Part shown: positions 1 to 64,000 of the stretch, in pieces
Layout: each line of letters begins with the position of its first letter
Numbering within the stretch: position 1 is the first letter of the stretch
DNA from: Guyparkeria halophila
Lineage (GTDB): Bacteria > Pseudomonadota > Gammaproteobacteria > Halothiobacillales > Halothiobacillaceae
Assembly (NCBI RefSeq): GCF_034479635.1
Contig: NZ_CP140153.1
Location: 2,053,501 to 2,117,500, forward strand
Direction of reading: 5' to 3'
DNA length: 64,000 nucleotides
Notes under the pieces: model-generated
Seen by the model: only the letters and a program-made list of their open reading frames with translations
Told to the model about the DNA's origin: nothing
Database searches by the model: none
Program-made: the position numbers and the translations under genes

Positions 1-781
1 GCGGCATGGCGGCGAACTGGCCGTCGAGACGATCGAGCACCCCGCCGTGTCCCGGCAGGATCCGACCGCTGTCCTTGGCGCCCGCCTCGCGCTTGAGACG
101 GGACTCCTCGAGATCGCCACCCACCGAGGCCAGCGCCACCAGCACGCACCACAGGGCTAGCAGCCAGCTCGGCGTGGCGAGGAACAGTGGCAGCACCGCC
201 CCGATCGCGGCCAGTACGGCAACACCGGCCAACCCCCCGAGGACGCCCTCGATCGACTTGCCCGGACTGATCATCGGCGCCAGTTTGCGCCGACCGAAGG
301 CCCGGCCGGCGAAATACGCGAGCGAGTCGGCGACGACGACCACGAGGATGCCGAACACCAGCAACCATTCACCGTCGGGCGCCGCGTGCACCTCGACCAG
401 CGCGAGCCAGAACAGGGGAAGGATAATCAGGCCGACGCCACGACGCAGCCAGAACGGACGGTTGGCCGGACGCTCACGGCGATGGCGTAGCTGCGCGGCG
501 AACAACGCCAGCCACACCGCGGCCACCACCGCCATCAACCAGACCAGTTGCCCGGACGGCCAAAGCGCCTGCCAGCCGATGGCGAGAGCGATAGTCGCCA
601 CCACCCAGGGCCAGATCTGGCAGGGGGCCAGTCCGCAGAGACGGAACCACTCCACCGCCGCCCAGGCGACCACCACCAGGGTCACCCCGGCAAAGACGCG
701 ATCGGGGGCAAGGAGGATGACGGCCAGCGAGACCAGGCCGGCGATCGTCCCCGTCAATAGACGCAACGGCGTACCGGTCAT
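1..781 (-). CDS. cdsA: Phosphatidate cytidylyltransferase, 3' end outside window
   Basis: CdsA is an inner-membrane enzyme that makes CDP-diacylglycerol from phosphatidate and CTP for phospholipid synthesis. The ATG at 779-781 overlaps the uppS stop (ATGA), and 260 residues are visible before the left edge. Several hydrophobic segments precede the family signature near residues 230-257, read as SRLKREAGAKDSG followed by ILPGHGGVLDRLD. The residue after that final D is G where S is usual in the family. The order frr-uppS-cdsA is standard in gammaproteobacteria. The C-terminus is missing only because the window ends. Confidence 0.96.
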   Translation of the reverse strand, partial: MTGTPLRLLTGTIAGLVSLAVILLAPDRVFAGVTLVVVAWAAVEWFRLCGLAPCQIWPWVVATIALAIGWQALWPSGQLVWLMAVVAAVWLALFAAQLRHRRERPANRPFWLRRGVGLIILPLFWLALVEVHAAPDGEWLLVFGILVVVVADSLAYFAGRAFGRRKLAPMISPGKSIEGVLGGLAGVAVLAAIGAVLPLFLATPSWLLALWCVLVALASVGGDLEESRLKREAGAKDSGRILPGHGGVLDRLDGQFAAMP

Positions 782-1551
782 GGGTTTGCCTCGTTGGACT
801 CGACGCGGCCGAAGCGGCGGTTCCGCCCGGCGAACCAGCCCAGGGCCCGATCGAACTCGGCCTCGTCGAACAGCGGCCAGAGCACGTCGGTGAAATACAG
901 CTCGGCGTAGGCGGCCTGCCAGAGCAGGAAATTGCTCAGGCGCCGCTCGCCGCCGGTACGAATGAACAGATCGACAGGCGATTGCCCCGCGGTCGCCAGT
1001 CCGGCCTCGAAGGCCGATCGCAGTGTCTCGGGGTCATCGAGGGGCAGCGAGGATTCGGCGTGACGCTCGGCCAGCTGCCGGGCGGCCTGCAGGATGTCCC
1101 ACTGGCCACCATAACTCACGGCAATCTGGAGCTGGAGACGTTCGTTACCGGCCGTACGCGCCTCGGCGGCCTTCATGAGCGCCTGGACCGAGGCATCCAG
1201 CCGTGACCGTTCGCCGATGAAGCTCAGGCGCACGCCATTCTGGTCGAGTTCGTCGAGCTCCTTCTCGAGCGCGTTGATGAACAGCTTCATCAGCGCGTCG
1301 ACCTCGTCGGCCGGACGTTTCCAGTTTTCGGAGGAGAAGGCGAACAGCGTGAGGAGGGGAACGCCACGGCGCATGGCCGCGCGGATGGTGGCGCGCACCG
1401 CGCGCCGGCCCCGCTGATGACCGACGGTGCGAGGCAGGTGACGCGCACGCGCCCACCGGCCATTGCCATCCATGACGATCGCCACATGGCGTGGCAGACG
1501 GGCCGGATCGATGTCGGCCACCGGCTCGGGATCGTGGCTACGCCCCCGCAC
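778..1551 (-). CDS. uppS: Undecaprenyl diphosphate synthase (cis-prenyltransferase)
   Basis: UppS condenses isopentenyl diphosphate units onto farnesyl diphosphate to make the C55 carrier lipid for peptidoglycan and other envelope polymers. The 257-residue protein has the catalytic loop HVAIVMDGNGRWA (D28), FSSENW at 72-77 and the RTGGE...RLSNFLLWQ block at 198-212. The start is a GTG six bases after the frr stop, with GAGG just upstream. The stop overlaps the cdsA start by four bases, so the two are probably co-translated. Length and motifs match the family. Confidence 0.98.
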   Translation of the reverse strand: MRGRSHDPEPVADIDPARLPRHVAIVMDGNGRWARARHLPRTVGHQRGRRAVRATIRAAMRRGVPLLTLFAFSSENWKRPADEVDALMKLFINALEKELDELDQNGVRLSFIGERSRLDASVQALMKAAEARTAGNERLQLQIAVSYGGQWDILQAARQLAERHAESSLPLDDPETLRSAFEAGLATAGQSPVDLFIRTGGERRLSNFLLWQAAYAELYFTDVLWPLFDEAEFDRALGWFAGRNRRFGRVESNEANP

Positions 1552-1557
1552 GTCGCC

Positions 1558-2115
1558 TCAGACTTCCATCAGCTCTTTTTCTTTATCCGCCACGATCTGG
1601 TCCACCTCGGCGACCCGTTCGTCGGTCACCTTCTGGACGGTGTCCTGACCACGACGTTCCTCGTCCTCGGAAATCTCCTTTTCCTTGAGAAAGCCCTTGA
1701 GGTCGTTGTTGGCGTCCCGACGGATATTGCGGATGGCGATCTTGGCGTTCTCACCCTCGTTGCGCACCACCTTGCCCAGCTCGCGACGACGCTCCTCGGT
1801 GAGCGGCGGCATCGGAATGCGGATCACGGTCCCGGCGCTTGACGGGTTGAGGCCCAGATCGGAGGTCATGATCGCCTTCTCGATCTTGCCCACCATGTCC
1901 TTCTCCCACGGGGTGACCGACAGGGTGCGCGCGTCCTCGGCCGACAGCTTGGCGACCTGGGAAAGCGGCACCTGGCTGCCGTAGTACTCCACGTGGATAT
2001 GGTCGAGCACGCTGACGTGCGCCCGGCCGGTGCGGATCTTGGAAAGCTCGCTCTTGAGCGCCTCGATACTCTTGTTCATGCGCGAGCGGGCGTCTTTGAC
2101 GATATCGTCAATCAT
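1558..2115 (-). CDS. frr: Ribosome recycling factor
   Basis: RRF works with EF-G to split the post-termination ribosome. The protein has the family's usual 185 residues, with the conserved N-terminal helix ([19 protein letters not shown]) and the C-terminal helices [19 protein letters not shown] and [12 protein letters not shown]. Its ATG lies inside the pyrH coding end (8-base overlap), which implies translational coupling to pyrH. The pyrH-frr-uppS order is conserved across gammaproteobacteria. Confidence 0.98.
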
Positions 2116-2851
2116 TCTTCTCGTTCTCCGCTGTCACCAGGGTTCCCACGGACTCGCCGGCCACGGCGCGCACCAGGTTCCCCGGCTCATTGATGTCAAC
2201 CACCATCAGCGGCATCTGCTGATCGCGACACATCACGATCGCGGTAGCGTCCATGACGCCCAGCCGCTGGTCGAGCACGGCATTGTACGTCAAATGATCG
2301 TAGCGTTCTGCACTCGCATCCAGGGTCGGATCGGCACTGTAGACACCGTCCACCTTGGTCGCCTTGATCATCAGGTCCGCCTTGAGCTCGACCGCGCGCA
2401 GGCTCGCGCCGGAGTCGGTGGTGAAGAACGGATTGCCGGTCCCGCCGACCAGCACGACCACCCGCCCCTTCTCCAGGTGGCGCATGGCGCGACGACGGAT
2501 GTAGTCCTCGCACACCGCATGGATGGACACCGCCGACATGACCCGCACCTTGAGATCCCGCCGCTCGAGTACGTCCTGCATGGCCAGCCCGTTCATCACG
2601 GTGGCCAGCATGCCCATCTGGTCGCCGGTCACCCGATCCATGCCCGCGCCGGCCAGGCCCTCGCCGCGGAAGATATTGCCACCACCGACGACCACGGCCA
2701 CCTCGATACCCTGGTCCATGAGGGCCTGGATGTCGTCACCGAGGCGATTGATCACGGCCGGGTCGATCCCGAATGACTGATCACCCATCAGCGCCTCGCC
2801 ACTGAGTTTGAGCAGAACACGTCGATAACGGGGAGAGCCGGCAGCTTGCAT
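2108..2851 (-). CDS. pyrH: Uridylate kinase (hexameric UMP kinase)
   Basis: PyrH phosphorylates UMP to UDP; in the family it is activated by GTP and inhibited by UTP. The protein (247 residues from this start) shows the amino-acid-kinase pattern: [36 protein letters not shown] and [14 protein letters not shown] frame 14 codons longer is open upstream, but the internal ATG at 2849-2851 has an AGGTG Shine-Dalgarno about six bases away and gives the usual length, so I chose it. A terminator separates it from tsf, so pyrH-frr-uppS-cdsA should have their own promoter in 2852-2999; I could not pick one out. Confidence 0.97.
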
Positions 2852-2999
2852 ATCGTTCACCTGTGGGCTGTGAGCTTGCGTGGGACGGACCACTCGCGTC
2901 GGGGCGCGGCGGCGTCGGACATTCCTGCATAAACCCCGTCGGGTGGCGCCGGCTCGCGTGGAACCGGGTGGCGAGGCTTAGGCGGAAATTCCGCGATTC

Positions 3000-3028
3000 A
3001 AAAAAAAGCCGGGGCATGCCCGGCTTTT
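3000..3028 (-). terminator. Rho-independent terminator after tsf
   Basis: On the minus strand the stem GCCGGGC...GCCCGGC-type inverted repeat (3008-3024) is followed by seven T residues. It lies 12 bases past the tsf stop and should end the rpsB-tsf transcript. The A-run on the other side of the stem could let it work in both directions. Confidence 0.85.
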
Positions 3029-3039
3029 CGGCAAGGGGA

Positions 3040-3915
3040 TCAGCCCCCTTTGACCTGCGCCATCACTTCGGCGGCGAAGTCGCCTTCCTCTTTCTCGATG
3101 CCTTCGCCGACCTCCATGCGCTCGAAGCGAACCACCTTGGCGCCCTCATTCTTGAGGAGCTGGCCGACGGTCTGGTCGGGATCCTTGACGAACGGCTGGC
3201 CGACCAGGGTGATCTCGGCGAGGAACTTGCGGATACGGCCGCCAATCATCTTCTCGACGATCTCCGGCGGCTTGCCGGACTCGGCAGCCTGGGCACGGAA
3301 GATCTCGCGCTCCTTCTCGACGGTGGCCTCGTCGACCTGCGACTCGTCGACGCAGCTCGGCTTGGTCGCGGCCACGTGCATGGCCAGATCGCGCGCCAGC
3401 TGTTCGCTGCCACCCTCGAGCTCGACCAGCACGCCGATGCGCTCGCCGTGACGGTAGGCGCCGATCACGCCGCTGGTTGCCATGCGCACGAAACGACGCA
3501 TCTGGATGTTCTCGCCCAGCTTGGCGACCAATGCCTTGCGGCGATCGTCGGCCTTTTCACCGTCGACGTCCAACGCGCTGACCGCGTCCATGTCGGCCGG
3601 ATCATCGGCCAGGATCTTCTCGGCGACGTTCTGTGCAAAACCGGCGAAGTCGTCACCCTTGGAGACGAAATCGGTCTCGGAGTTGATCTCGACCATCGCG
3701 GCGCTCTTGCGGTCGTCGCTGATCGCGATGGTGACCTGACCTTCGGCGGCAACGCGGCCAGCCTTCTTGTCGGCCTTGGCCAGACCGCTCTTGCGCATCT
3801 GCTCGATCGCGGCCTCGATGTCGCCGTCGGTCTCGACCAGTGCCTTCTTGCACTCCATCATGCCCGAGCCGGTGCGCTCGCGGAGCTCTTTGACCAGAGA
3901 GGCGGTAATTGCCAT
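3040..3915 (-). CDS. tsf: Translation elongation factor Ts
   Basis: EF-Ts exchanges GDP for GTP on EF-Tu. The 291-residue protein begins with the conserved UBA-like domain ([19 protein letters not shown]) and carries the TDFV motif ([12 protein letters not shown]) that contacts EF-Tu, followed by the core and dimerisation parts. Length is normal for the family. It lies 111 bases after rpsB with an attenuator-like hairpin in between, as in other gammaproteobacteria. A GGGAG lies about ten bases before the ATG, slightly farther than ideal. Confidence 0.98.
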
Positions 3916-3944
3916 GAGCTGTCTTCTCCCGAATCTGTCTTGTA

Positions 3945-3974
3945 CAAAAACAACGGGTCAGGCGACCCGTTGTT
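3945..3974 (-). terminator. Attenuator-like hairpin between rpsB and tsf
   Basis: A perfect 11-bp inverted repeat, AACAACGGGTC / GACCCGTTGTT, with a 4-base loop is followed on the minus strand by a T-rich stretch. It lies between the rpsB stop (4027) and the tsf start (3915). An intergenic attenuator lowering tsf relative to rpsB is known in E. coli; that role here is inferred from position and structure. Confidence 0.75.
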
Positions 3975-4026
3975 CAGAAAATCTGCGGCAGGGCGACCGA
4001 AACGGCCGCCCCACTACGAGCGGCGA

Positions 4027-4767
4027 TTACTTGGCCGCTTCTTCCTCGTCAGCCACCTCGACGAAGTCCGACTCGCTGACACTGGTCGCGCCCTTGGCGT
4101 CCAGCACGGCATCGGCCACGGCGGTGGTGTACAGCTGGATGGCGCGGATGGCGTCATCGTTACCCGGGATGACGTAGTCGACGCCCTGGGCGCTGTTGTT
4201 GGTATCGACCACGGCGACCACCGGAATGCCGAGCTTCTTGGCTTCCTTGATGGCGATGTCTTCGTGACCGACGTCGATGACAAACAGGGCGTCCGGGAGG
4301 CGCTCCATGTCCTGGATACCGCCGATCGAGCGCTCGAGCTTGGCGCGCTCACGGGTGGTCTCGAGGGCTTCCTTCTTGACGAGCTTCGCCAGGCTGCCGT
4401 CTTCTTCCATCTGCTTGAGCGCCTTGAGGCGGCGGATGGAAGCACGCACGGTGCGGAAGTTGGTCATCATGCCGCCGAGCCAACGGTGGTTGACGTACGG
4501 CATGCCGCAGCGCTTGGCTTCCTGCTCGACCAGATCGCGGGCCGAACGCTTGGTGCCGACGAACATGATCTTGCCGCCGTTACCTGCCAGCTTGCCGACA
4601 TAGTTCAAGGCATCCTCGAACATCGGCAGCGTCTTTTCCAGGTTGACGATGTGGATCCGGTTGCGCTGACCGAAGATGTAGGGCGCCATGCCCGGGTTCC
4701 AGTATCGAGTTTGGTGACCGAAGTGGACACCGGCCTCGATCATCTGACGCATCGTGATTTTAGCCAT
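4027..4767 (-). CDS. rpsB: 30S ribosomal protein S2
   Basis: S2 is a structural protein of the small subunit, and in enterobacteria it represses its own operon. The 246-residue protein begins [20 protein letters not shown], typical of S2, and contains [34 protein letters not shown] and the acidic C-terminal tail. It is followed by tsf in one transcription unit. The ATG at 4765-4767 is the only sensible start. About 140 bases of untranslated leader separate it from a strong predicted promoter; that leader is where S2 autoregulation would act if conserved. Confidence 0.98.
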
Positions 4768-4913
4768 TGGTAACTACCTGATTATGTTGGGTTAGGCCTC
4801 CGCCACATCTGACAGCGCAACCCCGGCCGAACCGTTGGGCACCCCGCGCTGCCATCTTGATGGGCGTGTGGAATTTCCGGGACAACGTGAGCAAGTCACG
4901 GCCCGGCGCGCGG

Positions 4914-4942
4914 ATTATACGGGAGAACGCCCCAATACGGAA
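4914..4942 (-). promoter_or_regulatory. rpsB promoter with GC-rich discriminator
   Basis: The minus strand holds a perfect -10 TATAAT (4914-4919), with a weak -35 TTCCGT 17 bases upstream. Immediately after the -10 comes CCGCGCGCC, a GC-rich discriminator of the kind found at growth-rate and stringently controlled ribosomal promoters. Regulation by ppGpp/DksA is an inference from this feature. Confidence 0.65.
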
Positions 4943-5002
4943 CCGCCGAAGTCACCCTCGGCAACCGGCGCGCGAACCGGACGCCTCGACAGGGACGATC
5001 GG

Positions 5003-6334
5003 TCAGGCTGCCGCGTGGCGGCGCACGACCTCGGCCAGCCCCTCGGCGACCTCGCGCACCTGGTCTCGGGACTCCCCCTCGACCATCACGCGGATCAAGG
5101 GCTCGGTTCCGGACGGGCGCAGCAACACGCGTCCCCGCCCGGCCAGCTCACGCTCGGCCGCCGCCACGGCGTCGACGACCACCGGGTCCTCCAGCGAGAC
5201 GGGTCGCTCGATGCGCACGTTGACCAGCGTCTGCGGCAATACGGTCATCGGCTCGAGCAGTTCGGTCAACGAACGCTCACGGCGCGCCATCTCCGCCAGC
5301 ACTTGCAGCGCGGCGACGATGCCATCGCCCGTCGTGTGGCGATCCAGGCACAGCAAATGCCCCGACGACTCGCCACCCAGCAGCCACTGTTCGCGCCGGA
5401 GCGCCTCGTGGACATAGCGATCGCCCACCTTGGCACGCAGAAACGGTCGCTCCAGCGCCTCGATCGCCTGTTCGAGGCCCAGGTTGCTCATCAGGGTGCC
5501 GACCACCCCGCCGGCATAGCCTTGCTCGATCCGGCCGGCCGCGATCACGTACAGCAGCTCGTCGCCATCGCGGATCATGCCGTCGGCATCCACCATCACC
5601 ACCCGGTCGCCATCGCCGTCGAAGGCGATACCGAGGTCCGCGCCCGACTCCCGCACGGCAGCCTGCAACGCGTCGGGATGGGTCGAACCGCACCCTTCGT
5701 TGATGTTGAAGCCATCGGGTGCCGCCCCCATCACCTCGACCTCCGCGCCCAGCTCGGTAAACACGCGCGGGGCAACCTGGTAGGTGGCGCCGTGCGCGCA
5801 GTCGACCACGATGCGCAGACCGGCGAGGCTCATGCCGATCGGCACGGTGCTCTTGCAAAACTCGATATAGCGACCGGCCGCGTCGCTGATGCGTTCGGCC
5901 TTGCCCAAATGGCGGTTGTCGATCACCTCGAGGTCCTGATCGAGCATGGCCTGGATTTCGTCTTCGACGGTGTCCGGCAGCTTCTCCCCATGCGCGGAGA
6001 AGAACTTCACGCCGTTGTCGTCGAATGGGTTGTGGGAGGCACTGATCACCACACCGGCGGAGGCACGCAAGGTGCGCGTCAGGTAGGCGATGGCCGGCGT
6101 CGGCATCGGGCCAAGCAGGCGCACGTCCACACCCGCCGCCGAAAAACCGGACTCCAGGGCCGATTCGAACATGTAACCCGACACACGGGTGTCCTTGCCG
6201 ATCAGCACCCGGCGCCGGCCGTGATCACCCAGCACCTTGCCGGCGGCCCAGCCCAGCTTGAGCACGAACTCCGGGGTCATGGGGTATCGCCCCACCGCAC
6301 CCCGCACACCATCGGTTCCAAACACCCTGCTCAC
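5003..6334 (-). CDS. glmM: Phosphoglucosamine mutase
   Basis: GlmM converts glucosamine-6-phosphate to glucosamine-1-phosphate, on the route to UDP-GlcNAc for peptidoglycan and LPS. The start is a GTG at 6332-6334 with AAGGGGA about eight bases upstream; the longer open frame has no family similarity. The 443-residue product has the catalytic serine loop [11 protein letters not shown] (S100), metal-binding DGDGDR (239-244), sugar-binding GESSGH (321-326) and phosphate-binding RPSGTEP (406-412). It is separated from folP by a cytochrome gene, unlike the folP-glmM pair of E. coli, and secG does not follow it here. Confidence 0.98.
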
Positions 6335-6406
6335 AGCCGTTTCCCCTTGACTATTGATTCTCGAACGCTCGCCGAGGCCCAACCCACCCCGAATACCGAA
6401 CGCAAA

Positions 6407-6430
6407 GACGCCGGCATGATAGCCGGCGTC
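6407..6430 (-). terminator. Hairpin after the cytochrome c4 gene
   Basis: A perfect 9-bp inverted repeat, GACGCCGGC / GCCGGCGTC with a 6-base loop, lies between the cytochrome stop and the glmM start. On the minus strand it is followed only by TTTG, so termination may be partial. A weaker 8-bp repeat (CCACTCAA / TTGAGTGG) sits just before it at 6447-6475. Confidence 0.5.
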
Positions 6431-6485
6431 CACACTGCGTCCACCCCCACTCAACCGAATTGGACGATTGAGTGGCGGCGACGAA

Positions 6486-7181
6486 TCACTCCTGCTCGAC
6501 GACCTCGTCCTTGCCGATGGTGGCCACATAGGCGGCGAGGTTGTTGATGTCCGCGTCGGACAGGTGAGTGGCCTGCGGAATCATGGCGTAGGAGTACTGG
6601 CCCATTTCGGTGCCCTTGCGGTACACCTTCAGCAGGGAGGCGACCTGGGAAGCGGGCAGGCCCTTGAGCTTCGGCGCGTTCATCAGGTGACCACCCTCGC
6701 CCTGCTCGCCGTGGCAGATGGCGCAGGAGGAGTACAGCGCCTGACCGCGCTCGACGTCGGCCTTGGCGATTGCGCCGCTCTCGGCAGCCGGCTCGGCGGC
6801 GGCCTGATCACCGCCCTCACCACCAGCGGAACCACCGAACTCGTCGGCGATGTAGGCAGCCAGATCGTCGATGTCTTCATCGGACAGGTTCGAGGCGTTC
6901 GGCGCCATGGTGCCGTAACGATCGCCCAGGCCGACGCTCTTGAGGTAATCCTGGTCACCGTCGCGGTAGGCGGCCAGCTTCTTGGCAGTGCCTTCCTGGT
7001 CCAGGCCGGTCAGCTTCGGGAACGCCCCGCCCTGACCGCCGCCATCGGCGCCGTGGCAGGCTGCACAGGAGGCATATTTTTCCTTGCCCGCGGCGACGTC
7101 GCCGACGGCATGAGCCAGCATCGGGGCCGCGAGGGCACCACTGGCGGCAAGAGCAATGAGTGAACGACGCATCTGTTTCAT
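6486..7181 (-). CDS. Diheme cytochrome c4, periplasmic
   Basis: Two cytochrome c domains of about 90 residues each carry heme-attachment motifs CAACH (39-43) and CAICH (153-157), with likely axial methionines at M92 (GTMAPNA) and M200 (YAMIP). A signal peptide ends at AHA (residue 25). This layout is typical of cytochrome c4, which passes electrons from the bc1 complex to terminal oxidases. The chosen ATG has GAGAG upstream; the longer open frame would spoil the signal peptide. The two domains are joined by an Ala/Gly/Glu-rich linker at about 116-142. Its position between folP and glmM is unusual. Confidence 0.93.
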
Positions 7182-7396
7182 GATTTTTCTCTCAACTGTT
7201 GCACCCCGCGACACCCGCCGGGCAAAAAACACCACGATGCCAGTGACATCGGAAAACGGTGAACCGGCGGATTGGCGGTGATTTCAAGTCAACCAAATTA
7301 ACCCCGCCGGGCAAAATATCAGAAAACCCTAATTCGTTCCAAGGCAAACGCTTTTATGGCGGGAAAGCCGTATTTGTATACATGCCGCGGTCCGGC

Positions 7397-8227
7397 TCAT
7401 GCAGCGCAGACGGCCTCCCAAACCGCCAGTGCGTCACGTGTGGCTTCGACATCGTGCACGCGCAGCACGGCAGCACCACGTTCGGCCGCCAACAGGGCGG
7501 CCGCCGCACTGCCTACGGCACGGCGCTCGAGCGACTGCCCGGTGGCCTCGCCGATCATGCGCTTGCGCGACATGCCGACCAGGATGGGCGCGTCCAGGCG
7601 CGCGAGTTCATCGAGGCGACGCAACAGGGCGAAGTTCTGCGCATGGGTCTTGGCAAATCCGAACCCCGGGTCCACCAGGATGCGCTCGGCAGGGATGCCC
7701 GCCGAACGCAGGCACTCCACCCGCTCGGCGAGATAGTCGATCACCTCGGTCACCACGTCGGCGTAACCCGTGCGCGTCGTCATGTCATCGGGTTCGCCGC
7801 GCATGTGCATCACGCAGACCGACGCGCCACTCGCTGCCGCCGCCTCGACGGCGCCCGGGCGGGTCAGCGCGCGAACGTCATTGATCAGGCAGGCACCCGC
7901 CTCGACCGCTCGCGTCATGACCACCGGTGAACTCGTGTCCACCGACAGCGGGCAATCGAAACGCATAGCCAACGCCTCGATCACCGGGATGACACGCGCC
8001 AGCTCTTCCGCCTCGGCAACGGGGGTGGCCCCGGGGCGCGTCGACTCGCCGCCAACGTCAATCAGGTCGGCGCCGGCCTCGATCATCTCCTGCGCGGCCG
8101 CCACCGCCCGGTCGACGCTGTCGAAGCGCCCCCCGTCGGAAAACGAATCCGGCGTAGCATTGAGGATGCCCATGATCAACGGGCGCGCCGACTGGCGCCA
8201 GTCCGGGCAGGCACACGGGGCGGTCAT
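7397..8227 (-). CDS. folP: Dihydropteroate synthase
   Basis: FolP joins p-aminobenzoate to 6-hydroxymethyl-dihydropterin diphosphate in folate synthesis and is the sulfonamide target. The 276-residue TIM barrel has [13 protein letters not shown] (21-33), [11 protein letters not shown] (57-67), DPGFGFAKT and a C-terminal GMSRKR...RVHD. The ATG overlaps the ftsH stop (ATGA), matching the ftsH-folP coupling seen in other gammaproteobacteria. The 215 bases after its stop, before the cytochrome start, show no further gene. Confidence 0.97.
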
Positions 8228-10236
8228 CCGCCGCGCGGGCCACCCAGCGGGTCACCACTGGGGGTGCGATTGCCGTCATCGGATTCGGATCGACCGTCAT
8301 CATCCGATCCGCCGTCGTCACGAGTGGGCTCGTCGTCCTCGACCTCGTCGTCGGTGGTATCGATGTGCGCACCGGAACTCGGCGGCTCACCACCCGTGCC
8401 GGAGCCACGCTCGCCCCAGTCCTCGGGCTCGCGCACCGGGCGGCGCTCCATCAGGTCGTCGATCTGCTTGGCGTCGATGGTTTCGTACTTCATCAACGCT
8501 TCGGACATCGCGTGCAGGATATCCATGTTCTCGACCAGGATCTGACGGCAGCGCTGGTAGTTGCGGTCGATGACGTCCTTGATCTCGACGTCGATGACTT
8601 CCTTGGTCTCGTCGGAGAAGTGACCACCCGAGGCCTGGCGCCCCATGAAGGGGTCGCCGTCGTCCTCGGAGTAGTAGAGCGTGCCGAGCTTCTCGGACAT
8701 GCCCCACTTGGTGACCATGTTGCGCGCCAGCTCGGTGGCCCGCTCGATGTCATTCGAGGCCCCGGTGGTCACCGCCTCGTCACCGAAGATCAGCTCCTCG
8801 GCGATCCGCCCACCGAACAGGCTGGAGATGTTCGAGTCGAGCTTGCGCTTGGAATAGCTGTAGCGATCGGCATCCGGCAGGAACATGGTGATACCCAGCG
8901 CCCGGCCGCGCGGAATGATCGAGACCTTGTAGACCGGATCATGCTCCGGCACCAGTCGGCCGACGATCGCGTGGCCCGCCTCGTGGTAGGCGGTGAGCTT
9001 CTTCTCGTCCTCGCTCATCACCATGGACTTCCTTTCGGCGCCCATGATGATCTTGTCCTTGGCGCGCTCGAGATCGGCCATGGTCACGTCCGGCTTGTTG
9101 GCCCGGGCGGCGAACAACGCGGCCTCGTTGACCAGGTTGGCCAGGTCCGCGCCGGAGAAGCCCGGGGTGCCGCGGGCGATCAGTGACGGCTCGACGTCCT
9201 TCGCCGCCGGCACCTTGCGCAGGTGGACGTTGAGGATCTGCTCGCGACCGCGCACGTCCGGCAGACCGACCACGACCTGGCGATCGAAACGGCCCGGGCG
9301 CAGCAGCGCCTTGTCGAGCACGTCGGCGCGGTTGGTCGCCGCGACCACGATCACGCCCTCGTTGCCCTCGAAGCCGTCCATCTCGACCAGCAGCTGGTTG
9401 AGGGTCTGCTCGCGCTCGTCGTGGCCGCCGCCCATGCCCGAGCCGCGATGACGACCGACCGCGTCGATCTCGTCGATAAAGATGATGCAGGGGGCGTGCT
9501 TCTTGGCCTGCTCGAACATGTCACGGACACGCGAGGCGCCCACGCCGACGAACATCTCGACGAAGTCCGAACCCGAGATGGAGAAGAACGGCACCTTGGC
9601 CTCGCCGGCGACCGCCTTGGCCAAGAGCGTCTTGCCGGTACCCGGCGGACCGACCATCAGCACGCCGCGCGGGATGTTGCCGCCGAGACGCTGGAACTTG
9701 CCCGGGTCCTTGAGGAAGTCGACCAGCTCGACCACCTCTTCCTTGGCCTCGTCGGCACCGGCGACGTCGCTGAACGTGACCTTGACCTGGTCCTCGCTCA
9801 TCAGCTTGGCCTTGGACTTGCCGAAGCTCATGGCGCCGCGGCCACCGCCGCCCTGCATCTGGCGCATGAAGAAGATCCAGATGGCGATCAGCAGGATGAA
9901 CGGGAACCACTGGATGAAGATCGTCATCAGCAGCGACGGCTTCTCCGGCGGCTTGGCGTTGATCGCCACGTTGTTGTTCAGCAGATCACCGATCAGGGCA
10001 CGGTTGTCCGTCTCCGGGCTGTAGGTCTCGAAACGCGTGCCCGTGCCGGTGGTGCCCTTGATGGTCTGGCCTTCGATGGTGACCGAGTCGACGCGCCCGC
10101 TCTTCACGTCCTGAATGAACTGCGAGTACGGCACCGCACTCGTGGTGGTTGCGCGTTGATCGAAGCTGTTGAACACCGTCATCAGCACGATCGCGATTAC
10201 CACCCAGATCAGGATGTTCTTGGTCAAATCGTTCAA
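8224..10236 (-). CDS. ftsH: ATP-dependent zinc metalloprotease FtsH
   Basis: FtsH is a membrane-anchored AAA+ protease that removes unassembled membrane proteins and regulators such as LpxC and sigma-32 in relatives. The 670-residue protein has an N-terminal membrane segment (about 5-24), a periplasmic domain, a second membrane segment (about 102-124), Walker A GPPGTGKT (196-203), Walker B IIFIDEID, and the zinc site HEAGH (418-422). The last 60 or so residues form a long acidic, low-complexity tail. It lies 93 bases after rlmE, as in E. coli. Confidence 0.98.
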
Positions 10237-10329
10237 CGCAACACCTCTGCGTACAGCCGCAAACAGGCGGACATCCCCGATGCCCGCCTGCCCTGGCGAA
10301 TCAATGAATCGAATATTGTTCGGACAACC

Positions 10330-10953
10330 TTATCTCACGCGCTTGCCGGTTGCCACCAGATAGACCTCTCGCGAGCGTGGCCGAGACGCCTTCGGCTTGC
10401 GAACCACCACGCGGTCGAAGCGCTGACGCGTCTCCTTGACGTACTCGTCGAACCCCTCGCCCTGGAACAGCTTGGTGACGAAGGCGCCCTTCGGCTTGAG
10501 CATCCGATCACAGAAATCCAGTGCAAGTTCCGCGAGATACATCGAGCGGGGAATGTCGACCGAATCCACACCACTCATGTTGGGGGCCATGTCGGAAAGC
10601 ACAAGATCGACTTCGCTCTCGCCCAGGGCCGCCTCCAATTCGTGCAGCACGGCATCCTCGGTGAAATCACCCTGCAGCACCGTGGTGTCGGCGAATTGAT
10701 CCATGGGCAGCAGGTCGAGGGCAAAGACATGGCCGTTACTCCCGACCACCTGGGCGGCGTACTGGGTCCAGCCGCCCGGCGCGGCGCCCAGATCGACCAC
10801 CGTCATGCCGGGGCGCAGGAAGCGGTCGCGCTCGTTGAGCTCGATCAGCTTGTAGACGGCGCGCGAACGCCAGCCCTCGCGCTGGGCCTTCTGCACGAAC
10901 TCGTCACGGAAATGCTCGGTGAGCCATCGTTTGCTGCTGACCGACCGCGCCAT
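10330..10953 (-). CDS. rlmE: 23S rRNA (uridine-2'-O)-methyltransferase (U2552)
   Basis: RlmE (RrmJ/FtsJ) methylates U2552 in the A-loop of 23S rRNA late in 50S assembly. The 207-residue Rossmann protein has the SAM motif [11 protein letters not shown] (53-62) and the K-D-K-E catalytic set at K35, D121, K161 and E196. A GGAGG lies eight bases before the ATG. In many gammaproteobacteria yhbY is divergent from rlmE; here the copper genes stand between them. Confidence 0.97.
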
Positions 10954-10987
10954 GAGGCCTCCGGGTAGGACGTTACAAGGGAGCGGG

Positions 10988-11016
10988 ATTATCCCCTATC
11001 GTCCCCGGCGACCCAA
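10988..11016 (-). promoter_or_regulatory. Candidate sigma-70 promoter for rlmE-ftsH-folP
   Basis: The minus strand reads TTGGGT, a 17-base spacer, then GATAAT, about 35 bases before the rlmE start. The -10 matches 5 of 6 consensus bases and the -35 three, with ideal spacing. No other good match lies in the 170-base gap. Confidence 0.5.
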
Positions 11017-11123
11017 ATCGCGCAACCGGCGCACGACCAGATTCACCGGGCCGCGACGCCGCGGGGAGACGTCGATCGGATCGCCACCGGCGCAACCGAC
11101 CCTAGCCCGGCCTAAGCCCGGCC

Positions 11124-11597
11124 TTAGTGATGGTGATGATCGCCGTGGCCATGTCCGGCGGGGCGCGCTTCGCGCGGACGCACCACCGCCTCGACCGTCT
11201 GGGTGCTGCCATCGTCAAAACGCAGCTCGATGGCGATGCGCTCGCCCTCGGCGGGCGCCGTCTCCGGCCCGATCAGCATGATGTGCAGACCACCGGGTGC
11301 CAGCGCGACGGACTCGCCGGCCGGCACGCTGATCCGATCCTGGCGCACCATGCGGTGCATGCCGTCCTCATTGAACGACCGGTGCAGCTCGACCGTCTCG
11401 AAGCCGGGCGCGTCGGCCTCGACCACGTCGACGGGCACCTCGCCGGCGTTGTGCAGTTCCATGAACGCGGCCGTGGCGTAGGCGCCCGGCGGCGCCAGCA
11501 CCACCCACGGCTCGCGCACTTCCAGTTCGGCGGCGGAGGCCGGGAGCGTCATCACGGCGGCAATCGTGGCGGCGATCAGGGCGGAGAGACGTTTCAT
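11124..11597 (-). CDS. Periplasmic copper chaperone PCuAC with His-rich tail
   Basis: PCuAC proteins bind Cu(I) in the periplasm and hand it to cytochrome oxidase or SCO proteins. The 157-residue precursor has a signal peptide (to about ASA, residue 22) and the exact family signature H-X10-M-X21-H-X-M, formed by H72, M83, H105 and M107. It ends with GHGHGDHHHH, a histidine tail that probably binds a second metal ion, as in some longer family members. The ATG overlaps the upstream SCO stop (ATGA), so the pair forms a copper-delivery operon. Confidence 0.95.
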   Translation of the reverse strand: MKRLSALIAATIAAVMTLPASAAELEVREPWVVLAPPGAYATAAFMELHNAGEVPVDVVEADAPGFETVELHRSFNEDGMHRMVRQDRISVPAGESVALAPGGLHIMLIGPETAPAEGERIAIELRFDDGSTQTVEAVVRPREARPAGHGHGDHHHH

Positions 11598-12253
11598 TCG
11601 GGGCGTACCTCAGATAGGAATGACTGGAGCATCGTCACGACGCGGTCGGGGTGATGCGGGCCGGGCAACACCGCCAGCATGCGCCCCTGCGGGTCGATCA
11701 GGCGAAAGCCGGTGTCGTGGTCGACACTGTAGCGCCGTTCGCCCGGCGCGTGCTCGCCGATGCGATAGCCGGCCTTTACCGCGCCGGTGACCGCGTCGAT
11801 CGCCTCGCGCGATCCGGTCACCGGCACGAACTCCTCGGAAAAGAACGCGGTGTATTTTTCCAGGTGGGCCGGCGTGTCGCGCTCCGGGTCGACCGACAGG
11901 AACACCACCTGCCAGTCGAATTGCGGCGAGTGCTCCTGCAGCGCCGGCAGGATCTGGGACAGCTGGCCCAACTCGGTCGGACAGATGTCGGGGCAGTAGC
12001 TATAGCCGACGTAGAGCAGGGTCCACCGGCCATCGAACAGCGCCGATGTCCCCACGGGGCCGTCAACGCCTTCAAGCACCACGTCGGGCACGGGCATGGG
12101 CGCCTCGGGGGCACGCAGCACCAGCGGCTCGGGACTCTCGTAGCCGGCCAGCGGATTGGTCCCGGGGTTTTCGGCGGCCGGCTGGCAACCGGCGAGCAGC
12201 GAGACGAGGAGGAAGGGCAGTAGCAGAACGCGCAGCAACATGGTGTCGGTCAT
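11594..12253 (-). CDS. SCO1/SenC-family copper chaperone, lipoprotein
   Basis: SCO proteins deliver copper to, or reduce the cysteines of, the CuA site of cytochrome c oxidase. The 219-residue product has a lipoprotein signal with lipobox LLAGC (C23), the thioredoxin-like copper motif C87-PDI-C91 and the conserved distal histidine H179 (VDHDTG). A longer frame exists upstream but would bury the signal peptide; ATGs at 12253 and 12241 are both possible, neither with a strong ribosome site. It is the first gene of the SCO-PCuAC pair and is divergent from yhbY. Confidence 0.92.
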   Translation of the reverse strand: MTDTMLLRVLLLPFLLVSLLAGCQPAAENPGTNPLAGYESPEPLVLRAPEAPMPVPDVVLEGVDGPVGTSALFDGRWTLLYVGYSYCPDICPTELGQLSQILPALQEHSPQFDWQVVFLSVDPERDTPAHLEKYTAFFSEEFVPVTGSREAIDAVTGAVKAGYRIGEHAPGERRYSVDHDTGFRLIDPQGRMLAVLPGPHHPDRVVTMLQSFLSEVRPE

Positions 12254-12306
12254 TGGTCCGATAGAGTCCAGGGCGGTAAACTGCCGGGTCATCCACGGCG
12301 TTGCAA

Positions 12307-12322
12307 TGTGTGATTTCACACA
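12307..12322. promoter_or_regulatory. 7-2-7 palindrome between the divergent SCO and yhbY genes
   Basis: TGTGTGA-TT-TCACACA is a perfect inverted repeat with a 2-base centre, 54 bases upstream of the SCO start and 46 bases upstream of yhbY. Its size and symmetry fit a dimeric regulator's operator. It is too short in the centre for CRP (TGTGA-N6-TCACA). The regulator is unknown. Confidence 0.4.
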
Positions 12323-12367
12323 GCCGCCCTCCCCCAACTCGGCCGATACCCGGAGAGTCCCGACGAC

Positions 12368-12685
12368 ATGAACCTAACCGCCCGCCAGCGACAGTACCTT
12401 CGCGCCGAAGCGCATCACTTGAAGCCCGTGGTTCTCCTCGGCCAGCACGGCCTGACCGAGGCGGTACTCCTCGAAATCGAGCAGGCACTCGAAATCCACG
12501 AGCTAATCAAGGTGCGGGTCCCCGGCGTCGAGCGCGACGAGAAGCGTCAGATCATCGACGCCATCACCGATGAGACCAAGGCCACCCTGGTGCAGACGGT
12601 AGGTCACATCGCCGTGCTGTTCCGCCCGCGCGCCAGCTACTCCGACTTCAATCTACCCAAGCCGGGAAAACCCGGCCAGCAATGA
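12368..12685 (+). CDS. yhbY: YhbY-family (CRM domain) ribosome assembly RNA-binding protein
   Basis: The 105-residue protein is a single CRM/YhbY domain: LTARQRQYLRAEAHHLKPVV, then LGQHGLT, then the alpha/beta core ending in VQTVGHIAVLFRP. YhbY associates with pre-50S particles in E. coli. The GxxG-type RNA-binding loop is represented by GQHG. The stop overlaps the aat start (ATGA). A GGAG lies upstream of the ATG. Its nearness to rlmE, separated only by the copper genes, suggests the ancestral rlmE-yhbY divergent pair was split. Confidence 0.95.
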   Translation: MNLTARQRQYLRAEAHHLKPVVLLGQHGLTEAVLLEIEQALEIHELIKVRVPGVERDEKRQIIDAITDETKATLVQTVGHIAVLFRPRASYSDFNLPKPGKPGQQ

Positions 12686-13368
12686 TCCCGCTGCTCGGGC
12701 CGAATCCGCGGGTCTTCCCGCCGGTCAGCAGTGCCCTGCAGGAACCCAACGGCCTGCTGGCCGCCGGCGGCGATCTCTCTGTCGATCGACTGGCGACGGC
12801 TTACCGGCGCGGCATCTTCCCTTGGTACTCAGAGGGCGACCCCATCCTCTGGTGGAGCCCCGACCCACGCACGCTGTTCACCCCCGAGCGATTCCACGTC
12901 TCGCGCAGCCTGGCCAAGTGGCGCCGTCAGCAGCGCTACCGCGTGACGGTCGACACGGCGTTTGCCGCGGTGGTCGACGGCTGCGCTGGACCGCGCCGAG
13001 GCGATCCGGGCACCTGGATCGTGCCGGCCATGCGCCAAGCCTTCGTCGACCTGCATGCCGCCGGCATCGCCCACTCGGTGGAGGTCTGGTCGGGCGAGGA
13101 GCTGGTGGGCGGACTGTTCGGCAGCCGCATCGGCCGGGCCGCGTTTGGCGAGTCGATGTTCAGCCGCGCCGCCAACGCCTCCAAGTTCGCGCTGGCCGCC
13201 ATTCTGGTCGATCACGCCTGGGGACCAATCGATTTCCTCGACGCCCAGTTCACCACCGAACACCTGCTCGGACTGGGCGCCGAGGAATACCCGCGCTCGG
13301 TGTTCACGCGCTGGCTCGACGAGGCGGCCTGTGCCGATAGCCCGGCCGGGTTTCCGGGCGGTTTGTGA
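12682..13368 (+). CDS. aat: Leucyl/phenylalanyl-tRNA--protein transferase
   Basis: Aat adds Leu or Phe from charged tRNA to N-terminal Arg/Lys of proteins, marking them for ClpS/ClpAP (N-degron pathway). The 228-residue protein shows YRRGIFPWYSEGDPILWWSP, DPRTLF, GTWIVPAM and the GNAT-like block ESMFSRAANASKFAL, all family hallmarks. The start overlaps the yhbY stop by four bases. Neither clpS nor clpA is in the window. Confidence 0.97.
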   Translation: MIPLLGPNPRVFPPVSSALQEPNGLLAAGGDLSVDRLATAYRRGIFPWYSEGDPILWWSPDPRTLFTPERFHVSRSLAKWRRQQRYRVTVDTAFAAVVDGCAGPRRGDPGTWIVPAMRQAFVDLHAAGIAHSVEVWSGEELVGGLFGSRIGRAAFGESMFSRAANASKFALAAILVDHAWGPIDFLDAQFTTEHLLGLGAEEYPRSVFTRWLDEAACADSPAGFPGGL

Positions 13369-13549
13369 TAAAACATGGGCGCTCGTTAGCTCGTTAGGAA
13401 CCGGTGCACGAAAAGTAACCCCGCTCTTTGCGCCTTAAGGGCGGACGACTCAGCAAGCCATCGGGGCATTAACTATTCGCGCAGAGGCTCCTTAGCCACT
13501 TGCGCCGAAAACATCGCCGTCACGCCCACATCTAGGAACGAGACACCCC
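13369..13549 (+). promoter_or_regulatory. Structured leader upstream of the cation antiporter gene
   Basis: The 181 bases before the antiporter contain no gene but several paired elements: a tandem direct repeat CTCGTTAG x2 (13382-13397), a CCCCG/CGGGG pairing (13419-13423 with 13462-13466) enclosing hairpin CGCC-TTAAG-GGCG (13431-13443), and a compound hairpin GCGCA...TGCGC (13479-13505) with inner stem GGCT/AGCC. GATAAA at 13367-13372, overlapping the aat stop, is a possible -10 without a clear -35. This could be a regulatory RNA, but I cannot assign it to a known class. Confidence 0.4.
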
Positions 13550-15547
13550 ATGCCAGCCGACACCATGGGCATCCTGCTGACACTGTTGCTGATCTCGGTC
13601 GTCGCCGTGGTCGCCCTGCGACGTCTGAACCTGCCGGCGATCCTCGGCTATCTGGCCGTCGGCATGCTCGCCGGCCCGCATGCGCTCGGGCTGGTCAAGG
13701 ACATCCACGACATCCACCTGATCGCCGAGTTCGGCGTGGTGTTCCTGCTGTTCATGCTGGGGCTGGAATTCTCGCTGTCGCGACTGATCGCGATGCGCCG
13801 GGCCGTGGTCGGCATGGGCGGGGCCCAGGTGTTGCTCACCGCCGTGATCACCGGCGGGGCGGCATTGTTGATGGGCTTCTCCCCGGCCGCGGCCTTCACG
13901 CTGGCCGGGGTCATGACCGTCTCCTCGACGGCGATCGTCATTCGGCAACTCGGCGAGCAACTGGAGGTCAACTCCCGGCACGGCAACAATGCCGTCGGCA
14001 TCCTGCTGTTCCAGGACCTCGCAGTCATCCCCTTCCTGATCGTCATCCCGGTGCTGGGCGTGTCGGGTGCGGCGGGCGACGCGGGCAACCTCACCCTTGA
14101 GATCACGCTTACCCTGGGCGCGGGCGTGCTCGCCGCCATCGTGCTGTTCTTCGGTGGGCGCTGGGTGCTGCGGCCGCTGTTCCGCGAAATCGCCAAGTCC
14201 CGCTCGGCCGAACTGTTCACCCTGGCGGTGCTGCTGACGGTACTGGGCGCCGGCTGGATGACCGATACCGCGGGCCTGTCCTGGGAGCTGGGCGCATTCC
14301 TGGCCGGTATCGCCCTGTCCGAGACCCAGTACAAGCACCAGATCGAGGCCGACATCCGTCCGTTCCGCGACGTGCTGCTGGGTCTGTTCTTCATCACCAT
14401 CGGCATGATGCTCGACATCGGCGGTCTGGCCGATATCGGCCACTGGGTGCTGATGTTCCTGGCCATCCTGATTCTCGCGAAGTTGGCGATCATCTTCCTG
14501 ATCGGCCGGGCAATGGGGGAGGCGCCCGGCGTGGCGTTTCGCTCAGGGCTGGTGCTGGCCCAGGGCGGCGAGTTCGGCTTTGCCATGCTCTCCATCGCCA
14601 GCCCCGACCTGATGACCGACGTGGAGCATCAAATCGTGCTGGGCACGGTGATCTTCTCGATGGTGCTCACGCCCATCCTGGTCAAGTACAACGGCGTGAT
14701 CGCCAAGCGACTGGTCCCGGGTTACGCGAAAAGCCGGCGCGAGCACAACATCGAGGTGCGCGCCGATGCCAGCGACGTGTCACGGCACGTCCTGATCTGC
14801 GGGTTCGGCCGGGTCGGCCAGAACGTCGCCCGCCTGCTCAAGAGCGAGGGCATCGACTACACCGCGATCGAGGTCGACCCGGATATCGTCCAGCAGGCCA
14901 ACGAGGCGGGACTGCGGGTGTACTTCGGCAACTCGACCCACCTCGACATCCTGCAATCGGCGGGCCTGAATCGGGCGCGCGCCGTGGTGATCAGTCACCT
15001 CGACGATGCCTCGACCATCAAGACCATCGAGGTGATCCGCGGCCACAATCGCGACATCCCGGTGATCGTGCGCACCCGCACCGACGAGCATCTCGACCGC
15101 ATCCACGAGGCGGGGGCCACCGAGGTGGTCGCGTCGGTCTACGAGATGAGCCTGGCACTCGGCGGTCACGTGCTGCGCACGCTCAACGTGCCGCTGGCGA
15201 AGATCCTCCGTCAGATCCAGGAAATCCGCCAGGCCGATTACGCGCCATTGCGTCACACTTTCCACGGTGACCGTGCCCGGGACGAGAACGATTTCACCCT
15301 GCTCGCGCCGCGCACCCTGAAGAACGTCGCCCTGGTGCCGGGGGCAGCGGCAATCGGCAAGCGACTCGGCGCGCTCCTGACCGACCACGACGACGTGGTG
15401 GTCGACGCCATCAATCGCCACGGCATCCGTGGCGAGAGCCCCAGCGACGAGGTCGAGCTCCAGGAAGGCGACGTGCTGACCCTCTATGGCTCCCCGGAGA
15501 CCCTCGACACCGCCGAACAACTGCTGCTGACCGGCCGCCCCGACTGA
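13550..15547 (+). CDS. CPA2 (Kef/YbaL-type) monovalent cation:proton antiporter with RCK domains
   Basis: The 665-residue protein has about 12 hydrophobic segments in residues 5-390, with the CPA2 features LAGPHALGLV, FLLFMLGLEFS and ILLFQDLAVIP. A cytoplasmic TrkA-N (RCK) nucleotide-binding domain starts at VLICGFGRVGQNVA (about 414) and a TrkA-C-like domain covers the last 90 residues. Such proteins export K+ or Na+ in exchange for H+ and are gated by NAD(H) or glutathione adducts. I cannot tell KefB, KefC or YbaL apart. A structured leader precedes it, and the ATG has AGGA twelve bases upstream. Confidence 0.92.
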   Translation: MPADTMGILLTLLLISVVAVVALRRLNLPAILGYLAVGMLAGPHALGLVKDIHDIHLIAEFGVVFLLFMLGLEFSLSRLIAMRRAVVGMGGAQVLLTAVITGGAALLMGFSPAAAFTLAGVMTVSSTAIVIRQLGEQLEVNSRHGNNAVGILLFQDLAVIPFLIVIPVLGVSGAAGDAGNLTLEITLTLGAGVLAAIVLFFGGRWVLRPLFREIAKSRSAELFTLAVLLTVLGAGWMTDTAGLSWELGAFLAGIALSETQYKHQIEADIRPFRDVLLGLFFITIGMMLDIGGLADIGHWVLMFLAILILAKLAIIFLIGRAMGEAPGVAFRSGLVLAQGGEFGFAMLSIASPDLMTDVEHQIVLGTVIFSMVLTPILVKYNGVIAKRLVPGYAKSRREHNIEVRADASDVSRHVLICGFGRVGQNVARLLKSEGIDYTAIEVDPDIVQQANEAGLRVYFGNSTHLDILQSAGLNRARAVVISHLDDASTIKTIEVIRGHNRDIPVIVRTRTDEHLDRIHEAGATEVVASVYEMSLALGGHVLRTLNVPLAKILRQIQEIRQADYAPLRHTFHGDRARDENDFTLLAPRTLKNVALVPGAAAIGKRLGALLTDHDDVVVDAINRHGIRGESPSDEVELQEGDVLTLYGSPETLDTAEQLLLTGRPD

Positions 15548-15565
15548 TGGCCGGCGGCGAATCGA

Positions 15566-15594
15566 TTGGAAATGTGGCGGTATTTCACTAAGCT
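15566..15594 (+). promoter_or_regulatory. Candidate promoter of the 77-residue orphan
   Basis: TTGGAA, a 17-base spacer and TAAGCT lie in the gap after the antiporter gene, 52 bases before the small gene's start. The -35 is good (4 of 6) and the -10 weak (3 of 6). Together with the downstream terminator this would make the orphan a single-gene transcript. Confidence 0.4.
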
Positions 15595-15645
15595 AGGGCG
15601 AACAACGACAGGCACCTGATCCCGATATCAGGGGAGGCAAGCGAC

Positions 15646-15879
15646 ATGATCGCCAGTGTGGACAGCGGTTACAGCAACGTGGCGGCCGCGGACGGCATGC
15701 TCTCGACACCGTCCAATCAGCAGACCGCCAACCCGAGCGCCCAGACGCGCAACACGCCGGTCGAAAACCCGGTGGAAAACCGGGTCAACGGTGGCGAGGC
15801 GGCCGCTGCTGCACAGAACCGTGCCGGTGACGAGCAACAGGATGGCGGCCCGGGCAGCATGATCGACGTGCGCGCCTGA
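15646..15879 (+). CDS. Orphan 77-residue Asn/Gln/Ala-rich protein
   Basis: I do not recognise this protein. It begins MIASVDSGYSNVAAADGML and is otherwise polar and probably disordered (many N, Q, A, E, G), with a tandem VENPVENRV near the middle and no signal peptide, membrane segment or cysteine. The case for expression is good: GGGGAGG eight bases before the ATG, a candidate promoter upstream and a strong terminator at 15924-15949. A 6-bp hairpin (CCTGAT/ATCAGG, 15615-15632) ends inside the Shine-Dalgarno and might modulate translation. It stands alone between the antiporter and mfd. Confidence 0.6.
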   Translation: MIASVDSGYSNVAAADGMLSTPSNQQTANPSAQTRNTPVENPVENRVNGGEAAAAAQNRAGDEQQDGGPGSMIDVRA

Positions 15880-15923
15880 TCCGATCGGGATTGACACGAG
15901 GCAGCGACAGCCGCTGCCTGGGA

Positions 15924-15949
15924 ATGCGGGCCACGGCCCGCATTTTTTT
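15924..15949 (+). terminator. Rho-independent terminator after the orphan gene
   Basis: Stem ATGCGGGCC / GGCCCGCAT followed by seven T residues on the plus strand, 45 bases past the orphan's stop. It separates that transcript from mfd. Confidence 0.85.
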
Positions 15950-16061
15950 GTCCCCGCAACACCGGCGACGGACAGCGTCGCCATCAATCCCGCCGCCCGT
16001 GCAGCCGCGCGGCAAATGGGCGACAATCGCGCCTTCGAATCCGACCGCCTTGATACACGCC

Positions 16062-16077
16062 GGCCCCCGCGGGGGCC
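16062..16077. repeat. 16-bp perfect GC palindrome in the mfd leader
   Basis: GGCCCCCGCGGGGGCC is a perfect palindrome of only G and C, 30 bases upstream of the mfd start. It could form a strong RNA hairpin in the leader. No ribosome site is obvious between it and the ATG. Confidence 0.6.
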
Positions 16078-16106
16078 CGCCTCGACCACGACCCGCAACC
16101 GACTCC

Positions 16107-19100
16107 ATGAGCGACGCCAAGCAGTCCATCGCCCAGCCCGCCGACCACCGCGACCCGATCTATCTGCGCGTGCATACCGAGCTCGGCCGAGCGCTGGCCA
16201 CGCGCCTGGCGGCCGTTGCCGCGGACCGGCCGGTACTCGCCGTGCTGCCCGACAGTCGAGCGGTCAACGACACCCGCGCCGCCCTGGCGTTCCTGGGCGT
16301 CGAGGCCAGCATCTTCCCCGACTGGGAAGTCCTGCCTTACGACCGCTTCTCGCCGCACCAGGACCTGATCTCCGACCGGCTCTCAAGGCTGTGGCGACTG
16401 CCCGGCGAATCGCGTGGCCTGACCCTGATCGCCGCGCCCACCCTGCTCCAGCGCCTGCCGCCACCGGCCTTCGTCACCGGCCAGGGTATGGTGCTGGAGG
16501 TCGGGCAGCGCCTGGACCGCGAGGCCTATCGCCAGCAGCTCGCGGCGGCTGGCTACAGCCTGGTCTCGACCGTCGAGCAGCACGGCGAATACGCCCTGCG
16601 CGGCGGACTGATCGACGTATTCCCGATGGGCGCCAACGAGCCGGTGCGCATTGACCTGTTCGACGACGAGATCGAGACCCTGCGCCATTTCGATCCCGAA
16701 TCGCAGCGCTCCACCGAAACGGTCGAGGCCATCACCCTGCTGCCGGCCCGCGAATACCCCCTGACCGACAAGGGCATCGCCACCTTCCGTCAGAACTGGC
16801 GCAATACCTTTCCCGGTGACCCGACCAGCGCCCCCATCTACAAGCAGGTATCGGAAGGACTGGTGCCGGCCGGCATCGAGAGCTACCTGCCGCTGTTCTT
16901 CGAGTCCACCGCGACGCTGTTCGATTTCCTGCCGGACTCGGCCCGGCTGCTGCTGTTCGATGGCGTCGAGCAGTCCCTCGAGGCCTTCGTCCACGAGACC
17001 AGCGAGCGCTTTGCCCAGCGCGCCGGTGACATCGACCACCCCATCCTGGCCCCCGAGGCGCTCTACCAGACGCCGGAGGAATTCGGCGAGCAGCTCAAGC
17101 GTCTGCCCCGCTGGCAACTGGTGGCGGGCAACGACGAGCGTTTCCCGCAGGCCGCCGACATCGCCGACCGGCCGCTGCCCGACCTGACGGCCGGCAGCGC
17201 CGCCCAGCCGGCGGTGATCGAACGACTGGCCGAATTCGTGCGCGGGTTCGACGGCCACACCCTGCTGGTCGCCGAGAGCAGCGGGCGGCGCCAGGCCCTG
17301 ATCGAGCAGACGGCCGCCGTCGGGCTGGAGCCGCTGGCGATCAAGGGCTGGGACCAGGCCGACAAGGCGCCGGTCACCATCGCGGTGGCCGAGCTCGAGC
17401 ACGGCGCCATCCTGCCAGCGGCCGGCCGACCGGTGGCGGTGATCAGCGAGACCAACCTGTTCGCCGAGCGGGTCGCGCAACGACGAGCCAAGTCTCGCCG
17501 GGGCCGGGATGCCGATGCGATCATCCAGAATCTCGACGATCTCGCCATCGGCGCACCGGTGGTCCACGAGGATCACGGTGTCGGCCGCTTCCAGGGGCTG
17601 GTCACCCTGGAAATGAACGACCAGCAGCAGGAATACCTGCTGCTGACCTACGCCGATGACGACAAGCTTTACGTGCCGGTCTCCAGCCTCGAGCGCATCT
17701 CGCGCTACACCGGCGGTGCCGAGGAAACCGCTCCCTTGCACCGGCTGGGCTCTGGGCAATGGGAGAAGGCGAAGAAGCGCGCCGCCCAGCAGGTGCACGA
17801 CGTTGCCGCCGAACTGCTGGACGTGCATGCCCGTCGGGCCGCGCGCAAGGGCACCTCGCTCAAGGCCGACGAGGCCGACTACCGCCAGTTCGCCGAGGAG
17901 TTCGCCTTCGAGCCCACCGACGACCAGCGGCTGGCCATCGAGCAGGTCCTGGTCGACATGGCCGCCGGCCAGCCCATGGACCGCGTCGTCTGCGGCGACG
18001 TGGGCTTCGGCAAGACCGAGGTGGCGATGCGCGCGGCGTTCGTCGCGGTGGAGAACCACGCCCAGGTGGCGGTGCTGGTCCCCACGACGCTGCTCGCCGA
18101 GCAACACCTGCGCAACTTCCGCGACCGCTTTTCCAACTGGCCGGTGACCATCGAAAGCCTCTCGCGCCTGTCGGGCGGCAAGAAGACCGGCGAGTTGCGC
18201 GAACGGATCAAGGCCGGCCAGGTCGACATCGTGATCGGCACGCACAAGCTGCTGCGCGACTCGCCCGAGTTCGCCAACCTCGGATTGGTGATCATCGACG
18301 AGGAGCAGCGTTTCGGCGTGCGCGACAAGGAGCGCCTCAAGGCCCTGCGCGCCGAGGTGGACATGCTCACGCTCACCGCCACGCCCATCCCGCGCACGCT
18401 CAACATGGCGCTGTCGGGCATTCGCGACCTGTCGATCATCGCCACCCCGCCGCGCGAGCGGCTGGCGGTCAAGACCGTGATCCTGCGCTGGGACGAGGTG
18501 CAGATCCGTGAGGCGATCCAGCGGGAACTGAAACGGGGCGGTCAGGTGTACTTCCTGTACAACGAGGTCAAGAGCATCGACCGCATGGCCCGCCTGGTCG
18601 AAGAGATCGTCCCCGAGGCGCGCATCGGCGTGGCCCACGGTCAGATGGGCGAGCGCGGGCTGGAGCAGGTGATGTCGGATTTCTACCACCAGCGCTTCAA
18701 CGTGCTGGTCTCGACCACCATCATCGAGTCGGGCATCGACATCCCCACGGCCAACACCATCCTGATCCACCGCGCCGACAAGTTCGGGCTGGCCCAGCTC
18801 CACCAGCTGCGCGGTCGCGTCGGTCGGTCACACCACCGCGCCTACGCCTACCTGATCACCCCCGAGCCGGGCCAGCTGACCCCGGATGCGCAGAAGCGCC
18901 TCGAGGCGATCGCGGCGCTCGAGGACCTGGGCGTGGGCTTCACCCTGTCCACCCACGATCTCGAGATCCGGGGCGCCGGCGAGCTGCTGGGTTCGGGGCA
19001 ATCCGGGCAGATGCACGAGGTCGGCTATCGCTACTACATGCAACTGCTCGACCGGGCGGTCGCCGCCATCCGTCAGGGGCGCGAGCCGGCACTGGACGCG

Positions 19101-19562
19101 CCGATGCAGAACGCGAGCACCGAGGTCGACCTGGGCGAACCCGCGCTGATCCCGGAGGACTTTGTCAACGACGTTCACACCCGACTGACGCTCTACAAGC
19201 GCCTGTCGACGGCGACGGACGACGAGGCGCTCGACGAGCTCAAGGTGGAGCTGATCGACCGCTTCGGCCTGCTGCCCGAGCCGGTGGTCGCCCTGGTCGA
19301 GACCCATCGCCTGCGCATTCGCGCCCGCCGGCTCGGCATCACCAAGCTCGAACTCACGTCACGCGGCGGGCGCCTGATCTTCGGCGAGGATGCCCGCATC
19401 GACCCGGCCAAGCTGGTCGCCGCCGTGCAGGCCGCCCCGGAGACCTACCGCCTGTCGGCCGACACCCTGCGCTTTAACCGGGACATGCCGACGCTCGATG
19501 ATCGCCTGAAGACCATCGAGGTCATCCTGCAGGACATTGCCCTGCCCGAGACCGCCACCTAA
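16107..19562 (+). CDS. mfd: Transcription-repair coupling factor
   Basis: Mfd pushes stalled RNA polymerase off damaged DNA and recruits UvrA. The 1151-residue protein (E. coli 1148) has the UvrB-like N-terminal region, the CarD-like polymerase-interacting domain (about 477-535, with HEDHGVGRFQGLVTLE), a RecG-type translocase with Walker A GDVGFGKTEVAMR (about 628-640), IIDEEQRFGV and TATPIPRTLNMALSG, and the C-terminal TRCF domain. A longer frame is open to 15891, but MSDAKQ at 16107 gives the family length. It ends 16 bases before the RDD gene. uvrC lies elsewhere in the window. Confidence 0.97.
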   Translation: MSDAKQSIAQPADHRDPIYLRVHTELGRALATRLAAVAADRPVLAVLPDSRAVNDTRAALAFLGVEASIFPDWEVLPYDRFSPHQDLISDRLSRLWRLPGESRGLTLIAAPTLLQRLPPPAFVTGQGMVLEVGQRLDREAYRQQLAAAGYSLVSTVEQHGEYALRGGLIDVFPMGANEPVRIDLFDDEIETLRHFDPESQRSTETVEAITLLPAREYPLTDKGIATFRQNWRNTFPGDPTSAPIYKQVSEGLVPAGIESYLPLFFESTATLFDFLPDSARLLLFDGVEQSLEAFVHETSERFAQRAGDIDHPILAPEALYQTPEEFGEQLKRLPRWQLVAGNDERFPQAADIADRPLPDLTAGSAAQPAVIERLAEFVRGFDGHTLLVAESSGRRQALIEQTAAVGLEPLAIKGWDQADKAPVTIAVAELEHGAILPAAGRPVAVISETNLFAERVAQRRAKSRRGRDADAIIQNLDDLAIGAPVVHEDHGVGRFQGLVTLEMNDQQQEYLLLTYADDDKLYVPVSSLERISRYTGGAEETAPLHRLGSGQWEKAKKRAAQQVHDVAAELLDVHARRAARKGTSLKADEADYRQFAEEFAFEPTDDQRLAIEQVLVDMAAGQPMDRVVCGDVGFGKTEVAMRAAFVAVENHAQVAVLVPTTLLAEQHLRNFRDRFSNWPVTIESLSRLSGGKKTGELRERIKAGQVDIVIGTHKLLRDSPEFANLGLVIIDEEQRFGVRDKERLKALRAEVDMLTLTATPIPRTLNMALSGIRDLSIIATPPRERLAVKTVILRWDEVQIREAIQRELKRGGQVYFLYNEVKSIDRMARLVEEIVPEARIGVAHGQMGERGLEQVMSDFYHQRFNVLVSTTIIESGIDIPTANTILIHRADKFGLAQLHQLRGRVGRSHHRAYAYLITPEPGQLTPDAQKRLEAIAALEDLGVGFTLSTHDLEIRGAGELLGSGQSGQMHEVGYRYYMQLLDRAVAAIRQGREPALDAPMQNASTEVDLGEPALIPEDFVNDVHTRLTLYKRLSTATDDEALDELKVELIDRFGLLPEPVVALVETHRLRIRARRLGITKLELTSRGGRLIFGEDARIDPAKLVAAVQAAPETYRLSADTLRFNRDMPTLDDRLKTIEVILQDIALPETAT

Positions 19563-19578
19563 TCACCAGGGCCGAGAA

Positions 19579-20040
19579 ATGACCGACGCCAGTGAACGCG
19601 ACACACCCAAGCGCCCCGCCCGCACCGCCCCGCTGTGGCGACGGGCCGCGGCGCTGTTCTACGACATGCTGTTCGTCATCGCCGTCGTGATCCTGGCCAC
19701 CTTCATCGCGCTGGTGTTCACCGGCGGCGAGCCCGTGCCGCCGGAAGGCCCCGTGCAGTGGCTGTTCCGTGGCTACCTGCTGGCGTGGATCGCGGCCTAT
19801 TTCGTGTTCTTCTGGTGCCGCTTCGGCCAGACGCCCGGCATGAAGGTCTGGCGCCTGCTGCTGATCCGCGAGCGGGCGGGCGCTTGCCTTGGACCGATGC
19901 TGGCGCGTTTCGGCTTTGGTCTGCTCAGTCTCGCGACTCTCGGCCTGCTGTTTTTCGCCGCCCGCCGCGACCCGCAGCGGCGCAGCTGGATCGACGATCG
20001 CCAGGCGATGCGGGTGGTGCAGTTGCTGCCCGGCGGCTGA
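19579..20040 (+). CDS. RDD family membrane protein
   Basis: This 153-residue protein has the RDD pattern: RRAAALFYDMLFVIAVVILA (Arg...Asp in the first membrane segment), a second membrane segment at about 71-86, GQTPGMKVWRLLLI and a third hydrophobic stretch near 110-126. RDD proteins are poorly understood; some have been linked to ion transport. The ATG after CCGAGAA is preferred over one 14 codons upstream, which would overlap mfd. It probably shares the mfd transcript and ends at a bidirectional terminator. Confidence 0.85.
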   Translation: MTDASERDTPKRPARTAPLWRRAAALFYDMLFVIAVVILATFIALVFTGGEPVPPEGPVQWLFRGYLLAWIAAYFVFFWCRFGQTPGMKVWRLLLIRERAGACLGPMLARFGFGLLSLATLGLLFFAARRDPQRRSWIDDRQAMRVVQLLPGG

Positions 20041-20077
20041 CGCAACCCGGCCGATCCAGGAGAACGAACCCAAAAAG

Positions 20078-20110
20078 AAAGGCCCCGCGGACGCATGTCC
20101 CGGGGCCTTT
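20078..20110. terminator. Bidirectional terminator between the RDD gene and ftsZ
   Basis: A 10-bp stem AAAGGCCCCG / CGGGGCCTTT lies between convergent genes. The minus-strand exit is T-rich (CTTTTTGG), giving good termination of the dcw transcript after ftsZ. The plus-strand exit has only TTTG and is weaker. Confidence 0.75.
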
Positions 20111-20158
20111 GACTTGCCTCGCGAGTTTTCACCCCGGCGATCAACCGGGGACCCTCAT

Positions 20159-21319
20159 TCAGTCCGCCTGGTGGCGCAGGAATGACGGGATATCGATGGT
20201 GTCGAGATTGATCGCGGTGTTGCCGCGATGTGCCGCGCCGGCGTAGGCCTGCTGGGCCTCGGCACGCGTCGGCTCGGCCTGCTCGGTCGACTCCTCGCGG
20301 CGAGCCGCGTTGTCGATCACCACGCGCGGCTTGCTCGACTCGGCGCTGACGTTCTTGATCCGCGACAGGCCGGTCGCCACCAGCGTGACGCGCAGCTGGC
20401 CGTCGAGCTCGTCGTCGACCGCGGTGCCCACCTTGACCACCGCCTCGTCGCCGGCCAGCTCCTGGACCATCTCACCGATCTCCATGAACTCGCCGATCGA
20501 CAGATCGCCGTTGGAGGTGACGTTGACCAGGATGCCCTCGGCACCGGTGAGGTTGATGTCGTCGAGCAGCGGGCTGTGGATGGCGGCCTCGGCGGCCTCG
20601 GCGGCGCGGTTGTCGCCGGTGCCGATGCCGGTGCCCATCATCGCCGTGCCCTTCTCGGTCATGATCGCGCGCACGTCGGCAAAGTCGAGGTTGATCTCGC
20701 CCGGACGGGTAATCAGCTCGGAGATGCCGGCCACGGCAGTGAACAGCACCTCGTTGGCGGCGGCAAAGGCATCACGCAGGGCCGCCTGCTTGCCCATCAC
20801 CGCGGTGAGCTGGTCGTTGGGGATGACGATCAGCGAGTCGACGTTGTCCTCGAGCTCCTGGATGCCTTCCATCGCCACCGAGGTGCGCTTCTTGCCCTCG
20901 AAGGAGAACGGCCGGGTAACCACCGCCACGGTGAGAATGTTCATGTCGCGGGCGATCTGGGCGATCACCGGTGCCGCGCCGGTGCCGGTACCCCCGCCCA
21001 TGCCGGTGGTGATGAACAGCATGTTGGCATCACTGATTGCCTCCTGGATCTGTTCGCGATCCTCGAGCGCGGCCTGGCGGCCCAGCTCGGGGTCGGCGCC
21101 GGCACCGAGGCCCTTGGTGATGTTCGCGCCGATCTGCAATTGCGACGGCGCGTTGCTTTTCACCAGCGCCTGGGCATCGGTGTTGGCACTGATGTACTCG
21201 ATGCCCTCGATGTGCTGTTGAACCATGTGAGCCACGGCGTTGCCGCCGCCCCCACCAACGCCGATGACCTTGATCTTGGCGCTTTCGGTCTGCATTTCAG
21301 CCATTGTCCAGTTGCTCAT
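20159..21319 (-). CDS. ftsZ: Cell division GTPase FtsZ
   Basis: FtsZ polymerises at mid-cell into the Z-ring that recruits the divisome. The 386-residue protein has the nucleotide-binding GVGGGGGNA (20-28), tubulin signature GGGTGTG (108-114), the T7 loop NLDFADVR (from 210) and, after a variable linker (about 320-372), the C-terminal peptide IDIPSFLRHQAD that binds FtsA/ZipA. AAGGAG sits about eight bases before the ATG. It is the last gene of the dcw cluster; lpxC does not follow. Confidence 0.99.
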   Translation of the reverse strand: MSNWTMAEMQTESAKIKVIGVGGGGGNAVAHMVQQHIEGIEYISANTDAQALVKSNAPSQLQIGANITKGLGAGADPELGRQAALEDREQIQEAISDANMLFITTGMGGGTGTGAAPVIAQIARDMNILTVAVVTRPFSFEGKKRTSVAMEGIQELEDNVDSLIVIPNDQLTAVMGKQAALRDAFAAANEVLFTAVAGISELITRPGEINLDFADVRAIMTEKGTAMMGTGIGTGDNRAAEAAEAAIHSPLLDDINLTGAEGILVNVTSNGDLSIGEFMEIGEMVQELAGDEAVVKVGTAVDDELDGQLRVTLVATGLSRIKNVSAESSKPRVVIDNAARREESTEQAEPTRAEAQQAYAGAAHRGNTAINLDTIDIPSFLRHQAD

Positions 21320-21365
21320 GGTGTCGTCTCCTTCTCTCGCGTGGCATTCAGATAAGTGGTGTGAA

Positions 21366-22610
21366 TCAGAGGTGATCGCGGAACCAGCCCTTCAGGCGTT
21401 CCAGAACATTTCCATGGGCCGTCGCCGGTCCATGGGCCGTTTGTTCGCGGGCCTGTTCCAGCCCGTGCAGCATCAAACCAATCCCGGCGGCGTTCGCCGG
21501 GTCTCCCAAGGCGTCCAGGTTGCCGACCACACCCTGGGGCGTACCCAGTCGGGCCGGCATCTGCAAAAAGTCCTCGGCCAACTCGACGAAGCCCGGCATC
21601 TGCGCCGTGCCACCGGTCAGCACCACGCCGGCGTTCACCAAGTTCTGGCAACCCGACTGGCGGACCTCCTCCTGCACGTAGGAGAGCAGCTCTTCGACCC
21701 GGGGGCGGACGATGCGCATCATCGTCTCCTGCGGGATGCGCCGCGGTGGGCGGCCGGAAACCCCCGGCACCTCGATGGCGCGTGAGGCCTCGCGTTCGTC
21801 CACCGTCCCCAAGTTGGCGTGGTTGATCTTGATCTTCTCGGCCTCCGCCGGCGGCGTGGTCAGGCCGTAGGAGAGGTCGTTGGTGATCTGCTCGCCGGCA
21901 ATCGGCAGCACCGCGGCGTAGCGCAGCGCCCCGCCGGTGTAGATGGCGATATCCGTGGTGCCACCGCCGATGTCGATCAGCACCACCCCGAGCTCGCGCT
22001 CGTCGTCGTTGAGCACGGCGCGGGCCGCGGCGATCGGCTCGAGGATGGTGCCCTCGACATGCACGTCACAGCGCTCGACGCACTTGATCACGTTCTGCAC
22101 GTTGTTCGCCGCCGAGGTGACGATGTGCACGTTCGCCTCGAGCCGGTGACCGCTCATGCCCTGCGGCTTGCGGATGCCGTCCTGCCCGTCGATGCGGAAT
22201 TCCTGCGGCTCGCAGTGCAGGATCTGCTGGCCGTCGGCGATCTTGACCGCCCGGGCCGACTGGATCACCTGGCTGACATCGGCGTCGGTGATCTCGCGCC
22301 CGCCGGTGCCGGTCATCCCCTGCGAATCCATGCTGCGCACGTGATCGCCGGCGACCCCGACCCACGCCGAGCCGATCTCGCAGTCCGACAGGGCGCTCGC
22401 CCCGTCGATCGCGCGGCGAATCGCCATCGAGGTGGATTCGATATCGACCACCGAGCCACGTCGCAGCCCCTTGTTGGTCGGATGCGAGCCGTAGCCGATC
22501 AGGCTCAGCCGCCCGTCGCCGTCGCATTCGCCAACGAGGGCCGCTACCTTGCTGGTGCCGATATCGAGTCCGACAACGAACTCCCGCTCTCCTTTTCTCA
22601 ACGCGCTCAT
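21366..22610 (-). CDS. ftsA: Cell division actin-like protein FtsA
   Basis: FtsA anchors FtsZ to the membrane and links it to later divisome proteins. The 414-residue ATPase has the phosphate-1 motif VGLDIGTSKVAALVGE, the 1C domain, IDIGGGTTDIAIYTGG, the GVVLTGGTAQMPGF block, and a C-terminal amphipathic helix (VLERLKGWFRDHL). The ATG at 22608-22610 fits the family N-terminus; the longer frame upstream is a shadow of ftsQ. It is 64 bases from ftsQ and 46 from ftsZ, the only real gaps in the cluster. A tiny reading frame overlaps its start. Confidence 0.98.
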   Translation of the reverse strand: MSALRKGEREFVVGLDIGTSKVAALVGECDGDGRLSLIGYGSHPTNKGLRRGSVVDIESTSMAIRRAIDGASALSDCEIGSAWVGVAGDHVRSMDSQGMTGTGGREITDADVSQVIQSARAVKIADGQQILHCEPQEFRIDGQDGIRKPQGMSGHRLEANVHIVTSAANNVQNVIKCVERCDVHVEGTILEPIAAARAVLNDDERELGVVLIDIGGGTTDIAIYTGGALRYAAVLPIAGEQITNDLSYGLTTPPAEAEKIKINHANLGTVDEREASRAIEVPGVSGRPPRRIPQETMMRIVRPRVEELLSYVQEEVRQSGCQNLVNAGVVLTGGTAQMPGFVELAEDFLQMPARLGTPQGVVGNLDALGDPANAAGIGLMLHGLEQAREQTAHGPATAHGNVLERLKGWFRDHL

Positions 22611-22666
22611 GCTCTGTTTCTGCCTTTGATTGCCATGGTTTCCGATCGCTTCCGGCTCCCGAACAT
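22607..22666 (-). CDS. Possible 19-residue basic leader peptide coupled to ftsA
   Basis: In the ftsQ-ftsA gap an ATG at 22664-22666, eight bases past the ftsQ stop, opens MFGSRKRSETMAIKGRNRA, whose TGA overlaps the ftsA ATG as ATGA, the same junction used through the rest of the cluster. Six of its 19 residues are Arg or Lys. No well-spaced ribosome site is visible, so this may be chance; if translated it could couple ftsA translation to ftsQ. I know of no homologue. Confidence 0.2.
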   Translation of the reverse strand: MFGSRKRSETMAIKGRNRA

Positions 22667-22674
22667 CCCTGTCG

Positions 22675-23484
22675 TCAGTCTTGTGTTGTCTTGTTGTTCG
22701 ATTTGTCGTCCGCGTCGCGCCACGCCACGGCAAAACCGTTGCTGTAGCGCAGGTCGATTCGCTCGACCTGATCCATCTTTCCCGCCAGCGTGTCCGGGTA
22801 GACGTCGAGCAGTCGCTGGAGGCGCGCCTCCAGCGATTCCTGCCCGGTCTGGATCACCGCCCCGGAGGCGAGCGACAGGCTCAACGACCCGCGCGGACTC
22901 ATCGCCACGCCGATCAGCTCCATCCCCACCCCGGCCAGCACAGGCTTGAGGCTGGTGTAGCGCTCCCAGACGGTCCACTGGCTGCCGGCAGGACCGGCAA
23001 GCTGCGGCAAGCGCAGGTCGACCGGCCGCCGCTGCGGTGCGAAGACCACGCCGGCGGCGCTCAGCAGTCGCTCCTCGTTCCAGGCGGCGATCGGCTGATG
23101 CGTCTGCAGGCTCACCAGCAGCCGATCCGGCCATTGCCGGGTAATGCGCACCTCGGTGAGCCAGCCGTCGTTGAGCAGTCGCTCGCGCAACGCCGTGATA
23201 TCCACCGTCCAGATGCCCTGCCCCAGCGCCGGCCAGAGTTCCTGGCGCACCTGCTCCTCCGTGACGAAGCGGTTGGCCCCGTCGATCTCCAGTGCCGCAA
23301 CCGGCGACTGGAGCTTGAGCCAGACCCGCTGCGAGACCAGCACCACCGCGGCGACGAAGGCCAGCCACAGCCCGATCCGCCAGGCCCAGCGCAATACCAC
23401 CCGCAGGCCGGTAATAAAGGCCGTCCAACGCTCGCGCCAACTCGGCCCGCGAGGCCTGACCCGGGAGGCACGTCGTGTTGTCAT
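22675..23484 (-). CDS. ftsQ: Cell division protein FtsQ
   Basis: FtsQ is a bitopic divisome protein that joins FtsB/FtsL to the ring. The 269-residue protein has a basic cytoplasmic N-terminus, one membrane segment (about 34-52), a POTRA domain beginning at VAALEIDGANRFVTEEQVRQ, and the beta domain with VSLQTHQPIAAWN and an RIDLRYSNGFAVAW block near the C-terminus. The ATG shares one base with the ddlB stop (TGATG); a TTG one codon earlier is possible but less likely. Confidence 0.95.
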   Translation of the reverse strand: MTTRRASRVRPRGPSWRERWTAFITGLRVVLRWAWRIGLWLAFVAAVVLVSQRVWLKLQSPVAALEIDGANRFVTEEQVRQELWPALGQGIWTVDITALRERLLNDGWLTEVRITRQWPDRLLVSLQTHQPIAAWNEERLLSAAGVVFAPQRRPVDLRLPQLAGPAGSQWTVWERYTSLKPVLAGVGMELIGVAMSPRGSLSLSLASGAVIQTGQESLEARLQRLLDVYPDTLAGKMDQVERIDLRYSNGFAVAWRDADDKSNNKTTQD

Positions 23485-24503
23485 CAAACCGCTCCATCAG
23501 CCGACTCACCTCCCGTGGATGCCCCGGCCGGGTGGGCCCGGCTGGCCCCGCTGGCCCCGCTGGCCCCGCTGGCCAGGGTCTGCTCGAGAATGGCGACGCA
23601 CAGCCCGGGAAAATCCAGGCCCACCGCACGCGCAGCCATGGGCACCAGCGAATGACTGGTCATCCCCGGCACCGTGTTCACCTCGATCAACCAGTGCCGC
23701 CCCTCGGCGTCACGAATGAAATCCACCCGGCCCCAGCCGCGCGCGCCGATCAGGGCGAACGCCGTCCGGGCCGCCTCGGCCAGCCGAGCCTCTTCCTCGT
23801 CGGCGAGGCCACAGGGAATCCGGTAGCCGGTGTCCTCGGCCTCGTACTTGGCCTGGTAGTCGTAGAAGGCATGCTCGGCGCTGGCCTCGATCCGGATCGC
23901 CGGGAGTCTCTGCTGGCCCAGGATGGCGACGGTGTACTCGCCACCGGCGATGAACTGCTCGACCATCACCTCGCCGTGGGCAGCGGCGTCACGGAACGCC
24001 GGTTCGACGCCCGCCGGGTCGTCGACCTTGCTCACCCCCACGCTCGAGCCGTCGGCGGTGGGCTTGATAATCACGGGCCAACCCAGCGTCTCGGCGGCCT
24101 CGCGGGCCGCGGCGAGGCCGTCGACTACCGCGAAGGCGGGCGTGTCCAGCCCCGCGTCCCGCCAGATGCGCTTGCACAGCACCTTGTCCATGCCGACCGC
24201 CGAGGCGGCCATGCCGCTGCCGCTGTAGGGCACCTCATTCAGGTCGAGCAGGGCCTGGACCTGACCGTCTTCACCCCCCCGGCCATGCAGGGCGATGAAG
24301 ACCCGGTCGATGCTCTGGTTGACCAGCCGCCGGCCGAGGTCGCGGGCGCCGGCACGATTCAGATCGACGCCGATCGCATCCACCCCGCGCGACAACAGAC
24401 CCTCGAGCACCGCCCGACCGCTGGCGAGCGAGACCTCGCGCTCGGCCGACCAGCCGCCCATCAGGACCATCACGCGCCCCAAGGCCTGAATCGATTCGTT
24501 CAT
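23484..24503 (-). CDS. ddlB: D-alanine--D-alanine ligase
   Basis: Ddl makes the D-Ala-D-Ala dipeptide for the peptidoglycan stem. The 339-residue ATP-grasp protein has LMGGWSAEREVSL, ALHGRGGEDGQVQ, PYSGSGMAASAVGMDK, KPTADGSSVGVS and GWGRVDFI...EVNTVPGMTSHSLVP. The start overlaps the murC stop (ATGA). The C-terminus runs about 25 residues past the usual end in an Ala/Ser/Gly-rich tail coded by a 9-bp tandem repeat, an oddity unlikely to touch the active site. Confidence 0.97.
   Translation of the reverse strand: MNESIQALGRVMVLMGGWSAEREVSLASGRAVLEGLLSRGVDAIGVDLNRAGARDLGRRLVNQSIDRVFIALHGRGGEDGQVQALLDLNEVPYSGSGMAASAVGMDKVLCKRIWRDAGLDTPAFAVVDGLAAAREAAETLGWPVIIKPTADGSSVGVSKVDDPAGVEPAFRDAAAHGEVMVEQFIAGGEYTVAILGQQRLPAIRIEASAEHAFYDYQAKYEAEDTGYRIPCGLADEEEARLAEAARTAFALIGARGWGRVDFIRDAEGRHWLIEVNTVPGMTSHSLVPMAARAVGLDFPGLCVAILEQTLASGASGASGASRAHPAGASTGGESADGAV
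23542..23573 (+). repeat. 9-bp tandem repeat in the ddlB 3' end
   Basis: CTGGCCCCG occurs three times in tandem (23542-23568) plus a partial copy. On the coding strand it encodes repeated Ala-Ser-Gly units in the DdlB tail. Being in units of three codons, changes in copy number would stay in frame. Confidence 0.9.
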
Positions 24504-25936
24504 GCCCGATCCTCCCATTGCTCCAGCAGCAGTCCCGGCAAGCTGCCGACGTTGCCGGCCCCGAGGGTCAACACGATGCCGTCCTCGCGCACCATGTCGT
24601 CGATCACCTCGGCCACCTGGGCCGGCTCGGTGACGAACACCGGGTCGACCTGGCCGCGGGCACGAATCGCGCGGGCCAGGCTGCGGCCATCGGCGCCGGC
24701 AATCGGCTGCTGCCCGGCGGCATAGACCTCCATCAGGATCAGCTGGTCAACCTGCGAGAGCACCTCGACGAAGTCCTCGAACAGATCGCGGGTGCGGGTG
24801 TAGCGATGCGGTTGGAAGATCAGGAGCAACGGCTCGTCCGGCCAGGCATCGCGCACCGCGGCCAGGGTCGCGGCGACCTCGCGCGGATGATGGCCATAGT
24901 CGTCGAGCAGCATCCGCCGGCCCTGAGTGAAGGCGAGCGAGCCGCGACGCTCGAGCCGACGCCCGACGCCCTTGAACCCGGTCAGTGCCCGGACGATCGC
25001 CTCGCCGTCGACACCCAGGTCATGGGCGACCGTGATCGCCGCCAGCGCGTTGAGGATGTTGTGCCGTCCCGGCATCGCCAGCCGGCAGTGCCACGACTCG
25101 CCGCCCGGCAGGCTGACGTCGAAGCTCGACTCGAAACCGTCGCTGTGGATGTCGGTCGCGCGCACGTCGGCCTGCGCATCAATGCCATAAGTCAACACCT
25201 GGCGACCCACGCGATCGACGATGCTCATCGTGTGACTGTCATCGGCACACAGCACCGCCAACCCGTAGAACGGCAGGTTGTGCAGGAACTCGACGAAGTG
25301 ATCCAGCAGCTTGGAGAAATCGTTGTCGTAGGTCTCGAGGTGATCGGCGTCGATGTTGGTGACCACCGCGACGTGCGGCTGCAGGTGCAGGAACGAGGCA
25401 TCCGACTCGTCGGCCTCGGCCAGCAGGTATTCCCCCCGGCCGAGGCGCGCGTTCGAGGCGCTGGACAGCAGCTTGCCGCCGATCACGTAGGTCGGATCGA
25501 GCCCCGCCTCGGCCATGATCGCGGCCAACAGCGAGGTGGTGGTGGTCTTGCCGTGCGTGCCGGCCACCGCCAGCCCGATCCGAAAGCGCATGATCTCGGC
25601 GAGCATCTCGGCGCGACGCACCACTGGCATGCGGTGTTCATGCGCCGCCACCAGTTCCGGGTTGTCCGCGGCGATCGCGGTCGAGACCACCAATACGTCG
25701 GCCCCGGCAAGATTCTCCGTGGCATGACCGATGAACACCTCGATGCCCAGCTCACGCAGGTGACCCACCGCCGGCGATTCGTTCATGTCCGAGCCGGAGA
25801 CCACGAAGCCCAGCGTGTGCAGCACCTCGGCGATACCGCTCATGCCCGCCCCGCCGATACCGACGAAGTGCAGGTGGCGCACCTTGCGCATGCGCACCTG
25901 GGCGACCGGGGCGAAATCGGCTGTCACTGCATCCAT
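24500..25936 (-). CDS. murC: UDP-N-acetylmuramate--L-alanine ligase
   Basis: MurC adds L-Ala to UDP-MurNAc, the first stem-peptide step. The 478-residue Mur ligase has the UDP-binding HFVGIGGAGMSGIAEVL (24-40), the ATP loop GTHGKTTTTS (126-135), ADESDASF, and VTNIDADHLE. The start codon shares a base with the murG stop (TAATG). An ATG at codon 16 is possible, but the overlap favours the first. MurB is not adjacent, unlike in some gammaproteobacteria. Confidence 0.98.
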   Translation of the reverse strand: MDAVTADFAPVAQVRMRKVRHLHFVGIGGAGMSGIAEVLHTLGFVVSGSDMNESPAVGHLRELGIEVFIGHATENLAGADVLVVSTAIAADNPELVAAHEHRMPVVRRAEMLAEIMRFRIGLAVAGTHGKTTTTSLLAAIMAEAGLDPTYVIGGKLLSSASNARLGRGEYLLAEADESDASFLHLQPHVAVVTNIDADHLETYDNDFSKLLDHFVEFLHNLPFYGLAVLCADDSHTMSIVDRVGRQVLTYGIDAQADVRATDIHSDGFESSFDVSLPGGESWHCRLAMPGRHNILNALAAITVAHDLGVDGEAIVRALTGFKGVGRRLERRGSLAFTQGRRMLLDDYGHHPREVAATLAAVRDAWPDEPLLLIFQPHRYTRTRDLFEDFVEVLSQVDQLILMEVYAAGQQPIAGADGRSLARAIRARGQVDPVFVTEPAQVAEVIDDMVREDGIVLTLGAGNVGSLPGLLLEQWEDRA

Positions 25937-27066
25937 TACCGGCCCTCCCCGGATGGGTTGTTGTTGGGTTGCGCGGCGATCACGTCCTCGCAGATCGCCG
26001 TGATGCGCGCGGTACTATCCGGCACGGCGGCTTCGCGGGCCCGCGTCGCCATGTCGAGCAGAGCGGCCCGGTCGGCCAGCAACGGCCCGAGCAGACGGGC
26101 CAGGGTGTCGACGTCGGCCTCGCGCTGGTTGAGCAGTCGCGCGGCGCCCTGCGCCACCAGCCAGGCGGCATTGAATCGCTGGTGATCGTCGACGGCGTGC
26201 GGGAACGGCACGAACAGCGCCCCGATACCCGCCGCGGCGATCTCGGCGACGGTCATGGCGCCCGCCCGGGCAATGACGAAGTCCGCCCAGCCGAAGGCCT
26301 CGGCCATGTCGTCGATGTATCCCGATACCTCGTGGCGGCTGCCCGCACCCCAATCGGCGACGTCGTAATGGGCAACGGCGGTCTCCAGGTGGCGTGGCCC
26401 CGCCTGGTGACGCACGATCAGGTCAGTGCGCTGACTGATGCGCGCCAGGGCCTGAGGCACGGCCTCGTTGAGTGCCTGGGCCCCCAGGCTGCCGCCCAGC
26501 ACCAGCACGCGCACCGGCCCGTCGCGCCCCTCGAAACGCGTGGTCGGTGCCGGTAGCTCGGCAATGGCCGAACGCACCGGATTACCCACCACCTGCTCGG
26601 CCGGCAGCGTGCGACCGAAGGCCTTCGGGTAGGCGGCCAGCGTGACGCGGGCCAATCGGGACAGCACGCGGTTGGTCAGACCGGCGATGGCGTTCTGTTC
26701 GTGAATCACCAGCGGACGGCGGGTCAGCCACGCGGCCAGGCCACCCGGGCCGGCGGCAAAGCCACCCATGCCTATGACCAATGCGGGCCGATGGCGGCGC
26801 AACAACCGACCGGCCTGCCAGACGGCATGCAGCAGGCGGAAGGGGGCCGCCAGGCGCGTGCTGAAGCCCTTGCCGCGCAGGCCGCCGATGGCGAGATAGT
26901 CGATCGGATAGCCGGCCTCCGGCACCAGGCGGGATTCGATGCCCCGCTCGGTCCCCATCCAGCGAATGGCGTAGCCGCGCTCGGCCAGCGCCCCGGCCAC
27001 GGCCAGTGCCGGCACCACGTGCCCGCCGGTGCCGCCGGCCATGACATAGATCACCGCGCGGCTCAT
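25936..27066 (-). CDS. murG: UDP-GlcNAc:lipid I GlcNAc transferase
   Basis: MurG is a peripheral GT28 enzyme on the cytoplasmic face that turns lipid I into lipid II. The 376-residue protein starts MSRAVIYVMAGGTGGHVVPA (GGTGGH at 11-16) and contains GGLRGKG, IGMGGFAAGPG, HEQNAIAGLTNRVL, LVLGGSLGAQALNE and ARAGAMTVAEIAAAG. The ATG overlaps the ftsW stop. The same frame stays open 457 codons upstream through ftsW, but that part has no family similarity and reflects high GC. Confidence 0.98.
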   Translation of the reverse strand: MSRAVIYVMAGGTGGHVVPALAVAGALAERGYAIRWMGTERGIESRLVPEAGYPIDYLAIGGLRGKGFSTRLAAPFRLLHAVWQAGRLLRRHRPALVIGMGGFAAGPGGLAAWLTRRPLVIHEQNAIAGLTNRVLSRLARVTLAAYPKAFGRTLPAEQVVGNPVRSAIAELPAPTTRFEGRDGPVRVLVLGGSLGAQALNEAVPQALARISQRTDLIVRHQAGPRHLETAVAHYDVADWGAGSRHEVSGYIDDMAEAFGWADFVIARAGAMTVAEIAAAGIGALFVPFPHAVDDHQRFNAAWLVAQGAARLLNQREADVDTLARLLGPLLADRAALLDMATRAREAAVPDSTARITAICEDVIAAQPNNNPSGEGR

Positions 27067-28319
27067 CGGGTCACCTCCCGCACATCCTCGATGCCGGCAT
27101 CGGCCAGGGCTCGACTGGCCTCGTGATGGACGCGCAGGATCAATCCCATCGCGAGCAGCGTCGCGACCATCGCCGAGCCGCCGTAGCTGATCAACGGCAA
27201 CGTCAGACCCTTGGTGGGCAGGAGCCCCATGTTCACGCCCATGTTGATCAGCGCCTGCATGCCGATCCACGTGCTGATACCCCAGGCGAGCGCCGCGCCG
27301 GTGTAATGATTCACCGCCCAGGCCATGCGGGCGATCACGAACCCGCGCCAGACCAGCACCCCGTAGAGTCCCAACAGGGCGATGACACCGAACAGGCCGA
27401 ACTCCTCGGCGTAGACGGCGAAGATGAAATCGGTATGGGCCTCCGGCAGGTAGGCCAGTTTCTGCACGCCCTCGCCCAGGCCGCGGCCGAACAGGCCGCC
27501 GGTGCCGATGGCGATTAGGGCATTGACCAGCTGGTAGCCGTCGCCGAACGGATCCGCAAACGGATTGGAGAACGACAGCAGGCGATCGACCCGATACTGC
27601 GCCGAGAACACGCCGACGACCGCCAGTGCCCCGCCGGCGACCATCAGCATCAGCATGGTTTGCAGCTGGGCACGCATCAGCCAGGCCATGGCAAAGAGCG
27701 TCGCGCCCAGCACCAGGGTGTTGCCGTAGTCGGGTTGGAGCAGCAGGAGGGTCGAGGCGAGCATGATTACGCCCACGGGGGCGGCCATGCCGCGGATGCG
27801 CGTCTGCACCTTCTCCAGATGCACGCCGAGATAGGCGGCCATCCAGACGATCATGCCCAGCCGGGCAAACTCGCTTACCTGCACCCGCACGAAGCCCAGA
27901 TCGATCCAGCGCGTCGCCCCGTTGACGGTGTGCGCCACACCCGGGATGAACAGCACGGCCAACGACAGGATCGAGGCGAGCAGGATCACGTTCCGCAAGG
28001 CCACGAAGTGACGCAACGGCATCATCAGCAGCACCGCCATCGCGATCAGACCGACGACCACGGCGCCCGACTGGCGAATCAACAGGCCGCGACCGGCGGC
28101 CGAGGAATCGCCCATGCCGAGCGTTGCCGAGGCGACCATCACCAGGCCGATCGACAACAGCGCCAGCAGGGCGATGAGGAACGACCGGTCCAGGGAAATG
28201 CCACTGGTGGCATCTTTCGCCCCGTCGACCACATTGCGATCGGCGAGCCATTGCAGGCCCTGGCCGCCCAGGCGCCCGAGCGATTGCCACCCCCGGCGGT
28301 TGAGTTGCCACAGGCTCAT
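27063..28319 (-). CDS. ftsW: SEDS peptidoglycan glycosyltransferase FtsW
   Basis: FtsW polymerises lipid II at the septum together with FtsI. The 418-residue protein has about ten membrane segments from residue 45 onward, the conserved NGATRWIDLG, the catalytic-type aspartate in LPEAHTDFIFAVYAEEFG (D297), and a C-terminal GLTLPLISYGGSA. Its start overlaps the murD stop and its stop overlaps murG. The N-terminal cytoplasmic part (about 45 residues) is somewhat long. Confidence 0.98.
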   Translation of the reverse strand: MSLWQLNRRGWQSLGRLGGQGLQWLADRNVVDGAKDATSGISLDRSFLIALLALLSIGLVMVASATLGMGDSSAAGRGLLIRQSGAVVVGLIAMAVLLMMPLRHFVALRNVILLASILSLAVLFIPGVAHTVNGATRWIDLGFVRVQVSEFARLGMIVWMAAYLGVHLEKVQTRIRGMAAPVGVIMLASTLLLLQPDYGNTLVLGATLFAMAWLMRAQLQTMLMLMVAGGALAVVGVFSAQYRVDRLLSFSNPFADPFGDGYQLVNALIAIGTGGLFGRGLGEGVQKLAYLPEAHTDFIFAVYAEEFGLFGVIALLGLYGVLVWRGFVIARMAWAVNHYTGAALAWGISTWIGMQALINMGVNMGLLPTKGLTLPLISYGGSAMVATLLAMGLILRVHHEASRALADAGIEDVREVTR

Positions 28320-29782
28320 GAGGCCACCTCCGCGGACACCGGCGCCGGCACATCACGCGCATCGCAGATCGACTCAGCCGCCCGGGCGAAATGCTCGCCG
28401 CGATCGGCGTAGCCGCGGAACTGGTCGAAACTCGCACAGGCAGGCGACAGCAACACCACCACCTGCCGACCGGCCGCTACCCGGGCAGAGGCCTGCTCGG
28501 CGGCCCACGCCACGGCGGCCTCGAGCGATTCACAACGGGCGCGGGGCAATGAGTCGCCGGCCACCGCGGCCAGTACCGCCTCGATCTCATCGGCATCGGC
28601 GCCGATCAGCGCCACGCCCTGAGCGTGGGCCTTGAGGGCCGCGGCCAGCTCGTCGAAGGATTGGCCCTTGGCCTGCCCACCCACGATCACGACCTGCCCG
28701 GCCGCCCCGCCGGCAGCCAACCCGTCGATCGCGGCCACGGCGGCACCGACATTGGTGGCCTTGGAATCGTTGATGAATCGCACCTCGCCGCCATTGACCG
28801 GCCAGCGGCAGACCACCTGCATGCGATGCGGCAGGCCGGTGAAGGCGGCCATCGCGGCCCTCAGGGCCATCCCGTCGAGCGCCGCTCGACCGGCTACCGC
28901 CTCGACCAGCGCCAGGGCGGCCAGGGCGTTCATGCGGTTGTGGGCCCCCGGCAAGGCCAGGTCCTCGCCGGCGAACAGCACCTGGTCGTCGCGACAGAGG
29001 GATTCGCCATCGGCATCCAGGTAGTAGCGATGCTCGGCGGCAGGCGAATCGTCGTCCGCCCCGGCGGAAAAGGTCACGATCCGAGCGCGGCTGTGGGCGG
29101 CCATCGCCGCGACGCGCGTATCGTCGGCATTGATCACGACCGCCTGGGCATGGACGAGGATCTTCTGCTTGAGCGCCGCGTAGGCCTCGATCGAGCCGTG
29201 CCGGTCGAGGTGATCGGCACTGATATTGAGTACGGTTGCGGCCCGTGCGCGGATGGCCTCGGGATCGCAGGCCTCCAGCTGGAAGCTCGACACCTCGAGC
29301 ACCAGCACGTCGCTCGGTTCGGCCAGGAGATCCAGCGCCGGGGTGCCGTAGTTGCCACCGATGGCCACCCGATACCCCGCGGCGGTGAGCAGTTCGGCGG
29401 TCAGTGCCGTGACCGTGCTCTTGCCGTTCGAGCCGGTGATCAGCACATAGGGCACCGGCGCGTGACGCAGGGCGACGGCGATGTCGCTCTCCACCGGGAT
29501 GCCGCGACGGCGCGCCTCGCCTACCAGCCCCGCCAGCGGTTCGACTGCGGGGTTTAACCCCGGGCTCAGCACGATGCCGTCGAGCGCGCGGAGTTCGGCC
29601 GAGTCGAGCATGGCCGCATCGAGCTCGCCGTCGAAGAGCGTGCCGGCACCGAACGCCTCGAGCCAGGCGGCACGCGGGGCGTTCGCCCCGCGCGTGTCGG
29701 CGGCGACAAACGACTCGCCGCGACGGGCGAAGAAGCGCCCCGCGGAGAATCCAGTCTGTCCCATGCCGACGATCAGTTTCAT
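28316..29782 (-). CDS. murD: UDP-N-acetylmuramoyl-L-alanine--D-glutamate ligase
   Basis: MurD adds D-Glu to UDP-MurNAc-L-Ala. The 488-residue protein (about 438 in E. coli) has IVGMGQTGFSAGRF, LSPGLNP, the ATP loop GSNGKST (117-123), NISADHLDRHGS, NRMNALAALAL, FINDSKATN and VVIVGGQAKG. The extra length is spread over Ala-rich insertions. It starts on the last base of the mraY stop (TGATG) and its stop overlaps ftsW. Confidence 0.97.
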   Translation of the reverse strand: MKLIVGMGQTGFSAGRFFARRGESFVAADTRGANAPRAAWLEAFGAGTLFDGELDAAMLDSAELRALDGIVLSPGLNPAVEPLAGLVGEARRRGIPVESDIAVALRHAPVPYVLITGSNGKSTVTALTAELLTAAGYRVAIGGNYGTPALDLLAEPSDVLVLEVSSFQLEACDPEAIRARAATVLNISADHLDRHGSIEAYAALKQKILVHAQAVVINADDTRVAAMAAHSRARIVTFSAGADDDSPAAEHRYYLDADGESLCRDDQVLFAGEDLALPGAHNRMNALAALALVEAVAGRAALDGMALRAAMAAFTGLPHRMQVVCRWPVNGGEVRFINDSKATNVGAAVAAIDGLAAGGAAGQVVIVGGQAKGQSFDELAAALKAHAQGVALIGADADEIEAVLAAVAGDSLPRARCESLEAAVAWAAEQASARVAAGRQVVVLLSPACASFDQFRGYADRGEHFARAAESICDARDVPAPVSAEVAS

Positions 29783-30864
29783 CAGCGCACCTTCATCGTT
29801 GCCAGACCGATCAACACCAGGATCACGGTGATGATCCAGAAGCGCACGATCACTTTCGGCTCCGGCCAGCCCTTGAGCTCGAAGTGGTGATGGATCGGCG
29901 CCATGCGGAAAATGCGTTTGCCGGTCAGCTTGAACGAGGCGACCTGAAGCATCACCGAGACGGTTTCGAGCACGAAGATGCCGCCCATGATGAACAGCAC
30001 GATCTCCTGGCGAACCATGACGGCGACGATGCCCAGTGCCGCGCCCAGCGCCAGCGCACCGACGTCGCCCATGAACACCTGCGCGGGATAGCTGTTGAAC
30101 CAGAGAAAGCCGAGACCGGCGCCAACGATCGCGGCACAGAAGACCACCAGTTCGCCCACCCCGGCGATGAACGGCAGCCCCAGGTAATTGGCGAACTCGT
30201 AGTGGCCGGTGACGTAGGCGAACGCGCCCAACCCGCCGGCGACCAGCACGGTGGGCATGATCGCCAGCCCGTCGAGCCCGTCGGTGAGGTTGACGGCATT
30301 CGAGCTACCCACCACCACGAAATAGGTCAGGATCACGAAGCCCAAACCCAGCGGGATCAGCGCGTCCCTGACCAGCGGGATCAGCAGGCTGGTCTCCGCC
30401 GGCGTCTCGGCAATGGAGAACAGGAAGACGGCGGCAACCAGCGCGATCACCGACTGCCCCAGGTACTTCCAGCGCGCGGCCAGGCCGTCGCTGTTGCGGC
30501 GCGAGAGCTTGAGGTAGTCGTCCCAGCCACCGATCAGGCCAAAGCCCATGGTGGTGAGCAGCGCGACCCAGACATAGACATTGCCCAGATTGCCCCAGAG
30601 CAGCATCGAGACCGCAATCGAAATCAGGATCAGCGCCCCGCCCATGGTCGGCGTACCCGCCTTGGCCAGATGGGTCTGCGGACCGAGCTCGCGGATCGGC
30701 TGACCCGCCTTGACGCTCTGCAGCCAGCGAATGACGAACGGGCCGACCGCCAGCGAGATCAACAACGCCGTGGCGACCCCCAGCATGGCGCGGAAGGTCA
30801 GGTATTCGAATACGCCAAAGAAGCTGGCGTACTGGGTCAGCCATTCAGTCAGCCAGAGCAGCAT
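29782..30864 (-). CDS. mraY: Phospho-MurNAc-pentapeptide transferase (lipid I synthase)
   Basis: MraY transfers phospho-MurNAc-pentapeptide to undecaprenyl phosphate in the inner membrane. The 360-residue protein has ten expected membrane segments, [14 protein letters not shown], the GGWDDYLKL acidic pair, [34 protein letters not shown] and the C-terminal [22 protein letters not shown] split across two short blocks. The first 20 bases overlap the murF end, the deepest overlap in the cluster. Confidence 0.98.
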
Positions 30865-32299
30865 CTCGCCCTCTCCCTGTGGATTTGTTGCCGGTCCCCG
30901 GCGCGATGCCGATCTCCCGTTCGAAGGCCTCGCGGACCCGTTCGATGTGCATGAAGCGTGAGCCCTTGAGCAGCACGGTCACGGCCGTCGAGCCGTGGTC
31001 GGCCAGGCGCTGGCGCAATACCCGGATGGCCGCCTCGCTGTCGTCCACCACCTCGATCGCGCCCTGGGCTCCGCCGGCCGCCTCGAATCCCGCGGCCAGC
31101 GCCGCGGCCCCCGGACCGACTGCCACCAGGCCCTCAAGTTCCTGCCCCGCGGCGAATTCGCCCAGTTGCCGGTGCAGTGAGTCGGACTCGACACCCAGCT
31201 CGCCCATGCTGCCGAGCACGGCAAACCGCGCGCCCGGCTGGCCGGCGAGGTAGCCGAGCGCCGCACGCATCGATTCGGGATTGGCGTTGTAGCTGTCATC
31301 GATCAATTGCCAACCGTTGGCGAGCACCACCTGGCCCATCCGCCCGGCCGGCGGGCGGAAGGCGGACAGCCCGGTCCTGATCGCCTCGACCGAGGCACCC
31401 GCCAGGCGGGCCAGGCCGATCGCGGCCAGCAGATTGGCGGCGTTGTGCGCGCCGGGCATGGGCACGGCAAGGTGATCGAACAGCGGCTGGCCACGCTCGG
31501 TCACCGACAGCTCGTGGGCCGTGGCGTGGTATTCGCCCGACCAGGTCGCCCATTCGCGGTGGCAGGGGTCGAGCGTGAAGGTCTCGGCCTGCGGCGCGTC
31601 CATCAGCCAGCCATCCGCGCCGTTCGAATCGAGATTCACCAGGGCGCGTGCCGCCGCGGGGCGATGGCGATAGATCTCGCCCTTGGCCTCAATGATCCGT
31701 TCGACCGAGCCGAATTCGCCCACGTGGGCCCGCCCGGCCATGGTGACCACGACGATGTCCGGGGCGGCCAGTTCGGTCAGCCGGGCGATCTCGCCGACAT
31801 GGTTGGCGCCCATTTCCACCACCGCGAAACGCGTCTCAGGTGCCCAGTCGAGCAGGGTCAGCGGAACGCCGATGTCGTTGTTCAGGTTGCCGCGGGTGGC
31901 CGCCGTGGCGCCGATCTGACCCAGCATGGCGGCCAGCAGTTCCTTGACCGTGGTCTTGCCGCTGCTGCCGGTGATCCCGATCACGGTCGGATCGACCGCC
32001 TCGCGCCAGCCGCGGGCCAATCGACCCAGCGCGGCCAGCGTGTCGTCGACGACCACCTGCGGCAGCGCGCAATCCGGCAGTTCGCGCTCGACCAGCGCGG
32101 CAACTGCACCCTGTCGGGCCGCCTGATCGATGAAGTCATGGGCATCGAAGTTCGGGCCTTTCAGCGCAACGAACAGGCGACCGCCCAGTTCGGCGCGCGT
32201 ATCGGTGCCCACGCCGGCGATTGGCAGCGCGCCGTCGGCATCCTTCGCCAGGCGTCCCTCCGCCCAGCGGGCGATCTGATCGAGCGTGGCCCGGATCAT
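30845..32299 (-). CDS. murF: UDP-MurNAc-tripeptide--D-Ala-D-Ala ligase
   Basis: MurF adds the D-Ala-D-Ala unit made by DdlB. The 484-residue ligase has [20 protein letters not shown], the ATP loop GSSGKTT (111-117), [29 protein letters not shown], the usually N-initial motif here read as [12 protein letters not shown], and [16 protein letters not shown]-terminal tail of about 20 residues after REIGIAPG is poorly conserved and runs into the mraY start. The start overlaps the murE stop (ATGA). Confidence 0.97.
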
Positions 32300-33813
32300 G
32301 GCGCCACCTCCCGTGCCTGCTCGCGGACCACCAGACGGTCGTCGAACGGGCGCCGCTGGTCGCCGATTTCCTGGCCGGTTTCATGGCCCTTGCCGGCCAC
32401 CAACAGGCAATCGCCCGGCCGCCCGTCGGCGAGCTGGCGAATGCCGGTGGCAATCGCCGCGTGCCGGTCGACGAGGCGCTCGACATCGGCGGGGTTCTTC
32501 ATGCCGGCCACGATCGCCTCGATGATCGCCTCGGGCGATTCACTGCGCGGGTTGTCACTGGTGACGATCACCCAGTCGGCCAGCCGCTCGGCAACCGCCC
32601 CCATCAGCGGGCGTTTGCCCGTGTCGCGGTCGCCGCCACAACCGAAGATCACGCCCAATCGGGCACCATCGGGCAGCGCCTCTCGCAGGCTTGCCAGCAC
32701 GTTTTCCAGGGCATCGGCGGTATGGGCGTAGTCGACCACGACGGTCATGCCGCGACCGACGGCAAAGGTTTCCATCCGCCCCGGCGGGGTCTTGAGCCGG
32801 CCCACTTGGCGCGAAAGGGCATCCAGCGTCTCGCCCACTACCAGGCGGGCAGACAGCGCGGCGAGCAGGTTCTCGGCATTGAAACGACCGGCCAGCGCGG
32901 CCTCGAGCTCGGCCCGCTCGCCAAAGCCACTGACCGCCAACCGCATGCGTCCCGACTCCGGGGCCTCGAGCACGCCGGTCAGGCAGGGACGGCAGGCGGT
33001 CGGCCCGGCCGACGGGGCCAGCGAATAGCACAACTGGCGTGGCGCGTCCGCTCGGGCGGCGAGTGTCTCGAGCATCCGCTCCGTCGCCGGCTGGTCGGCA
33101 TTGAGCACCGCCTGGCGCAGACTCGGCAGGGCGAACAGGCGGGCCTTGGCCGCGAGATAGGCCTCGATGTCGCCGTGGTAGTCGAAGTGATCCCGACCCA
33201 GGTTGGTAAATACCCCGGTGCGGATGGGAAGGCCGTCCACCCGGCCCTGGGTCAGGGCATGGGAGGAGACCTCCATGACGATCTCGCGCGCGCCCTCACG
33301 AACCAGCTCACCGATCAGACGCCAGTTCTCGATCAGCCCCGGCGTGGTGTTGCTCGTCGCCTGGTACTCCGCCCGCGGTGACCACAACCCCCAGCCCAGC
33401 GTGCCGATCACCCCGACGGGCTCGCCGTCGATGCCGATCAACCCGGCAATCAGATGACAGACGGTGGTCTTGCCGTTGGTCCCGGTGACGGCCGTAATCG
33501 CCACGGCTTCGTGGTTCCAGCCATTGGCCTGGATGATCAGCTCGGCGATCGCGTCCTCCGGGCGGTCGAGAAGCATCACGCCCTCGGCGGGTGTAAGCCC
33601 GGCACCAATGACACCGGCCGCGCCACGGGCCAACGCATCCGCGACAAACCGGTCGGCATCGTGCGATTGGGTTTCACGGGCGTAGAACAGCGTGCCGGCG
33701 TCGAGATCGCGGCTGTCGTCACTGATCGCGCGCACGCGACGATCCGGGGCACCGGCATGCCGCAGCCGGGCGATCTCTCGCAGGCCGATCTCGGGGAATG
33801 CCACGCGCGCCAT
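32296..33813 (-). CDS. murE: UDP-MurNAc-L-Ala-D-Glu--meso-DAP ligase
   Basis: MurE adds the third stem residue. The 505-residue protein has DDSRDLDAGTLFYA, the ATP loop GTNGKTT (111-117), NTTPG, EVSSHALTQGRVDG, NLGRDHFDYHG and DNPRSE at 420-425. The DNPR motif is the known mark of the meso-diaminopimelate-adding type. I start it at the ATG 33811-33813, one base after the ftsI stop; the open frame extends 20 codons further upstream without conservation. Confidence 0.98.
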   Translation of the reverse strand: MARVAFPEIGLREIARLRHAGAPDRRVRAISDDSRDLDAGTLFYARETQSHDADRFVADALARGAAGVIGAGLTPAEGVMLLDRPEDAIAELIIQANGWNHEAVAITAVTGTNGKTTVCHLIAGLIGIDGEPVGVIGTLGWGLWSPRAEYQATSNTTPGLIENWRLIGELVREGAREIVMEVSSHALTQGRVDGLPIRTGVFTNLGRDHFDYHGDIEAYLAAKARLFALPSLRQAVLNADQPATERMLETLAARADAPRQLCYSLAPSAGPTACRPCLTGVLEAPESGRMRLAVSGFGERAELEAALAGRFNAENLLAALSARLVVGETLDALSRQVGRLKTPPGRMETFAVGRGMTVVVDYAHTADALENVLASLREALPDGARLGVIFGCGGDRDTGKRPLMGAVAERLADWVIVTSDNPRSESPEAIIEAIVAGMKNPADVERLVDRHAAIATGIRQLADGRPGDCLLVAGKGHETGQEIGDQRRPFDDRLVVREQAREVAP

Positions 33814-33814
33814 G

Positions 33815-35584
33815 TCAGCCAGCCTCCCGAGTTCGGGTGGAATCGGCCACCACGGACGGCAGATCGCCGGCAATCTGCCCGGCTGGCAGTTCCGGCAGGT
33901 TGTCCGGGCGGATATTGAGCATGCGCAGCGCGCCGCTCATCACCCGCTGGAAGACGGGCGCGGCGACATCGCCGGCGTAGACCCTGCCGGCACTCGGCCG
34001 ATGCAAGACGACCACCAGCGCGAGCCGCGGATCGCTGGCCGGGGCCACGCCGGCAAAGACGGTGTTGTAATCGGTACGGGAGTAGCCGCCCTCGCCCAGG
34101 CGTCGCACCGTGCCGGTCTTGCCGGCGATCTGGAAGCCGGTCACGGCGGCCTCGGGTGCCGTGCCGGTGGGCGAGACCACGGAACGCAACATGCCGACCA
34201 CGCGGTCGGCCACATCGGGATCGAACACCGGCCGGCTTTCGGGTGGACCGTCCCGACGCAACAGGCTGGGCACCACGAACTGGCCGTCATTGGCCAGGGC
34301 GACATAGGCCGAGGCGAGTTGCAACGGCGTGACCGCCAGTCCGTAGCCGTAGCTGTGCGCGGCCGTGTCGGCCACCCGCCAATCGCGCCACAGGCTGAGC
34401 GAGCCGGAGGCCTCGCCCGGGAACCCCACTCCGGTGACCTGCCCGAAGCCCAGCCCCCGATAACTGCTCCAGATGGCCTGGGCGCCGATATCCTCGGCCA
34501 GCATGCTCGCGCCAACGTTGCTCGACTTCTCCAGCAGGCCGGTCATGTCCAGCGTGCCGTAATTACGATGATCGTGGATGGTAAAGCCGCCAACCCGGCG
34601 GTAGCCGGGGGCCGTATCGACGGTGTCGGCCGGCTGCCAGCGGCCGCTGGCCAGCGCGGCGGCCACGGTAAAGGGCTTGACCGTCGACCCCGGCTCGAAC
34701 TGGTCGACAATCGCGTGATTACGGGTAAGCGACGGGTCGATGCTGGCCCGGTTGTTGGGGTTGAACGACGGCGCGCTGGCCATGGCCAGCACCTCGCCGG
34801 TGGCCACGTTCATCAGGGTGGCCGAGCCGGCCAGTGCCTCGTGCTCCTCGACCGCACGCGACAGCTCCCGATAGGCGAGGTACTGCAGCCGCCGATCGAT
34901 GGAAAGCGCCAGGTCCTGCCCCGGCCGCGCGGCCTGAACCACGCCCAGGTCGACGATCTCGCGGCCATCGCCGTCCTTGAGGATGCGGCGCTTGCCCGGG
35001 GTGCCGGCGAGCAGCTGATCGAAACTCAGTTCGATGCCGGCCAACCCCTCGTCGTCGATGTTGGCAAAGCCCAGCAGCGGGGCGGTGACATCCGCGGTCG
35101 GGTAGAAACGCTTGTATTCACGCTTGAGCCCCACACCCGGCAGCTTGGCGGCACGCACCGTCTCGGCCAGGCTCGGGCGCACCTGGCGAGCGACGTACAG
35201 GAAACGACGCGAGCCGTATTCGCGCACCCGCCGCTGCAATTCGGCGGCCGGCTGGTCGAGCATGTCCGCCAGCCTGGTGACGGCCTCGGGGTGGGTGCCG
35301 ATCACCTTGGGGTCGATCCAGATCGCGTGCATGGCCACGCTGATGGCAAGCGGCTCGCCATGGCGATCGGTGATCATGCCGCGATGGGCCGCGATGGTCT
35401 GGACGCGCTGCTGACGGTCGCCGCCCTGCTCGGCATAGAAATCCCGTTCAGTGACCTGCAACTGCACCGCCCGGCCGAGCAGCATCGTGGCCGCGAACGC
35501 GAACACCATCAACACGACGCCAGCGCGCCAACGCACGCCCAGCCAGGTGGCCCAACGGGTGATGAATGCCCAGGCCGCGTTCAT
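33815..35584 (-). CDS. ftsI: Septal peptidoglycan transpeptidase (PBP3)
   Basis: FtsI cross-links septal peptidoglycan and is a class B penicillin-binding protein. The 589-residue protein has one membrane segment (about 20-40), a dimerisation domain with HRGMITDRHGEPLAIS, and the active-site motifs S300-TVK, SSN (354-356) and KTGT (489-492). Its start overlaps the ftsL stop (ATGA). It is paired functionally with FtsW in the same operon. Confidence 0.98.
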   Translation of the reverse strand: MNAAWAFITRWATWLGVRWRAGVVLMVFAFAATMLLGRAVQLQVTERDFYAEQGGDRQQRVQTIAAHRGMITDRHGEPLAISVAMHAIWIDPKVIGTHPEAVTRLADMLDQPAAELQRRVREYGSRRFLYVARQVRPSLAETVRAAKLPGVGLKREYKRFYPTADVTAPLLGFANIDDEGLAGIELSFDQLLAGTPGKRRILKDGDGREIVDLGVVQAARPGQDLALSIDRRLQYLAYRELSRAVEEHEALAGSATLMNVATGEVLAMASAPSFNPNNRASIDPSLTRNHAIVDQFEPGSTVKPFTVAAALASGRWQPADTVDTAPGYRRVGGFTIHDHRNYGTLDMTGLLEKSSNVGASMLAEDIGAQAIWSSYRGLGFGQVTGVGFPGEASGSLSLWRDWRVADTAAHSYGYGLAVTPLQLASAYVALANDGQFVVPSLLRRDGPPESRPVFDPDVADRVVGMLRSVVSPTGTAPEAAVTGFQIAGKTGTVRRLGEGGYSRTDYNTVFAGVAPASDPRLALVVVLHRPSAGRVYAGDVAAPVFQRVMSGALRMLNIRPDNLPELPAGQIAGDLPSVVADSTRTREAG

Positions 35585-35841
35585 CGGAACACCACCGTGA
35601 TCTGGTCCTCGGCCGGCGGGCGCATGCCGAGCTCCTCGGTCGCGATCCGTTCGATCCGCCCCTGGGCGGTCAACGTGCCTTCTTCGAGCTGCAGCTCCGC
35701 ATAGGTGCCATCAAGACGTTCGATGCCGTCACGCGCCACGGCGATCTGCTGGGTCAGTCGACGATCCTCGGCCACCAGCACCACCACCGCGAGCGCGCTC
35801 GCGACGACCAGCACCAGCAAGAAGAGATTGAGCGCCCTCAT
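35581..35841 (-). CDS. ftsL: Cell division protein FtsL
   Basis: FtsL is a short bitopic protein that forms a coiled-coil complex with FtsB and FtsQ and helps activate FtsWI. The 86-residue protein starts MRALNLFLLVLVVASALAVV, a membrane segment with almost no cytoplasmic tail, followed by a heptad-like stretch (about 27-65). The ATG overlaps the rsmH stop (ATGA); a longer frame into rsmH is a shadow. Identification rests on position and architecture. Confidence 0.93.
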   Translation of the reverse strand: MRALNLFLLVLVVASALAVVVLVAEDRRLTQQIAVARDGIERLDGTYAELQLEEGTLTAQGRIERIATEELGMRPPAEDQITVVFR

Positions 35842-36761
35842 GACGCACGCTCCGCGACCCGCATGATCGCGCTGCGTGCACGCGGGTTCTGGGCGGTTTC
35901 CTCGCGGCCGGCACGAATGGCCTTGCCGACCTTCTTGAGCGCCACTTCGCCGACCGGGTTGCCGAAGAAATCCTTGCCGGCCGTGCTGTGATCGCGGATG
36001 AAACGCTTGACGATCCGATCCTCGAGCGAATGGAAGCTGATCACCACCAGCCGACCACCCGGCGCGAGGTGCTCGAGCGCCTGCTCGAGGGCCTGGGTGA
36101 TCTCGTCGAGTTCCTTGTTGATATAGAGCCGGATCGCCTGAAAGGTGCGGGTGGCCGGATGCTTGTTGGGGTCGCGCCTGGGGATGGCGGCGACGACGCA
36201 ATCGACCAGGTCGGTGGTACGGGTCAGCGGGGCCTGCTCGCGCCGAGCGACGATACCGGCGGCGATCCGGCGGGCGAAGCGTTCCTCGCCCAGACGAAAC
36301 AGCACGTCGCGGATCTCCTCTTCCTCGGCGACCGCCAGCCAGTCGGCCGCCGACGGCCCGTGGCTCTGATCCATCCGCATGTCCAGCGGACCGTCGAAGC
36401 GGAACGAAAAGCCGCGCTCGGCCTGGTCGAGCTGCGGGGAGGACACGCCCAGATCGAACATCACGCCGTCCACCGGCTGGTCGACGCCGTGCTCGGCAAG
36501 GGCCTCACCCCAACCGGAAAAGGAGGCCTTGATAAAGGAGAAGCGCGCATCCTCGTCGGCGAGCCGGGCCGCACTGTCCGCCGCCTCGGCATCGCGATCG
36601 AAACCGACCAGTCGCCCTTTTGCCGCCAGCTTCGCCAGAATGGCGCGGCTATGGCCACCGCGACCGAAGGTGCCATCCACGTAGGTGCCGGCCGGGTCGG
36701 TGACCAGGTTATCGACCGCCTCGTCGCGCAGCACCGTGTCGTGGCTGGCATCGACCGTCAT
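35838..36761 (-). CDS. rsmH: 16S rRNA (cytosine(1402)-N4)-methyltransferase
   Basis: RsmH (MraW) makes m4C1402 in the ribosomal P site together with RsmI. The 307-residue protein has the SAM motif YVDGTFGRGGHSRAIL, GFDRDAEA, GVMFDLGVSSPQLDQAERGF, ATRTFQAIRLYINKEL and LVVISFHSLEDRIVKRF. Start and stop both overlap neighbours (mraZ and ftsL) by four bases. Confidence 0.98.
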   Translation of the reverse strand: MTVDASHDTVLRDEAVDNLVTDPAGTYVDGTFGRGGHSRAILAKLAAKGRLVGFDRDAEAADSAARLADEDARFSFIKASFSGWGEALAEHGVDQPVDGVMFDLGVSSPQLDQAERGFSFRFDGPLDMRMDQSHGPSAADWLAVAEEEEIRDVLFRLGEERFARRIAAGIVARREQAPLTRTTDLVDCVVAAIPRRDPNKHPATRTFQAIRLYINKELDEITQALEQALEHLAPGGRLVVISFHSLEDRIVKRFIRDHSTAGKDFFGNPVGEVALKKVGKAIRAGREETAQNPRARSAIMRVAERAS

Positions 36762-37210
36762 AGCGACAGGGTCTCCAGGGCCGTGGGCAATTGGTCGTCC
36801 TCGTCGGACTGATCGAGGAACTCCTCGGTCATCTGGCTCCAGAGCGGCTGTGACCAGAGCTCGAGCTTTTTGCCCTGCCCGACCAGCACGGCCGGCTTTT
36901 CCAGCTTCGCGTGGGCGCGCAGCGCGGGGGGAATGACGATGCGACCGGCCGAGTCGAACTCGACCTGGGTGGCGTGACCGATCAGCATCCGCTTGATGCG
37001 GTTGGCGGTCTTGTTGAACGACGGCAGGGCATCGATCTGCTTCTCGATTTCCAGCCAGGTCGCCAGCGGGTAGATAAGGAGACAGTGTTCCTGCGTGTCG
37101 ATAGTGAGGATCAGCTGGTTCTCATCCTGGGCAAACGCCTCCCGATGACGCGTGGGCATGGCCAGGCGACCTTTGGCGTCGAGATTCAGGTTGGTGATGC
37201 CTCGGAACAC
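36758..37210 (-). CDS. mraZ: Transcriptional regulator MraZ
   Basis: MraZ is a ring-forming AbrB-like DNA-binding protein that represses the dcw operon in E. coli. The 150-residue protein starts MFRGITNLNLDAKGRLAMPT and has two SpoVT/AbrB-like halves with the DxxGR signatures DAKGR and DSAGR. The start codon is GTG and forms part of the third, degenerate MraZ box, so binding and translation initiation share the same bases; GTGGGA six bases upstream must also serve as the ribosome site. Confidence 0.97.
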   Translation of the reverse strand: MFRGITNLNLDAKGRLAMPTRHREAFAQDENQLILTIDTQEHCLLIYPLATWLEIEKQIDALPSFNKTANRIKRMLIGHATQVEFDSAGRIVIPPALRAHAKLEKPAVLVGQGKKLELWSQPLWSQMTEEFLDQSDEDDQLPTALETLSL

Positions 37211-37230
37211 TTTTTCCCACTTTTTCCCAC
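37206..37230 (-). promoter_or_regulatory. MraZ operator: GTGGG boxes with 10-bp period
   Basis: The minus strand reads GTGGG at 37226-37230 and 37216-37220, and GTGTT at 37206-37210, each separated by AAAAA. This matches the known MraZ site of direct TGGGN repeats spaced by 5 bp. The repeats sit just after the predicted transcription start and run into the mraZ start codon. Confidence 0.9.
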
Positions 37231-37248
37231 TTTTCTACACCTGCGCGC

Positions 37249-37277
37249 ACTATAGCCCCAGCCAACAGGGCTATCAA
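37249..37277 (-). promoter_or_regulatory. Main dcw promoter (Pmra)
   Basis: On the minus strand TTGATA (37272-37277), a 17-base spacer and TATAGT (37249-37254) give 5 of 6 matches in each hexamer. Transcription should begin near 37242, immediately before the MraZ boxes. It could drive the whole mraZ-ftsZ cluster. Confidence 0.85.
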
Positions 37278-37433
37278 GCAAATGGCGGCATTTTTCTTTT
37301 GACCACAAGGAGTTAGCCAACAAAGAGAGGGAAGTCGAGACGCTGTTTCCAGATAAAAACAGGGGGTTACCGCGCATAGATAACAAAGCGCACGAGGATG
37401 CGAGCAGCCGCATCCCGGCGCACCGGAGTGCCG

Positions 37434-37448
37434 GTGGGGGAAAGTGGG
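37434..37448 (+). promoter_or_regulatory. Second pair of MraZ-like boxes, opposite orientation
   Basis: GTGGG (37434-37438), GGAAA, GTGGG (37444-37448) repeats the MraZ box spacing exactly but on the plus strand, about 200 bases upstream of the mraZ operator. The rest of the stretch from 37278 to the 3' end of rnpB (289 bases) holds only GC hairpins: GCGGC/GCCGC near 37508-37520 and GGAACGG/CCGTTCC at 37533-37548. Confidence 0.4.
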
Positions 37449-37566
37449 AGAAAATCGGGGGCGGATGGCGCGGGGTGGAGTCGCGCTTGTCCGCGGTAAC
37501 GGCAAGGCGGCGATCCGCCGCGTCCGCCGACGGGAACGGGACCGTTCCGCCGGAAACACAAAATGG

Positions 37567-37925
<359 letters not shown>

Positions 37926-37931
37926 CGGCGG

Positions 37932-37962
37932 AGTATAAAGGAAGGTCTGCACGAATAGCCAA
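37932..37962 (-). promoter_or_regulatory. rnpB promoter, overlapping the inverted-repeat element
   Basis: TATACT (37932-37937) lies seven to nine bases before the mapped 5' end of rnpB. The best -35 is TTGGCT (37957-37962) at a long 19-base spacing. The spacer and -35 lie inside the left terminal repeat of the 334-bp element, so that element appears to supply half of the promoter. Confidence 0.6.
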
Positions 37963-37970
37963 CCCCTCTG
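37939..37970 (+). repeat. Left terminal inverted repeat of the 334-bp element
   Basis: Thirty-two bases, matching the right end with two mismatches (positions 13 and 27 of the repeat). It overlaps the -35 and spacer of the rnpB promoter. Confidence 0.85.
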
Positions 37971-38240
37971 GCTTACCGGCTTGTTCGCCATCAAGGCGTC
38001 GATTCGAAGGCGGGCTCATTGCCCGGCGAGAATCGGCAACACCGAGGGCGGGCAAGCCGGCAAGCCCCGCAGGGCGACCCGGAACGGCGTGCCAGTGGCA
38101 CGCCGCAGCCCGGGAAGCGCCGAGCAACAGCGAGGCCGGAACGGGCCGCCAGGCGCCCATCTGCGGTGTTGCAGCGCTTGCCAATGACTATGGCCATTGG
38201 GCAGCGCACTGCGCCTTGCACCTGGACGCCTGGCGACCCG

Positions 38241-38272
38241 CAGAGAGGTTGGCTATTCGCGCAGACCTTCCT
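38241..38272 (-). repeat. Right terminal inverted repeat of the 334-bp element
   Basis: Inverted partner of 37939-37970. Similarity stops sharply at the outer end (GAAGAA follows) and five bases inside the second mismatch. Confidence 0.85.
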
Positions 38273-38390
38273 GAAGAAACCGCAGCCGGTGTCGAGGCGA
38301 GCGTGATTCGACTCCCGTCATCCATGGGGGAGTCGGGTAGACTTCGAACGCCGAATTCGATCCGATCCCCCCCTTTGCTCGAGCCCAGCC

Positions 38391-39554
38391 ATGCCCGAAT
38401 CGCTCCCCGCCGCCCTCGATACCCTGCGCCGCCAAATGACCGAACCGGCCACCAGTCCGGTGGACTGCGCTCAGGCCGCCGACGTCATCGACTGGTACTA
38501 CGAGCAGGCCTGGCAGACCGACCGTATCGTTCGTGACGAACTGCCGTGGCTGCTGGACTGGATGCGTCATTGCCGTGACCCGCGACGATTCGAGATCGGT
38601 GACGGTCTCGCCGTGACCCTGATCGGCGAGGGACGACTGCAGGAAGCCAGCGACCTGGCCGGAGGATTGCTGACCGAGGCCTGGGACGCCGGCTTGATGC
38701 ATACCCTGGCCCTGGCCCTGGCCGCACGGGGCGAGGTGGCCGAGGCGATCACACGACTTCGCGATCTGGTCGGCCACCCGGAATTCGCCGCGCTGCCGCC
38801 GGAACTCGCCACCCAGGCGCACCTGGACCTGGCCACCCTGCTCCGTCGTCAGGGCAGCCTGTTCAAGGCCATCCCACCATTGACACAGGCCGTGGAAACG
38901 GCCGCCCGCTGCGACGACCCGGCCTGGCTGGAACAGGCGGCCGACATACTGATCGAACAACTGGTCGAACAGGGCGGCGCCGAAGAGGCCGTGGAGATTC
39001 TCTCACCATGGCTCGACGAGACACGCCTGGGGCTTTGGCAGCGGGTTCTCGATCGACTCGGCAACCAACTCGACCCCGAACAGCGCGAACGCGGCCTAGC
39101 CCTGATGGTCCGCGCCGGCGACTACCGCACGGTACTCAACCGGCTCGTCGACCAGGCCGGCAATGACCCGCAACGACTGCTGGTCGCGTTCACGGCCGCG
39201 CTGTCGTTGCGGGCCCCTGCCGAAGTCACCTGCCCACTGGCCGCGCGGCTGCTGGGAAGCGATTCGGCCCGCCAGGACGAGAGTGCGCCATTGATTGCCG
39301 CCGCCTCGGTCGCCGTCGCCGAGAGCCAACAGGAGAAAAGCCAGGCGCAGGCAAAATGGCACCGTGACGGGGTGGTTCAGCTAATCAGCGTGGCAAAACA
39401 CCACGGCATCCTCGAAGGGGACGTGCGCGCATGGGCCGAGAAGGAGGGGCTTTACCACGAGCATGGCGTGATCGACCGTGCCGCCCGGCACTGCCTGGAT
39501 AAAATCGATCGACCACCGGAATGGCTCGTTCAACGTATCAGGCAGAAAGGCTAA
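38391..39554 (+). CDS. Orphan helical-repeat (TPR-like) protein, 387 residues
   Basis: I do not recognise a named family. The protein is soluble, acidic and nearly all helical, with successive helix pairs such as LAVTLIGEGRLQEASDLAGG, LALALAARGEVAEAITRLRD, LATLLRRQGSLFKAIPPLTQ and LIEQLVEQGGAEEAVEILSP that look like degenerate tetratricopeptide repeats over residues 70-215; the C-terminal 100 residues are a separate basic/acidic helical part. There is no signal peptide or catalytic motif. A TAGACT -10-like sequence and an 8-bp inverted repeat (CGACTCCC/GGGAGTCG, 38309-38335) lie upstream, and a strong terminator follows. Codon use matches its neighbours, so it is probably a real scaffold-type gene. 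Confidence 0.75.
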   Translation: MPESLPAALDTLRRQMTEPATSPVDCAQAADVIDWYYEQAWQTDRIVRDELPWLLDWMRHCRDPRRFEIGDGLAVTLIGEGRLQEASDLAGGLLTEAWDAGLMHTLALALAARGEVAEAITRLRDLVGHPEFAALPPELATQAHLDLATLLRRQGSLFKAIPPLTQAVETAARCDDPAWLEQAADILIEQLVEQGGAEEAVEILSPWLDETRLGLWQRVLDRLGNQLDPEQRERGLALMVRAGDYRTVLNRLVDQAGNDPQRLLVAFTAALSLRAPAEVTCPLAARLLGSDSARQDESAPLIAAASVAVAESQQEKSQAQAKWHRDGVVQLISVAKHHGILEGDVRAWAEKEGLYHEHGVIDRAARHCLDKIDRPPEWLVQRIRQKG

Positions 39555-39569
39555 TCGGACCGCATAAAC

Positions 39570-39604
39570 AAAGGCCCTGCCGTTTGGCAGGGCCTTTTCT
39601 TTTC
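39570..39604 (+). terminator. Rho-independent terminator after the helical-repeat gene
   Basis: Stem AAAGGCCCTGCC / GGCAGGGCCTTT with loop GTTT is followed on the plus strand by TTTTCTTTT. The A-rich left side could also help stop the convergent H-NS transcript. Confidence 0.85.
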
Positions 39605-39659
39605 GATCGAATCATCGAGAAGATTCACCAAATCCCGGTCAAGCGCCGGGGTCAACGAT

Positions 39660-39983
39660 TCAGATGCGGAAGTCTTCGAGCTTCTTGCCCTTGTTGAGTT
39701 CATCGACGAGCCAGTTGGGGCGCTTGCCGCGACCCGACCAGGTCTGCGACGGATTGGCCGGGTTCATGTACTTGGCCGGCAACTTCTTGCCCGCCTGCTT
39801 ACTGCCCTTTTCCAGGCCGAAGATGTCGGCCACGGAGGTATTGAGCTCGTTGGCCAGCGCCTCGGCTTCGCGGCGCAATTCCATGACGCGCTGCTTGCTG
39901 CGCTCGCGCAGGGCCTGCTCGGCGTCATTGACCAGTTTCTTCAGTTCGTCGGCGGAAAGGTTTTTTACGTCGAATTGACTCAT
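39660..39983 (-). CDS. H-NS family nucleoid-associated protein
   Basis: H-NS proteins bind AT-rich, often foreign, DNA and silence it. The 107-residue protein has an N-terminal coiled-coil oligomerisation region (about 8-60) and the C-terminal DNA-binding block AKYMNPANPSQTWSGRGKRP, where SGRG stands in the place of the usual QGR AT-hook-like motif. The start MSQFDVKNL gives the normal length; a longer frame is not supported. It has a strong promoter and a leader of about 100 bases, room for the autoregulation known in the family. Confidence 0.94.
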   Translation of the reverse strand: MSQFDVKNLSADELKKLVNDAEQALRERSKQRVMELRREAEALANELNTSVADIFGLEKGSKQAGKKLPAKYMNPANPSQTWSGRGKRPNWLVDELNKGKKLEDFRI

Positions 39984-40089
39984 CTGGATAGGTACCCCTG
40001 AAAAAGTAATGGGCGGAATGGGATTCACTCGAATCAACATTCTTTCCGGAGAAAGCCGCGCTTTCCATGGCCCGGCCCAATGCATCGGG

Positions 40090-40118
40090 AATCTAGCCCA
40101 TTAAAACAAACAGGTCAA
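40090..40118 (-). promoter_or_regulatory. H-NS gene promoter
   Basis: The minus strand reads TTGACC (40113-40118), a 17-base spacer, then TAGATT (40090-40095). Both hexamers match consensus at four or five positions. The start point would be near 40083. Confidence 0.75.
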
Positions 40119-40169
40119 CGCCTGCCGAGGCATAACCCCTATCCCGAAAAAAACCCCACAATTACCAGA

Positions 40170-40188
40170 AAGGTTTCGCCGAAACCTT
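40170..40188. repeat. 9-1-9 inverted repeat upstream of the H-NS promoter
   Basis: AAGGTTTCG-C-CGAAACCTT is a perfect inverted repeat about 50 bases upstream of the H-NS -35. It lacks a T-tract on either side, so an operator or a structural role is more likely than termination. Confidence 0.6.
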
Positions 40189-40285
40189 CTCCGCATCGAA
40201 AAACCTCGGAATGGCCCGCCACTCGTTTTCGCTTGGGACGGCCATTGTCACGACAAAATGCATTAAGTACGTACCCGCCAGATAG

Positions 40286-40312
40286 CAAAAAGGGGCCGCA
40301 AGGCGACCCCTT
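40286..40312 (-). terminator. Rho-independent terminator of the fli operon
   Basis: On the minus strand AAGGGGTCGC / GCGGCCCCTT (one G-T pair, 3-base loop) is followed by TTTTT. It lies 87 bases past the fliK stop and marks the end of the fliE-fliK transcript here. Confidence 0.8.
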
Positions 40313-40398
40313 AAATAACGGAACGATCTGTCTTATCTCAGAGTGTCAGCTGACCGGCGACGTCAAGACCCGGCGCCAGCCGCTCGACGACCGATTGA

Positions 40399-42090
40399 TC
40401 AGGCAAAGAGGTCGAGGACCAGGCGCCCCTGGGTCGATTCCTCATCCAGGCCATCCGTTCCGTCGGCGCCCATCATGGCCGTCTGGCCGGCTTGAGTACC
40501 ATCGCCGGCCTGGCCGCCTGCGCCGCCCTGGCCCTCATCGTCGGCATCGGCCAGTTGCTGACCAAAATCGCTTTCCTGGCCAAGGTCGACCTCGACTTCG
40601 CTATTGGCCAGGCCCGCTTCCTGCAGCCATTCCTTCAGGCGAGGCAGTTGTTGTTCGAGCAGACCCTGTGCGGTGGCATTGCTGGCCGTCAAGGCAATAC
40701 GGGTCTCGTCGCCCTGGGTCTCGATGGCAATCTTCAATGGACCCAGGTCTGCGGGCCTCAACTCAATACTGGCCTTGGAGATGCCCTTGCCGACCATCCA
40801 CTGGACCTGCTGGCCCAGTTGCGCCGGCATCTGTGGATTGGGCGTGCCGGCCGCGGCCTGTCCCGTGAATATCCCCCCGGCCGGGCTACCGCCGGACGAC
40901 ATCGACGCCGCGCTGGCACCCAGGCCCGCCGAGGTAGTCTGGGCGTTGCCCGACGCCAGCTCCGCCTCGGAACGCGCCTGGCGTCCCTCCAACCCGTTTA
41001 GCGACGACCAGTGGGTGAGCGGCGCCCGCTCGCGCTGCGTCTGGGATGGTTCGCGACCGGTCAACCCCAGGGCCGCACTCACCGGACCACCGGTCCAATC
41101 GGCGTCACGCGCTGCCTCACCACCAGCCCCACCGACCAAGCGGGTCGACTCGCTCGAGCCGGCCGAGCGGCGGCCATTTTCCGCAAAGCGCAGAAAGCCA
41201 TCCCACGATGTGTGCGCCTCACCTTGGGACGCCGCTAGACCCTGGGCGCCCCGCGCCTCGCCACTCGCGGCGGATTCGGCTCGGCGCACGACTTGCTCAA
41301 GTGCCTGCAACTGCCCCAGCAGGCCCGCGGGCATGGCACCGCTCTCGGATTGGGCATCGGCCAAACCCTCACGCAGGGCGGCCAGGCGCTCCGCCAATCC
41401 TTGCCATGCCTGCGATGATGGCGAACCGGCGTTGTCAGTCGATTGGCGCAACTGGGTCAGGGCATCGGCCAGCTCGTTCAGCTGATCGCCCAGCCCGGCC
41501 ATCAGATCATCCCGCCCCCCACCGGCAGGTTCAGAGGAACCGCCAGCCAAGCCATCGATGCCCCCATCACCACCACGCCAATCGCCGTCCGCCGTTATAG
41601 ACAAGTGGTTGCCCGAGCCATCCCGTTGGCCCAGCGCCCTGCCGTCTGCCGGTGCACCGTTCAGGCGGCCGCCACGACCATCGAGCAGCCCGGCCAACTC
41701 GTCCAGTGCCGACTGGATATCGCCAGCCATCTCGGTGGCGGTGTTTTCACCCGACTGGGCCAGACCCTGCGAGCGACCGGCAAGCGCGTCGCGCAGCTGG
41801 GCCAGTTGATCGGCCAACCCCGCCAATGCCTGCTCGAGATCGCCCCCTCGTCCGCCGACACCTTGCTCGGCCGCCGCCAGACTCTCCGGCGCGGCGGCCG
41901 CACCGCGCGACAAACCGCCCTCACCGTCCGCCTTGAAGCGCCCCTGCGCGGAGGCCATCAGGCGCGCGAACTCCTCGCGCCCAGTGCTGCCACCCAGACC
42001 CGCAGCAAGCCGTCCGGCCTTGCCGTCGGCATTGCCCAGCAGGCGACCGAGCGACTCGATCGTCGCCTTGCCTTCACCGATCTGACTCAT
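40399..42090 (-). CDS. fliK: Flagellar hook-length control protein FliK
   Basis: FliK is a secreted molecular ruler that fixes hook length and switches export from hook to filament substrates through FlhB. The 563-residue protein has a long low-complexity, Ala/Gly/Ser/Gln-rich N-terminal part and the conserved C-terminal domain (about 430-530) with QLGQQVQWMVGKGISKASIE, LRPADLGPLKIAIE and LLEQQLPRLKEWLQEAGL. It is the last gene of the operon and its start overlaps the fliJ stop (ATGA). A second FliK-like gene lies at 49875. Confidence 0.93.
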   Translation of the reverse strand: MSQIGEGKATIESLGRLLGNADGKAGRLAAGLGGSTGREEFARLMASAQGRFKADGEGGLSRGAAAAPESLAAAEQGVGGRGGDLEQALAGLADQLAQLRDALAGRSQGLAQSGENTATEMAGDIQSALDELAGLLDGRGGRLNGAPADGRALGQRDGSGNHLSITADGDWRGGDGGIDGLAGGSSEPAGGGRDDLMAGLGDQLNELADALTQLRQSTDNAGSPSSQAWQGLAERLAALREGLADAQSESGAMPAGLLGQLQALEQVVRRAESAASGEARGAQGLAASQGEAHTSWDGFLRFAENGRRSAGSSESTRLVGGAGGEAARDADWTGGPVSAALGLTGREPSQTQRERAPLTHWSSLNGLEGRQARSEAELASGNAQTTSAGLGASAASMSSGGSPAGGIFTGQAAAGTPNPQMPAQLGQQVQWMVGKGISKASIELRPADLGPLKIAIETQGDETRIALTASNATAQGLLEQQLPRLKEWLQEAGLANSEVEVDLGQESDFGQQLADADDEGQGGAGGQAGDGTQAGQTAMMGADGTDGLDEESTQGRLVLDLFA

Positions 42091-42554
42091 TGCATTCCCC
42101 CTGTTCCGCCCCCGCGCGCGGCCTTGGCCGCGCCGTGCTGATCCATCACCTGTTGCTCGGCCCGGTCGGCTCGCCGCCGGATCGAGTCGCGGTAGCGCTG
42201 GCTAAGACGGTCGACCGATTCATTGCGCGCATGCGCCTCTCGGGAGTCGTTCGCCCGCTTGCTCAGTTGCTCTTCCAAGTCCCGGACCACCTTGCGCTGG
42301 TGCTCGATGGTCTCCTCGATCCGGGCCATGAACTGACGATAATTCTGCAGCGCAAAGGCGCGGTTGCGCCCCTCGGCGGCAAAGCCCAGATTGTTGGTGT
42401 ATTCGGTGAAATAGCCTTCCAGGTCGGCAAGACGCTGGCGCTGCGCGTCCAGTTCGCCCTGCGCCTCGCGACGACGACGGCTGGCCAGGTCGGCCTGATG
42501 ACTCATGACTCGGCCGGCATTGCCCAGGGACTTGAGTCGCTGTGTGTCACTCAT
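42087..42554 (-). CDS. fliJ: Flagellar export chaperone FliJ
   Basis: FliJ is the coiled-coil stalk of the flagellar export ATPase and escorts chaperones. The 155-residue protein is almost all coiled coil, rich in Arg, Glu and Gln, with the family-like YRQFMARIEETIEHQRKVV at about 72-90. Identification rests on structure and on its place between fliI and fliK. The last 15 residues are Gly/Ala-rich. Confidence 0.88.
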   Translation of the reverse strand: MSDTQRLKSLGNAGRVMSHQADLASRRRREAQGELDAQRQRLADLEGYFTEYTNNLGFAAEGRNRAFALQNYRQFMARIEETIEHQRKVVRDLEEQLSKRANDSREAHARNESVDRLSQRYRDSIRRRADRAEQQVMDQHGAAKAARGGGTGGMQ

Positions 42555-42569
42555 GATTGCTTACCCCCT

Positions 42570-43934
42570 TCACGCCGAGTGCAACAGGTCGACCAGGGCA
42601 TCGATGCTGGATGCCATGTCGGCCGGTTGGTCCATCGACTGCGACAGGAACGCCTCGAGGTCGGGCTGGATATCGATCACCCGATCCAGCCGCGCATCCT
42701 GACCCCGGCGATAGGCGCCCACCGCGATCAGGTCGCGATTCTCGCGGTAGGTGGCCGCCAACTCCTTGAATCGCCTCATCAAGGATAGATGATCCGGGTC
42801 GACCAGCTTGGGCATCAGCCGGGAGATCGAGGCCTCGACGTCGATCGCCGGGAACCGGCCGCGCTCGGCGATCTCGCGTGACAGCACGATGTGCCCATCC
42901 AGGATCGCCCGGGCGGCATCGGCCACCGGATCGTTAAGATCGTCACCCTCGACCAGCACGGTGTAGAAGGCGGTGAGACTGCCCTGGCGGCTTTCGCTGT
43001 TGCCGGCCCGCTCGACCAGCCGGGGCAGGTGCGCGAACACCGACGGCGGATAGCCCTTGGTCGCCGGCGGCTCACCGATCGCCAGCCCGATCTCGCGCTG
43101 GGCCTGGGCGTAACGGGTCAGCGAGTCCATCAGCAACAGGACGTCGAAGCCCTGATCGCGGAAATGCTCGGCGATCGAGCTAGCCAGGTTCGCTCCGTGC
43201 AGGCGCATCAGGGCGGAGCTGTCGGCCGGTGCGGCCACGACGACGGCGCGCTGGCGCGCCTCGTCATCCAGGATCTCGCTGACGAACTCGGCCACCTCGC
43301 GCCCCCGTTCGCCGACCAGGCCGACCACGATGATCTGGGCGCGGGTGTAGCGGGTCATCATGCCGAGCAGCACGCTCTTGCCGACGCCCGAGCCGGCAAA
43401 GATGCCCATGCGCTGACCGCGCCCGACCGTCATCAGGGCGTTGATCGCCCGCACGCCCACATCGAGCGGTTCGGTAATCTCGCGACGCTTGAGGGGGTTG
43501 ATCGGTCGACCGTGCAGATTGACCGACGCATCGCCGGTCAGGCGCTCGCCGTCGTCGATCGGACGACCGCGGGCATCGAGCACCCGCCCGAGCAATTGCT
43601 CGCCCATCGGCACGCGGCTGGCCGTGCCGAGGTTCTTCACCCGGCAGCCGGGACCGACGCCCTGGGTGGTCTCCAGCGGCATCAGGTAGGTCGCCTCCTC
43701 GGCAAACCCGACCACCTCGGCCTCGAAGCGCCGCCCCTGCGGGTCGGTCACCTCGCATTGATCGCCGATCAGCGCCGACAGACCGCGCGCCTCGAGCGCC
43801 AGCCCCACGACACGCACGATCCGCCCCTCCGAGGCCGCTGCCGGGGCATCCACCCGGGCGGTCGTGCCCATCAGGCGTCTCGCCCAGTTCAGCGACACAT
43901 CGGTGTTCGGGTCACGCAGTCCGGGGTCAGTCAT
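42570..43934 (-). CDS. fliI: Flagellum-specific export ATPase FliI
   Basis: FliI is the hexameric ATPase of the flagellar type III export machine. The 454-residue protein has an F1-beta-like core with Walker A GSGVGKS (181-187), GLVGERGREVAEFV, DSLTRYAQAQREIGLA and GEPPATKGYPPSVFA. I start it at the ATG 43932-43934, inside the end of fliH (8-base overlap); the longer frame is a fliH shadow. FliJ follows after 15 bases. Confidence 0.98.
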   Translation of the reverse strand: MTDPGLRDPNTDVSLNWARRLMGTTARVDAPAAASEGRIVRVVGLALEARGLSALIGDQCEVTDPQGRRFEAEVVGFAEEATYLMPLETTQGVGPGCRVKNLGTASRVPMGEQLLGRVLDARGRPIDDGERLTGDASVNLHGRPINPLKRREITEPLDVGVRAINALMTVGRGQRMGIFAGSGVGKSVLLGMMTRYTRAQIIVVGLVGERGREVAEFVSEILDDEARQRAVVVAAPADSSALMRLHGANLASSIAEHFRDQGFDVLLLMDSLTRYAQAQREIGLAIGEPPATKGYPPSVFAHLPRLVERAGNSESRQGSLTAFYTVLVEGDDLNDPVADAARAILDGHIVLSREIAERGRFPAIDVEASISRLMPKLVDPDHLSLMRRFKELAATYRENRDLIAVGAYRRGQDARLDRVIDIQPDLEAFLSQSMDQPADMASSIDALVDLLHSA

Positions 43935-44796
43935 CACGGTGCTCCTCCGACTGGGGGTCATCGGCCTCGGGCGCCGGCTTGGCATCCGTGCGCGCGCTGG
44001 CCTCCGCATCCACGGCGGCGTCCGATTCTCCGGCCTCCCGCGCTTGCCCCGCCAGCTGATCGCCCCGATCGGAGCGGTCCGTCCCGGAACGGGCGGCCGC
44101 GTCGTCGGGAACCGGCTGGTCCGGGCCGGGGTAGACCCGGCCGATCAGGTGATCGAGCGTCGCCGCCCAGCGGTTGGCCAGACTGGCATCCACCCGGGCA
44201 TCACCCGACTCGACCACCACCCCGCCGGCGGTGACGGTCGGATCGGGCTTGAGGTCGAGCGTCTCGAAGCGCGAGTCATCGATCAACTCACGCAATGCCG
44301 TCTCGTCCGCCGGCGCGCAACGCAGGATCACCGCTCGGGCCGAAACCGGCAGGGCCGCGAGGGCCTCGCGGGCGATCGACGGCAAACCGCTGTTGTCCGC
44401 CTGCACCTCGCGAGCCACCATGACGCGCGCGATCTGGGTGGCCAGTGCCGTGAGCTGCTCGGTGACCTCGTCGTCGAGCAGGGCCAGGGGGCGCTCGAGA
44501 TGCGACAGCCAGCCACGCAGGCGGTTCTCGACGCTCTCGATCTCCTCGCGGGCCGCGGCCATGCCTTCCTGGTAGCCGGCATCGCGGCCCTTCTGCAGGC
44601 CCGCCTCGTAACCGCGCTGCTCGGCCTCGGCACGCGCCTCGGCAAGCTCCTCGGCCGTCGCCGGGTCGAGCTCGTAGGCCGGCTCGTCGGCGGGCGCGGC
44701 GCTGAAATCCGGCAGTTCCCAGGCACCCACCAGCTCCGACCAGTCCGAGGCATCCAGCGGGCGGGTGAGGGTCGGCGACTCGTCAGATGAACTCAT
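43927..44796 (-). CDS. fliH: Flagellar assembly protein FliH
   Basis: FliH is the peripheral stalk that binds FliI and docks it to FliN at the C-ring. The 289-residue protein has an acidic N-terminus, the characteristic GxxxG-type segment GYEAGLQKGRDAGYQEGM (about 61-78), then the V-ATPase-E-like C-terminal domain, with an added acidic tail of about 50 residues. The ATG at 44794-44796 gives a 14-base overlap with fliG; a GTG four codons earlier is possible. Confidence 0.94.
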   Translation of the reverse strand: MSSSDESPTLTRPLDASDWSELVGAWELPDFSAAPADEPAYELDPATAEELAEARAEAEQRGYEAGLQKGRDAGYQEGMAAAREEIESVENRLRGWLSHLERPLALLDDEVTEQLTALATQIARVMVAREVQADNSGLPSIAREALAALPVSARAVILRCAPADETALRELIDDSRFETLDLKPDPTVTAGGVVVESGDARVDASLANRWAATLDHLIGRVYPGPDQPVPDDAAARSGTDRSDRGDQLAGQAREAGESDAAVDAEASARTDAKPAPEADDPQSEEHRDD

Positions 44797-45823
44797 CGCC
44801 ACCACCACCGCCCAGGGCTATCTTGCCTTCGTCGGAAAGCTGACGGGCAACCTGCAGGACTTCCTTCTGCGCGGCCTCCACGTCGGCCAGGCGCGTCGGG
44901 CCGAGGGTCTCCAGGTCGTCGCGCATCATCTCGGCGGCCCGACGCGACATGTTGCCGAAGATCTTTTCCTTGAGCTCGGAATCCGCGCCCTTCATCGCCA
45001 GCAGGAGCTTGTCGGCCGGGACCTCGCGCAGCAGAACCTGCAGGCTGCGGTCCTCGACATCGACCAGGTTGGCAAAGACGAACATCAGGTCCTCGATCTG
45101 GACGCCCAGCTCTTCGTCGGTCTCCTTGACGCGTCCCATCAGCTCCTCTTCCACATTGGATTCGAGGAAGTTCATGATGCCGGCGGCAATCTTGACCCCA
45201 CCGACCTTGGACGACTTGCCACCCTGGGTGCCGGACGCCTGACGCTCCATGATGTCGTCGAGCTCCTCGAGGGCCTGGGGGGATACCCCCTCGAGGTGGG
45301 CGATCCGCAGGACGATGTCGGTGCGGGTGTTCTCCGGCAGCATCTGCAGGATCTCCGCTGCCTGGTCGCTTTCCAGGTGCGACAGCACGATCGCGATGAT
45401 CTGCGGGTGCTCGTAGCGGATGATCTCGGCGATCGAACGCGCGTCCATCCACTTGAGAAACTCGAGGTTGCGCCGGTTGCCCTGCGACGAGATCCGCTCG
45501 AGCAGGCCCGCCGCCTTGTCTTCGCCCAGCGCCCGGTTGAGCACGTTACGGATGTAGTCGTTCGAGCCCAGCGCGAGACCGGTCTGGTTCTCCAGGTCGT
45601 CGGAGAACTCGTCGAGCGCCGCCTGGATCTGCGGACGGGTGACGTTCTTCAGAACCGCCATGGCCTGACCGATCTTCTGCACCTCGCGCGGGTCGAGTTG
45701 ACCGAAGATGTGCGCCGCGGATTCTTCACCCAGCGCCATCATCAGAATGGCCGCTTTTTCCGGCCCCTTGAGGCCGACGAGCGGGCTTTCCTGCGGGAGG
45801 TTGGTGTTGGGTGCCTGGGCCAT
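44783..45823 (-). CDS. fliG: Flagellar motor switch protein FliG
   Basis: FliG is the rotor protein that takes torque from the stator and sits on FliF. The 346-residue protein has LKGPEKAAILMMALGEE, the middle-domain EHPQIIAIVLSHLE motif, and a C-terminal torque domain with LMFVFANLVDVEDRSLQVLL and charged residues (LREVPADKLLLAMKGA). A GAGGAG lies 12 bases before the ATG. The extreme C-terminus is GGGGGDEFI. Confidence 0.98.
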   Translation of the reverse strand: MAQAPNTNLPQESPLVGLKGPEKAAILMMALGEESAAHIFGQLDPREVQKIGQAMAVLKNVTRPQIQAALDEFSDDLENQTGLALGSNDYIRNVLNRALGEDKAAGLLERISSQGNRRNLEFLKWMDARSIAEIIRYEHPQIIAIVLSHLESDQAAEILQMLPENTRTDIVLRIAHLEGVSPQALEELDDIMERQASGTQGGKSSKVGGVKIAAGIMNFLESNVEEELMGRVKETDEELGVQIEDLMFVFANLVDVEDRSLQVLLREVPADKLLLAMKGADSELKEKIFGNMSRRAAEMMRDDLETLGPTRLADVEAAQKEVLQVARQLSDEGKIALGGGGGDEFI

Positions 45824-45829
45824 GGGAAA

Positions 45830-47635
45830 TCAGTTCTCCTCGTGGGTCCACTGCTTGATGACGGCAGCGACCGCCTTGGGATCGTGGTTGACGCTCTTGC
45901 GCAGCTGGCGCAGCTTGTCGGTGTAGCTGGCGTTACCGATCAGCTCGGGCACGTTGGAGAGGTCGTCCTCGTCGTATTCCTCTTCCTCGCCCTTGGCGCG
46001 GCGCTCGTCCGGGTACTGCGTCGGCATAGTGTACTGCGGGCCCTGCTGCTGTCCGGACTGATCGCTGAGCTCGGTCGACGTGGCGACGCGCTCGCGACGA
46101 CTTTCGGCGAGCATCTTGAGCAGCGGTCGGGCCACCAGCAGGAACACCAGCAGCATCGCCAGGCCAATGCCGGCATTCTTCAGGGTGCTCCAGAACCAGC
46201 CCTGCTCCCAGACCGGCGTGGTCACCGGCTCGATGTCCTGGTCGACGAACGCGAAGGTGCTCAGGGTGACCTGATCGCCACGAGCCTCGTCGATGCCCAC
46301 GGACTGGGCCACCAGCGCTCGCATCTGTTCCAGGCGCTCGGTTCGGGCCTCGGCGGCAGCTTGGGCGGCGGCTTCGGCGGCCGCCTCGTCCTCGGCATCG
46401 GCATCGGCCGGGGCACCGCCGCCGGTGGCGTTCTCGTCAAGCAAGACGGCGACGCTGAGCTTTTCGATCTGTCCACTGGCGAACTGGGTGTGTTCGATAT
46501 TGCGATCGACGTTGTAGTTGCGCGTCTCGTTGCGGTCGCTGTCGATGGGGGTCTGCACCAGGGTCTGGAATTCCTCGACGGTCAGATCCTGCGGCGGAGC
46601 GAGTCCGCCATCGCCACCGTCCGGATTGACCACGCCACCCCCCGGTGGCTGGTTGGCGATCGCCCCCGGCACGCCCACGACACCTTGCCCACCACCCAGC
46701 GAGCGGACGGTCTCGTTGACCTGCTCACTGAGCAGGACACCCTCGTCGGGACCATAGGTCTGGCTGGTGCCCTCGCGACGGGAGAAATCGATCTCCGCGG
46801 ACACCTGGGCGCGGACGCGGTCCGAACCGACGATCGGCGCGAGCAACGACTCGATCCGACGCGCGTAGGCCTGTTCAAGATTCTGGCGGTATTGGAACTG
46901 GCGGCTGGTCAGCCCCATGCCCGCGGCATCGTCGCCCTGGTTGGTCAGCAGGTTGCCGCTCTGGTCGACCACGCTGACATTCTCGGGGGACAGGTCGTTG
47001 ATGCTGGAAGCAACCAGGTGGACGATGCCGTTGACCTGGCTACGACCAAGAGTGCTGCCGCCCTTGATGTCCACCACGACCGAGGCGGTCGGCGTCTTGC
47101 GATCCCGCACGAACACCGACTTCTCGGGCTGGGCAATGTGCACGCGGGCGGCACGGATCGCACCGATGGTCTGGATGGAGCGGGCCAGCTCGGTCTCGAT
47201 GGCACGCTGGTAACGCGCCTGCTCGATGAATTGACTGGTGCCCAGCGACTGGTCCTGATTGAGCATCTCGAGCCCGACGCCATCGCCGCCCGGCAGGCCT
47301 TGCTGGGCCATCAGCATGCGGATCTCGGGTAACCGGTCCGCCCCTACCATCACGGTACCGTTGTTTGCCAGCTCGTACGGCTCGCCCGCGGCCTTGAGGG
47401 CGTCGACCACTTCGGCCGACGCCTGGGCATCCAGTGACTGGTACAGGGGGACCATCGATTTGCCGCTTCCCCACAGAAAGAAGCCGACCATGAACGAGAT
47501 CACCGCCGCCAATGCAATCAGCAGCAACAACTGACGGAAACTTGACGACTGCGTGAATGCATCCATCTGCCGAATCCAGCGCGGGCTCTCGCCGCTGCCG
47601 GTCGGAGTGGTGGTGATAGCTGAACCTTGGGCCAT
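45830..47635 (-). CDS. fliF: Flagellar MS-ring protein FliF
   Basis: FliF forms the MS ring and houses the export gate. The 601-residue protein has two membrane segments (about 35-56 and 487-507), the YscJ-like domain with GTSQFIEQARYQRAIETELA and RVHIAQPEKSVFVRD, and a C-terminal FliG-binding tail ending SVNHDPKAVAAVIKQWTHE. An Ala/Glu/Asp-rich stretch at about 405-435 is low complexity. FliG follows six bases later. Confidence 0.98.
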   Translation of the reverse strand: MAQGSAITTTPTGSGESPRWIRQMDAFTQSSSFRQLLLLIALAAVISFMVGFFLWGSGKSMVPLYQSLDAQASAEVVDALKAAGEPYELANNGTVMVGADRLPEIRMLMAQQGLPGGDGVGLEMLNQDQSLGTSQFIEQARYQRAIETELARSIQTIGAIRAARVHIAQPEKSVFVRDRKTPTASVVVDIKGGSTLGRSQVNGIVHLVASSINDLSPENVSVVDQSGNLLTNQGDDAAGMGLTSRQFQYRQNLEQAYARRIESLLAPIVGSDRVRAQVSAEIDFSRREGTSQTYGPDEGVLLSEQVNETVRSLGGGQGVVGVPGAIANQPPGGGVVNPDGGDGGLAPPQDLTVEEFQTLVQTPIDSDRNETRNYNVDRNIEHTQFASGQIEKLSVAVLLDENATGGGAPADADAEDEAAAEAAAQAAAEARTERLEQMRALVAQSVGIDEARGDQVTLSTFAFVDQDIEPVTTPVWEQGWFWSTLKNAGIGLAMLLVFLLVARPLLKMLAESRRERVATSTELSDQSGQQQGPQYTMPTQYPDERRAKGEEEEYDEDDLSNVPELIGNASYTDKLRQLRKSVNHDPKAVAAVIKQWTHEEN

Positions 47636-47685
47636 GACGTTATGTCCGAATCAGGAAAGTACGGGGGACGCGGGAGAGCGAGGCA

Positions 47686-48039
47686 TTACAACGGCATGTT
47701 CATGACCTTTTCGTAGGCCTGAACCAGTTTGTTGCGCACCTGCAGGGTGGCCTCGAAGGCCACGGAAGATCGCTGCGAGGCGAGCATGACCTGGGTGAGC
47801 GTCACCTGATCGTCACCCGCCTGCAGGCGGTTCTTGAGATCGCCGGTGGTCTGCTGCGCCTCGTTGACCTGCCCGACCGCCTGGGTCAGGGCATCGGCAA
47901 AATTGCTGCGCTCGACTTCGTTGACGCCCTGCGCGGCGGGATTGATCGCTTCCGGACCCGCCGGGCGCTGCGTGGCCTGGGTACGCAGCTGCTGCATCTG
48001 GGAAAGGATCTGATCGACTGACATGTCGTTGCCGCTCAT
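47686..48039 (-). CDS. fliE: Flagellar hook-basal body protein FliE
   Basis: FliE is the adapter between the MS ring/export gate and the rod. The 117-residue protein has the family end: TLTQVMLASQRSSVAFEATL then QVRNKLVQAYEKVMNMPL. It is the first gene of the fliE-K operon, with AGGTGG before the ATG and a sigma-54 promoter 46-61 bases upstream. Confidence 0.96.
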   Translation of the reverse strand: MSGNDMSVDQILSQMQQLRTQATQRPAGPEAINPAAQGVNEVERSNFADALTQAVGQVNEAQQTTGDLKNRLQAGDDQVTLTQVMLASQRSSVAFEATLQVRNKLVQAYEKVMNMPL

Positions 48040-48084
48040 GGACCCACCTCGTTGACTGTCGCGAATTGACTTGCGTCAGTCTCT

Positions 48085-48100
48085 AGCAGGACCCGTGCCA
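48085..48100 (-). promoter_or_regulatory. Sigma-54 promoter of fliE
   Basis: The minus strand reads TGGCAC-GGGTC-CTGCT, with GG at -24 and GC at -12 at the correct spacing; only the first base of TTGC differs. It faces fliE and lies just past the end of the gene for the sigma-54 activator FleQ, a typical class II flagellar promoter. Confidence 0.85.
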
Positions 48101-48129
48101 GTTCCGTTCGAAGTCGGGGGGCAGGAGCG

Positions 48130-49551
48130 TCAACCGATCTGGTACTTGCGCATCTTCTCGACGAGGGTGGTGCGACGGATCCCCAGCAGACGTGCCGCAC
48201 GCGCGACCACGGCGTCGGCCTGTGTCAACGCCGCCTGGATCCAGGCCTGCTCAATCGCCTCGAGCTGCGACTTCAGCGAAATGCCGTCGTCCGGCAGCGT
48301 CAGGTCGCAGTCTTCGACCTCCTCCGGGGTCAGCGGCAGTCGCGGGCCGATGTTCTCGGTCAATGACCAGATGCTGCGCGGGTCCGGGTCCATTCGCGCC
48401 ACCGCTGCCGACTGATCGGTGGATGCCTCAGCCGAGTGCTCGGGCGCGGGCTCCGACGGGCCGAGGTGCTGCAGATGCGCGGGGAGATCGGCGACCCGGG
48501 CCGGGCGGTCTCCCGCAAGAATGCCGATCCGCTCGAGCACATTCGCCAGCTCGCGCACATTGCCGGGCCAATCGTGCTGGCTGAGCGCCGAGATCACCGC
48601 ATCGGTCAGCGTGGGCGCCGGTCGGCCGTCGCGGTGCAGCCGCTCCACCAGCGCCGCGGCGATCTCCGACAGGTCGTCACGCAGTGCGCGCAACGGCTGG
48701 GTCTGGATGGGAAAGACGTTGAGACGGTAATAGAGGTCCTGACGGAACTTGCCCTCGTCGACCATCGAGAGCAGATCACGGTGCGTCGCCGCGACGATGC
48801 GCACGTCGGCATCGAACGAGGCGCTGCCGCCGACGCGCTCGAACTTGCGCTCCTGCAGCACCCGCAGGATCTTGACCTGCATGGAGAACGGCATGTCGCC
48901 GATCTCGTCGAGAAAGATGGTGCCGCCCTGCGCCAGTTCGAAACGCCCCTTGCGCTGGCTGATCGCGCCGGTGAAGGCGCCTTTTTCGTGACCGAACAAT
49001 TCCGATTCGAGCAACTCGCCGGGAATGGCCCCGCAGTTGACCGGCACGAAGGGCTTGTCGGCACGCTCGGAGAGCATGTGGATCATCCGCGCGACCACTT
49101 CCTTGCCGGTGCCGGTCTCGCCCAGGATCAGCACGGTGGCATCCGTCGGCGCCACCTGGGCCACCTCGCGGCGCAGCCCCTCGAGTGCGGGGCTGCTGCC
49201 GATCAGGCCGCGGTTTTCATGACGCAGTCGCTCGCCGTGCCAGCGGCTCTTCATCGGCGCGAGCACGGCCTGCAGCGTATCCAACGACACCGGCCATGAA
49301 AGCTGGGCCTGCGGCGGCATGGGCGGGACACCGTCAAGCTCACCCATCACCACCCACGGGGGCTGGGTGGCCGAATCGGTCGCCTCGATCGCGCCCTCGG
49401 CAGCGAAGGTCAATCGGCACATCGGCGCATCGGATCCGGGCGGCTGGTGGCCTGTGCGGGTATCGAAACCGAGCAGCGTCAATTGCTCCTTCAGCAACGA
49501 CGCCTCGGGCGCCTCGCTGTCGATCCAGCAAAGGGGTTGCGGCCGCGGCAT
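48130..49551 (-). CDS. fleQ: Sigma-54-dependent flagellar master regulator, FleQ/FlrA type
   Basis: FleQ activates class II flagellar genes with sigma-54 and in Pseudomonas also senses c-di-GMP. The 473-residue protein has a divergent receiver-like N-terminal domain (1-105) without the usual phospho-acceptor context, an AAA+ domain with Walker A GETGTGK (144-150), the sigma-54 contact GAFTGA (191-196) and GNVRELANVLERIGIL, and a Fis-type helix-turn-helix ending RRTTLVEKMRKYQIG. The ATG has AGGAG five or six bases upstream. The LFRS c-di-GMP motif of Pseudomonas FleQ aligns with ENRG (112-115) here, keeping only the Arg. fleS and fleR are absent next to it. Confidence 0.92.
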   Translation of the reverse strand: MPRPQPLCWIDSEAPEASLLKEQLTLLGFDTRTGHQPPGSDAPMCRLTFAAEGAIEATDSATQPPWVVMGELDGVPPMPPQAQLSWPVSLDTLQAVLAPMKSRWHGERLRHENRGLIGSSPALEGLRREVAQVAPTDATVLILGETGTGKEVVARMIHMLSERADKPFVPVNCGAIPGELLESELFGHEKGAFTGAISQRKGRFELAQGGTIFLDEIGDMPFSMQVKILRVLQERKFERVGGSASFDADVRIVAATHRDLLSMVDEGKFRQDLYYRLNVFPIQTQPLRALRDDLSEIAAALVERLHRDGRPAPTLTDAVISALSQHDWPGNVRELANVLERIGILAGDRPARVADLPAHLQHLGPSEPAPEHSAEASTDQSAAVARMDPDPRSIWSLTENIGPRLPLTPEEVEDCDLTLPDDGISLKSQLEAIEQAWIQAALTQADAVVARAARLLGIRRTTLVEKMRKYQIG

Positions 49552-49695
49552 GCTCTTCTCCTGGGTCCTCGGCGGTCGGGTGCCGCCGATTCTTGTTGTT
49601 TTTTGTTTGCTTTTCCGAGCAAACTGTCGCACTCATCCCGTCATGGCCCTCGAACGGGCGGCGGTGACAATCGGCGAACGCGAAAGTTCCCGGGA

Positions 49696-49724
49696 AAATT
49701 AGCGCGCGCCCAGCGACATGTCAA
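49696..49724 (-). promoter_or_regulatory. fleQ promoter
   Basis: On the minus strand a consensus TTGACA (49719-49724), a 17-base spacer and TAATTT (49696-49701). Vegetative sigma-70 control is expected for the top flagellar regulator. Confidence 0.75.
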
Positions 49725-49767
49725 AACATTGTCACTCGCAATGAAATCCCGTGCGCTCCCTTGTGGC

Positions 49768-49796
49768 TTGTGAGCGACACCGGCCCGTCCTACCAT
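49768..49796 (+). promoter_or_regulatory. Candidate promoter of the fliK-like/flhX pair
   Basis: TTGTGA, a 17-base spacer and TACCAT on the plus strand, 78 bases before the gene start. Each hexamer has four matches. No sigma-54 or sigma-28 pattern is visible in this gap. Confidence 0.45.
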
Positions 49797-49874
49797 CGTC
49801 GGTAACCTCGACGTGCCGGGGAACGTGCCCAGGGAAACGCGGCACGACCGGCAACCGCCCCGACCGGAGCCCGC

Positions 49875-51377
49875 ATGAAGATTCTCAAGGTCGAACAGCC
49901 CGGTCAGACGACCACCGCGGGGCCGGTCCTCCGACTGGAGACGGGGCAGCGCCTGGCGGCCATTTCGCTGTCGGATGCGCGCCCCGGTGAGCGCGCGATG
50001 CTGTCGGTGGCCGGGGGACAGTTGCAGGTCACCACCCAACATCCGCTGAAAGCCGGCCAGGCCATCGATCTCGAGGTCACCAGACTGGGCGAGCAGGTTC
50101 ACCTGCGGCCACTCGGTCCTCCCCCTGACCCGCGTCGGCTCGATCAGGCGCAGTTGACCCGCAACCTGCTGCAGGCGCTCGCCCGTCTGCCAGCCCCCGG
50201 CGTGGGCACCCCGAATATCACCTCGAATACCGCCCCGGCTGCCGGGATGTCACCGGCCGGTCCCGGCACGGGCACCGCAGCCACCGCCCCTCCCGGCGTC
50301 CCGGCTCAGGCGTCGGGCGGCTCGGCAACGGGGGGCGCGCCGAATGCCCCGGCCTCCGCAACCCAGCCGAATTCGTCGACTCCCCAACAGGCCAGCGGGA
50401 CCAACGCCGCACCGATCCCGGCCTCGGTCTTTCAGGCCACTCGATCGAGTGGCGCGGCTGGAGCCACCGAATCGCTGCTGCGCGCCGCATTCGCCCAGGC
50501 CAGCGCGACGGGCAGCCAACCAACCGCTCCGGCGAACGCCCCGGCCCCGGGGCAAGCCATGCCAACGGCGCCAGCGCAGGCCATACCGCCGGGGCTCAAT
50601 GGGCTGCTGCCGCTGCTCTCGGCGCTGCGCGAACCGCGGCTCATCCAGGGACTGGTCTCCGGCTGGCTGGCCACACCGACCAATCCCGCCCCACAACCCA
50701 ACCCGCTCGCCGGCATGGGCGGTCCGATGCCGGCGCCCGCCGGCCAGGGGCAAGGATTCATGGAAACCCCACTGGGCACCCTGCTCCAACAAGCCGCGCG
50801 CAGCCTGCGCAGTCAGCCGGATCTGGCCCCCCGCGATCCGGCCACCCGGCAGGCCACTCTGGAATTCATGCAGCGCCTCGGCGAACAGGTCGAACGCAGT
50901 CAGCTGGCCACCGCCCTCTCCCAGGGTGCGGCCGGCGCAGCGGCCGGCACCCAGACCGGCCCCAACCAGCCCACCTGGTTGCTGGAGATCCCGCTGCAAC
51001 TCGCCAACGAGGCCCACACGCTGCGTCTGTCGATTCGGGAAGAAGATGACTCGGGCGAGGCGCAAAGCGGCGGGGGGCGCTGGCGCATCGATCTGGCGAT
51101 GGAATGGCCGCAACTCGGCCCCCTGCATGCCGCGCTGGTCATGCAGGGCGAGCAAATCGACGTCGACCTCTTTGCCGATCAACCGGCGACGGTGACCGTG
51201 CTGGAAACCACGCGCCCGACCCTGGCCCGCGGGTTGGCCGATGCCGGCTTCACGCCCGGGCGGCTGGGGGCACACCCCGGCCCGCCGCCGGCGAGCGCAC
51301 AGGCCCGGCTGGAGCCCGACACCGCAGCGGCCGCCGGGGATTCCGCCCCGCAGGGCTTTCTGAGCGAGCAGGCATGA
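49875..51377 (+). CDS. Second FliK-like (Flg_hook domain) protein
   Basis: The 500-residue protein has a short conserved N-terminal part, a long Pro/Ala/Gly/Thr-rich centre (about 95-290) and a C-terminal region (about 360-470) with WLLEIPLQLANEAHTLRLSI and WRIDLAMEWPQLGPLHAALV, which is the FliK-type hook-length-control fold. A GGAG lies six bases before the ATG. It is translationally coupled to a FlhB-tail protein, a pairing also seen as ylqG-ylqH in Bacillus. Its exact role is unknown; it may modulate the FliK-FlhB switch. Confidence 0.82.
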   Translation: MKILKVEQPGQTTTAGPVLRLETGQRLAAISLSDARPGERAMLSVAGGQLQVTTQHPLKAGQAIDLEVTRLGEQVHLRPLGPPPDPRRLDQAQLTRNLLQALARLPAPGVGTPNITSNTAPAAGMSPAGPGTGTAATAPPGVPAQASGGSATGGAPNAPASATQPNSSTPQQASGTNAAPIPASVFQATRSSGAAGATESLLRAAFAQASATGSQPTAPANAPAPGQAMPTAPAQAIPPGLNGLLPLLSALREPRLIQGLVSGWLATPTNPAPQPNPLAGMGGPMPAPAGQGQGFMETPLGTLLQQAARSLRSQPDLAPRDPATRQATLEFMQRLGEQVERSQLATALSQGAAGAAAGTQTGPNQPTWLLEIPLQLANEAHTLRLSIREEDDSGEAQSGGGRWRIDLAMEWPQLGPLHAALVMQGEQIDVDLFADQPATVTVLETTRPTLARGLADAGFTPGRLGAHPGPPPASAQARLEPDTAAAAGDSAPQGFLSEQA

Positions 51378-51715
51378 GCGACCCGGAGCCGAGCGACACG
51401 CACCGCCGTCCCTCATCCGGCCCGCGGCGGGCGATTGCCCTGTCCTACGACGGCAGCGACGTGCCGCAGGTTGTGGCGACCGGGCAGGACGAGCTGGCGC
51501 GCCGCATCATCGAGATGGCCCGGGAATCCGGCGTACCGGCCGTCGAAGACCCGATGCTCGCCCGTGCGCTGGCCGAGATCGATCTGGGCGAGCACATTCC
51601 CGAGGCACTTTTCCGGGCCGTCGCCGAGGTATTGAGCTATGCGCTCTACGTCAACGACCGCCATGAGGAGGTGCTGCGCCGTGCCAGGGAACAGGGCGAC
51701 AAGGACGACGGTTGA
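51374..51715 (+). CDS. FlhB C-terminal-domain-like protein (FlhX type)
   Basis: The 113-residue protein aligns with the cytoplasmic tail of FlhB: RRAIALSYDGSDVPQVVATG, DELARRIIEMARESGVPAVE, DPMLARALAEIDLGEHIPEA and LFRAVAEVLSYAL. It lacks the membrane part and the NPTH autocleavage site, which would lie just before AIALSYD. It resembles the half of FlhB left after cleavage. Its start overlaps the fliK-like stop (ATGA). Likely a partner or regulator of export switching. Confidence 0.88.
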   Translation: MSDPEPSDTHRRPSSGPRRAIALSYDGSDVPQVVATGQDELARRIIEMARESGVPAVEDPMLARALAEIDLGEHIPEALFRAVAEVLSYALYVNDRHEEVLRRAREQGDKDDG

Positions 51716-51773
51716 CCTGCCCCGGGATGCGCCCAGTTGATGCGGCACCAGCGCGGAAAAGCGATCAGGCACG

Positions 51774-51803
51774 AAAAAGCCCGCCAGGTGAGGCGGGCTT
51801 TTT
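51774..51803. terminator. Bidirectional terminator, flhX and tRNA operon
   Basis: AAAAAGCCCGCC / GGCGGGCTTTTT with a 6-base loop lies between convergent transcripts. T-runs on both strands make it suitable for both. Confidence 0.9.
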
Positions 51804-51814
51804 CAAGGCTATGG

Positions 51815-51891
51815 TGGGGTGACTGATGGGATTCGAACCCACGACCACCGGAATCACAATCCGGGGCTCTACCAACTGAGCTACAGTCACC
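51815..51891 (-). tRNA. tRNA-His (GTG)
   Basis: The minus strand folds as tRNA with anticodon loop TTGTGAT. The extra G at -1 typical of tRNA-His is encoded (GGTGACTG...), and the 3' CCA is in the gene. The T-arm reads GTGGGTTCGAATCCCAT. Confidence 0.97.
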
Positions 51892-51927
51892 ATCGAAAGG
51901 CAGTTGCCGTTCGTGCAGGTGCGCTTA

Positions 51928-52004
51928 TGGCGCGCCCGGCAGGACTCGAACCCGCAACCCTCGGCTTAGAAGGCCGATGCTCTATCCGGTTGAGCTACAG
52001 GCGC
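51928..52004 (-). tRNA. tRNA-Arg (TCT)
   Basis: Acceptor GCGCCTG pairs with CGGGCGC, the anticodon loop is CTTCTAA (TCT) within stem CGGC/GCCG, and the T-arm reads GCGGGTTCGAGTCCTGC. CCA is encoded. It decodes AGA/AGG, rare codons in a GC-rich genome. Confidence 0.97.
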
Positions 52005-52022
52005 AAGTTTCGGCTAATTCAC

Positions 52023-52099
52023 TGGTCGGAGTGGAGGGATTCGAACCCCCGACCACCTGGTCCCAAACCAGGTGCGCTACCAGACTGCGCTACACTCCG
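52023..52099 (-). tRNA. tRNA-Pro (TGG)
   Basis: Acceptor CGGAGTG pairs with CACTCCG, the anticodon loop is TTTGGGA (TGG) in stem CCTGG/CCAGG, and the T-arm reads GGGGGTTCGAATCCCTC. CCA is encoded. It is the first gene of the Pro-Arg-His operon, related to the E. coli argX-hisR-leuT-proM operon but reordered and without the Leu gene. Confidence 0.97.
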
Positions 52100-52170
52100 T
52101 TCGCCGTCATCGCGCAAACGCGCCTCGTCCGCCGGAGCGGTTCGACCCGTGCCGGTGACGAAGGTGCGCC

Positions 52171-52199
52171 ATGATAGGGATCGACCGGGGCCAAGTCAA
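52171..52199 (-). promoter_or_regulatory. tRNA operon promoter
   Basis: On the minus strand TTGACT (52194-52199), a 17-base spacer and TATCAT (52171-52176), followed by GGCGCACC, a GC-rich discriminator common at stable-RNA promoters. Transcription should begin near 52164. Confidence 0.8.
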
Positions 52200-52225
52200 T
52201 CGCCCCGGGGGGCAGCGGTCGACGC

Positions 52226-54517
52226 TCAATAGCGGCCCGCGCGAATCAGGCCGCCCAGCCCGCGATCGTCGAGCGCCTGGTTGAGCAAGGTGCGGATCTC
52301 GGCGGGGCGTTCGCAACGCATCGCCTGCTCGAGCAGCGCCTGGGCATCGGCATGCGAGAAACTGCGGATCACCCACTTGATGCGCGGCAATGAACCGGCG
52401 CTCATCGAGAGCGAGTGGATTCCCAGCCCCAGCAGCAGCACGGCCCCGAGCGGGTCACCGGACAGCTCACCGCAGACGGCCACTTCGCAGTCCTGCCGTG
52501 CCCCGGCGGCACAGATATCGCGGATCGCGGCGAGCACCGCCGGGTGCAGGGCATCGTACCGCGAGGCGACGCGCTCGTTGTTGCGATCGATCGCCAGCAG
52601 GTACTGGGTGAGATCGTTGGTGCCGATGGAGAGAAAATCGCAGCGTCGAGCCAGCGCGTCGGCCTGGTAGACCGCCGACGGCACCTCGATCATCACGCCG
52701 ATCTTGGGCCGCCGGATTTCGCCGATCTCCTCGGACACCTCGTCGAACGCCTGCTCGATGTAGGCCAGCGACTGGTCGAGCTCCTCGACCGCCGAGATCA
52801 TCGGCAACAGGATATGCAGGTTGTTCAGTCCCGCCGATGCCTTGAGCATCGCGCGGATCTGGGTGAGGAAGATCTCCGGGTGGTCCAGCACCAGCCGGAT
52901 GCCCCGCCAGCCGAGGAACGGGTTGTCCTCGCGGATGGGGAAATACGACAGCGGCTTGTCGCCGCCGACGTCGAGCGTACGCAACACCACGGGCTTGCCG
53001 ACGAAGGTCTCGAGCGCCTCGCGGTAGATGTGCGCCTGCTCTTCCTCGCCCGGGAACTGCTTGCGGATCTGGAACGGCACCTCGGTGCGGTACAGGCCGA
53101 TGCCCTCGGCACCGACGGTCAGCGACGGCGCCATGTCCGAGAGCAGGCCGATATTGACGTGCATGGCGACGCGCACGCCATCGGAGGTCAACGCCGGCTC
53201 GTCGCGCAGGGCGGCCAGCTCTTCGGTCAGTTCGGCTTCCTCGCGGGCCAGCCGCTGCATCTCCTCGCGCAGCGAGCCGCGCGGGCGCACCACGACCAGG
53301 CCGCGATAGCCGTCGACCACCACCTCCTTGTTGCGCAGCCGGGAAATCGGCAGGTCGGAAACGCCCATTGCCGCCGGAACGCCCAGCGCCCGGGCGAGTA
53401 TCGCCAGGTGCGAGGAGCCCGAGCCCGTCGACGAGACGATACCGACCAGGCGCTCGGTGGGCACCTCGGCCAGATGCGAGGCAGACAGGTCATTGCCGAC
53501 CAGCACGATCTGATCGGGCCACTCGGTCGGCCCGGCGCTCTCGGCGTGCAGCTTGTGCAGCACGCGGTTGCCGAGATCACGGATGTCCTGGGCACGTTCG
53601 CGCAGATAGGCATCGCTCATCTGCTCGAACACGGCAGCGTGCTCGGCGATCGCATCGCGCAACGCGGCACCGGCCCACTGGCCCGCGCGGATATGCTGCT
53701 CGATCGCCTCGACCAGCGAACCTCCCGACAGCATGCGGATGTAGGCATCGAACAGCAGGTTCTCTTCCTCGCTACCGGATGCCCGCGCAAAATCGATCTT
53801 GAGCTGTTCGAATTCCTGTCGGACGGCCTCGATCGCGCTGTCGAGCACGCCCAGCTCGTGGTCGATGTCCTCGACCTCGCGATCCTCGACCATCTCCAGC
53901 GACTGGCCGTCGGCCACCACCACCGCCGTGCCGAACACCACGCCGGGCGAGCCCGGCAGCCCGCGCGCCGAGAACGCGGAGTCAAAGCCGCCGGGCTCGT
54001 TGCCGGTGCGCATCAACTCGCCGCTGGCGCGGGCGTGACGAATGGCGGAGGCCAGCTGGGTGGCCAGGGTGACGACGAAGGATTCCTGGTCGTCGGAAAA
54101 CCGGCGCCGCTCCCGGGCCTGCACGACGAGCACGCCCAGCACATCGCCCCGGTGAATGATCGGCACGCCCAGAAAGCCGTGATAGGGCTCCTCGCCGATA
54201 TCGGTAACGAACTTGAAGGCCGGATGGAGCGAGGCATCCTCGAGGTTGATCACCTCGGCCCGACGCGCGACCAGCCCGACCAGCCCCTCGTCGAGGGCGA
54301 GCGAGACCTGCCCCACCATCGCCTTGTTCAACCCCTCGGTGGCCTGCAGCACCAGGCTGGGCTCGACCGCCTCGGCCTCGTCGCCACCCAGCACGTAGAC
54401 CGAGCAGACCGACACGTCGAGCGCCGACTGCACCCGTCGGGCGATCAGGTCGAGCGCCGCCCGCAGGTCGGCGGACTTGGACACCTCGGTAACGATCTGG
54501 CGCAGCTCATCGAGCAT
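52226..54517 (-). CDS. ptsP: PEP--protein phosphotransferase PtsP (EI-Ntr, GAF-type)
   Basis: PtsP is enzyme I of the nitrogen PTS, passing phosphate from PEP to NPr and EIIA-Ntr. The 763-residue protein has a GAF domain (about 17-163), the EI N-terminal domain from [14 protein letters not shown], the phospho-histidine region [12 protein letters not shown] (H370), and the PEP-binding barrel with [44 protein letters not shown] and CGELSGDP. The ATG at 54515-54517 overlaps the rppH end by 11 bases. npr and ptsN are not in the window. Confidence 0.97.
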
Positions 54518-55085
54518 CACGATTCCCCGCCGTGGCCAGATCGGCCGATGAGTCCCGTCCGCCACGCCGCTCGAGTTGCTCGGGCAGGCAGTCGTCCGGG
54601 CATTCGGCGGGCACGCCTTCGATGAAGGGCGCGAGCTGATGCAGCGCCTGAAAATAGACGGTGCGCTTGAAGTAGATCACTTCGGGCAGGATCGACCAGA
54701 ACGGGCGCCACTCCCAGCCATCGAATTCCGGCTTGTGGGTGGCGTTGAGATCGAAGGCGCTCTCGTCGGTGCGCAGGCGCAGGAGAAACCACTTCTGCTT
54801 CTGACCGATGCAGACAGGCTGGACGTGACGACGCACCATGTTGCGCGGCAGCCGGTAGCGCAGCCAGCCACGCGTCCAGGCCATGACCGAGACATGCTCG
54901 GGCAAGAGCCCTACCTCCTCGTGGAGCTCACGGTACATCGCCTCCAGCGGCCGCTCCTCGACATCGATGCCGCCCTGGGGAAACTGCCAGGAACGATGGC
55001 CGACCCGCTTGCCCCAGAAGACCTCGCCTCGCTGGTTGCACACGATGATGCCGACATTGGGTCGAAAGCCGCTACGGTCAATCAC
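54507..55085 (-). CDS. rppH: RNA pyrophosphohydrolase
   Basis: RppH removes pyrophosphate from mRNA 5' ends to start RNase E-dependent decay. The start is taken as GTG at 55083-55085 because [16 protein letters not shown] is where the family begins; upstream residues have no match. The 192-residue protein has the Nudix box [20 protein letters not shown] (38-57) with VG after it, and [15 protein letters not shown]-terminal extension of about 30 residues is not conserved. The rppH-ptsP pair is standard in gammaproteobacteria. Confidence 0.95.
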
Positions 55086-55547
55086 GATTCCACTCTTGCA
55101 AAAGTCAGTCGCCTGAAATGGCGGGACGTCGCGCCCCGCAGGGGTAAGCCACCGTGCCGAAAGCAGGCCGTCGATGGTCACCCAAGTGTCATTGATTCTT
55201 TCACAAAACCCCGGGGCGATAAACCGACGCCGCCAGCCGACTCACGATCCGCCGCTGCAGGCGCCCTTCCCTCCGGCCTCCTCGCCCGATTCGACCATCG
55301 ATGCGACCGCCCGACGTCGGGCCGATTGCCGATCAACAAGGCGCACCCCGGCGGATCGGACAAGCGGCAACGCCCATTCTGACGCGCTGCTCGGCACCGA
55401 CGACGACCGGCCAGGCCAGACTGGCATTCCCCGGGCCACGATCCGGTCATGTTGGGGTATCATGCGCGCCCGTCGACCCGGCCCCGGTCGGGATCCAACG
55501 CGATCATGACGGCAGGCGCTTCGTGCCCTGTCGGCAGGAGGCCTTTC
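55086..55547. other. Divergent intergenic region rppH / HAD phosphatase
   Basis: These 462 bases contain no convincing gene. There is a 14-bp perfect palindrome GCCCGACGTCGGGC (55309-55322). TATCAT at 55458-55463, followed by GCGCGCC, is a plausible -10 for the HAD gene with no clear -35. The region is longer than most gaps here. Confidence 0.6.
55309..55322. repeat. 14-bp perfect palindrome GCCCGACGTCGGGC
   Basis: Centred on ACGT in the rppH/HAD divergent gap, about 220 bases from each gene. It may be an operator; high GC makes such palindromes less rare. Confidence 0.5.
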
Positions 55548-56222
55548 GTGAAACTCGCCATCTTCGACCTCGACAACACCCTGCTCGCCGGTGACTCCGA
55601 TCACGCCTGGGGCGCCTTCATGACCGAACACGGCATTGTCGACGCCGACGATTACGCCCGTCACAACGACGAGTTCCTGCGCCATTACCAGCAGGGCACG
55701 CTCGATATCGACGCCTACCTGCGCTTCGCGCTCGCCCCCCTGGCCGAGCACCCGGCCGAGGACCTGGAGACGTGGCGGTCCGCGTTCATCGAAAAGGCCA
55801 TCCGGCCGATGATCACGCCGGCCGCCCGCGAGCTGGTCGAATCCCACCGGCACCGGGGCCACACCCTGATGCTGATCACGGCGACGAACGCCTTCGTCAC
55901 CGGCCCGATCGCCGAGCTACTGGAGATCCCGCACCTGCTGGCGACCGAGCCCGAGCGACGTAACGGTCGCTACACCGGTCGTTACACCGGCACGCCGACC
56001 TTCCAGCATGGCAAGATCCTGGCACTGGAGGAATGGCTGGAGACGCAGCAGGTGCGCCCGGAAGAGACCTGGTTCTACTCCGATTCGCGCAACGACCTGC
56101 CGCTGCTCGAGCAGGTCGATCACCCGGTCGCGGTCGACCCGGACCCCGTCCTGCGACGCGAGGCCGAGGCGCGTGGCTGGGACATCCTGATGCTGAACGC
56201 CGTTGAGGAAACGGCGGAATAG
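55548..56222 (+). CDS. HAD-superfamily phosphatase (SerB-like, HAD-IB)
   Basis: The 224-residue protein starts at a GTG six bases after AGGAGG and has HAD motif I AIFDLDNTLLAGDSD (D7, D9), motif II LITATNAF, and motif IV YSDSRNDLPLLE. It is related to phosphoserine/histidinol phosphatases; its substrate cannot be read from sequence. A GRYTGRYTG duplication at about residues 141-149 is unusual. The arrangement divergent from rppH-ptsP also occurs in Pseudomonas. Confidence 0.9.
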   Translation: MKLAIFDLDNTLLAGDSDHAWGAFMTEHGIVDADDYARHNDEFLRHYQQGTLDIDAYLRFALAPLAEHPAEDLETWRSAFIEKAIRPMITPAARELVESHRHRGHTLMLITATNAFVTGPIAELLEIPHLLATEPERRNGRYTGRYTGTPTFQHGKILALEEWLETQQVRPEETWFYSDSRNDLPLLEQVDHPVAVDPDPVLRREAEARGWDILMLNAVEETAE

Positions 56223-56263
56223 GCGAAGTCGGCGGGGCACGCCAGCGGCGAGCCCCACCGGCA

Positions 56264-56845
56264 TTAAGCCGTCGGCAGGGTGACGCCGCGCTGTCCCTGA
56301 TACTTGCCGCCACGATCCCGGTAGGAGGTCTCGCAGACCTCGTCGGACTCGAGGAACAGCATCTGCGCCACGCCCTCGTTGGCGTAGATCTTCGCCGGGA
56401 TGGGCGTGGTGTTGGAGAACTCGAGCGTCACGTGGCCCTCCCACTCCGGCTCGAGCGGGGTGACATTGACGATGATGCCGCAGCGGGCATAGGTCGACTT
56501 GCCCAGGCAGATGGTCAGCACGTTGCGCGGGATACGGAAGTACTCGACCGTGTGTGCCAAGGCAAACGAGTTTGGCGGGATGATGCAGACGTCGGAATGC
56601 ACGTCGACGAAGCTGCGCTCGTCGAAGGCCTTCGGGTCGACGATGGTGGTGTTGATGTTGGTGAACACCTTGAAATGGGTCGAGCAGCGCACGTCGTAGC
56701 CGTAGCTCGAGGTGCCGTAGGACACCATGGGCACATCGTTGCCCTCGCTGTCCCGGCTGCTACGAACCTGTCCCGGCTCGAACGGCTCGATCATGCCGTG
56801 CTCCTCGGCCATTCGGCGGATCCAGCGATCGGACTTGATACTCAT
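56264..56845 (-). CDS. dcd: dCTP deaminase
   Basis: Dcd deaminates dCTP to dUTP, feeding dTMP synthesis. The 193-residue protein has [33 protein letters not shown], the catalytic region [20 protein letters not shown] with [11 protein letters not shown] after it, and [20 protein letters not shown]. The ATG at 56843-56845 ([11 protein letters not shown]) is the family start. It is convergent with the HAD gene. Confidence 0.97.
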
Positions 56846-56900
56846 TCGGTCATCCCATGGAAAAGGCGGCGCCATCGGGCGATCCCGCGGCAAAGCGCGT

Positions 56901-56929
56901 ATGCTTGCGACAAAACAGCGGGTTGTCAA
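56901..56929 (-). promoter_or_regulatory. Candidate dcd promoter
   Basis: On the minus strand a consensus TTGACA (56924-56929) and, 17 bases on, AAGCAT. The -35 is perfect, the -10 weak. Confidence 0.45.
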
Positions 56930-57048
56930 CCGGGCCCGCCCGGCACGCGGCCGCGCAACTTTTGCGGCTTGCGCCGGTCTGCTTAAGGAACGTCCTTAGG
57001 CAACCTCTCGACATGCCGTTTCACTCTGAACAAGGGATTTTTCGAAAC

Positions 57049-57696
57049 ATGCAAGGCACTCTCTCCAACACCCCACGTTTCGTAGCGTCTGCCACGGGTT
57101 CACGGCTCGCCGCCGTGCTCGGGGCATTCGCCCTTGCCCTGCTCCTGGGTGGCTGCGCCACCAACCCGTCAACCAACCAGACCAGCGGCGATTCGAACCA
57201 GGCCGCGCAGGATGATGGCTACGACAAGTACGAAACGACTCAGGAGGCGGTCAACTTCCTGGGTGGCTCAGCCGAGGGCATTGCCCGGATGATCGACCGC
57301 GCCTTCGCCGACTACGGCCGGCCCAACGCCATTATCAAGGGCGAGGAAGGCGGCGGCGCGCTCGTTGTCGGTCTGCGCTACGGCATGGGCGAGTTCATGG
57401 CCAAGTCCGGTGAGAAGCAGACCGTCTATTGGCAGGGGCCGTCGGTCGGCTGGGACTTCGGCGGCGATGCGGGGCGTGTGTTCATGCTGGTCTACAACCT
57501 GCCCCGCCCGGATCTGATCTTCCAGCGCTTCGCGGGCGTCAATGGCTCGGCGTTCGTCGTTGGCGGCGTGGGCATGCAGTACCTGCGCAGCCAGTCGATC
57601 GTGGTCGCGCCGATCCGTGTCGGGGTCGGTCTGCGGCTGGGGGCCGGCGTGGGTTACACGCAGTTCACGCAGGACAAGTCCTACAATCCGTTCTGA
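57049..57696 (+). CDS. EipA-type (DUF1134) protein, predicted lipoprotein
   Basis: The 215-residue precursor has a lipoprotein signal with lipobox LLGGC (C36), a polar linker, then the DUF1134 domain: GGSAEGIARMIDRAFADYG, KGEEGGGALVVGLRYGMGEF, VYWQGPSVGWDFGGDAGRVF, FVVGGVGMQYLRS and the glycine-rich GVGLRLGAGVGYTQFT. EipA is an envelope-integrity protein first studied in Brucella, where it is a periplasmic protein; a lipidated gammaproteobacterial form is of interest. An ATG 12 codons upstream is possible. A terminator follows, so it is likely monocistronic. Confidence 0.88.
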   Translation: MQGTLSNTPRFVASATGSRLAAVLGAFALALLLGGCATNPSTNQTSGDSNQAAQDDGYDKYETTQEAVNFLGGSAEGIARMIDRAFADYGRPNAIIKGEEGGGALVVGLRYGMGEFMAKSGEKQTVYWQGPSVGWDFGGDAGRVFMLVYNLPRPDLIFQRFAGVNGSAFVVGGVGMQYLRSQSIVVAPIRVGVGLRLGAGVGYTQFTQDKSYNPF

Positions 57697-57734
57697 TAAT
57701 CCGTTCTGAATTCCAGGACCGATCGCCCGTTTCG

Positions 57735-57762
57735 ACGCCGGCCCCGCAAGGCCGGCGTTTTT
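57735..57762 (+). terminator. Rho-independent terminator after the EipA-type gene
   Basis: ACGCCGGCC / GGCCGGCGT with a 6-base loop followed by five T residues on the plus strand. Confidence 0.85.
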
Positions 57763-57783
57763 CGTGCCGAGTAGCGCTCGATC

Positions 57784-57812
57784 TTGCACTGCGCCCCGGG
57801 TTTGGCTATAAG
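57784..57812 (+). promoter_or_regulatory. Promoter of the DUF3365 heme protein gene
   Basis: TTGCAC, a 17-base spacer and TATAAG, about 58 bases before the start codon. Good matches (5 of 6 in each hexamer). Confidence 0.75.
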
Positions 57813-57870
57813 CTGCGTGTTTGCCCCAATTGTCACCGCTTATTTCAACCCTGCTGCAAGGAGACATTCC

Positions 57871-58467
57871 ATGAAGGCACAGACCCGACTCATTCCCTCA
57901 CTGCTCGCCGCCACCGCGCTGAGCGTCGCCGCAATGCCGGCCCACGCCGAGGCCGCGACCGACGCGGCGGTCCAGGCGCAGCTGCAGGATTACAAAGCGA
58001 CCATGCAGGCCTTCGGCAAGACGCTCAAGGGTGAGCTGCAGGCGGCCATGAAGGAAGGTGGACCGATGGCCGCCGTGCAAGTGTGCAACGAGCGCGCCCC
58101 GGAAATCGCCGCCGACTTGAGCGAAGAGAGTGGCTACACCCTGCGCCGCACCAGCCTCAAGCCGCGCGCGACCGAGCCCACCGACTGGGAGCGGGCGGTC
58201 ATGCAGGAATTCGAGGCCCGCAAGGCCAATGGCACACCGGTCGGCGAAATTGCCTGGCACGAGGTGACGAAAGTCGACGGCGAGAAACAGTTGCGTTTCA
58301 TGAAGGCCATCGCTACCGAGGGCGTCTGCCTGACCTGCCACGGGCAGGATGTCGACCCGAAACTCAAGGCCGAGATCGATCGCCTGTACCCCGACGACCA
58401 GGCGACCGGCTTCGCGGAAGGCGACATCCGCGGCGCCGTTTCGATCAGCGCCGCGCTCAAGGACTGA
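57871..58467 (+). CDS. Periplasmic DUF3365 (Tll0287-like) c-type heme protein
   Basis: The 198-residue precursor has a signal peptide (cut after AHA, residue 26), a helical domain with AVQVCNERAPEIAADLSEES, LRRTSLKPRATEPTDWERAV, and one heme c motif CLTCH (153-157). The cysteine at 72 may help form the heme pocket or a disulfide, as in Tll0287. Family members are proposed redox or gas sensors and electron carriers; no partner is adjacent here. AAGGAG lies seven bases before the ATG, and promoter and terminator make it a single-gene unit. Confidence 0.9.
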   Translation: MKAQTRLIPSLLAATALSVAAMPAHAEAATDAAVQAQLQDYKATMQAFGKTLKGELQAAMKEGGPMAAVQVCNERAPEIAADLSEESGYTLRRTSLKPRATEPTDWERAVMQEFEARKANGTPVGEIAWHEVTKVDGEKQLRFMKAIATEGVCLTCHGQDVDPKLKAEIDRLYPDDQATGFAEGDIRGAVSISAALKD

Positions 58468-58507
58468 TATCCAGTCCAGACAAGTCGCAACGGGTTCCAA
58501 AATAAGA

Positions 58508-58544
58508 AACGCCCCGACGTGGGAGACCACGTCGGGGCGTTTTT
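58508..58544. terminator. Strong bidirectional terminator
   Basis: A 15-bp perfect stem AACGCCCCGACGTGG / CCACGTCGGGGCGTT with loop GAGA, followed by T residues on the plus strand, between the convergent heme-protein and MscS-type genes. Confidence 0.9.
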
Positions 58545-58572
58545 GTGGCGGGCGACCAATCGGCCGCGGCAG

Positions 58573-60966
58573 TCAGTCCTCCGGCGTCTCGACGTCGTCC
58601 TGGGCAGGCACCTTGCCGCCCGGCCCATCGGGCTTCTTGCCCCGGCGCGAGCGCTGATCGGACTCGGTCTCGTAATCCTGCTCCACCGACTCGTCCTTGA
58701 GCAGGTGCAGGTTGGCCGGCGGGGCGGTGCCGTCCTTGTCCACGCCGAAGTACATCGTGGTGTGCGGGAACGGGATCTCGATGCCCGCCTTGTCGAAGTA
58801 CATCTTCACCAGGCGGTTGTAGGCCCGGCCGACCGACCACTGATCGCCGGGCGTGGTCTTGATCATCACCCGGATGTTGACCGAACTGTCGGCCAGCGCG
58901 GTCACCCCGGGGATCTCGACCGGCTCGAGAATGTGGTCCTTGAACTTCGGATCGGCCGCCAGCTCATCAAAGGCCGCTTTGAGCTGGGCAATCGCATCGT
59001 CGATGTTCTCGCGATAGGCAATGCCGTACTCGCCCTTGTGGAAGGCGTACTCGCGCATGTAATTGGAGACGATGTCCACCGACGAGAACGGGATGACGTG
59101 CACGGTCCCCGACAGATCGCGGATCGAGACCGAGCGGATCGACAACCGCTCGGCGGTGCCGGTCACCCCGGCCACCGTGATCACGTCGCCGGTATTGATG
59201 GCGTTCTCGATCTGGATGAACACGCCGGTGATGACGTCCTGGACCATCTTCTGCGCGCCGAAACCGATCGCCAGGCCCAGCACCCCGGCGCCGGCGAGCA
59301 GGGGCCCGATGTTCACGCCGAGCTCCGAGAGGATGATCATCGCGGTGATGATGATCAGGGCAATCGCGATGGCGTTGCGGAACAGGTGCAGCAGCGTCTC
59401 CATGCGCGCCGAGGGCATGCCGTTGTCACTGTTGAGCTTCGCCTCGATCAGGCCGGTGGCGAGCAGCCAGACGATCAGGGCGATGATCAGCACGATCGAT
59501 ATATCGATTAACGCCGCGAGCAACCATCGACCGCCATCACTGGCAAGCCAGGCAAACATGTCGACCAGATGCCAGACCGACAGCACGCCGAACAGCGCGA
59601 CGATGCCAATCACGATCCGCACGATTCGCAGGATCAGGGGCACGTAGGTATTCAGGCGCAACTGCAGGGTGGGCATGCGCTGGAGCAGGCTCTCGGGCAC
59701 CGGCACCCCCCGCCCGATCCACTGGGTCAGCATGGCCGCGACGAAGATCGCCGCGCCGACGATGACGACGGTATTGAAGGTCGCCATGGCGACGAATGGC
59801 AGGGACTCGCCCGGCCGGGTGATGGCCACGACGAACACGCCGGTCGCGTAGATCATCGCCAGCCAGTGCCAGCTCGCACCCAGCAGACGGAAGGCCCAGG
59901 AGGCGACTGGCTGGCGACTACGCTCCCCTCGCGCGACCAGCGCGCCACGCACCGTGCCTCGCGCCTTCCACAACCGGCTCCAGGTATAGACCAAGGCCAC
60001 CAGGGCGACCCCCCAGCTCACGGCGTTGGCCAGATCACCTCGATCGGCCCGCTCGATCGCCGGCACCAGCATGATCCCGGCATAGCCGGAAAACCAGATC
60101 ACACGCGAAAGCCAGCCGGACCAGAAGTGCGAATCCGTCTTTGACAGCTGGAACAAACGCAGGCCGGGTGACGCTGGCGCGAACGCCGTGTTCACCAGCA
60201 ACCGGGCGACCTCGACCACGATGAAGGCCTGCAACGCGAGCCCGAGCACGGCGCCGGTCGTTTCGTCGCCATCGGCAAGCCACCAGACGCTGGCCTGGGC
60301 CGCCACGTAGGCCACGGCCAACACCACCACCCCCAACGCGAGGCTGGCGAGCACCGCCACCCCGGTGCGAAGGAGCCGATGACGCGTGGTCGCCGATTGC
60401 GCGTAGGCATCCAGACGTCGCCAGATACCGCCAAGCAGGCGCCGCCCAATCACCAGCACGAGGTAGGCGATGGCAAGCGCCGCGATCACCCGCCAGGCGA
60501 TCTGCCCGACCGACGCCCAGTCCACGTCCAGCCCGCCCTGCGCCAGTCGCGAGAGGGAGCCCGCCATGTCGGCCACGGTACCCGAGACCACACCCACCAG
60601 ACCCGAGGCGATGCCATCAGCGACCCCCGACGCATCGGCGGCCTGCTCGGACGAATCGCCCGACGAATCGCCACTGCCGGAAGACAACCGCTCGAGTTCC
60701 GCGATCAGCTCGTCGCGCTTGGCCGGATCCTTGAGCAATTCGAGCAGACCCGCATAGCGGCCCTCGCCACCGGCCTCGGAACCTGCCTCGGCATCGGCCG
60801 CCTGCCCGGCCGCGGATTCACCCTGGCTACCCGCCTCTTGGGCGACTGCGGGACCAGCGGCCATCAACAGCACCGACAGCAGGATTCCCGGCCACCAACG
60901 CCAGCGAGGCAACAGCGAGGTGGGCGAATCGGCAGGAACAGATGAAATCAAGTGCTTCTCCGGCAT
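58573..60966 (-). CDS. Large MscS-family mechanosensitive channel (YbiO-like)
   Basis: The 797-residue protein has a signal peptide (to about VAQ, 43), a soluble periplasmic region (44-150), about ten membrane segments, and the MscS core: pore helix GAGVLGLAIGFGAQKMVQDV, then beta domain with INTGDVITVAGVTGTAERLS and a C-terminal acidic/Lys tail. Such channels relieve osmotic downshock. The length and layout resemble E. coli YbiO (741 residues) more than MscK. A 7-bp hairpin holding the uvrC stop lies just upstream (61048-61065). Confidence 0.9.
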   Translation of the reverse strand: MPEKHLISSVPADSPTSLLPRWRWWPGILLSVLLMAAGPAVAQEAGSQGESAAGQAADAEAGSEAGGEGRYAGLLELLKDPAKRDELIAELERLSSGSGDSSGDSSEQAADASGVADGIASGLVGVVSGTVADMAGSLSRLAQGGLDVDWASVGQIAWRVIAALAIAYLVLVIGRRLLGGIWRRLDAYAQSATTRHRLLRTGVAVLASLALGVVVLAVAYVAAQASVWWLADGDETTGAVLGLALQAFIVVEVARLLVNTAFAPASPGLRLFQLSKTDSHFWSGWLSRVIWFSGYAGIMLVPAIERADRGDLANAVSWGVALVALVYTWSRLWKARGTVRGALVARGERSRQPVASWAFRLLGASWHWLAMIYATGVFVVAITRPGESLPFVAMATFNTVVIVGAAIFVAAMLTQWIGRGVPVPESLLQRMPTLQLRLNTYVPLILRIVRIVIGIVALFGVLSVWHLVDMFAWLASDGGRWLLAALIDISIVLIIALIVWLLATGLIEAKLNSDNGMPSARMETLLHLFRNAIAIALIIITAMIILSELGVNIGPLLAGAGVLGLAIGFGAQKMVQDVITGVFIQIENAINTGDVITVAGVTGTAERLSIRSVSIRDLSGTVHVIPFSSVDIVSNYMREYAFHKGEYGIAYRENIDDAIAQLKAAFDELAADPKFKDHILEPVEIPGVTALADSSVNIRVMIKTTPGDQWSVGRAYNRLVKMYFDKAGIEIPFPHTTMYFGVDKDGTAPPANLHLLKDESVEQDYETESDQRSRRGKKPDGPGGKVPAQDDVETPED

Positions 60967-61054
60967 GGGGCGGTAACGGCTGCAAGCCTAGCAAAGGAAA
61001 ACGCGGATGAACGCGCGGGAGGATATTCCAGGCCCAATCGGGGGAGCGGGCGAA

Positions 61055-62896
61055 TCAGTTCGCCCCGCCCTCGTGGAACCATTCGTGGATGCGGGTGGCA
61101 AGCGTCGGCGAGACCCCGGGCACCTTGGCCAGTTCGGCGATGCTCGCCCCCTTGAGTCCACGGATGCCGCCGAAGTGCTTCAAGAGCGCCTGACGGCGCT
61201 TGCCACCGACTCCGGGAATGCGCTCTAGGTCCGACTGCGTGCGCGCCTTCTGCCGCCGGGCCCGGTGGCCGGTGATCGCGAAACGGTGTGCCTCGTCGCG
61301 CACCTGCTGTATCAGGTGCAGCGCCGGGTCGTGCGGACTGAGATGGTCCTCGACATACAGTCCCGGCGAGCCGACCAGCGGCTGGATCAGGCTTTCCTCG
61401 CCGGGTCGCCGCTCCGGCCCCTTGGCCACACCGATCACGCGGACGCGGCCGGCCAGATCGCGCTCGGCAAGCACGTCGATCGCCTGGGCGAGTTGCCCTT
61501 TGCCGCCATCGATCAGCAACACGTCCGGCAGCACGCCCGATTCGCGCACCGCGCGATCGAAACGCCTTGTGAGGGCCTGGTGCATGGCGGCGTAGTCATC
61601 CCCGGGGGCGACACCCTCGATGTGATAGCGACGGTACTGGTCCTTGCGCGGCCCCTCCGGCCCGAATACCACGCACGATGCCACCGTCAGCTCGCCCTGG
61701 GTATGGGAGATGTCGAAGCACTCGATCCGCTCGATTCGCTCCATGGCAAGCCACTCACCCAGGGCCTCGAACCGGCGCGTCAGGCCGCGACGGCTGACCA
61801 ACCGCTCGGCCAGGGCAATGCGCGCGTTCTCGCGAGTGTCTTCCAGCCAGGCACGGGCCTTGCCCCGTTGCGGCACCAGCAACTCGACACGATGCCCGGC
61901 CTGCTCGGCAAATACCCCGGCGAGCCATTCGGCGTCCTCCGGCAGGTGATCGCAGAGGATGCGCCGCGGCAGGTCGCGGTCACTGTAATAGAGCCCCAGA
62001 AAGCCGCTGATCACCTCGGCCGGGTCGGCGTCGGTCGGCACGTCCGGGAAGAAATGCCGGGTGCCCAGGTGCCGGCCATCGCGGATGGTGGCCACGCCCA
62101 CGGCGGTGGCGCCCTGCTCGCTGATCTGCGCGATCACGTCCGCATCCCCCGACATGCCGGTGATGCCCTGTTGCTGGCTCACCGCCCGCAGCATGCCGAT
62201 CTGGTCGCGCAGGGAGGCGGCGGCCTCGAAATCCAGCGCCTCGGCAGCGCGCTCCATGCGGGCCACCAGGTCATCGGTCAGCTTCTGACTGCGCCCCGAC
62301 AGGAACGCCATGGTGTCCTCCACGTCCTGGCGGTACTCCGCCTCGTCGACGTAGTCCACGCAAGGGGCCTTGCAGCGCTCGATCTGGTACTGCAGACAGG
62401 GGCGCGAGCGGTTCTTGAACACGCTGTCCTCGCACTGGCGCACCTTGAACACCTTCTCGAGCAGGTTGAGCGTTTCGCGCACCGCGCCGGCCGAGGGATA
62501 CGGGCCGAAGTAACGCCCCGGGCGCTTGCGCGAGCCGCGGTGGTAGGCCAGCCGCGGGAAGCGATCGTTGGTGGAGACGTAGATCCAGGGGTAGCTCTTG
62601 TCGTCGCGCAGGAGGACGTTGTAGCGCGGTCGATGGGCCTTGATCAGGTTGCTCTCCAGGAGCAGCGCCTCGGCCTCGGTCTGGGTGGTGGTGATCTCGA
62701 CGTCCGCCACCTGCTCGACCAGCCGGCGGGTCTTGATCGCCTTGGGCGTGCCGCGGAAATAGCTCGAAAGGCGATTCTTGAGGTTGCGCGCCTTGCCGAC
62801 GTACAGGATATCGCCGTCGGCATTGAGGAAGCGGTAGACGCCGGGGCGCTCGGTCACGGAGGCCAGGAAGGCCTTGGCATCAAACCGGTCGGTCAT
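61055..62896 (-). CDS. uvrC: Excinuclease ABC subunit C
   Basis: UvrC makes both incisions in nucleotide excision repair. The 613-residue protein has the GIY-YIG nuclease (PGVYRFLNADGDILYVGKAR at about 19-38), a UVR motif region (about 203-238), the RNase H-like endonuclease with ECFDISHTQGE and LLIDGGKGQLAQA, and a C-terminal helix-hairpin-helix pair (IPGVGGKRRQALLKHFGG). It follows uvrY by 15 bases, the usual gammaproteobacterial pairing. Confidence 0.98.
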   Translation of the reverse strand: MTDRFDAKAFLASVTERPGVYRFLNADGDILYVGKARNLKNRLSSYFRGTPKAIKTRRLVEQVADVEITTTQTEAEALLLESNLIKAHRPRYNVLLRDDKSYPWIYVSTNDRFPRLAYHRGSRKRPGRYFGPYPSAGAVRETLNLLEKVFKVRQCEDSVFKNRSRPCLQYQIERCKAPCVDYVDEAEYRQDVEDTMAFLSGRSQKLTDDLVARMERAAEALDFEAAASLRDQIGMLRAVSQQQGITGMSGDADVIAQISEQGATAVGVATIRDGRHLGTRHFFPDVPTDADPAEVISGFLGLYYSDRDLPRRILCDHLPEDAEWLAGVFAEQAGHRVELLVPQRGKARAWLEDTRENARIALAERLVSRRGLTRRFEALGEWLAMERIERIECFDISHTQGELTVASCVVFGPEGPRKDQYRRYHIEGVAPGDDYAAMHQALTRRFDRAVRESGVLPDVLLIDGGKGQLAQAIDVLAERDLAGRVRVIGVAKGPERRPGEESLIQPLVGSPGLYVEDHLSPHDPALHLIQQVRDEAHRFAITGHRARRQKARTQSDLERIPGVGGKRRQALLKHFGGIRGLKGASIAELAKVPGVSPTLATRIHEWFHEGGAN

Positions 62897-62911
62897 GGGC
62901 GCGGGGAAGGA

Positions 62912-63550
62912 TCAGGCCGAGAGAACGGTACGGCCAGCCTTGACGGCGAGTCGCAGCAGGTCAATGTCGGTGCTGACCCCGAGCTTTTCGTGGATGCGGG
63001 CGCGGTAGGTGCTGATCGTCTTGGGACTGACACACAACGCCTCGGCGATCAGGGTATTGTTCTTGCCGTCGAGGATCATGCGCAGCACCTGCTGCTCGCG
63101 CCCGGACAGCACCTCGAACGGGTCTTCCTCGGGGCGCCCGTTCTGCAAGGCGATCTCCTGCGCGATGCGGCTGGAGACGTAGCGCTTGCCCTCGGCGGCC
63201 TTGCGGATGGCGCTGATCAACTCGTCCGGATCGGCATCCTTGGTGACGTAGGCGTGCACGCCGCAGTCGAGCACCTGGCGCGCCAGCGTGATGTCGGCCT
63301 CGGCGGTCAGGGCGACCAGGCCGAGGCGCGGATGGGCCTGGTGAGCGCGCTTGAGACACTCGTAACCGCCCATGCCGGGCATGTGGATGTCGCAGAGAAT
63401 CGCGTCGATCGATTCCGAGCGCAACTTGTCGAGCGCGCTCTCGCCACTGTCGGCCTCGGCGACCACCTCGATGTCGCGTACCCCGCCGATCAGGTGACTG
63501 ATCGCGGCGCGCACCATCGTGTGATCATCAACAATCATGACCCGAATCAT
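62912..63550 (-). CDS. uvrY: UvrY/GacA-type response regulator
   Basis: The 212-residue protein has a receiver domain (MIRVMIVDDHTMVR, phospho-acceptor D54 in CDIHMPGM, K in YVTKDADPDEL) and a LuxR-type helix-turn-helix (LSGREQQVLRMILDG, VSPKTISTYRARIHEKL). Coupled to uvrC, it is the GacA/UvrY that with BarA/GacS drives CsrB-type small RNAs. I start it at 63550 after AAGGG; a longer frame upstream is unsupported. No sensor kinase is in the window. Confidence 0.95.
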   Translation of the reverse strand: MIRVMIVDDHTMVRAAISHLIGGVRDIEVVAEADSGESALDKLRSESIDAILCDIHMPGMGGYECLKRAHQAHPRLGLVALTAEADITLARQVLDCGVHAYVTKDADPDELISAIRKAAEGKRYVSSRIAQEIALQNGRPEEDPFEVLSGREQQVLRMILDGKNNTLIAEALCVSPKTISTYRARIHEKLGVSTDIDLLRLAVKAGRTVLSA

Positions 63551-63688
63551 CGGCAACCCTTCGTCTTGGTGCGGACACGCCCGCATCGATTCCTCACCGT
63601 GCGCCCTGTCCTGACCGGCAAACTCGCGTCGCCCGGCCCGAATGTTCCGTCGCGAGCCACCCGGGGGTGGCATCGAACAGCCCGCAAT

Positions 63689-64000
63689 TTACCACTGACT
63701 GTAGGGATTTTTAACCAGCGAGACATTGTAGTACCGGGCGTCGTGTGACACCTCGTCGCCCAGCCACGCCGGGTGAGCAAAGGGCTGATCGACGTGTTCG
63801 AGTTCCACCTCGGCGACGATCAAACCGTCGTTCTCGCCGTGGAACTCGTCGATTTCCCACAGCAGACCGTCGCGCGGCACGAAATGCCGGGTCTTGTCGA
63901 TCACGGGCCCGGTGGTCAGGTGATCAAGCATCCGTTCGGCATCCGCCAGGGGGATCTCGTATTCGAATTCGTCGCGCGAAATGCCGAGGGTCCGGCTCTT
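63689..64000 (-). CDS. CYTH-domain (triphosphate tunnel metalloenzyme) protein, 5' end outside window
   Basis: Only the last 103 residues are present, beginning KSRTLGISRDEFEYEIPLAD at the right edge. They contain family motifs EFEYEIP, KTRHFVP, WEIDEFHGEND, LIVAEVELEH and the ending YYNVSLVKNPYSQW. CYTH proteins hydrolyse inorganic or organic triphosphates using metal ions in a beta-tunnel. The gene is upstream of uvrY on the same strand with a 138-base gap. Confidence 0.9.
   Translation of the reverse strand, partial: KSRTLGISRDEFEYEIPLADAERMLDHLTTGPVIDKTRHFVPRDGLLWEIDEFHGENDGLIVAEVELEHVDQPFAHPAWLGDEVSHDARYYNVSLVKNPYSQW

Follow-up and report, generated by a model that had tools for sequence, protein, structure and literature searches.

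The best explanation as a whole of what we observe upstream of rnpB in Guyparkeria halophila, to which we assign a probability of roughly 0.78, is that a MITE with an IS5-type mover has split the rnpB promoter and that the arms of the element are kept paired at the level of DNA. The element belongs to a family of MITEs with no known mover, whose members are short and multicopy, carry terminal inverted repeats and no transposase gene, and are accompanied by target-site duplications and by empty sites in relatives. An earlier note on this DNA had set a mobile element against a local RNA or regulatory structure, taking a single-copy sequence, conserved at rnpB in all relatives and with its inverted ends kept by compensatory changes, as the mark of the latter. 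The sequence is present at rnpB in one of the 10 genus members with rnpB and in many copies elsewhere, and its inverted ends are kept by compensatory changes; the choice posed is therefore a false one, because the element combines mobility with covarying stems.

The element at rnpB

The features of the rnpB region are collected in Table 1, with positions counted in the window (the whole stretch of 64,000 nucleotides that was analyzed). Read directly from the sequence, the inserted unit begins GGAAGG and finishes CCTTCC; the extent originally proposed (37939-38272) captured a real unit but reached one base too far at either end, into the target duplication. Other parts of that description held up: the 32-bp ends are inverted copies of each other with 30 of 32 positions matching (94%), no transposase lies inside, and the nested inverted repeats resolve into two arms shared by the family and a third hairpin of 65 bp. 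That the ends are abrupt is confirmed by 121 full-length copies from 10 genomes and by the relatives that lack the insertion at rnpB. The 332-bp element has a predicted fold of -217 kcal/mol on the plus strand and -236 kcal/mol on the minus strand (z = -13.5 and -15.2, respectively), and none of 100 shuffles was equally stable on either strand.

Table 1. Positions in the window of rnpB, its promoter hexamers and the parts of the inserted element
Feature	Position	Strand	Remarks
rnpB, class A RNase P RNA	37566..37923	-	Rfam, 325.7 bits
Native rnpB -10 hexamer TATACT	37932..37937	-	
Target duplication, left copy TAAA	37936..37939		2 bases overlap the rnpB -10 hexamer; relatives' empty site
Inserted element (core MITE plus 65-bp extra hairpin module)	37940..38271	+	332 bp
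Left terminal inverted repeat (5' side of outer stem P1)	37940..37971	+	
Candidate replacement -35 TTGGCT, inside element end	37957..37962	-	19-bp spacer; weak; not reported by promoter scan
Left hairpin arm P2	37970..38066	+	limits approximate
Extra 65-bp hairpin module	38077..38141	+	core GGCGTGCCAGTGGCACGCC at 38086-38104
Right hairpin arm P3	38143..38240	+	limits approximate
Right terminal inverted repeat (3' side of outer stem P1)	38241..38271	-	
Target duplication, right copy TGAA	38272..38275		one mismatch versus left copy
Displaced native rnpB -35 hexamer TCGACA	38290..38295	-	

The gene rnpB encodes an essential RNA, and its promoter reads TCGACA-N16-TATACT without interruption in nine of the nine other genus members with rnpB. 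The insertion site reads GGTTTCTTTATACTCC in four of these nine relatives and GGTTTCTTCA, element, TTTATACTCC in the genome studied here, where the native -35 and -10 are 352 bp apart compared with 16 bp in the relatives. By this comparison the element has evidently landed between the conserved -35 and -10 hexamers. A promoter scan recovered the native TCGACA-16-TATACT (10 of 12 positions) in both relatives on which it was tried, and in the rnpB region of the window the same scan reported no promoter. The left end of the element had been credited with supplying both the spacer and the -35 of the rnpB promoter; it does supply the spacer, but its only -35 is the weak TTGGCT (a 4/6 match, 19 bp from the -10). 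Promoter matches of at least 9 of 12 positions with a spacer of 16-19 bp occur at 3 of 242 element ends, the rnpB-proximal end included. From the sequence alone, it is plausible that the insertion lowers or rewires rnpB transcription. In one relative, G001, a different copy of the family lies about 1.3 kb upstream of rnpB (L076, 3161-3290), and the rnpB promoter there is intact.

None of the other 26 copies and fragments in the own-genome BLAST set has the 65-bp module. Stretches related to it are found in other repeats of the same genome and in the left arm of element copies in two relatives (G008 and G010), and its 19-bp core recurs at four other own-genome places, with at most one mismatch, within different repeats. 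The module seems to move between elements.

Copy number, distribution and genomic context

In its own 2.45-Mb genome, the element had many partial BLAST matches, which join into copies of about 266 bp, the rnpB copy being 65 bp longer. We built a covariance model (R1) from 20 own-genome copies, the rnpB copy not among them, and with it located 50 distinct places in this genome (drawn from 89 matches on both strands), of which 29 are full length, including the rnpB copy, and 21 are shorter or degenerate (55 to 267 bp). Searches with the covariance model found the family in 10 of 11 genomes of the genus and in 17 of 27 of the taxonomic family (a second genus had it in 7 of 10 genomes, and two other genera in none of 6); the search at order level covered the same 27 genomes. 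A pattern search for the terminal inverted repeats gave 80 matches, versus none for a reversed control, and a pattern scan of named genomes gave at least 80 loci among the matches listed, all of them in Guyparkeria, Halothiobacillus or Halothiobacillaceae. The element had no blastn match among plasmids and phages.

The set of 121 full-length copies referred to below comprises 38 from G001, 29 from the genome studied here (G000), 23 from G004, 16 from G007, 5 from G002 and a further 2 from each of five other genomes. The copies from relatives are top-scoring matches, so that the set is biased toward well-preserved copies. Two further arrangements were seen: at L134 two copies stand head to tail with 4 bp between them (1229-1496 and 1501-1766), as if the target duplication of one had served as the insertion site for the other, and at 13475-13491 of the window there is a lone terminal repeat (GGAGCCTCTGCGCGAAT on the minus strand) beside TTAG, for which the pattern search found no nearby partner.

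All but four of the 121 copies lie between called genes (70 in tandem, 27 in divergent and 20 in convergent settings); 2 are within a gene and 2 are unresolved (in place of an annotation, genes were called by a script that relies on codon usage and was trained on the window). There is no clear preference for a context, because the gaps of the window itself are comparably divided (22 tandem, 7 divergent and 7 convergent). In tandem settings the element runs against the direction of the genes in 45 cases and with it in 25 (p = 0.022). A role as a terminator was considered and rejected: there is no bias toward convergent genes (20 of 121), and a terminator scan of the rnpB region found none.

Evidence of mobility

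The proposal that this is a non-autonomous transposable element is borne out by its copy number, by 4-bp YTAR target duplications and by empty sites in relatives. Among the 121 full-length copies, 105 begin with GGAA and finish with TTCC. The four bases that flank them have the consensus YTAR on both sides, CTAG being the commonest; YTAR is the consensus over all 121 copies, and the rnpB copy itself has TAAA and TGAA. Exact flank repeats peak sharply at 4 bp, with 32 copies, compared with 2 and 4 copies for repeats of 2 and 3 bp and with 1 and 0 copies for repeats of 5 and 6 bp; these 32 of 121 stand against 8.3 expected and a maximum of 17 in 2,000 partner shuffles.

We compared 48 of the 49 other own-genome places with stretches of G001, and found both flanks for 14. 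Five of these 14 are clean empty sites in G001 (corresponding to one 266-bp, two 92-bp, one 80-bp and one 55-bp copy); of the remaining nine, one is occupied by an orthologous copy, two hold copies of another length and six are ragged or unclear. The length differences at the two shared sites (266 bp in G000 versus 140 bp in G001, with both ends kept, and 108 versus 277 bp, respectively) suggest that arms of the element have been lost in place. One-arm and armless copies exist. The armless 55-bp hairpin, which consists of the two terminal repeats alone (L364, 1005-1059; own genome 1789204-1789258), carries a TTAC/TTAC duplication at a site that is empty in G001, which suggests that the arms are not needed for insertion. 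Another armless hairpin lies at L363 (377-431).

Which transposase moves the element

The target of IS5 is YTAR (PMC10359306), and over the 121 copies we find the 4-bp YTAR duplication of an IS5-type MITE. The usual, although not obligatory, partner of such a MITE, a PF01609 transposase, was not found in the own genome; the domain was found in one of the 11 genus genomes (G007), in an element whose ends differ from those studied here. A closer likeness comes from G016, a member of the same taxonomic family, in which an IS5-family element of 1,211 bp (C48) encodes a 331-amino-acid transposase (NF033581 at 298 bits, compared with a cut-off of 140) and has the ends GGAAGGTCTGATCAATTCCC inside TTAA duplications. 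The first 10 bp of its inverted repeats, GGAAGGTCTG, are common to our element family, and both make a 4-bp duplication of the YTAR type; beyond these 10 bp the ends differ (CACGAATAGC in the element against ATCAATTCCC), and our element, unlike the IS5 insertion sequences, has no coding region. The G016 transposase protein had no match in any of the 11 genus genomes, in a search set without a positive-control genome.

The GGAAGGTCTG ends and the 4-bp YTAR duplications fit IS5-type transposition, and we infer that a transposase of this type moves the element, its partner having perhaps been lost or borrowed. Other families, IS701 among them, also target YTAR, and no IS5-type proteins of the required kind were found in the genus, as might be expected if a YTAR-targeting transposase other than IS5 were responsible; we consider this quite improbable, given that the G016 IS5-family element has both the same first 10 bp and a YTAR-type duplication (TTAA). 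A second structured element with inverted repeats is present in G016 (L242, 669-895; 227 bp with a run of N), with GGAACCTCTGATTGA ends; these differ from the end of its neighbor, GGAAGGTCTGATTGA, at the fifth and sixth bases, which are also variable in the family studied here.

Covariation in the stems

The stems of the element covary strongly. Over 20 copies, standard pairs fill 95.7% of 1,939 pair cells, and changes on both sides are seen at 44 of 97 base pairs. Doubly changed cells number 272, versus 95 when shuffled and 16-41 with the partners slid along; four of five covariation measures lie beyond all 500 shuffles, and the fifth, the number of further pair types, was reached by 39 of the 500. 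The fifth pair of the terminal repeat, for example, is A-T in 51, G-C in 37, C-G in 22 and T-A in 6 of the 120 copies that were aligned (all of the 121 except the rnpB copy, which has the extra module). The idea that the left arm is homologous to the reversed right arm was rejected: in none of five copies did the match exceed the maximum of 500 shuffles.

Compensation is also seen in copies that have remained in place. We found 18 pairs of copies with related flanks, and after exclusion of two redundant pairs of triplets and of one pair with a single matching flank the final set held 15 orthologous pairs at 13 sites, with the same flanks and mostly the same duplication. In 1,452 pair cells these show 70 single and 11 Watson-Crick double changes, the latter against 0.69 expected at random and a maximum of 5 in 2,000 trials. 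The doubles are of transition type in 7 and of transversion type in 4 of the 11 cases, and the singles that break or make a Watson-Crick pair comprise 42 transitions versus 23 transversions. (An earlier count over 17 pairs with per-copy folds gave 16 doubles, 15 of them Watson-Crick, and 74 singles in 1,802 pairs, with a paired/unpaired split biased by the one-copy fold.) The orthologues diverge by 3.2% per site in stems, 6.7% in unpaired element bases and 10.8% in flanks, a biased comparison in that the copies are well-scoring ones. Over all copy pairs, singles plateau near 0.1 per pair and doubles keep rising with divergence, and single mismatches in the hairpin arms therefore seem to be short-lived.

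Alternatively, the doubles of the orthologues might be imports through gene conversion, with other copies within each genome, many of them similar, as donors; that the 11 doubles stem from only 5 of the 15 pairs is as expected of conversion tracts. We think this unlikely, however, because the orthologues are more alike than their flanks (with the same bias of the sample), which is the opposite of strong conversion between paralogues, and because of the steady rise of doubles, and the plateau of singles, with divergence.

The balance of mismatches

Covariation of this kind would ordinarily suggest a structured RNA. An RNA under selection can keep G·U in the transcribed strand but not A·C, the form that this pair takes when the opposite strand is read, so that the balance of the two mismatches bears on the question. 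In the 78 pair columns that are at least 90% Watson-Crick, we counted 100 G·T, 90 A·C and 99 other mismatches (p = 0.51), and at a column threshold of 70% the element has 163 G·T and 168 A·C. As a control we used rnpB from 24 of the 25 family genomes with the gene (the weakest match, G025, was left out), which gives G·T:A·C ratios of 9:0 at 90% and 39:6 at 70%, indicating that the test has power. When the 70 copies in tandem context are oriented by the neighboring genes, the counts are 51 G·T and 73 A·C (p = 0.06). By stem, the G·T:A·C counts are 44:23 for P2, 24:34 for P3 and 31:33 for P1.

Of the features of a structured RNA, then, covariation is present, and neither an excess of G-U over A-C on one strand nor a known Rfam family was found: at a relaxed threshold the element had only two Rfam matches, both to microRNAs and far under the cut-off (17.4 bits at best, compared with 50), which were dismissed as chance. 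(Elsewhere in the window, at 4791-4888, Rfam reports a t44 RNA at its cut-off, with 44.2 versus 44 bits.) A mobile or domesticated structured RNA, in which the element is transcribed and its fold selected as RNA, would account for the extreme fold, the compensatory changes in 44 of 97 pairs, the conserved unpaired motifs, the excess of G·T in P2 and the fixed columns with a non-Watson-Crick majority, of which 6 are G·T and 2 are A·C on the element sense strand. Set against this are the absence of a G·T preference over all stems in either the element or the gene sense, the very different ratios in rnpB of the same bacteria, the lack of a fitting Rfam family and the lack of a clear gene-context preference. 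We therefore regard selection as RNA as very improbable, and the suggestion of a structured intergenic repeat RNA, offered in the earlier note as the alternative to a transposable element, is not supported by the mismatch balance. The covariation of the stems seems to be maintained at the DNA level and not by RNA function; the force most likely acts on DNA, because there is no strand-specific tolerance of G-T.

Intergenic structured repeats of Borrelia offer a parallel, in that their inverted repeats show compensatory changes, including transversions, between related copies (PMC2674063). There the changes were interpreted as strongly supporting a conserved RNA structure, whereas in our element the mismatch test speaks against RNA.

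How the arms may be kept complementary

In the course of events that we propose, the multicopy element with its inverted ends would insert at 4-bp YTAR targets by means of an IS5-type transposase; at rnpB, insertion between the -35 and the -10 would have lowered or rewired transcription; after insertion, as the orthologous copies show, the arms stay complementary while Watson-Crick doubles accumulate; and the likeliest agent of this last step would be the correction of imperfect palindromes by template switching during replication. Such switching, in which one arm of an imperfect hairpin is copied onto the other, has been proposed to maintain RNA hairpins (PMC8794818). In that study, Watson-Crick doubles arise by arm copying and 61.0% of the instantaneous doubles are of transition type (7 of 11 in our element); the proposal there concerns RNA genes, whereas here it is applied to a transposable element without an RNA signature.

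That a DNA process (template switching or hairpin repair) keeps the arms complementary, and does so fast enough to yield RNA-like covariation without RNA function, is a claim to which we give about even odds. The even balance of mismatches, the occurrence of transversions and the compensation within copies that have not moved all agree with template switching. Taken alone, this process does not account for the lower divergence of the stems (3.2% versus 6.7% and 10.8%, in a biased sample) or for the mismatch load of about 3%, which is alike in stems with near and with distant arms (the arms are separated by some 200 nucleotides in P1 and by about 55 in P2 and P3).

These two observations would be accommodated if the stems are selected as DNA, as cruciforms or single-strand hairpins needed for transposition or protein binding, with selection and not mutation bias as the cause: stems do diverge less than unpaired bases, with the sampling bias just mentioned, and the load of about 3% is found in all three stems (columns at least 90% Watson-Crick), a result that local template switching would not predict. 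Yet compensation also occurs in orthologous copies that stay in place, where transposition cannot select, and one-arm and armless copies exist, the armless 55-bp form among them at its site that is empty in G001. We hold selection on the stems as DNA to be possible, if doubtful.

Relation to known elements

Stable folds and promoters have been described in bacterial MITEs (PMC10969869). According to that review, Correia elements, QMITE and MITEAba12 resemble our element in being short and non-autonomous, with inverted ends and direct repeats, and also in being mostly intergenic and strongly folded; some carry parts of promoters. Our element differs from known MITEs in its GC-rich, branched fold, in arms that are sometimes missing and in its strong covariation, whereas MITEs are typically AT-rich according to the review, the text of which does not contain the word 'compensatory'. 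A literature search by title and start of abstract, in which few subscription journals were covered, returned no paper describing the element family and no application of the mismatch-balance test to a MITE. A Guyparkeria pangenome paper (PMC9032823) does not contain 'transpos', 'insertion sequence' or 'mobile'.

Implications

Covariation is widely held to be the best evidence of a conserved RNA fold. If the arms are indeed kept paired by a process acting on DNA, covariation by itself would not prove that an RNA is structured, and the DNA and RNA cases would be distinguished by the G-T/A-C balance; the elements would also provide a natural clock for the correction of imperfect palindromes in bacteria. 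The family, with 50 places in one genome and strong covariation without the wobble signature seen in rnpB, offers material for studying how hairpins may be held paired when RNA is not under selection. The split promoter, conserved in relatives and belonging to the gene for an essential RNA, also serves as a natural experiment, which might show how a bacterium copes with, or repairs, an altered transcription of rnpB.
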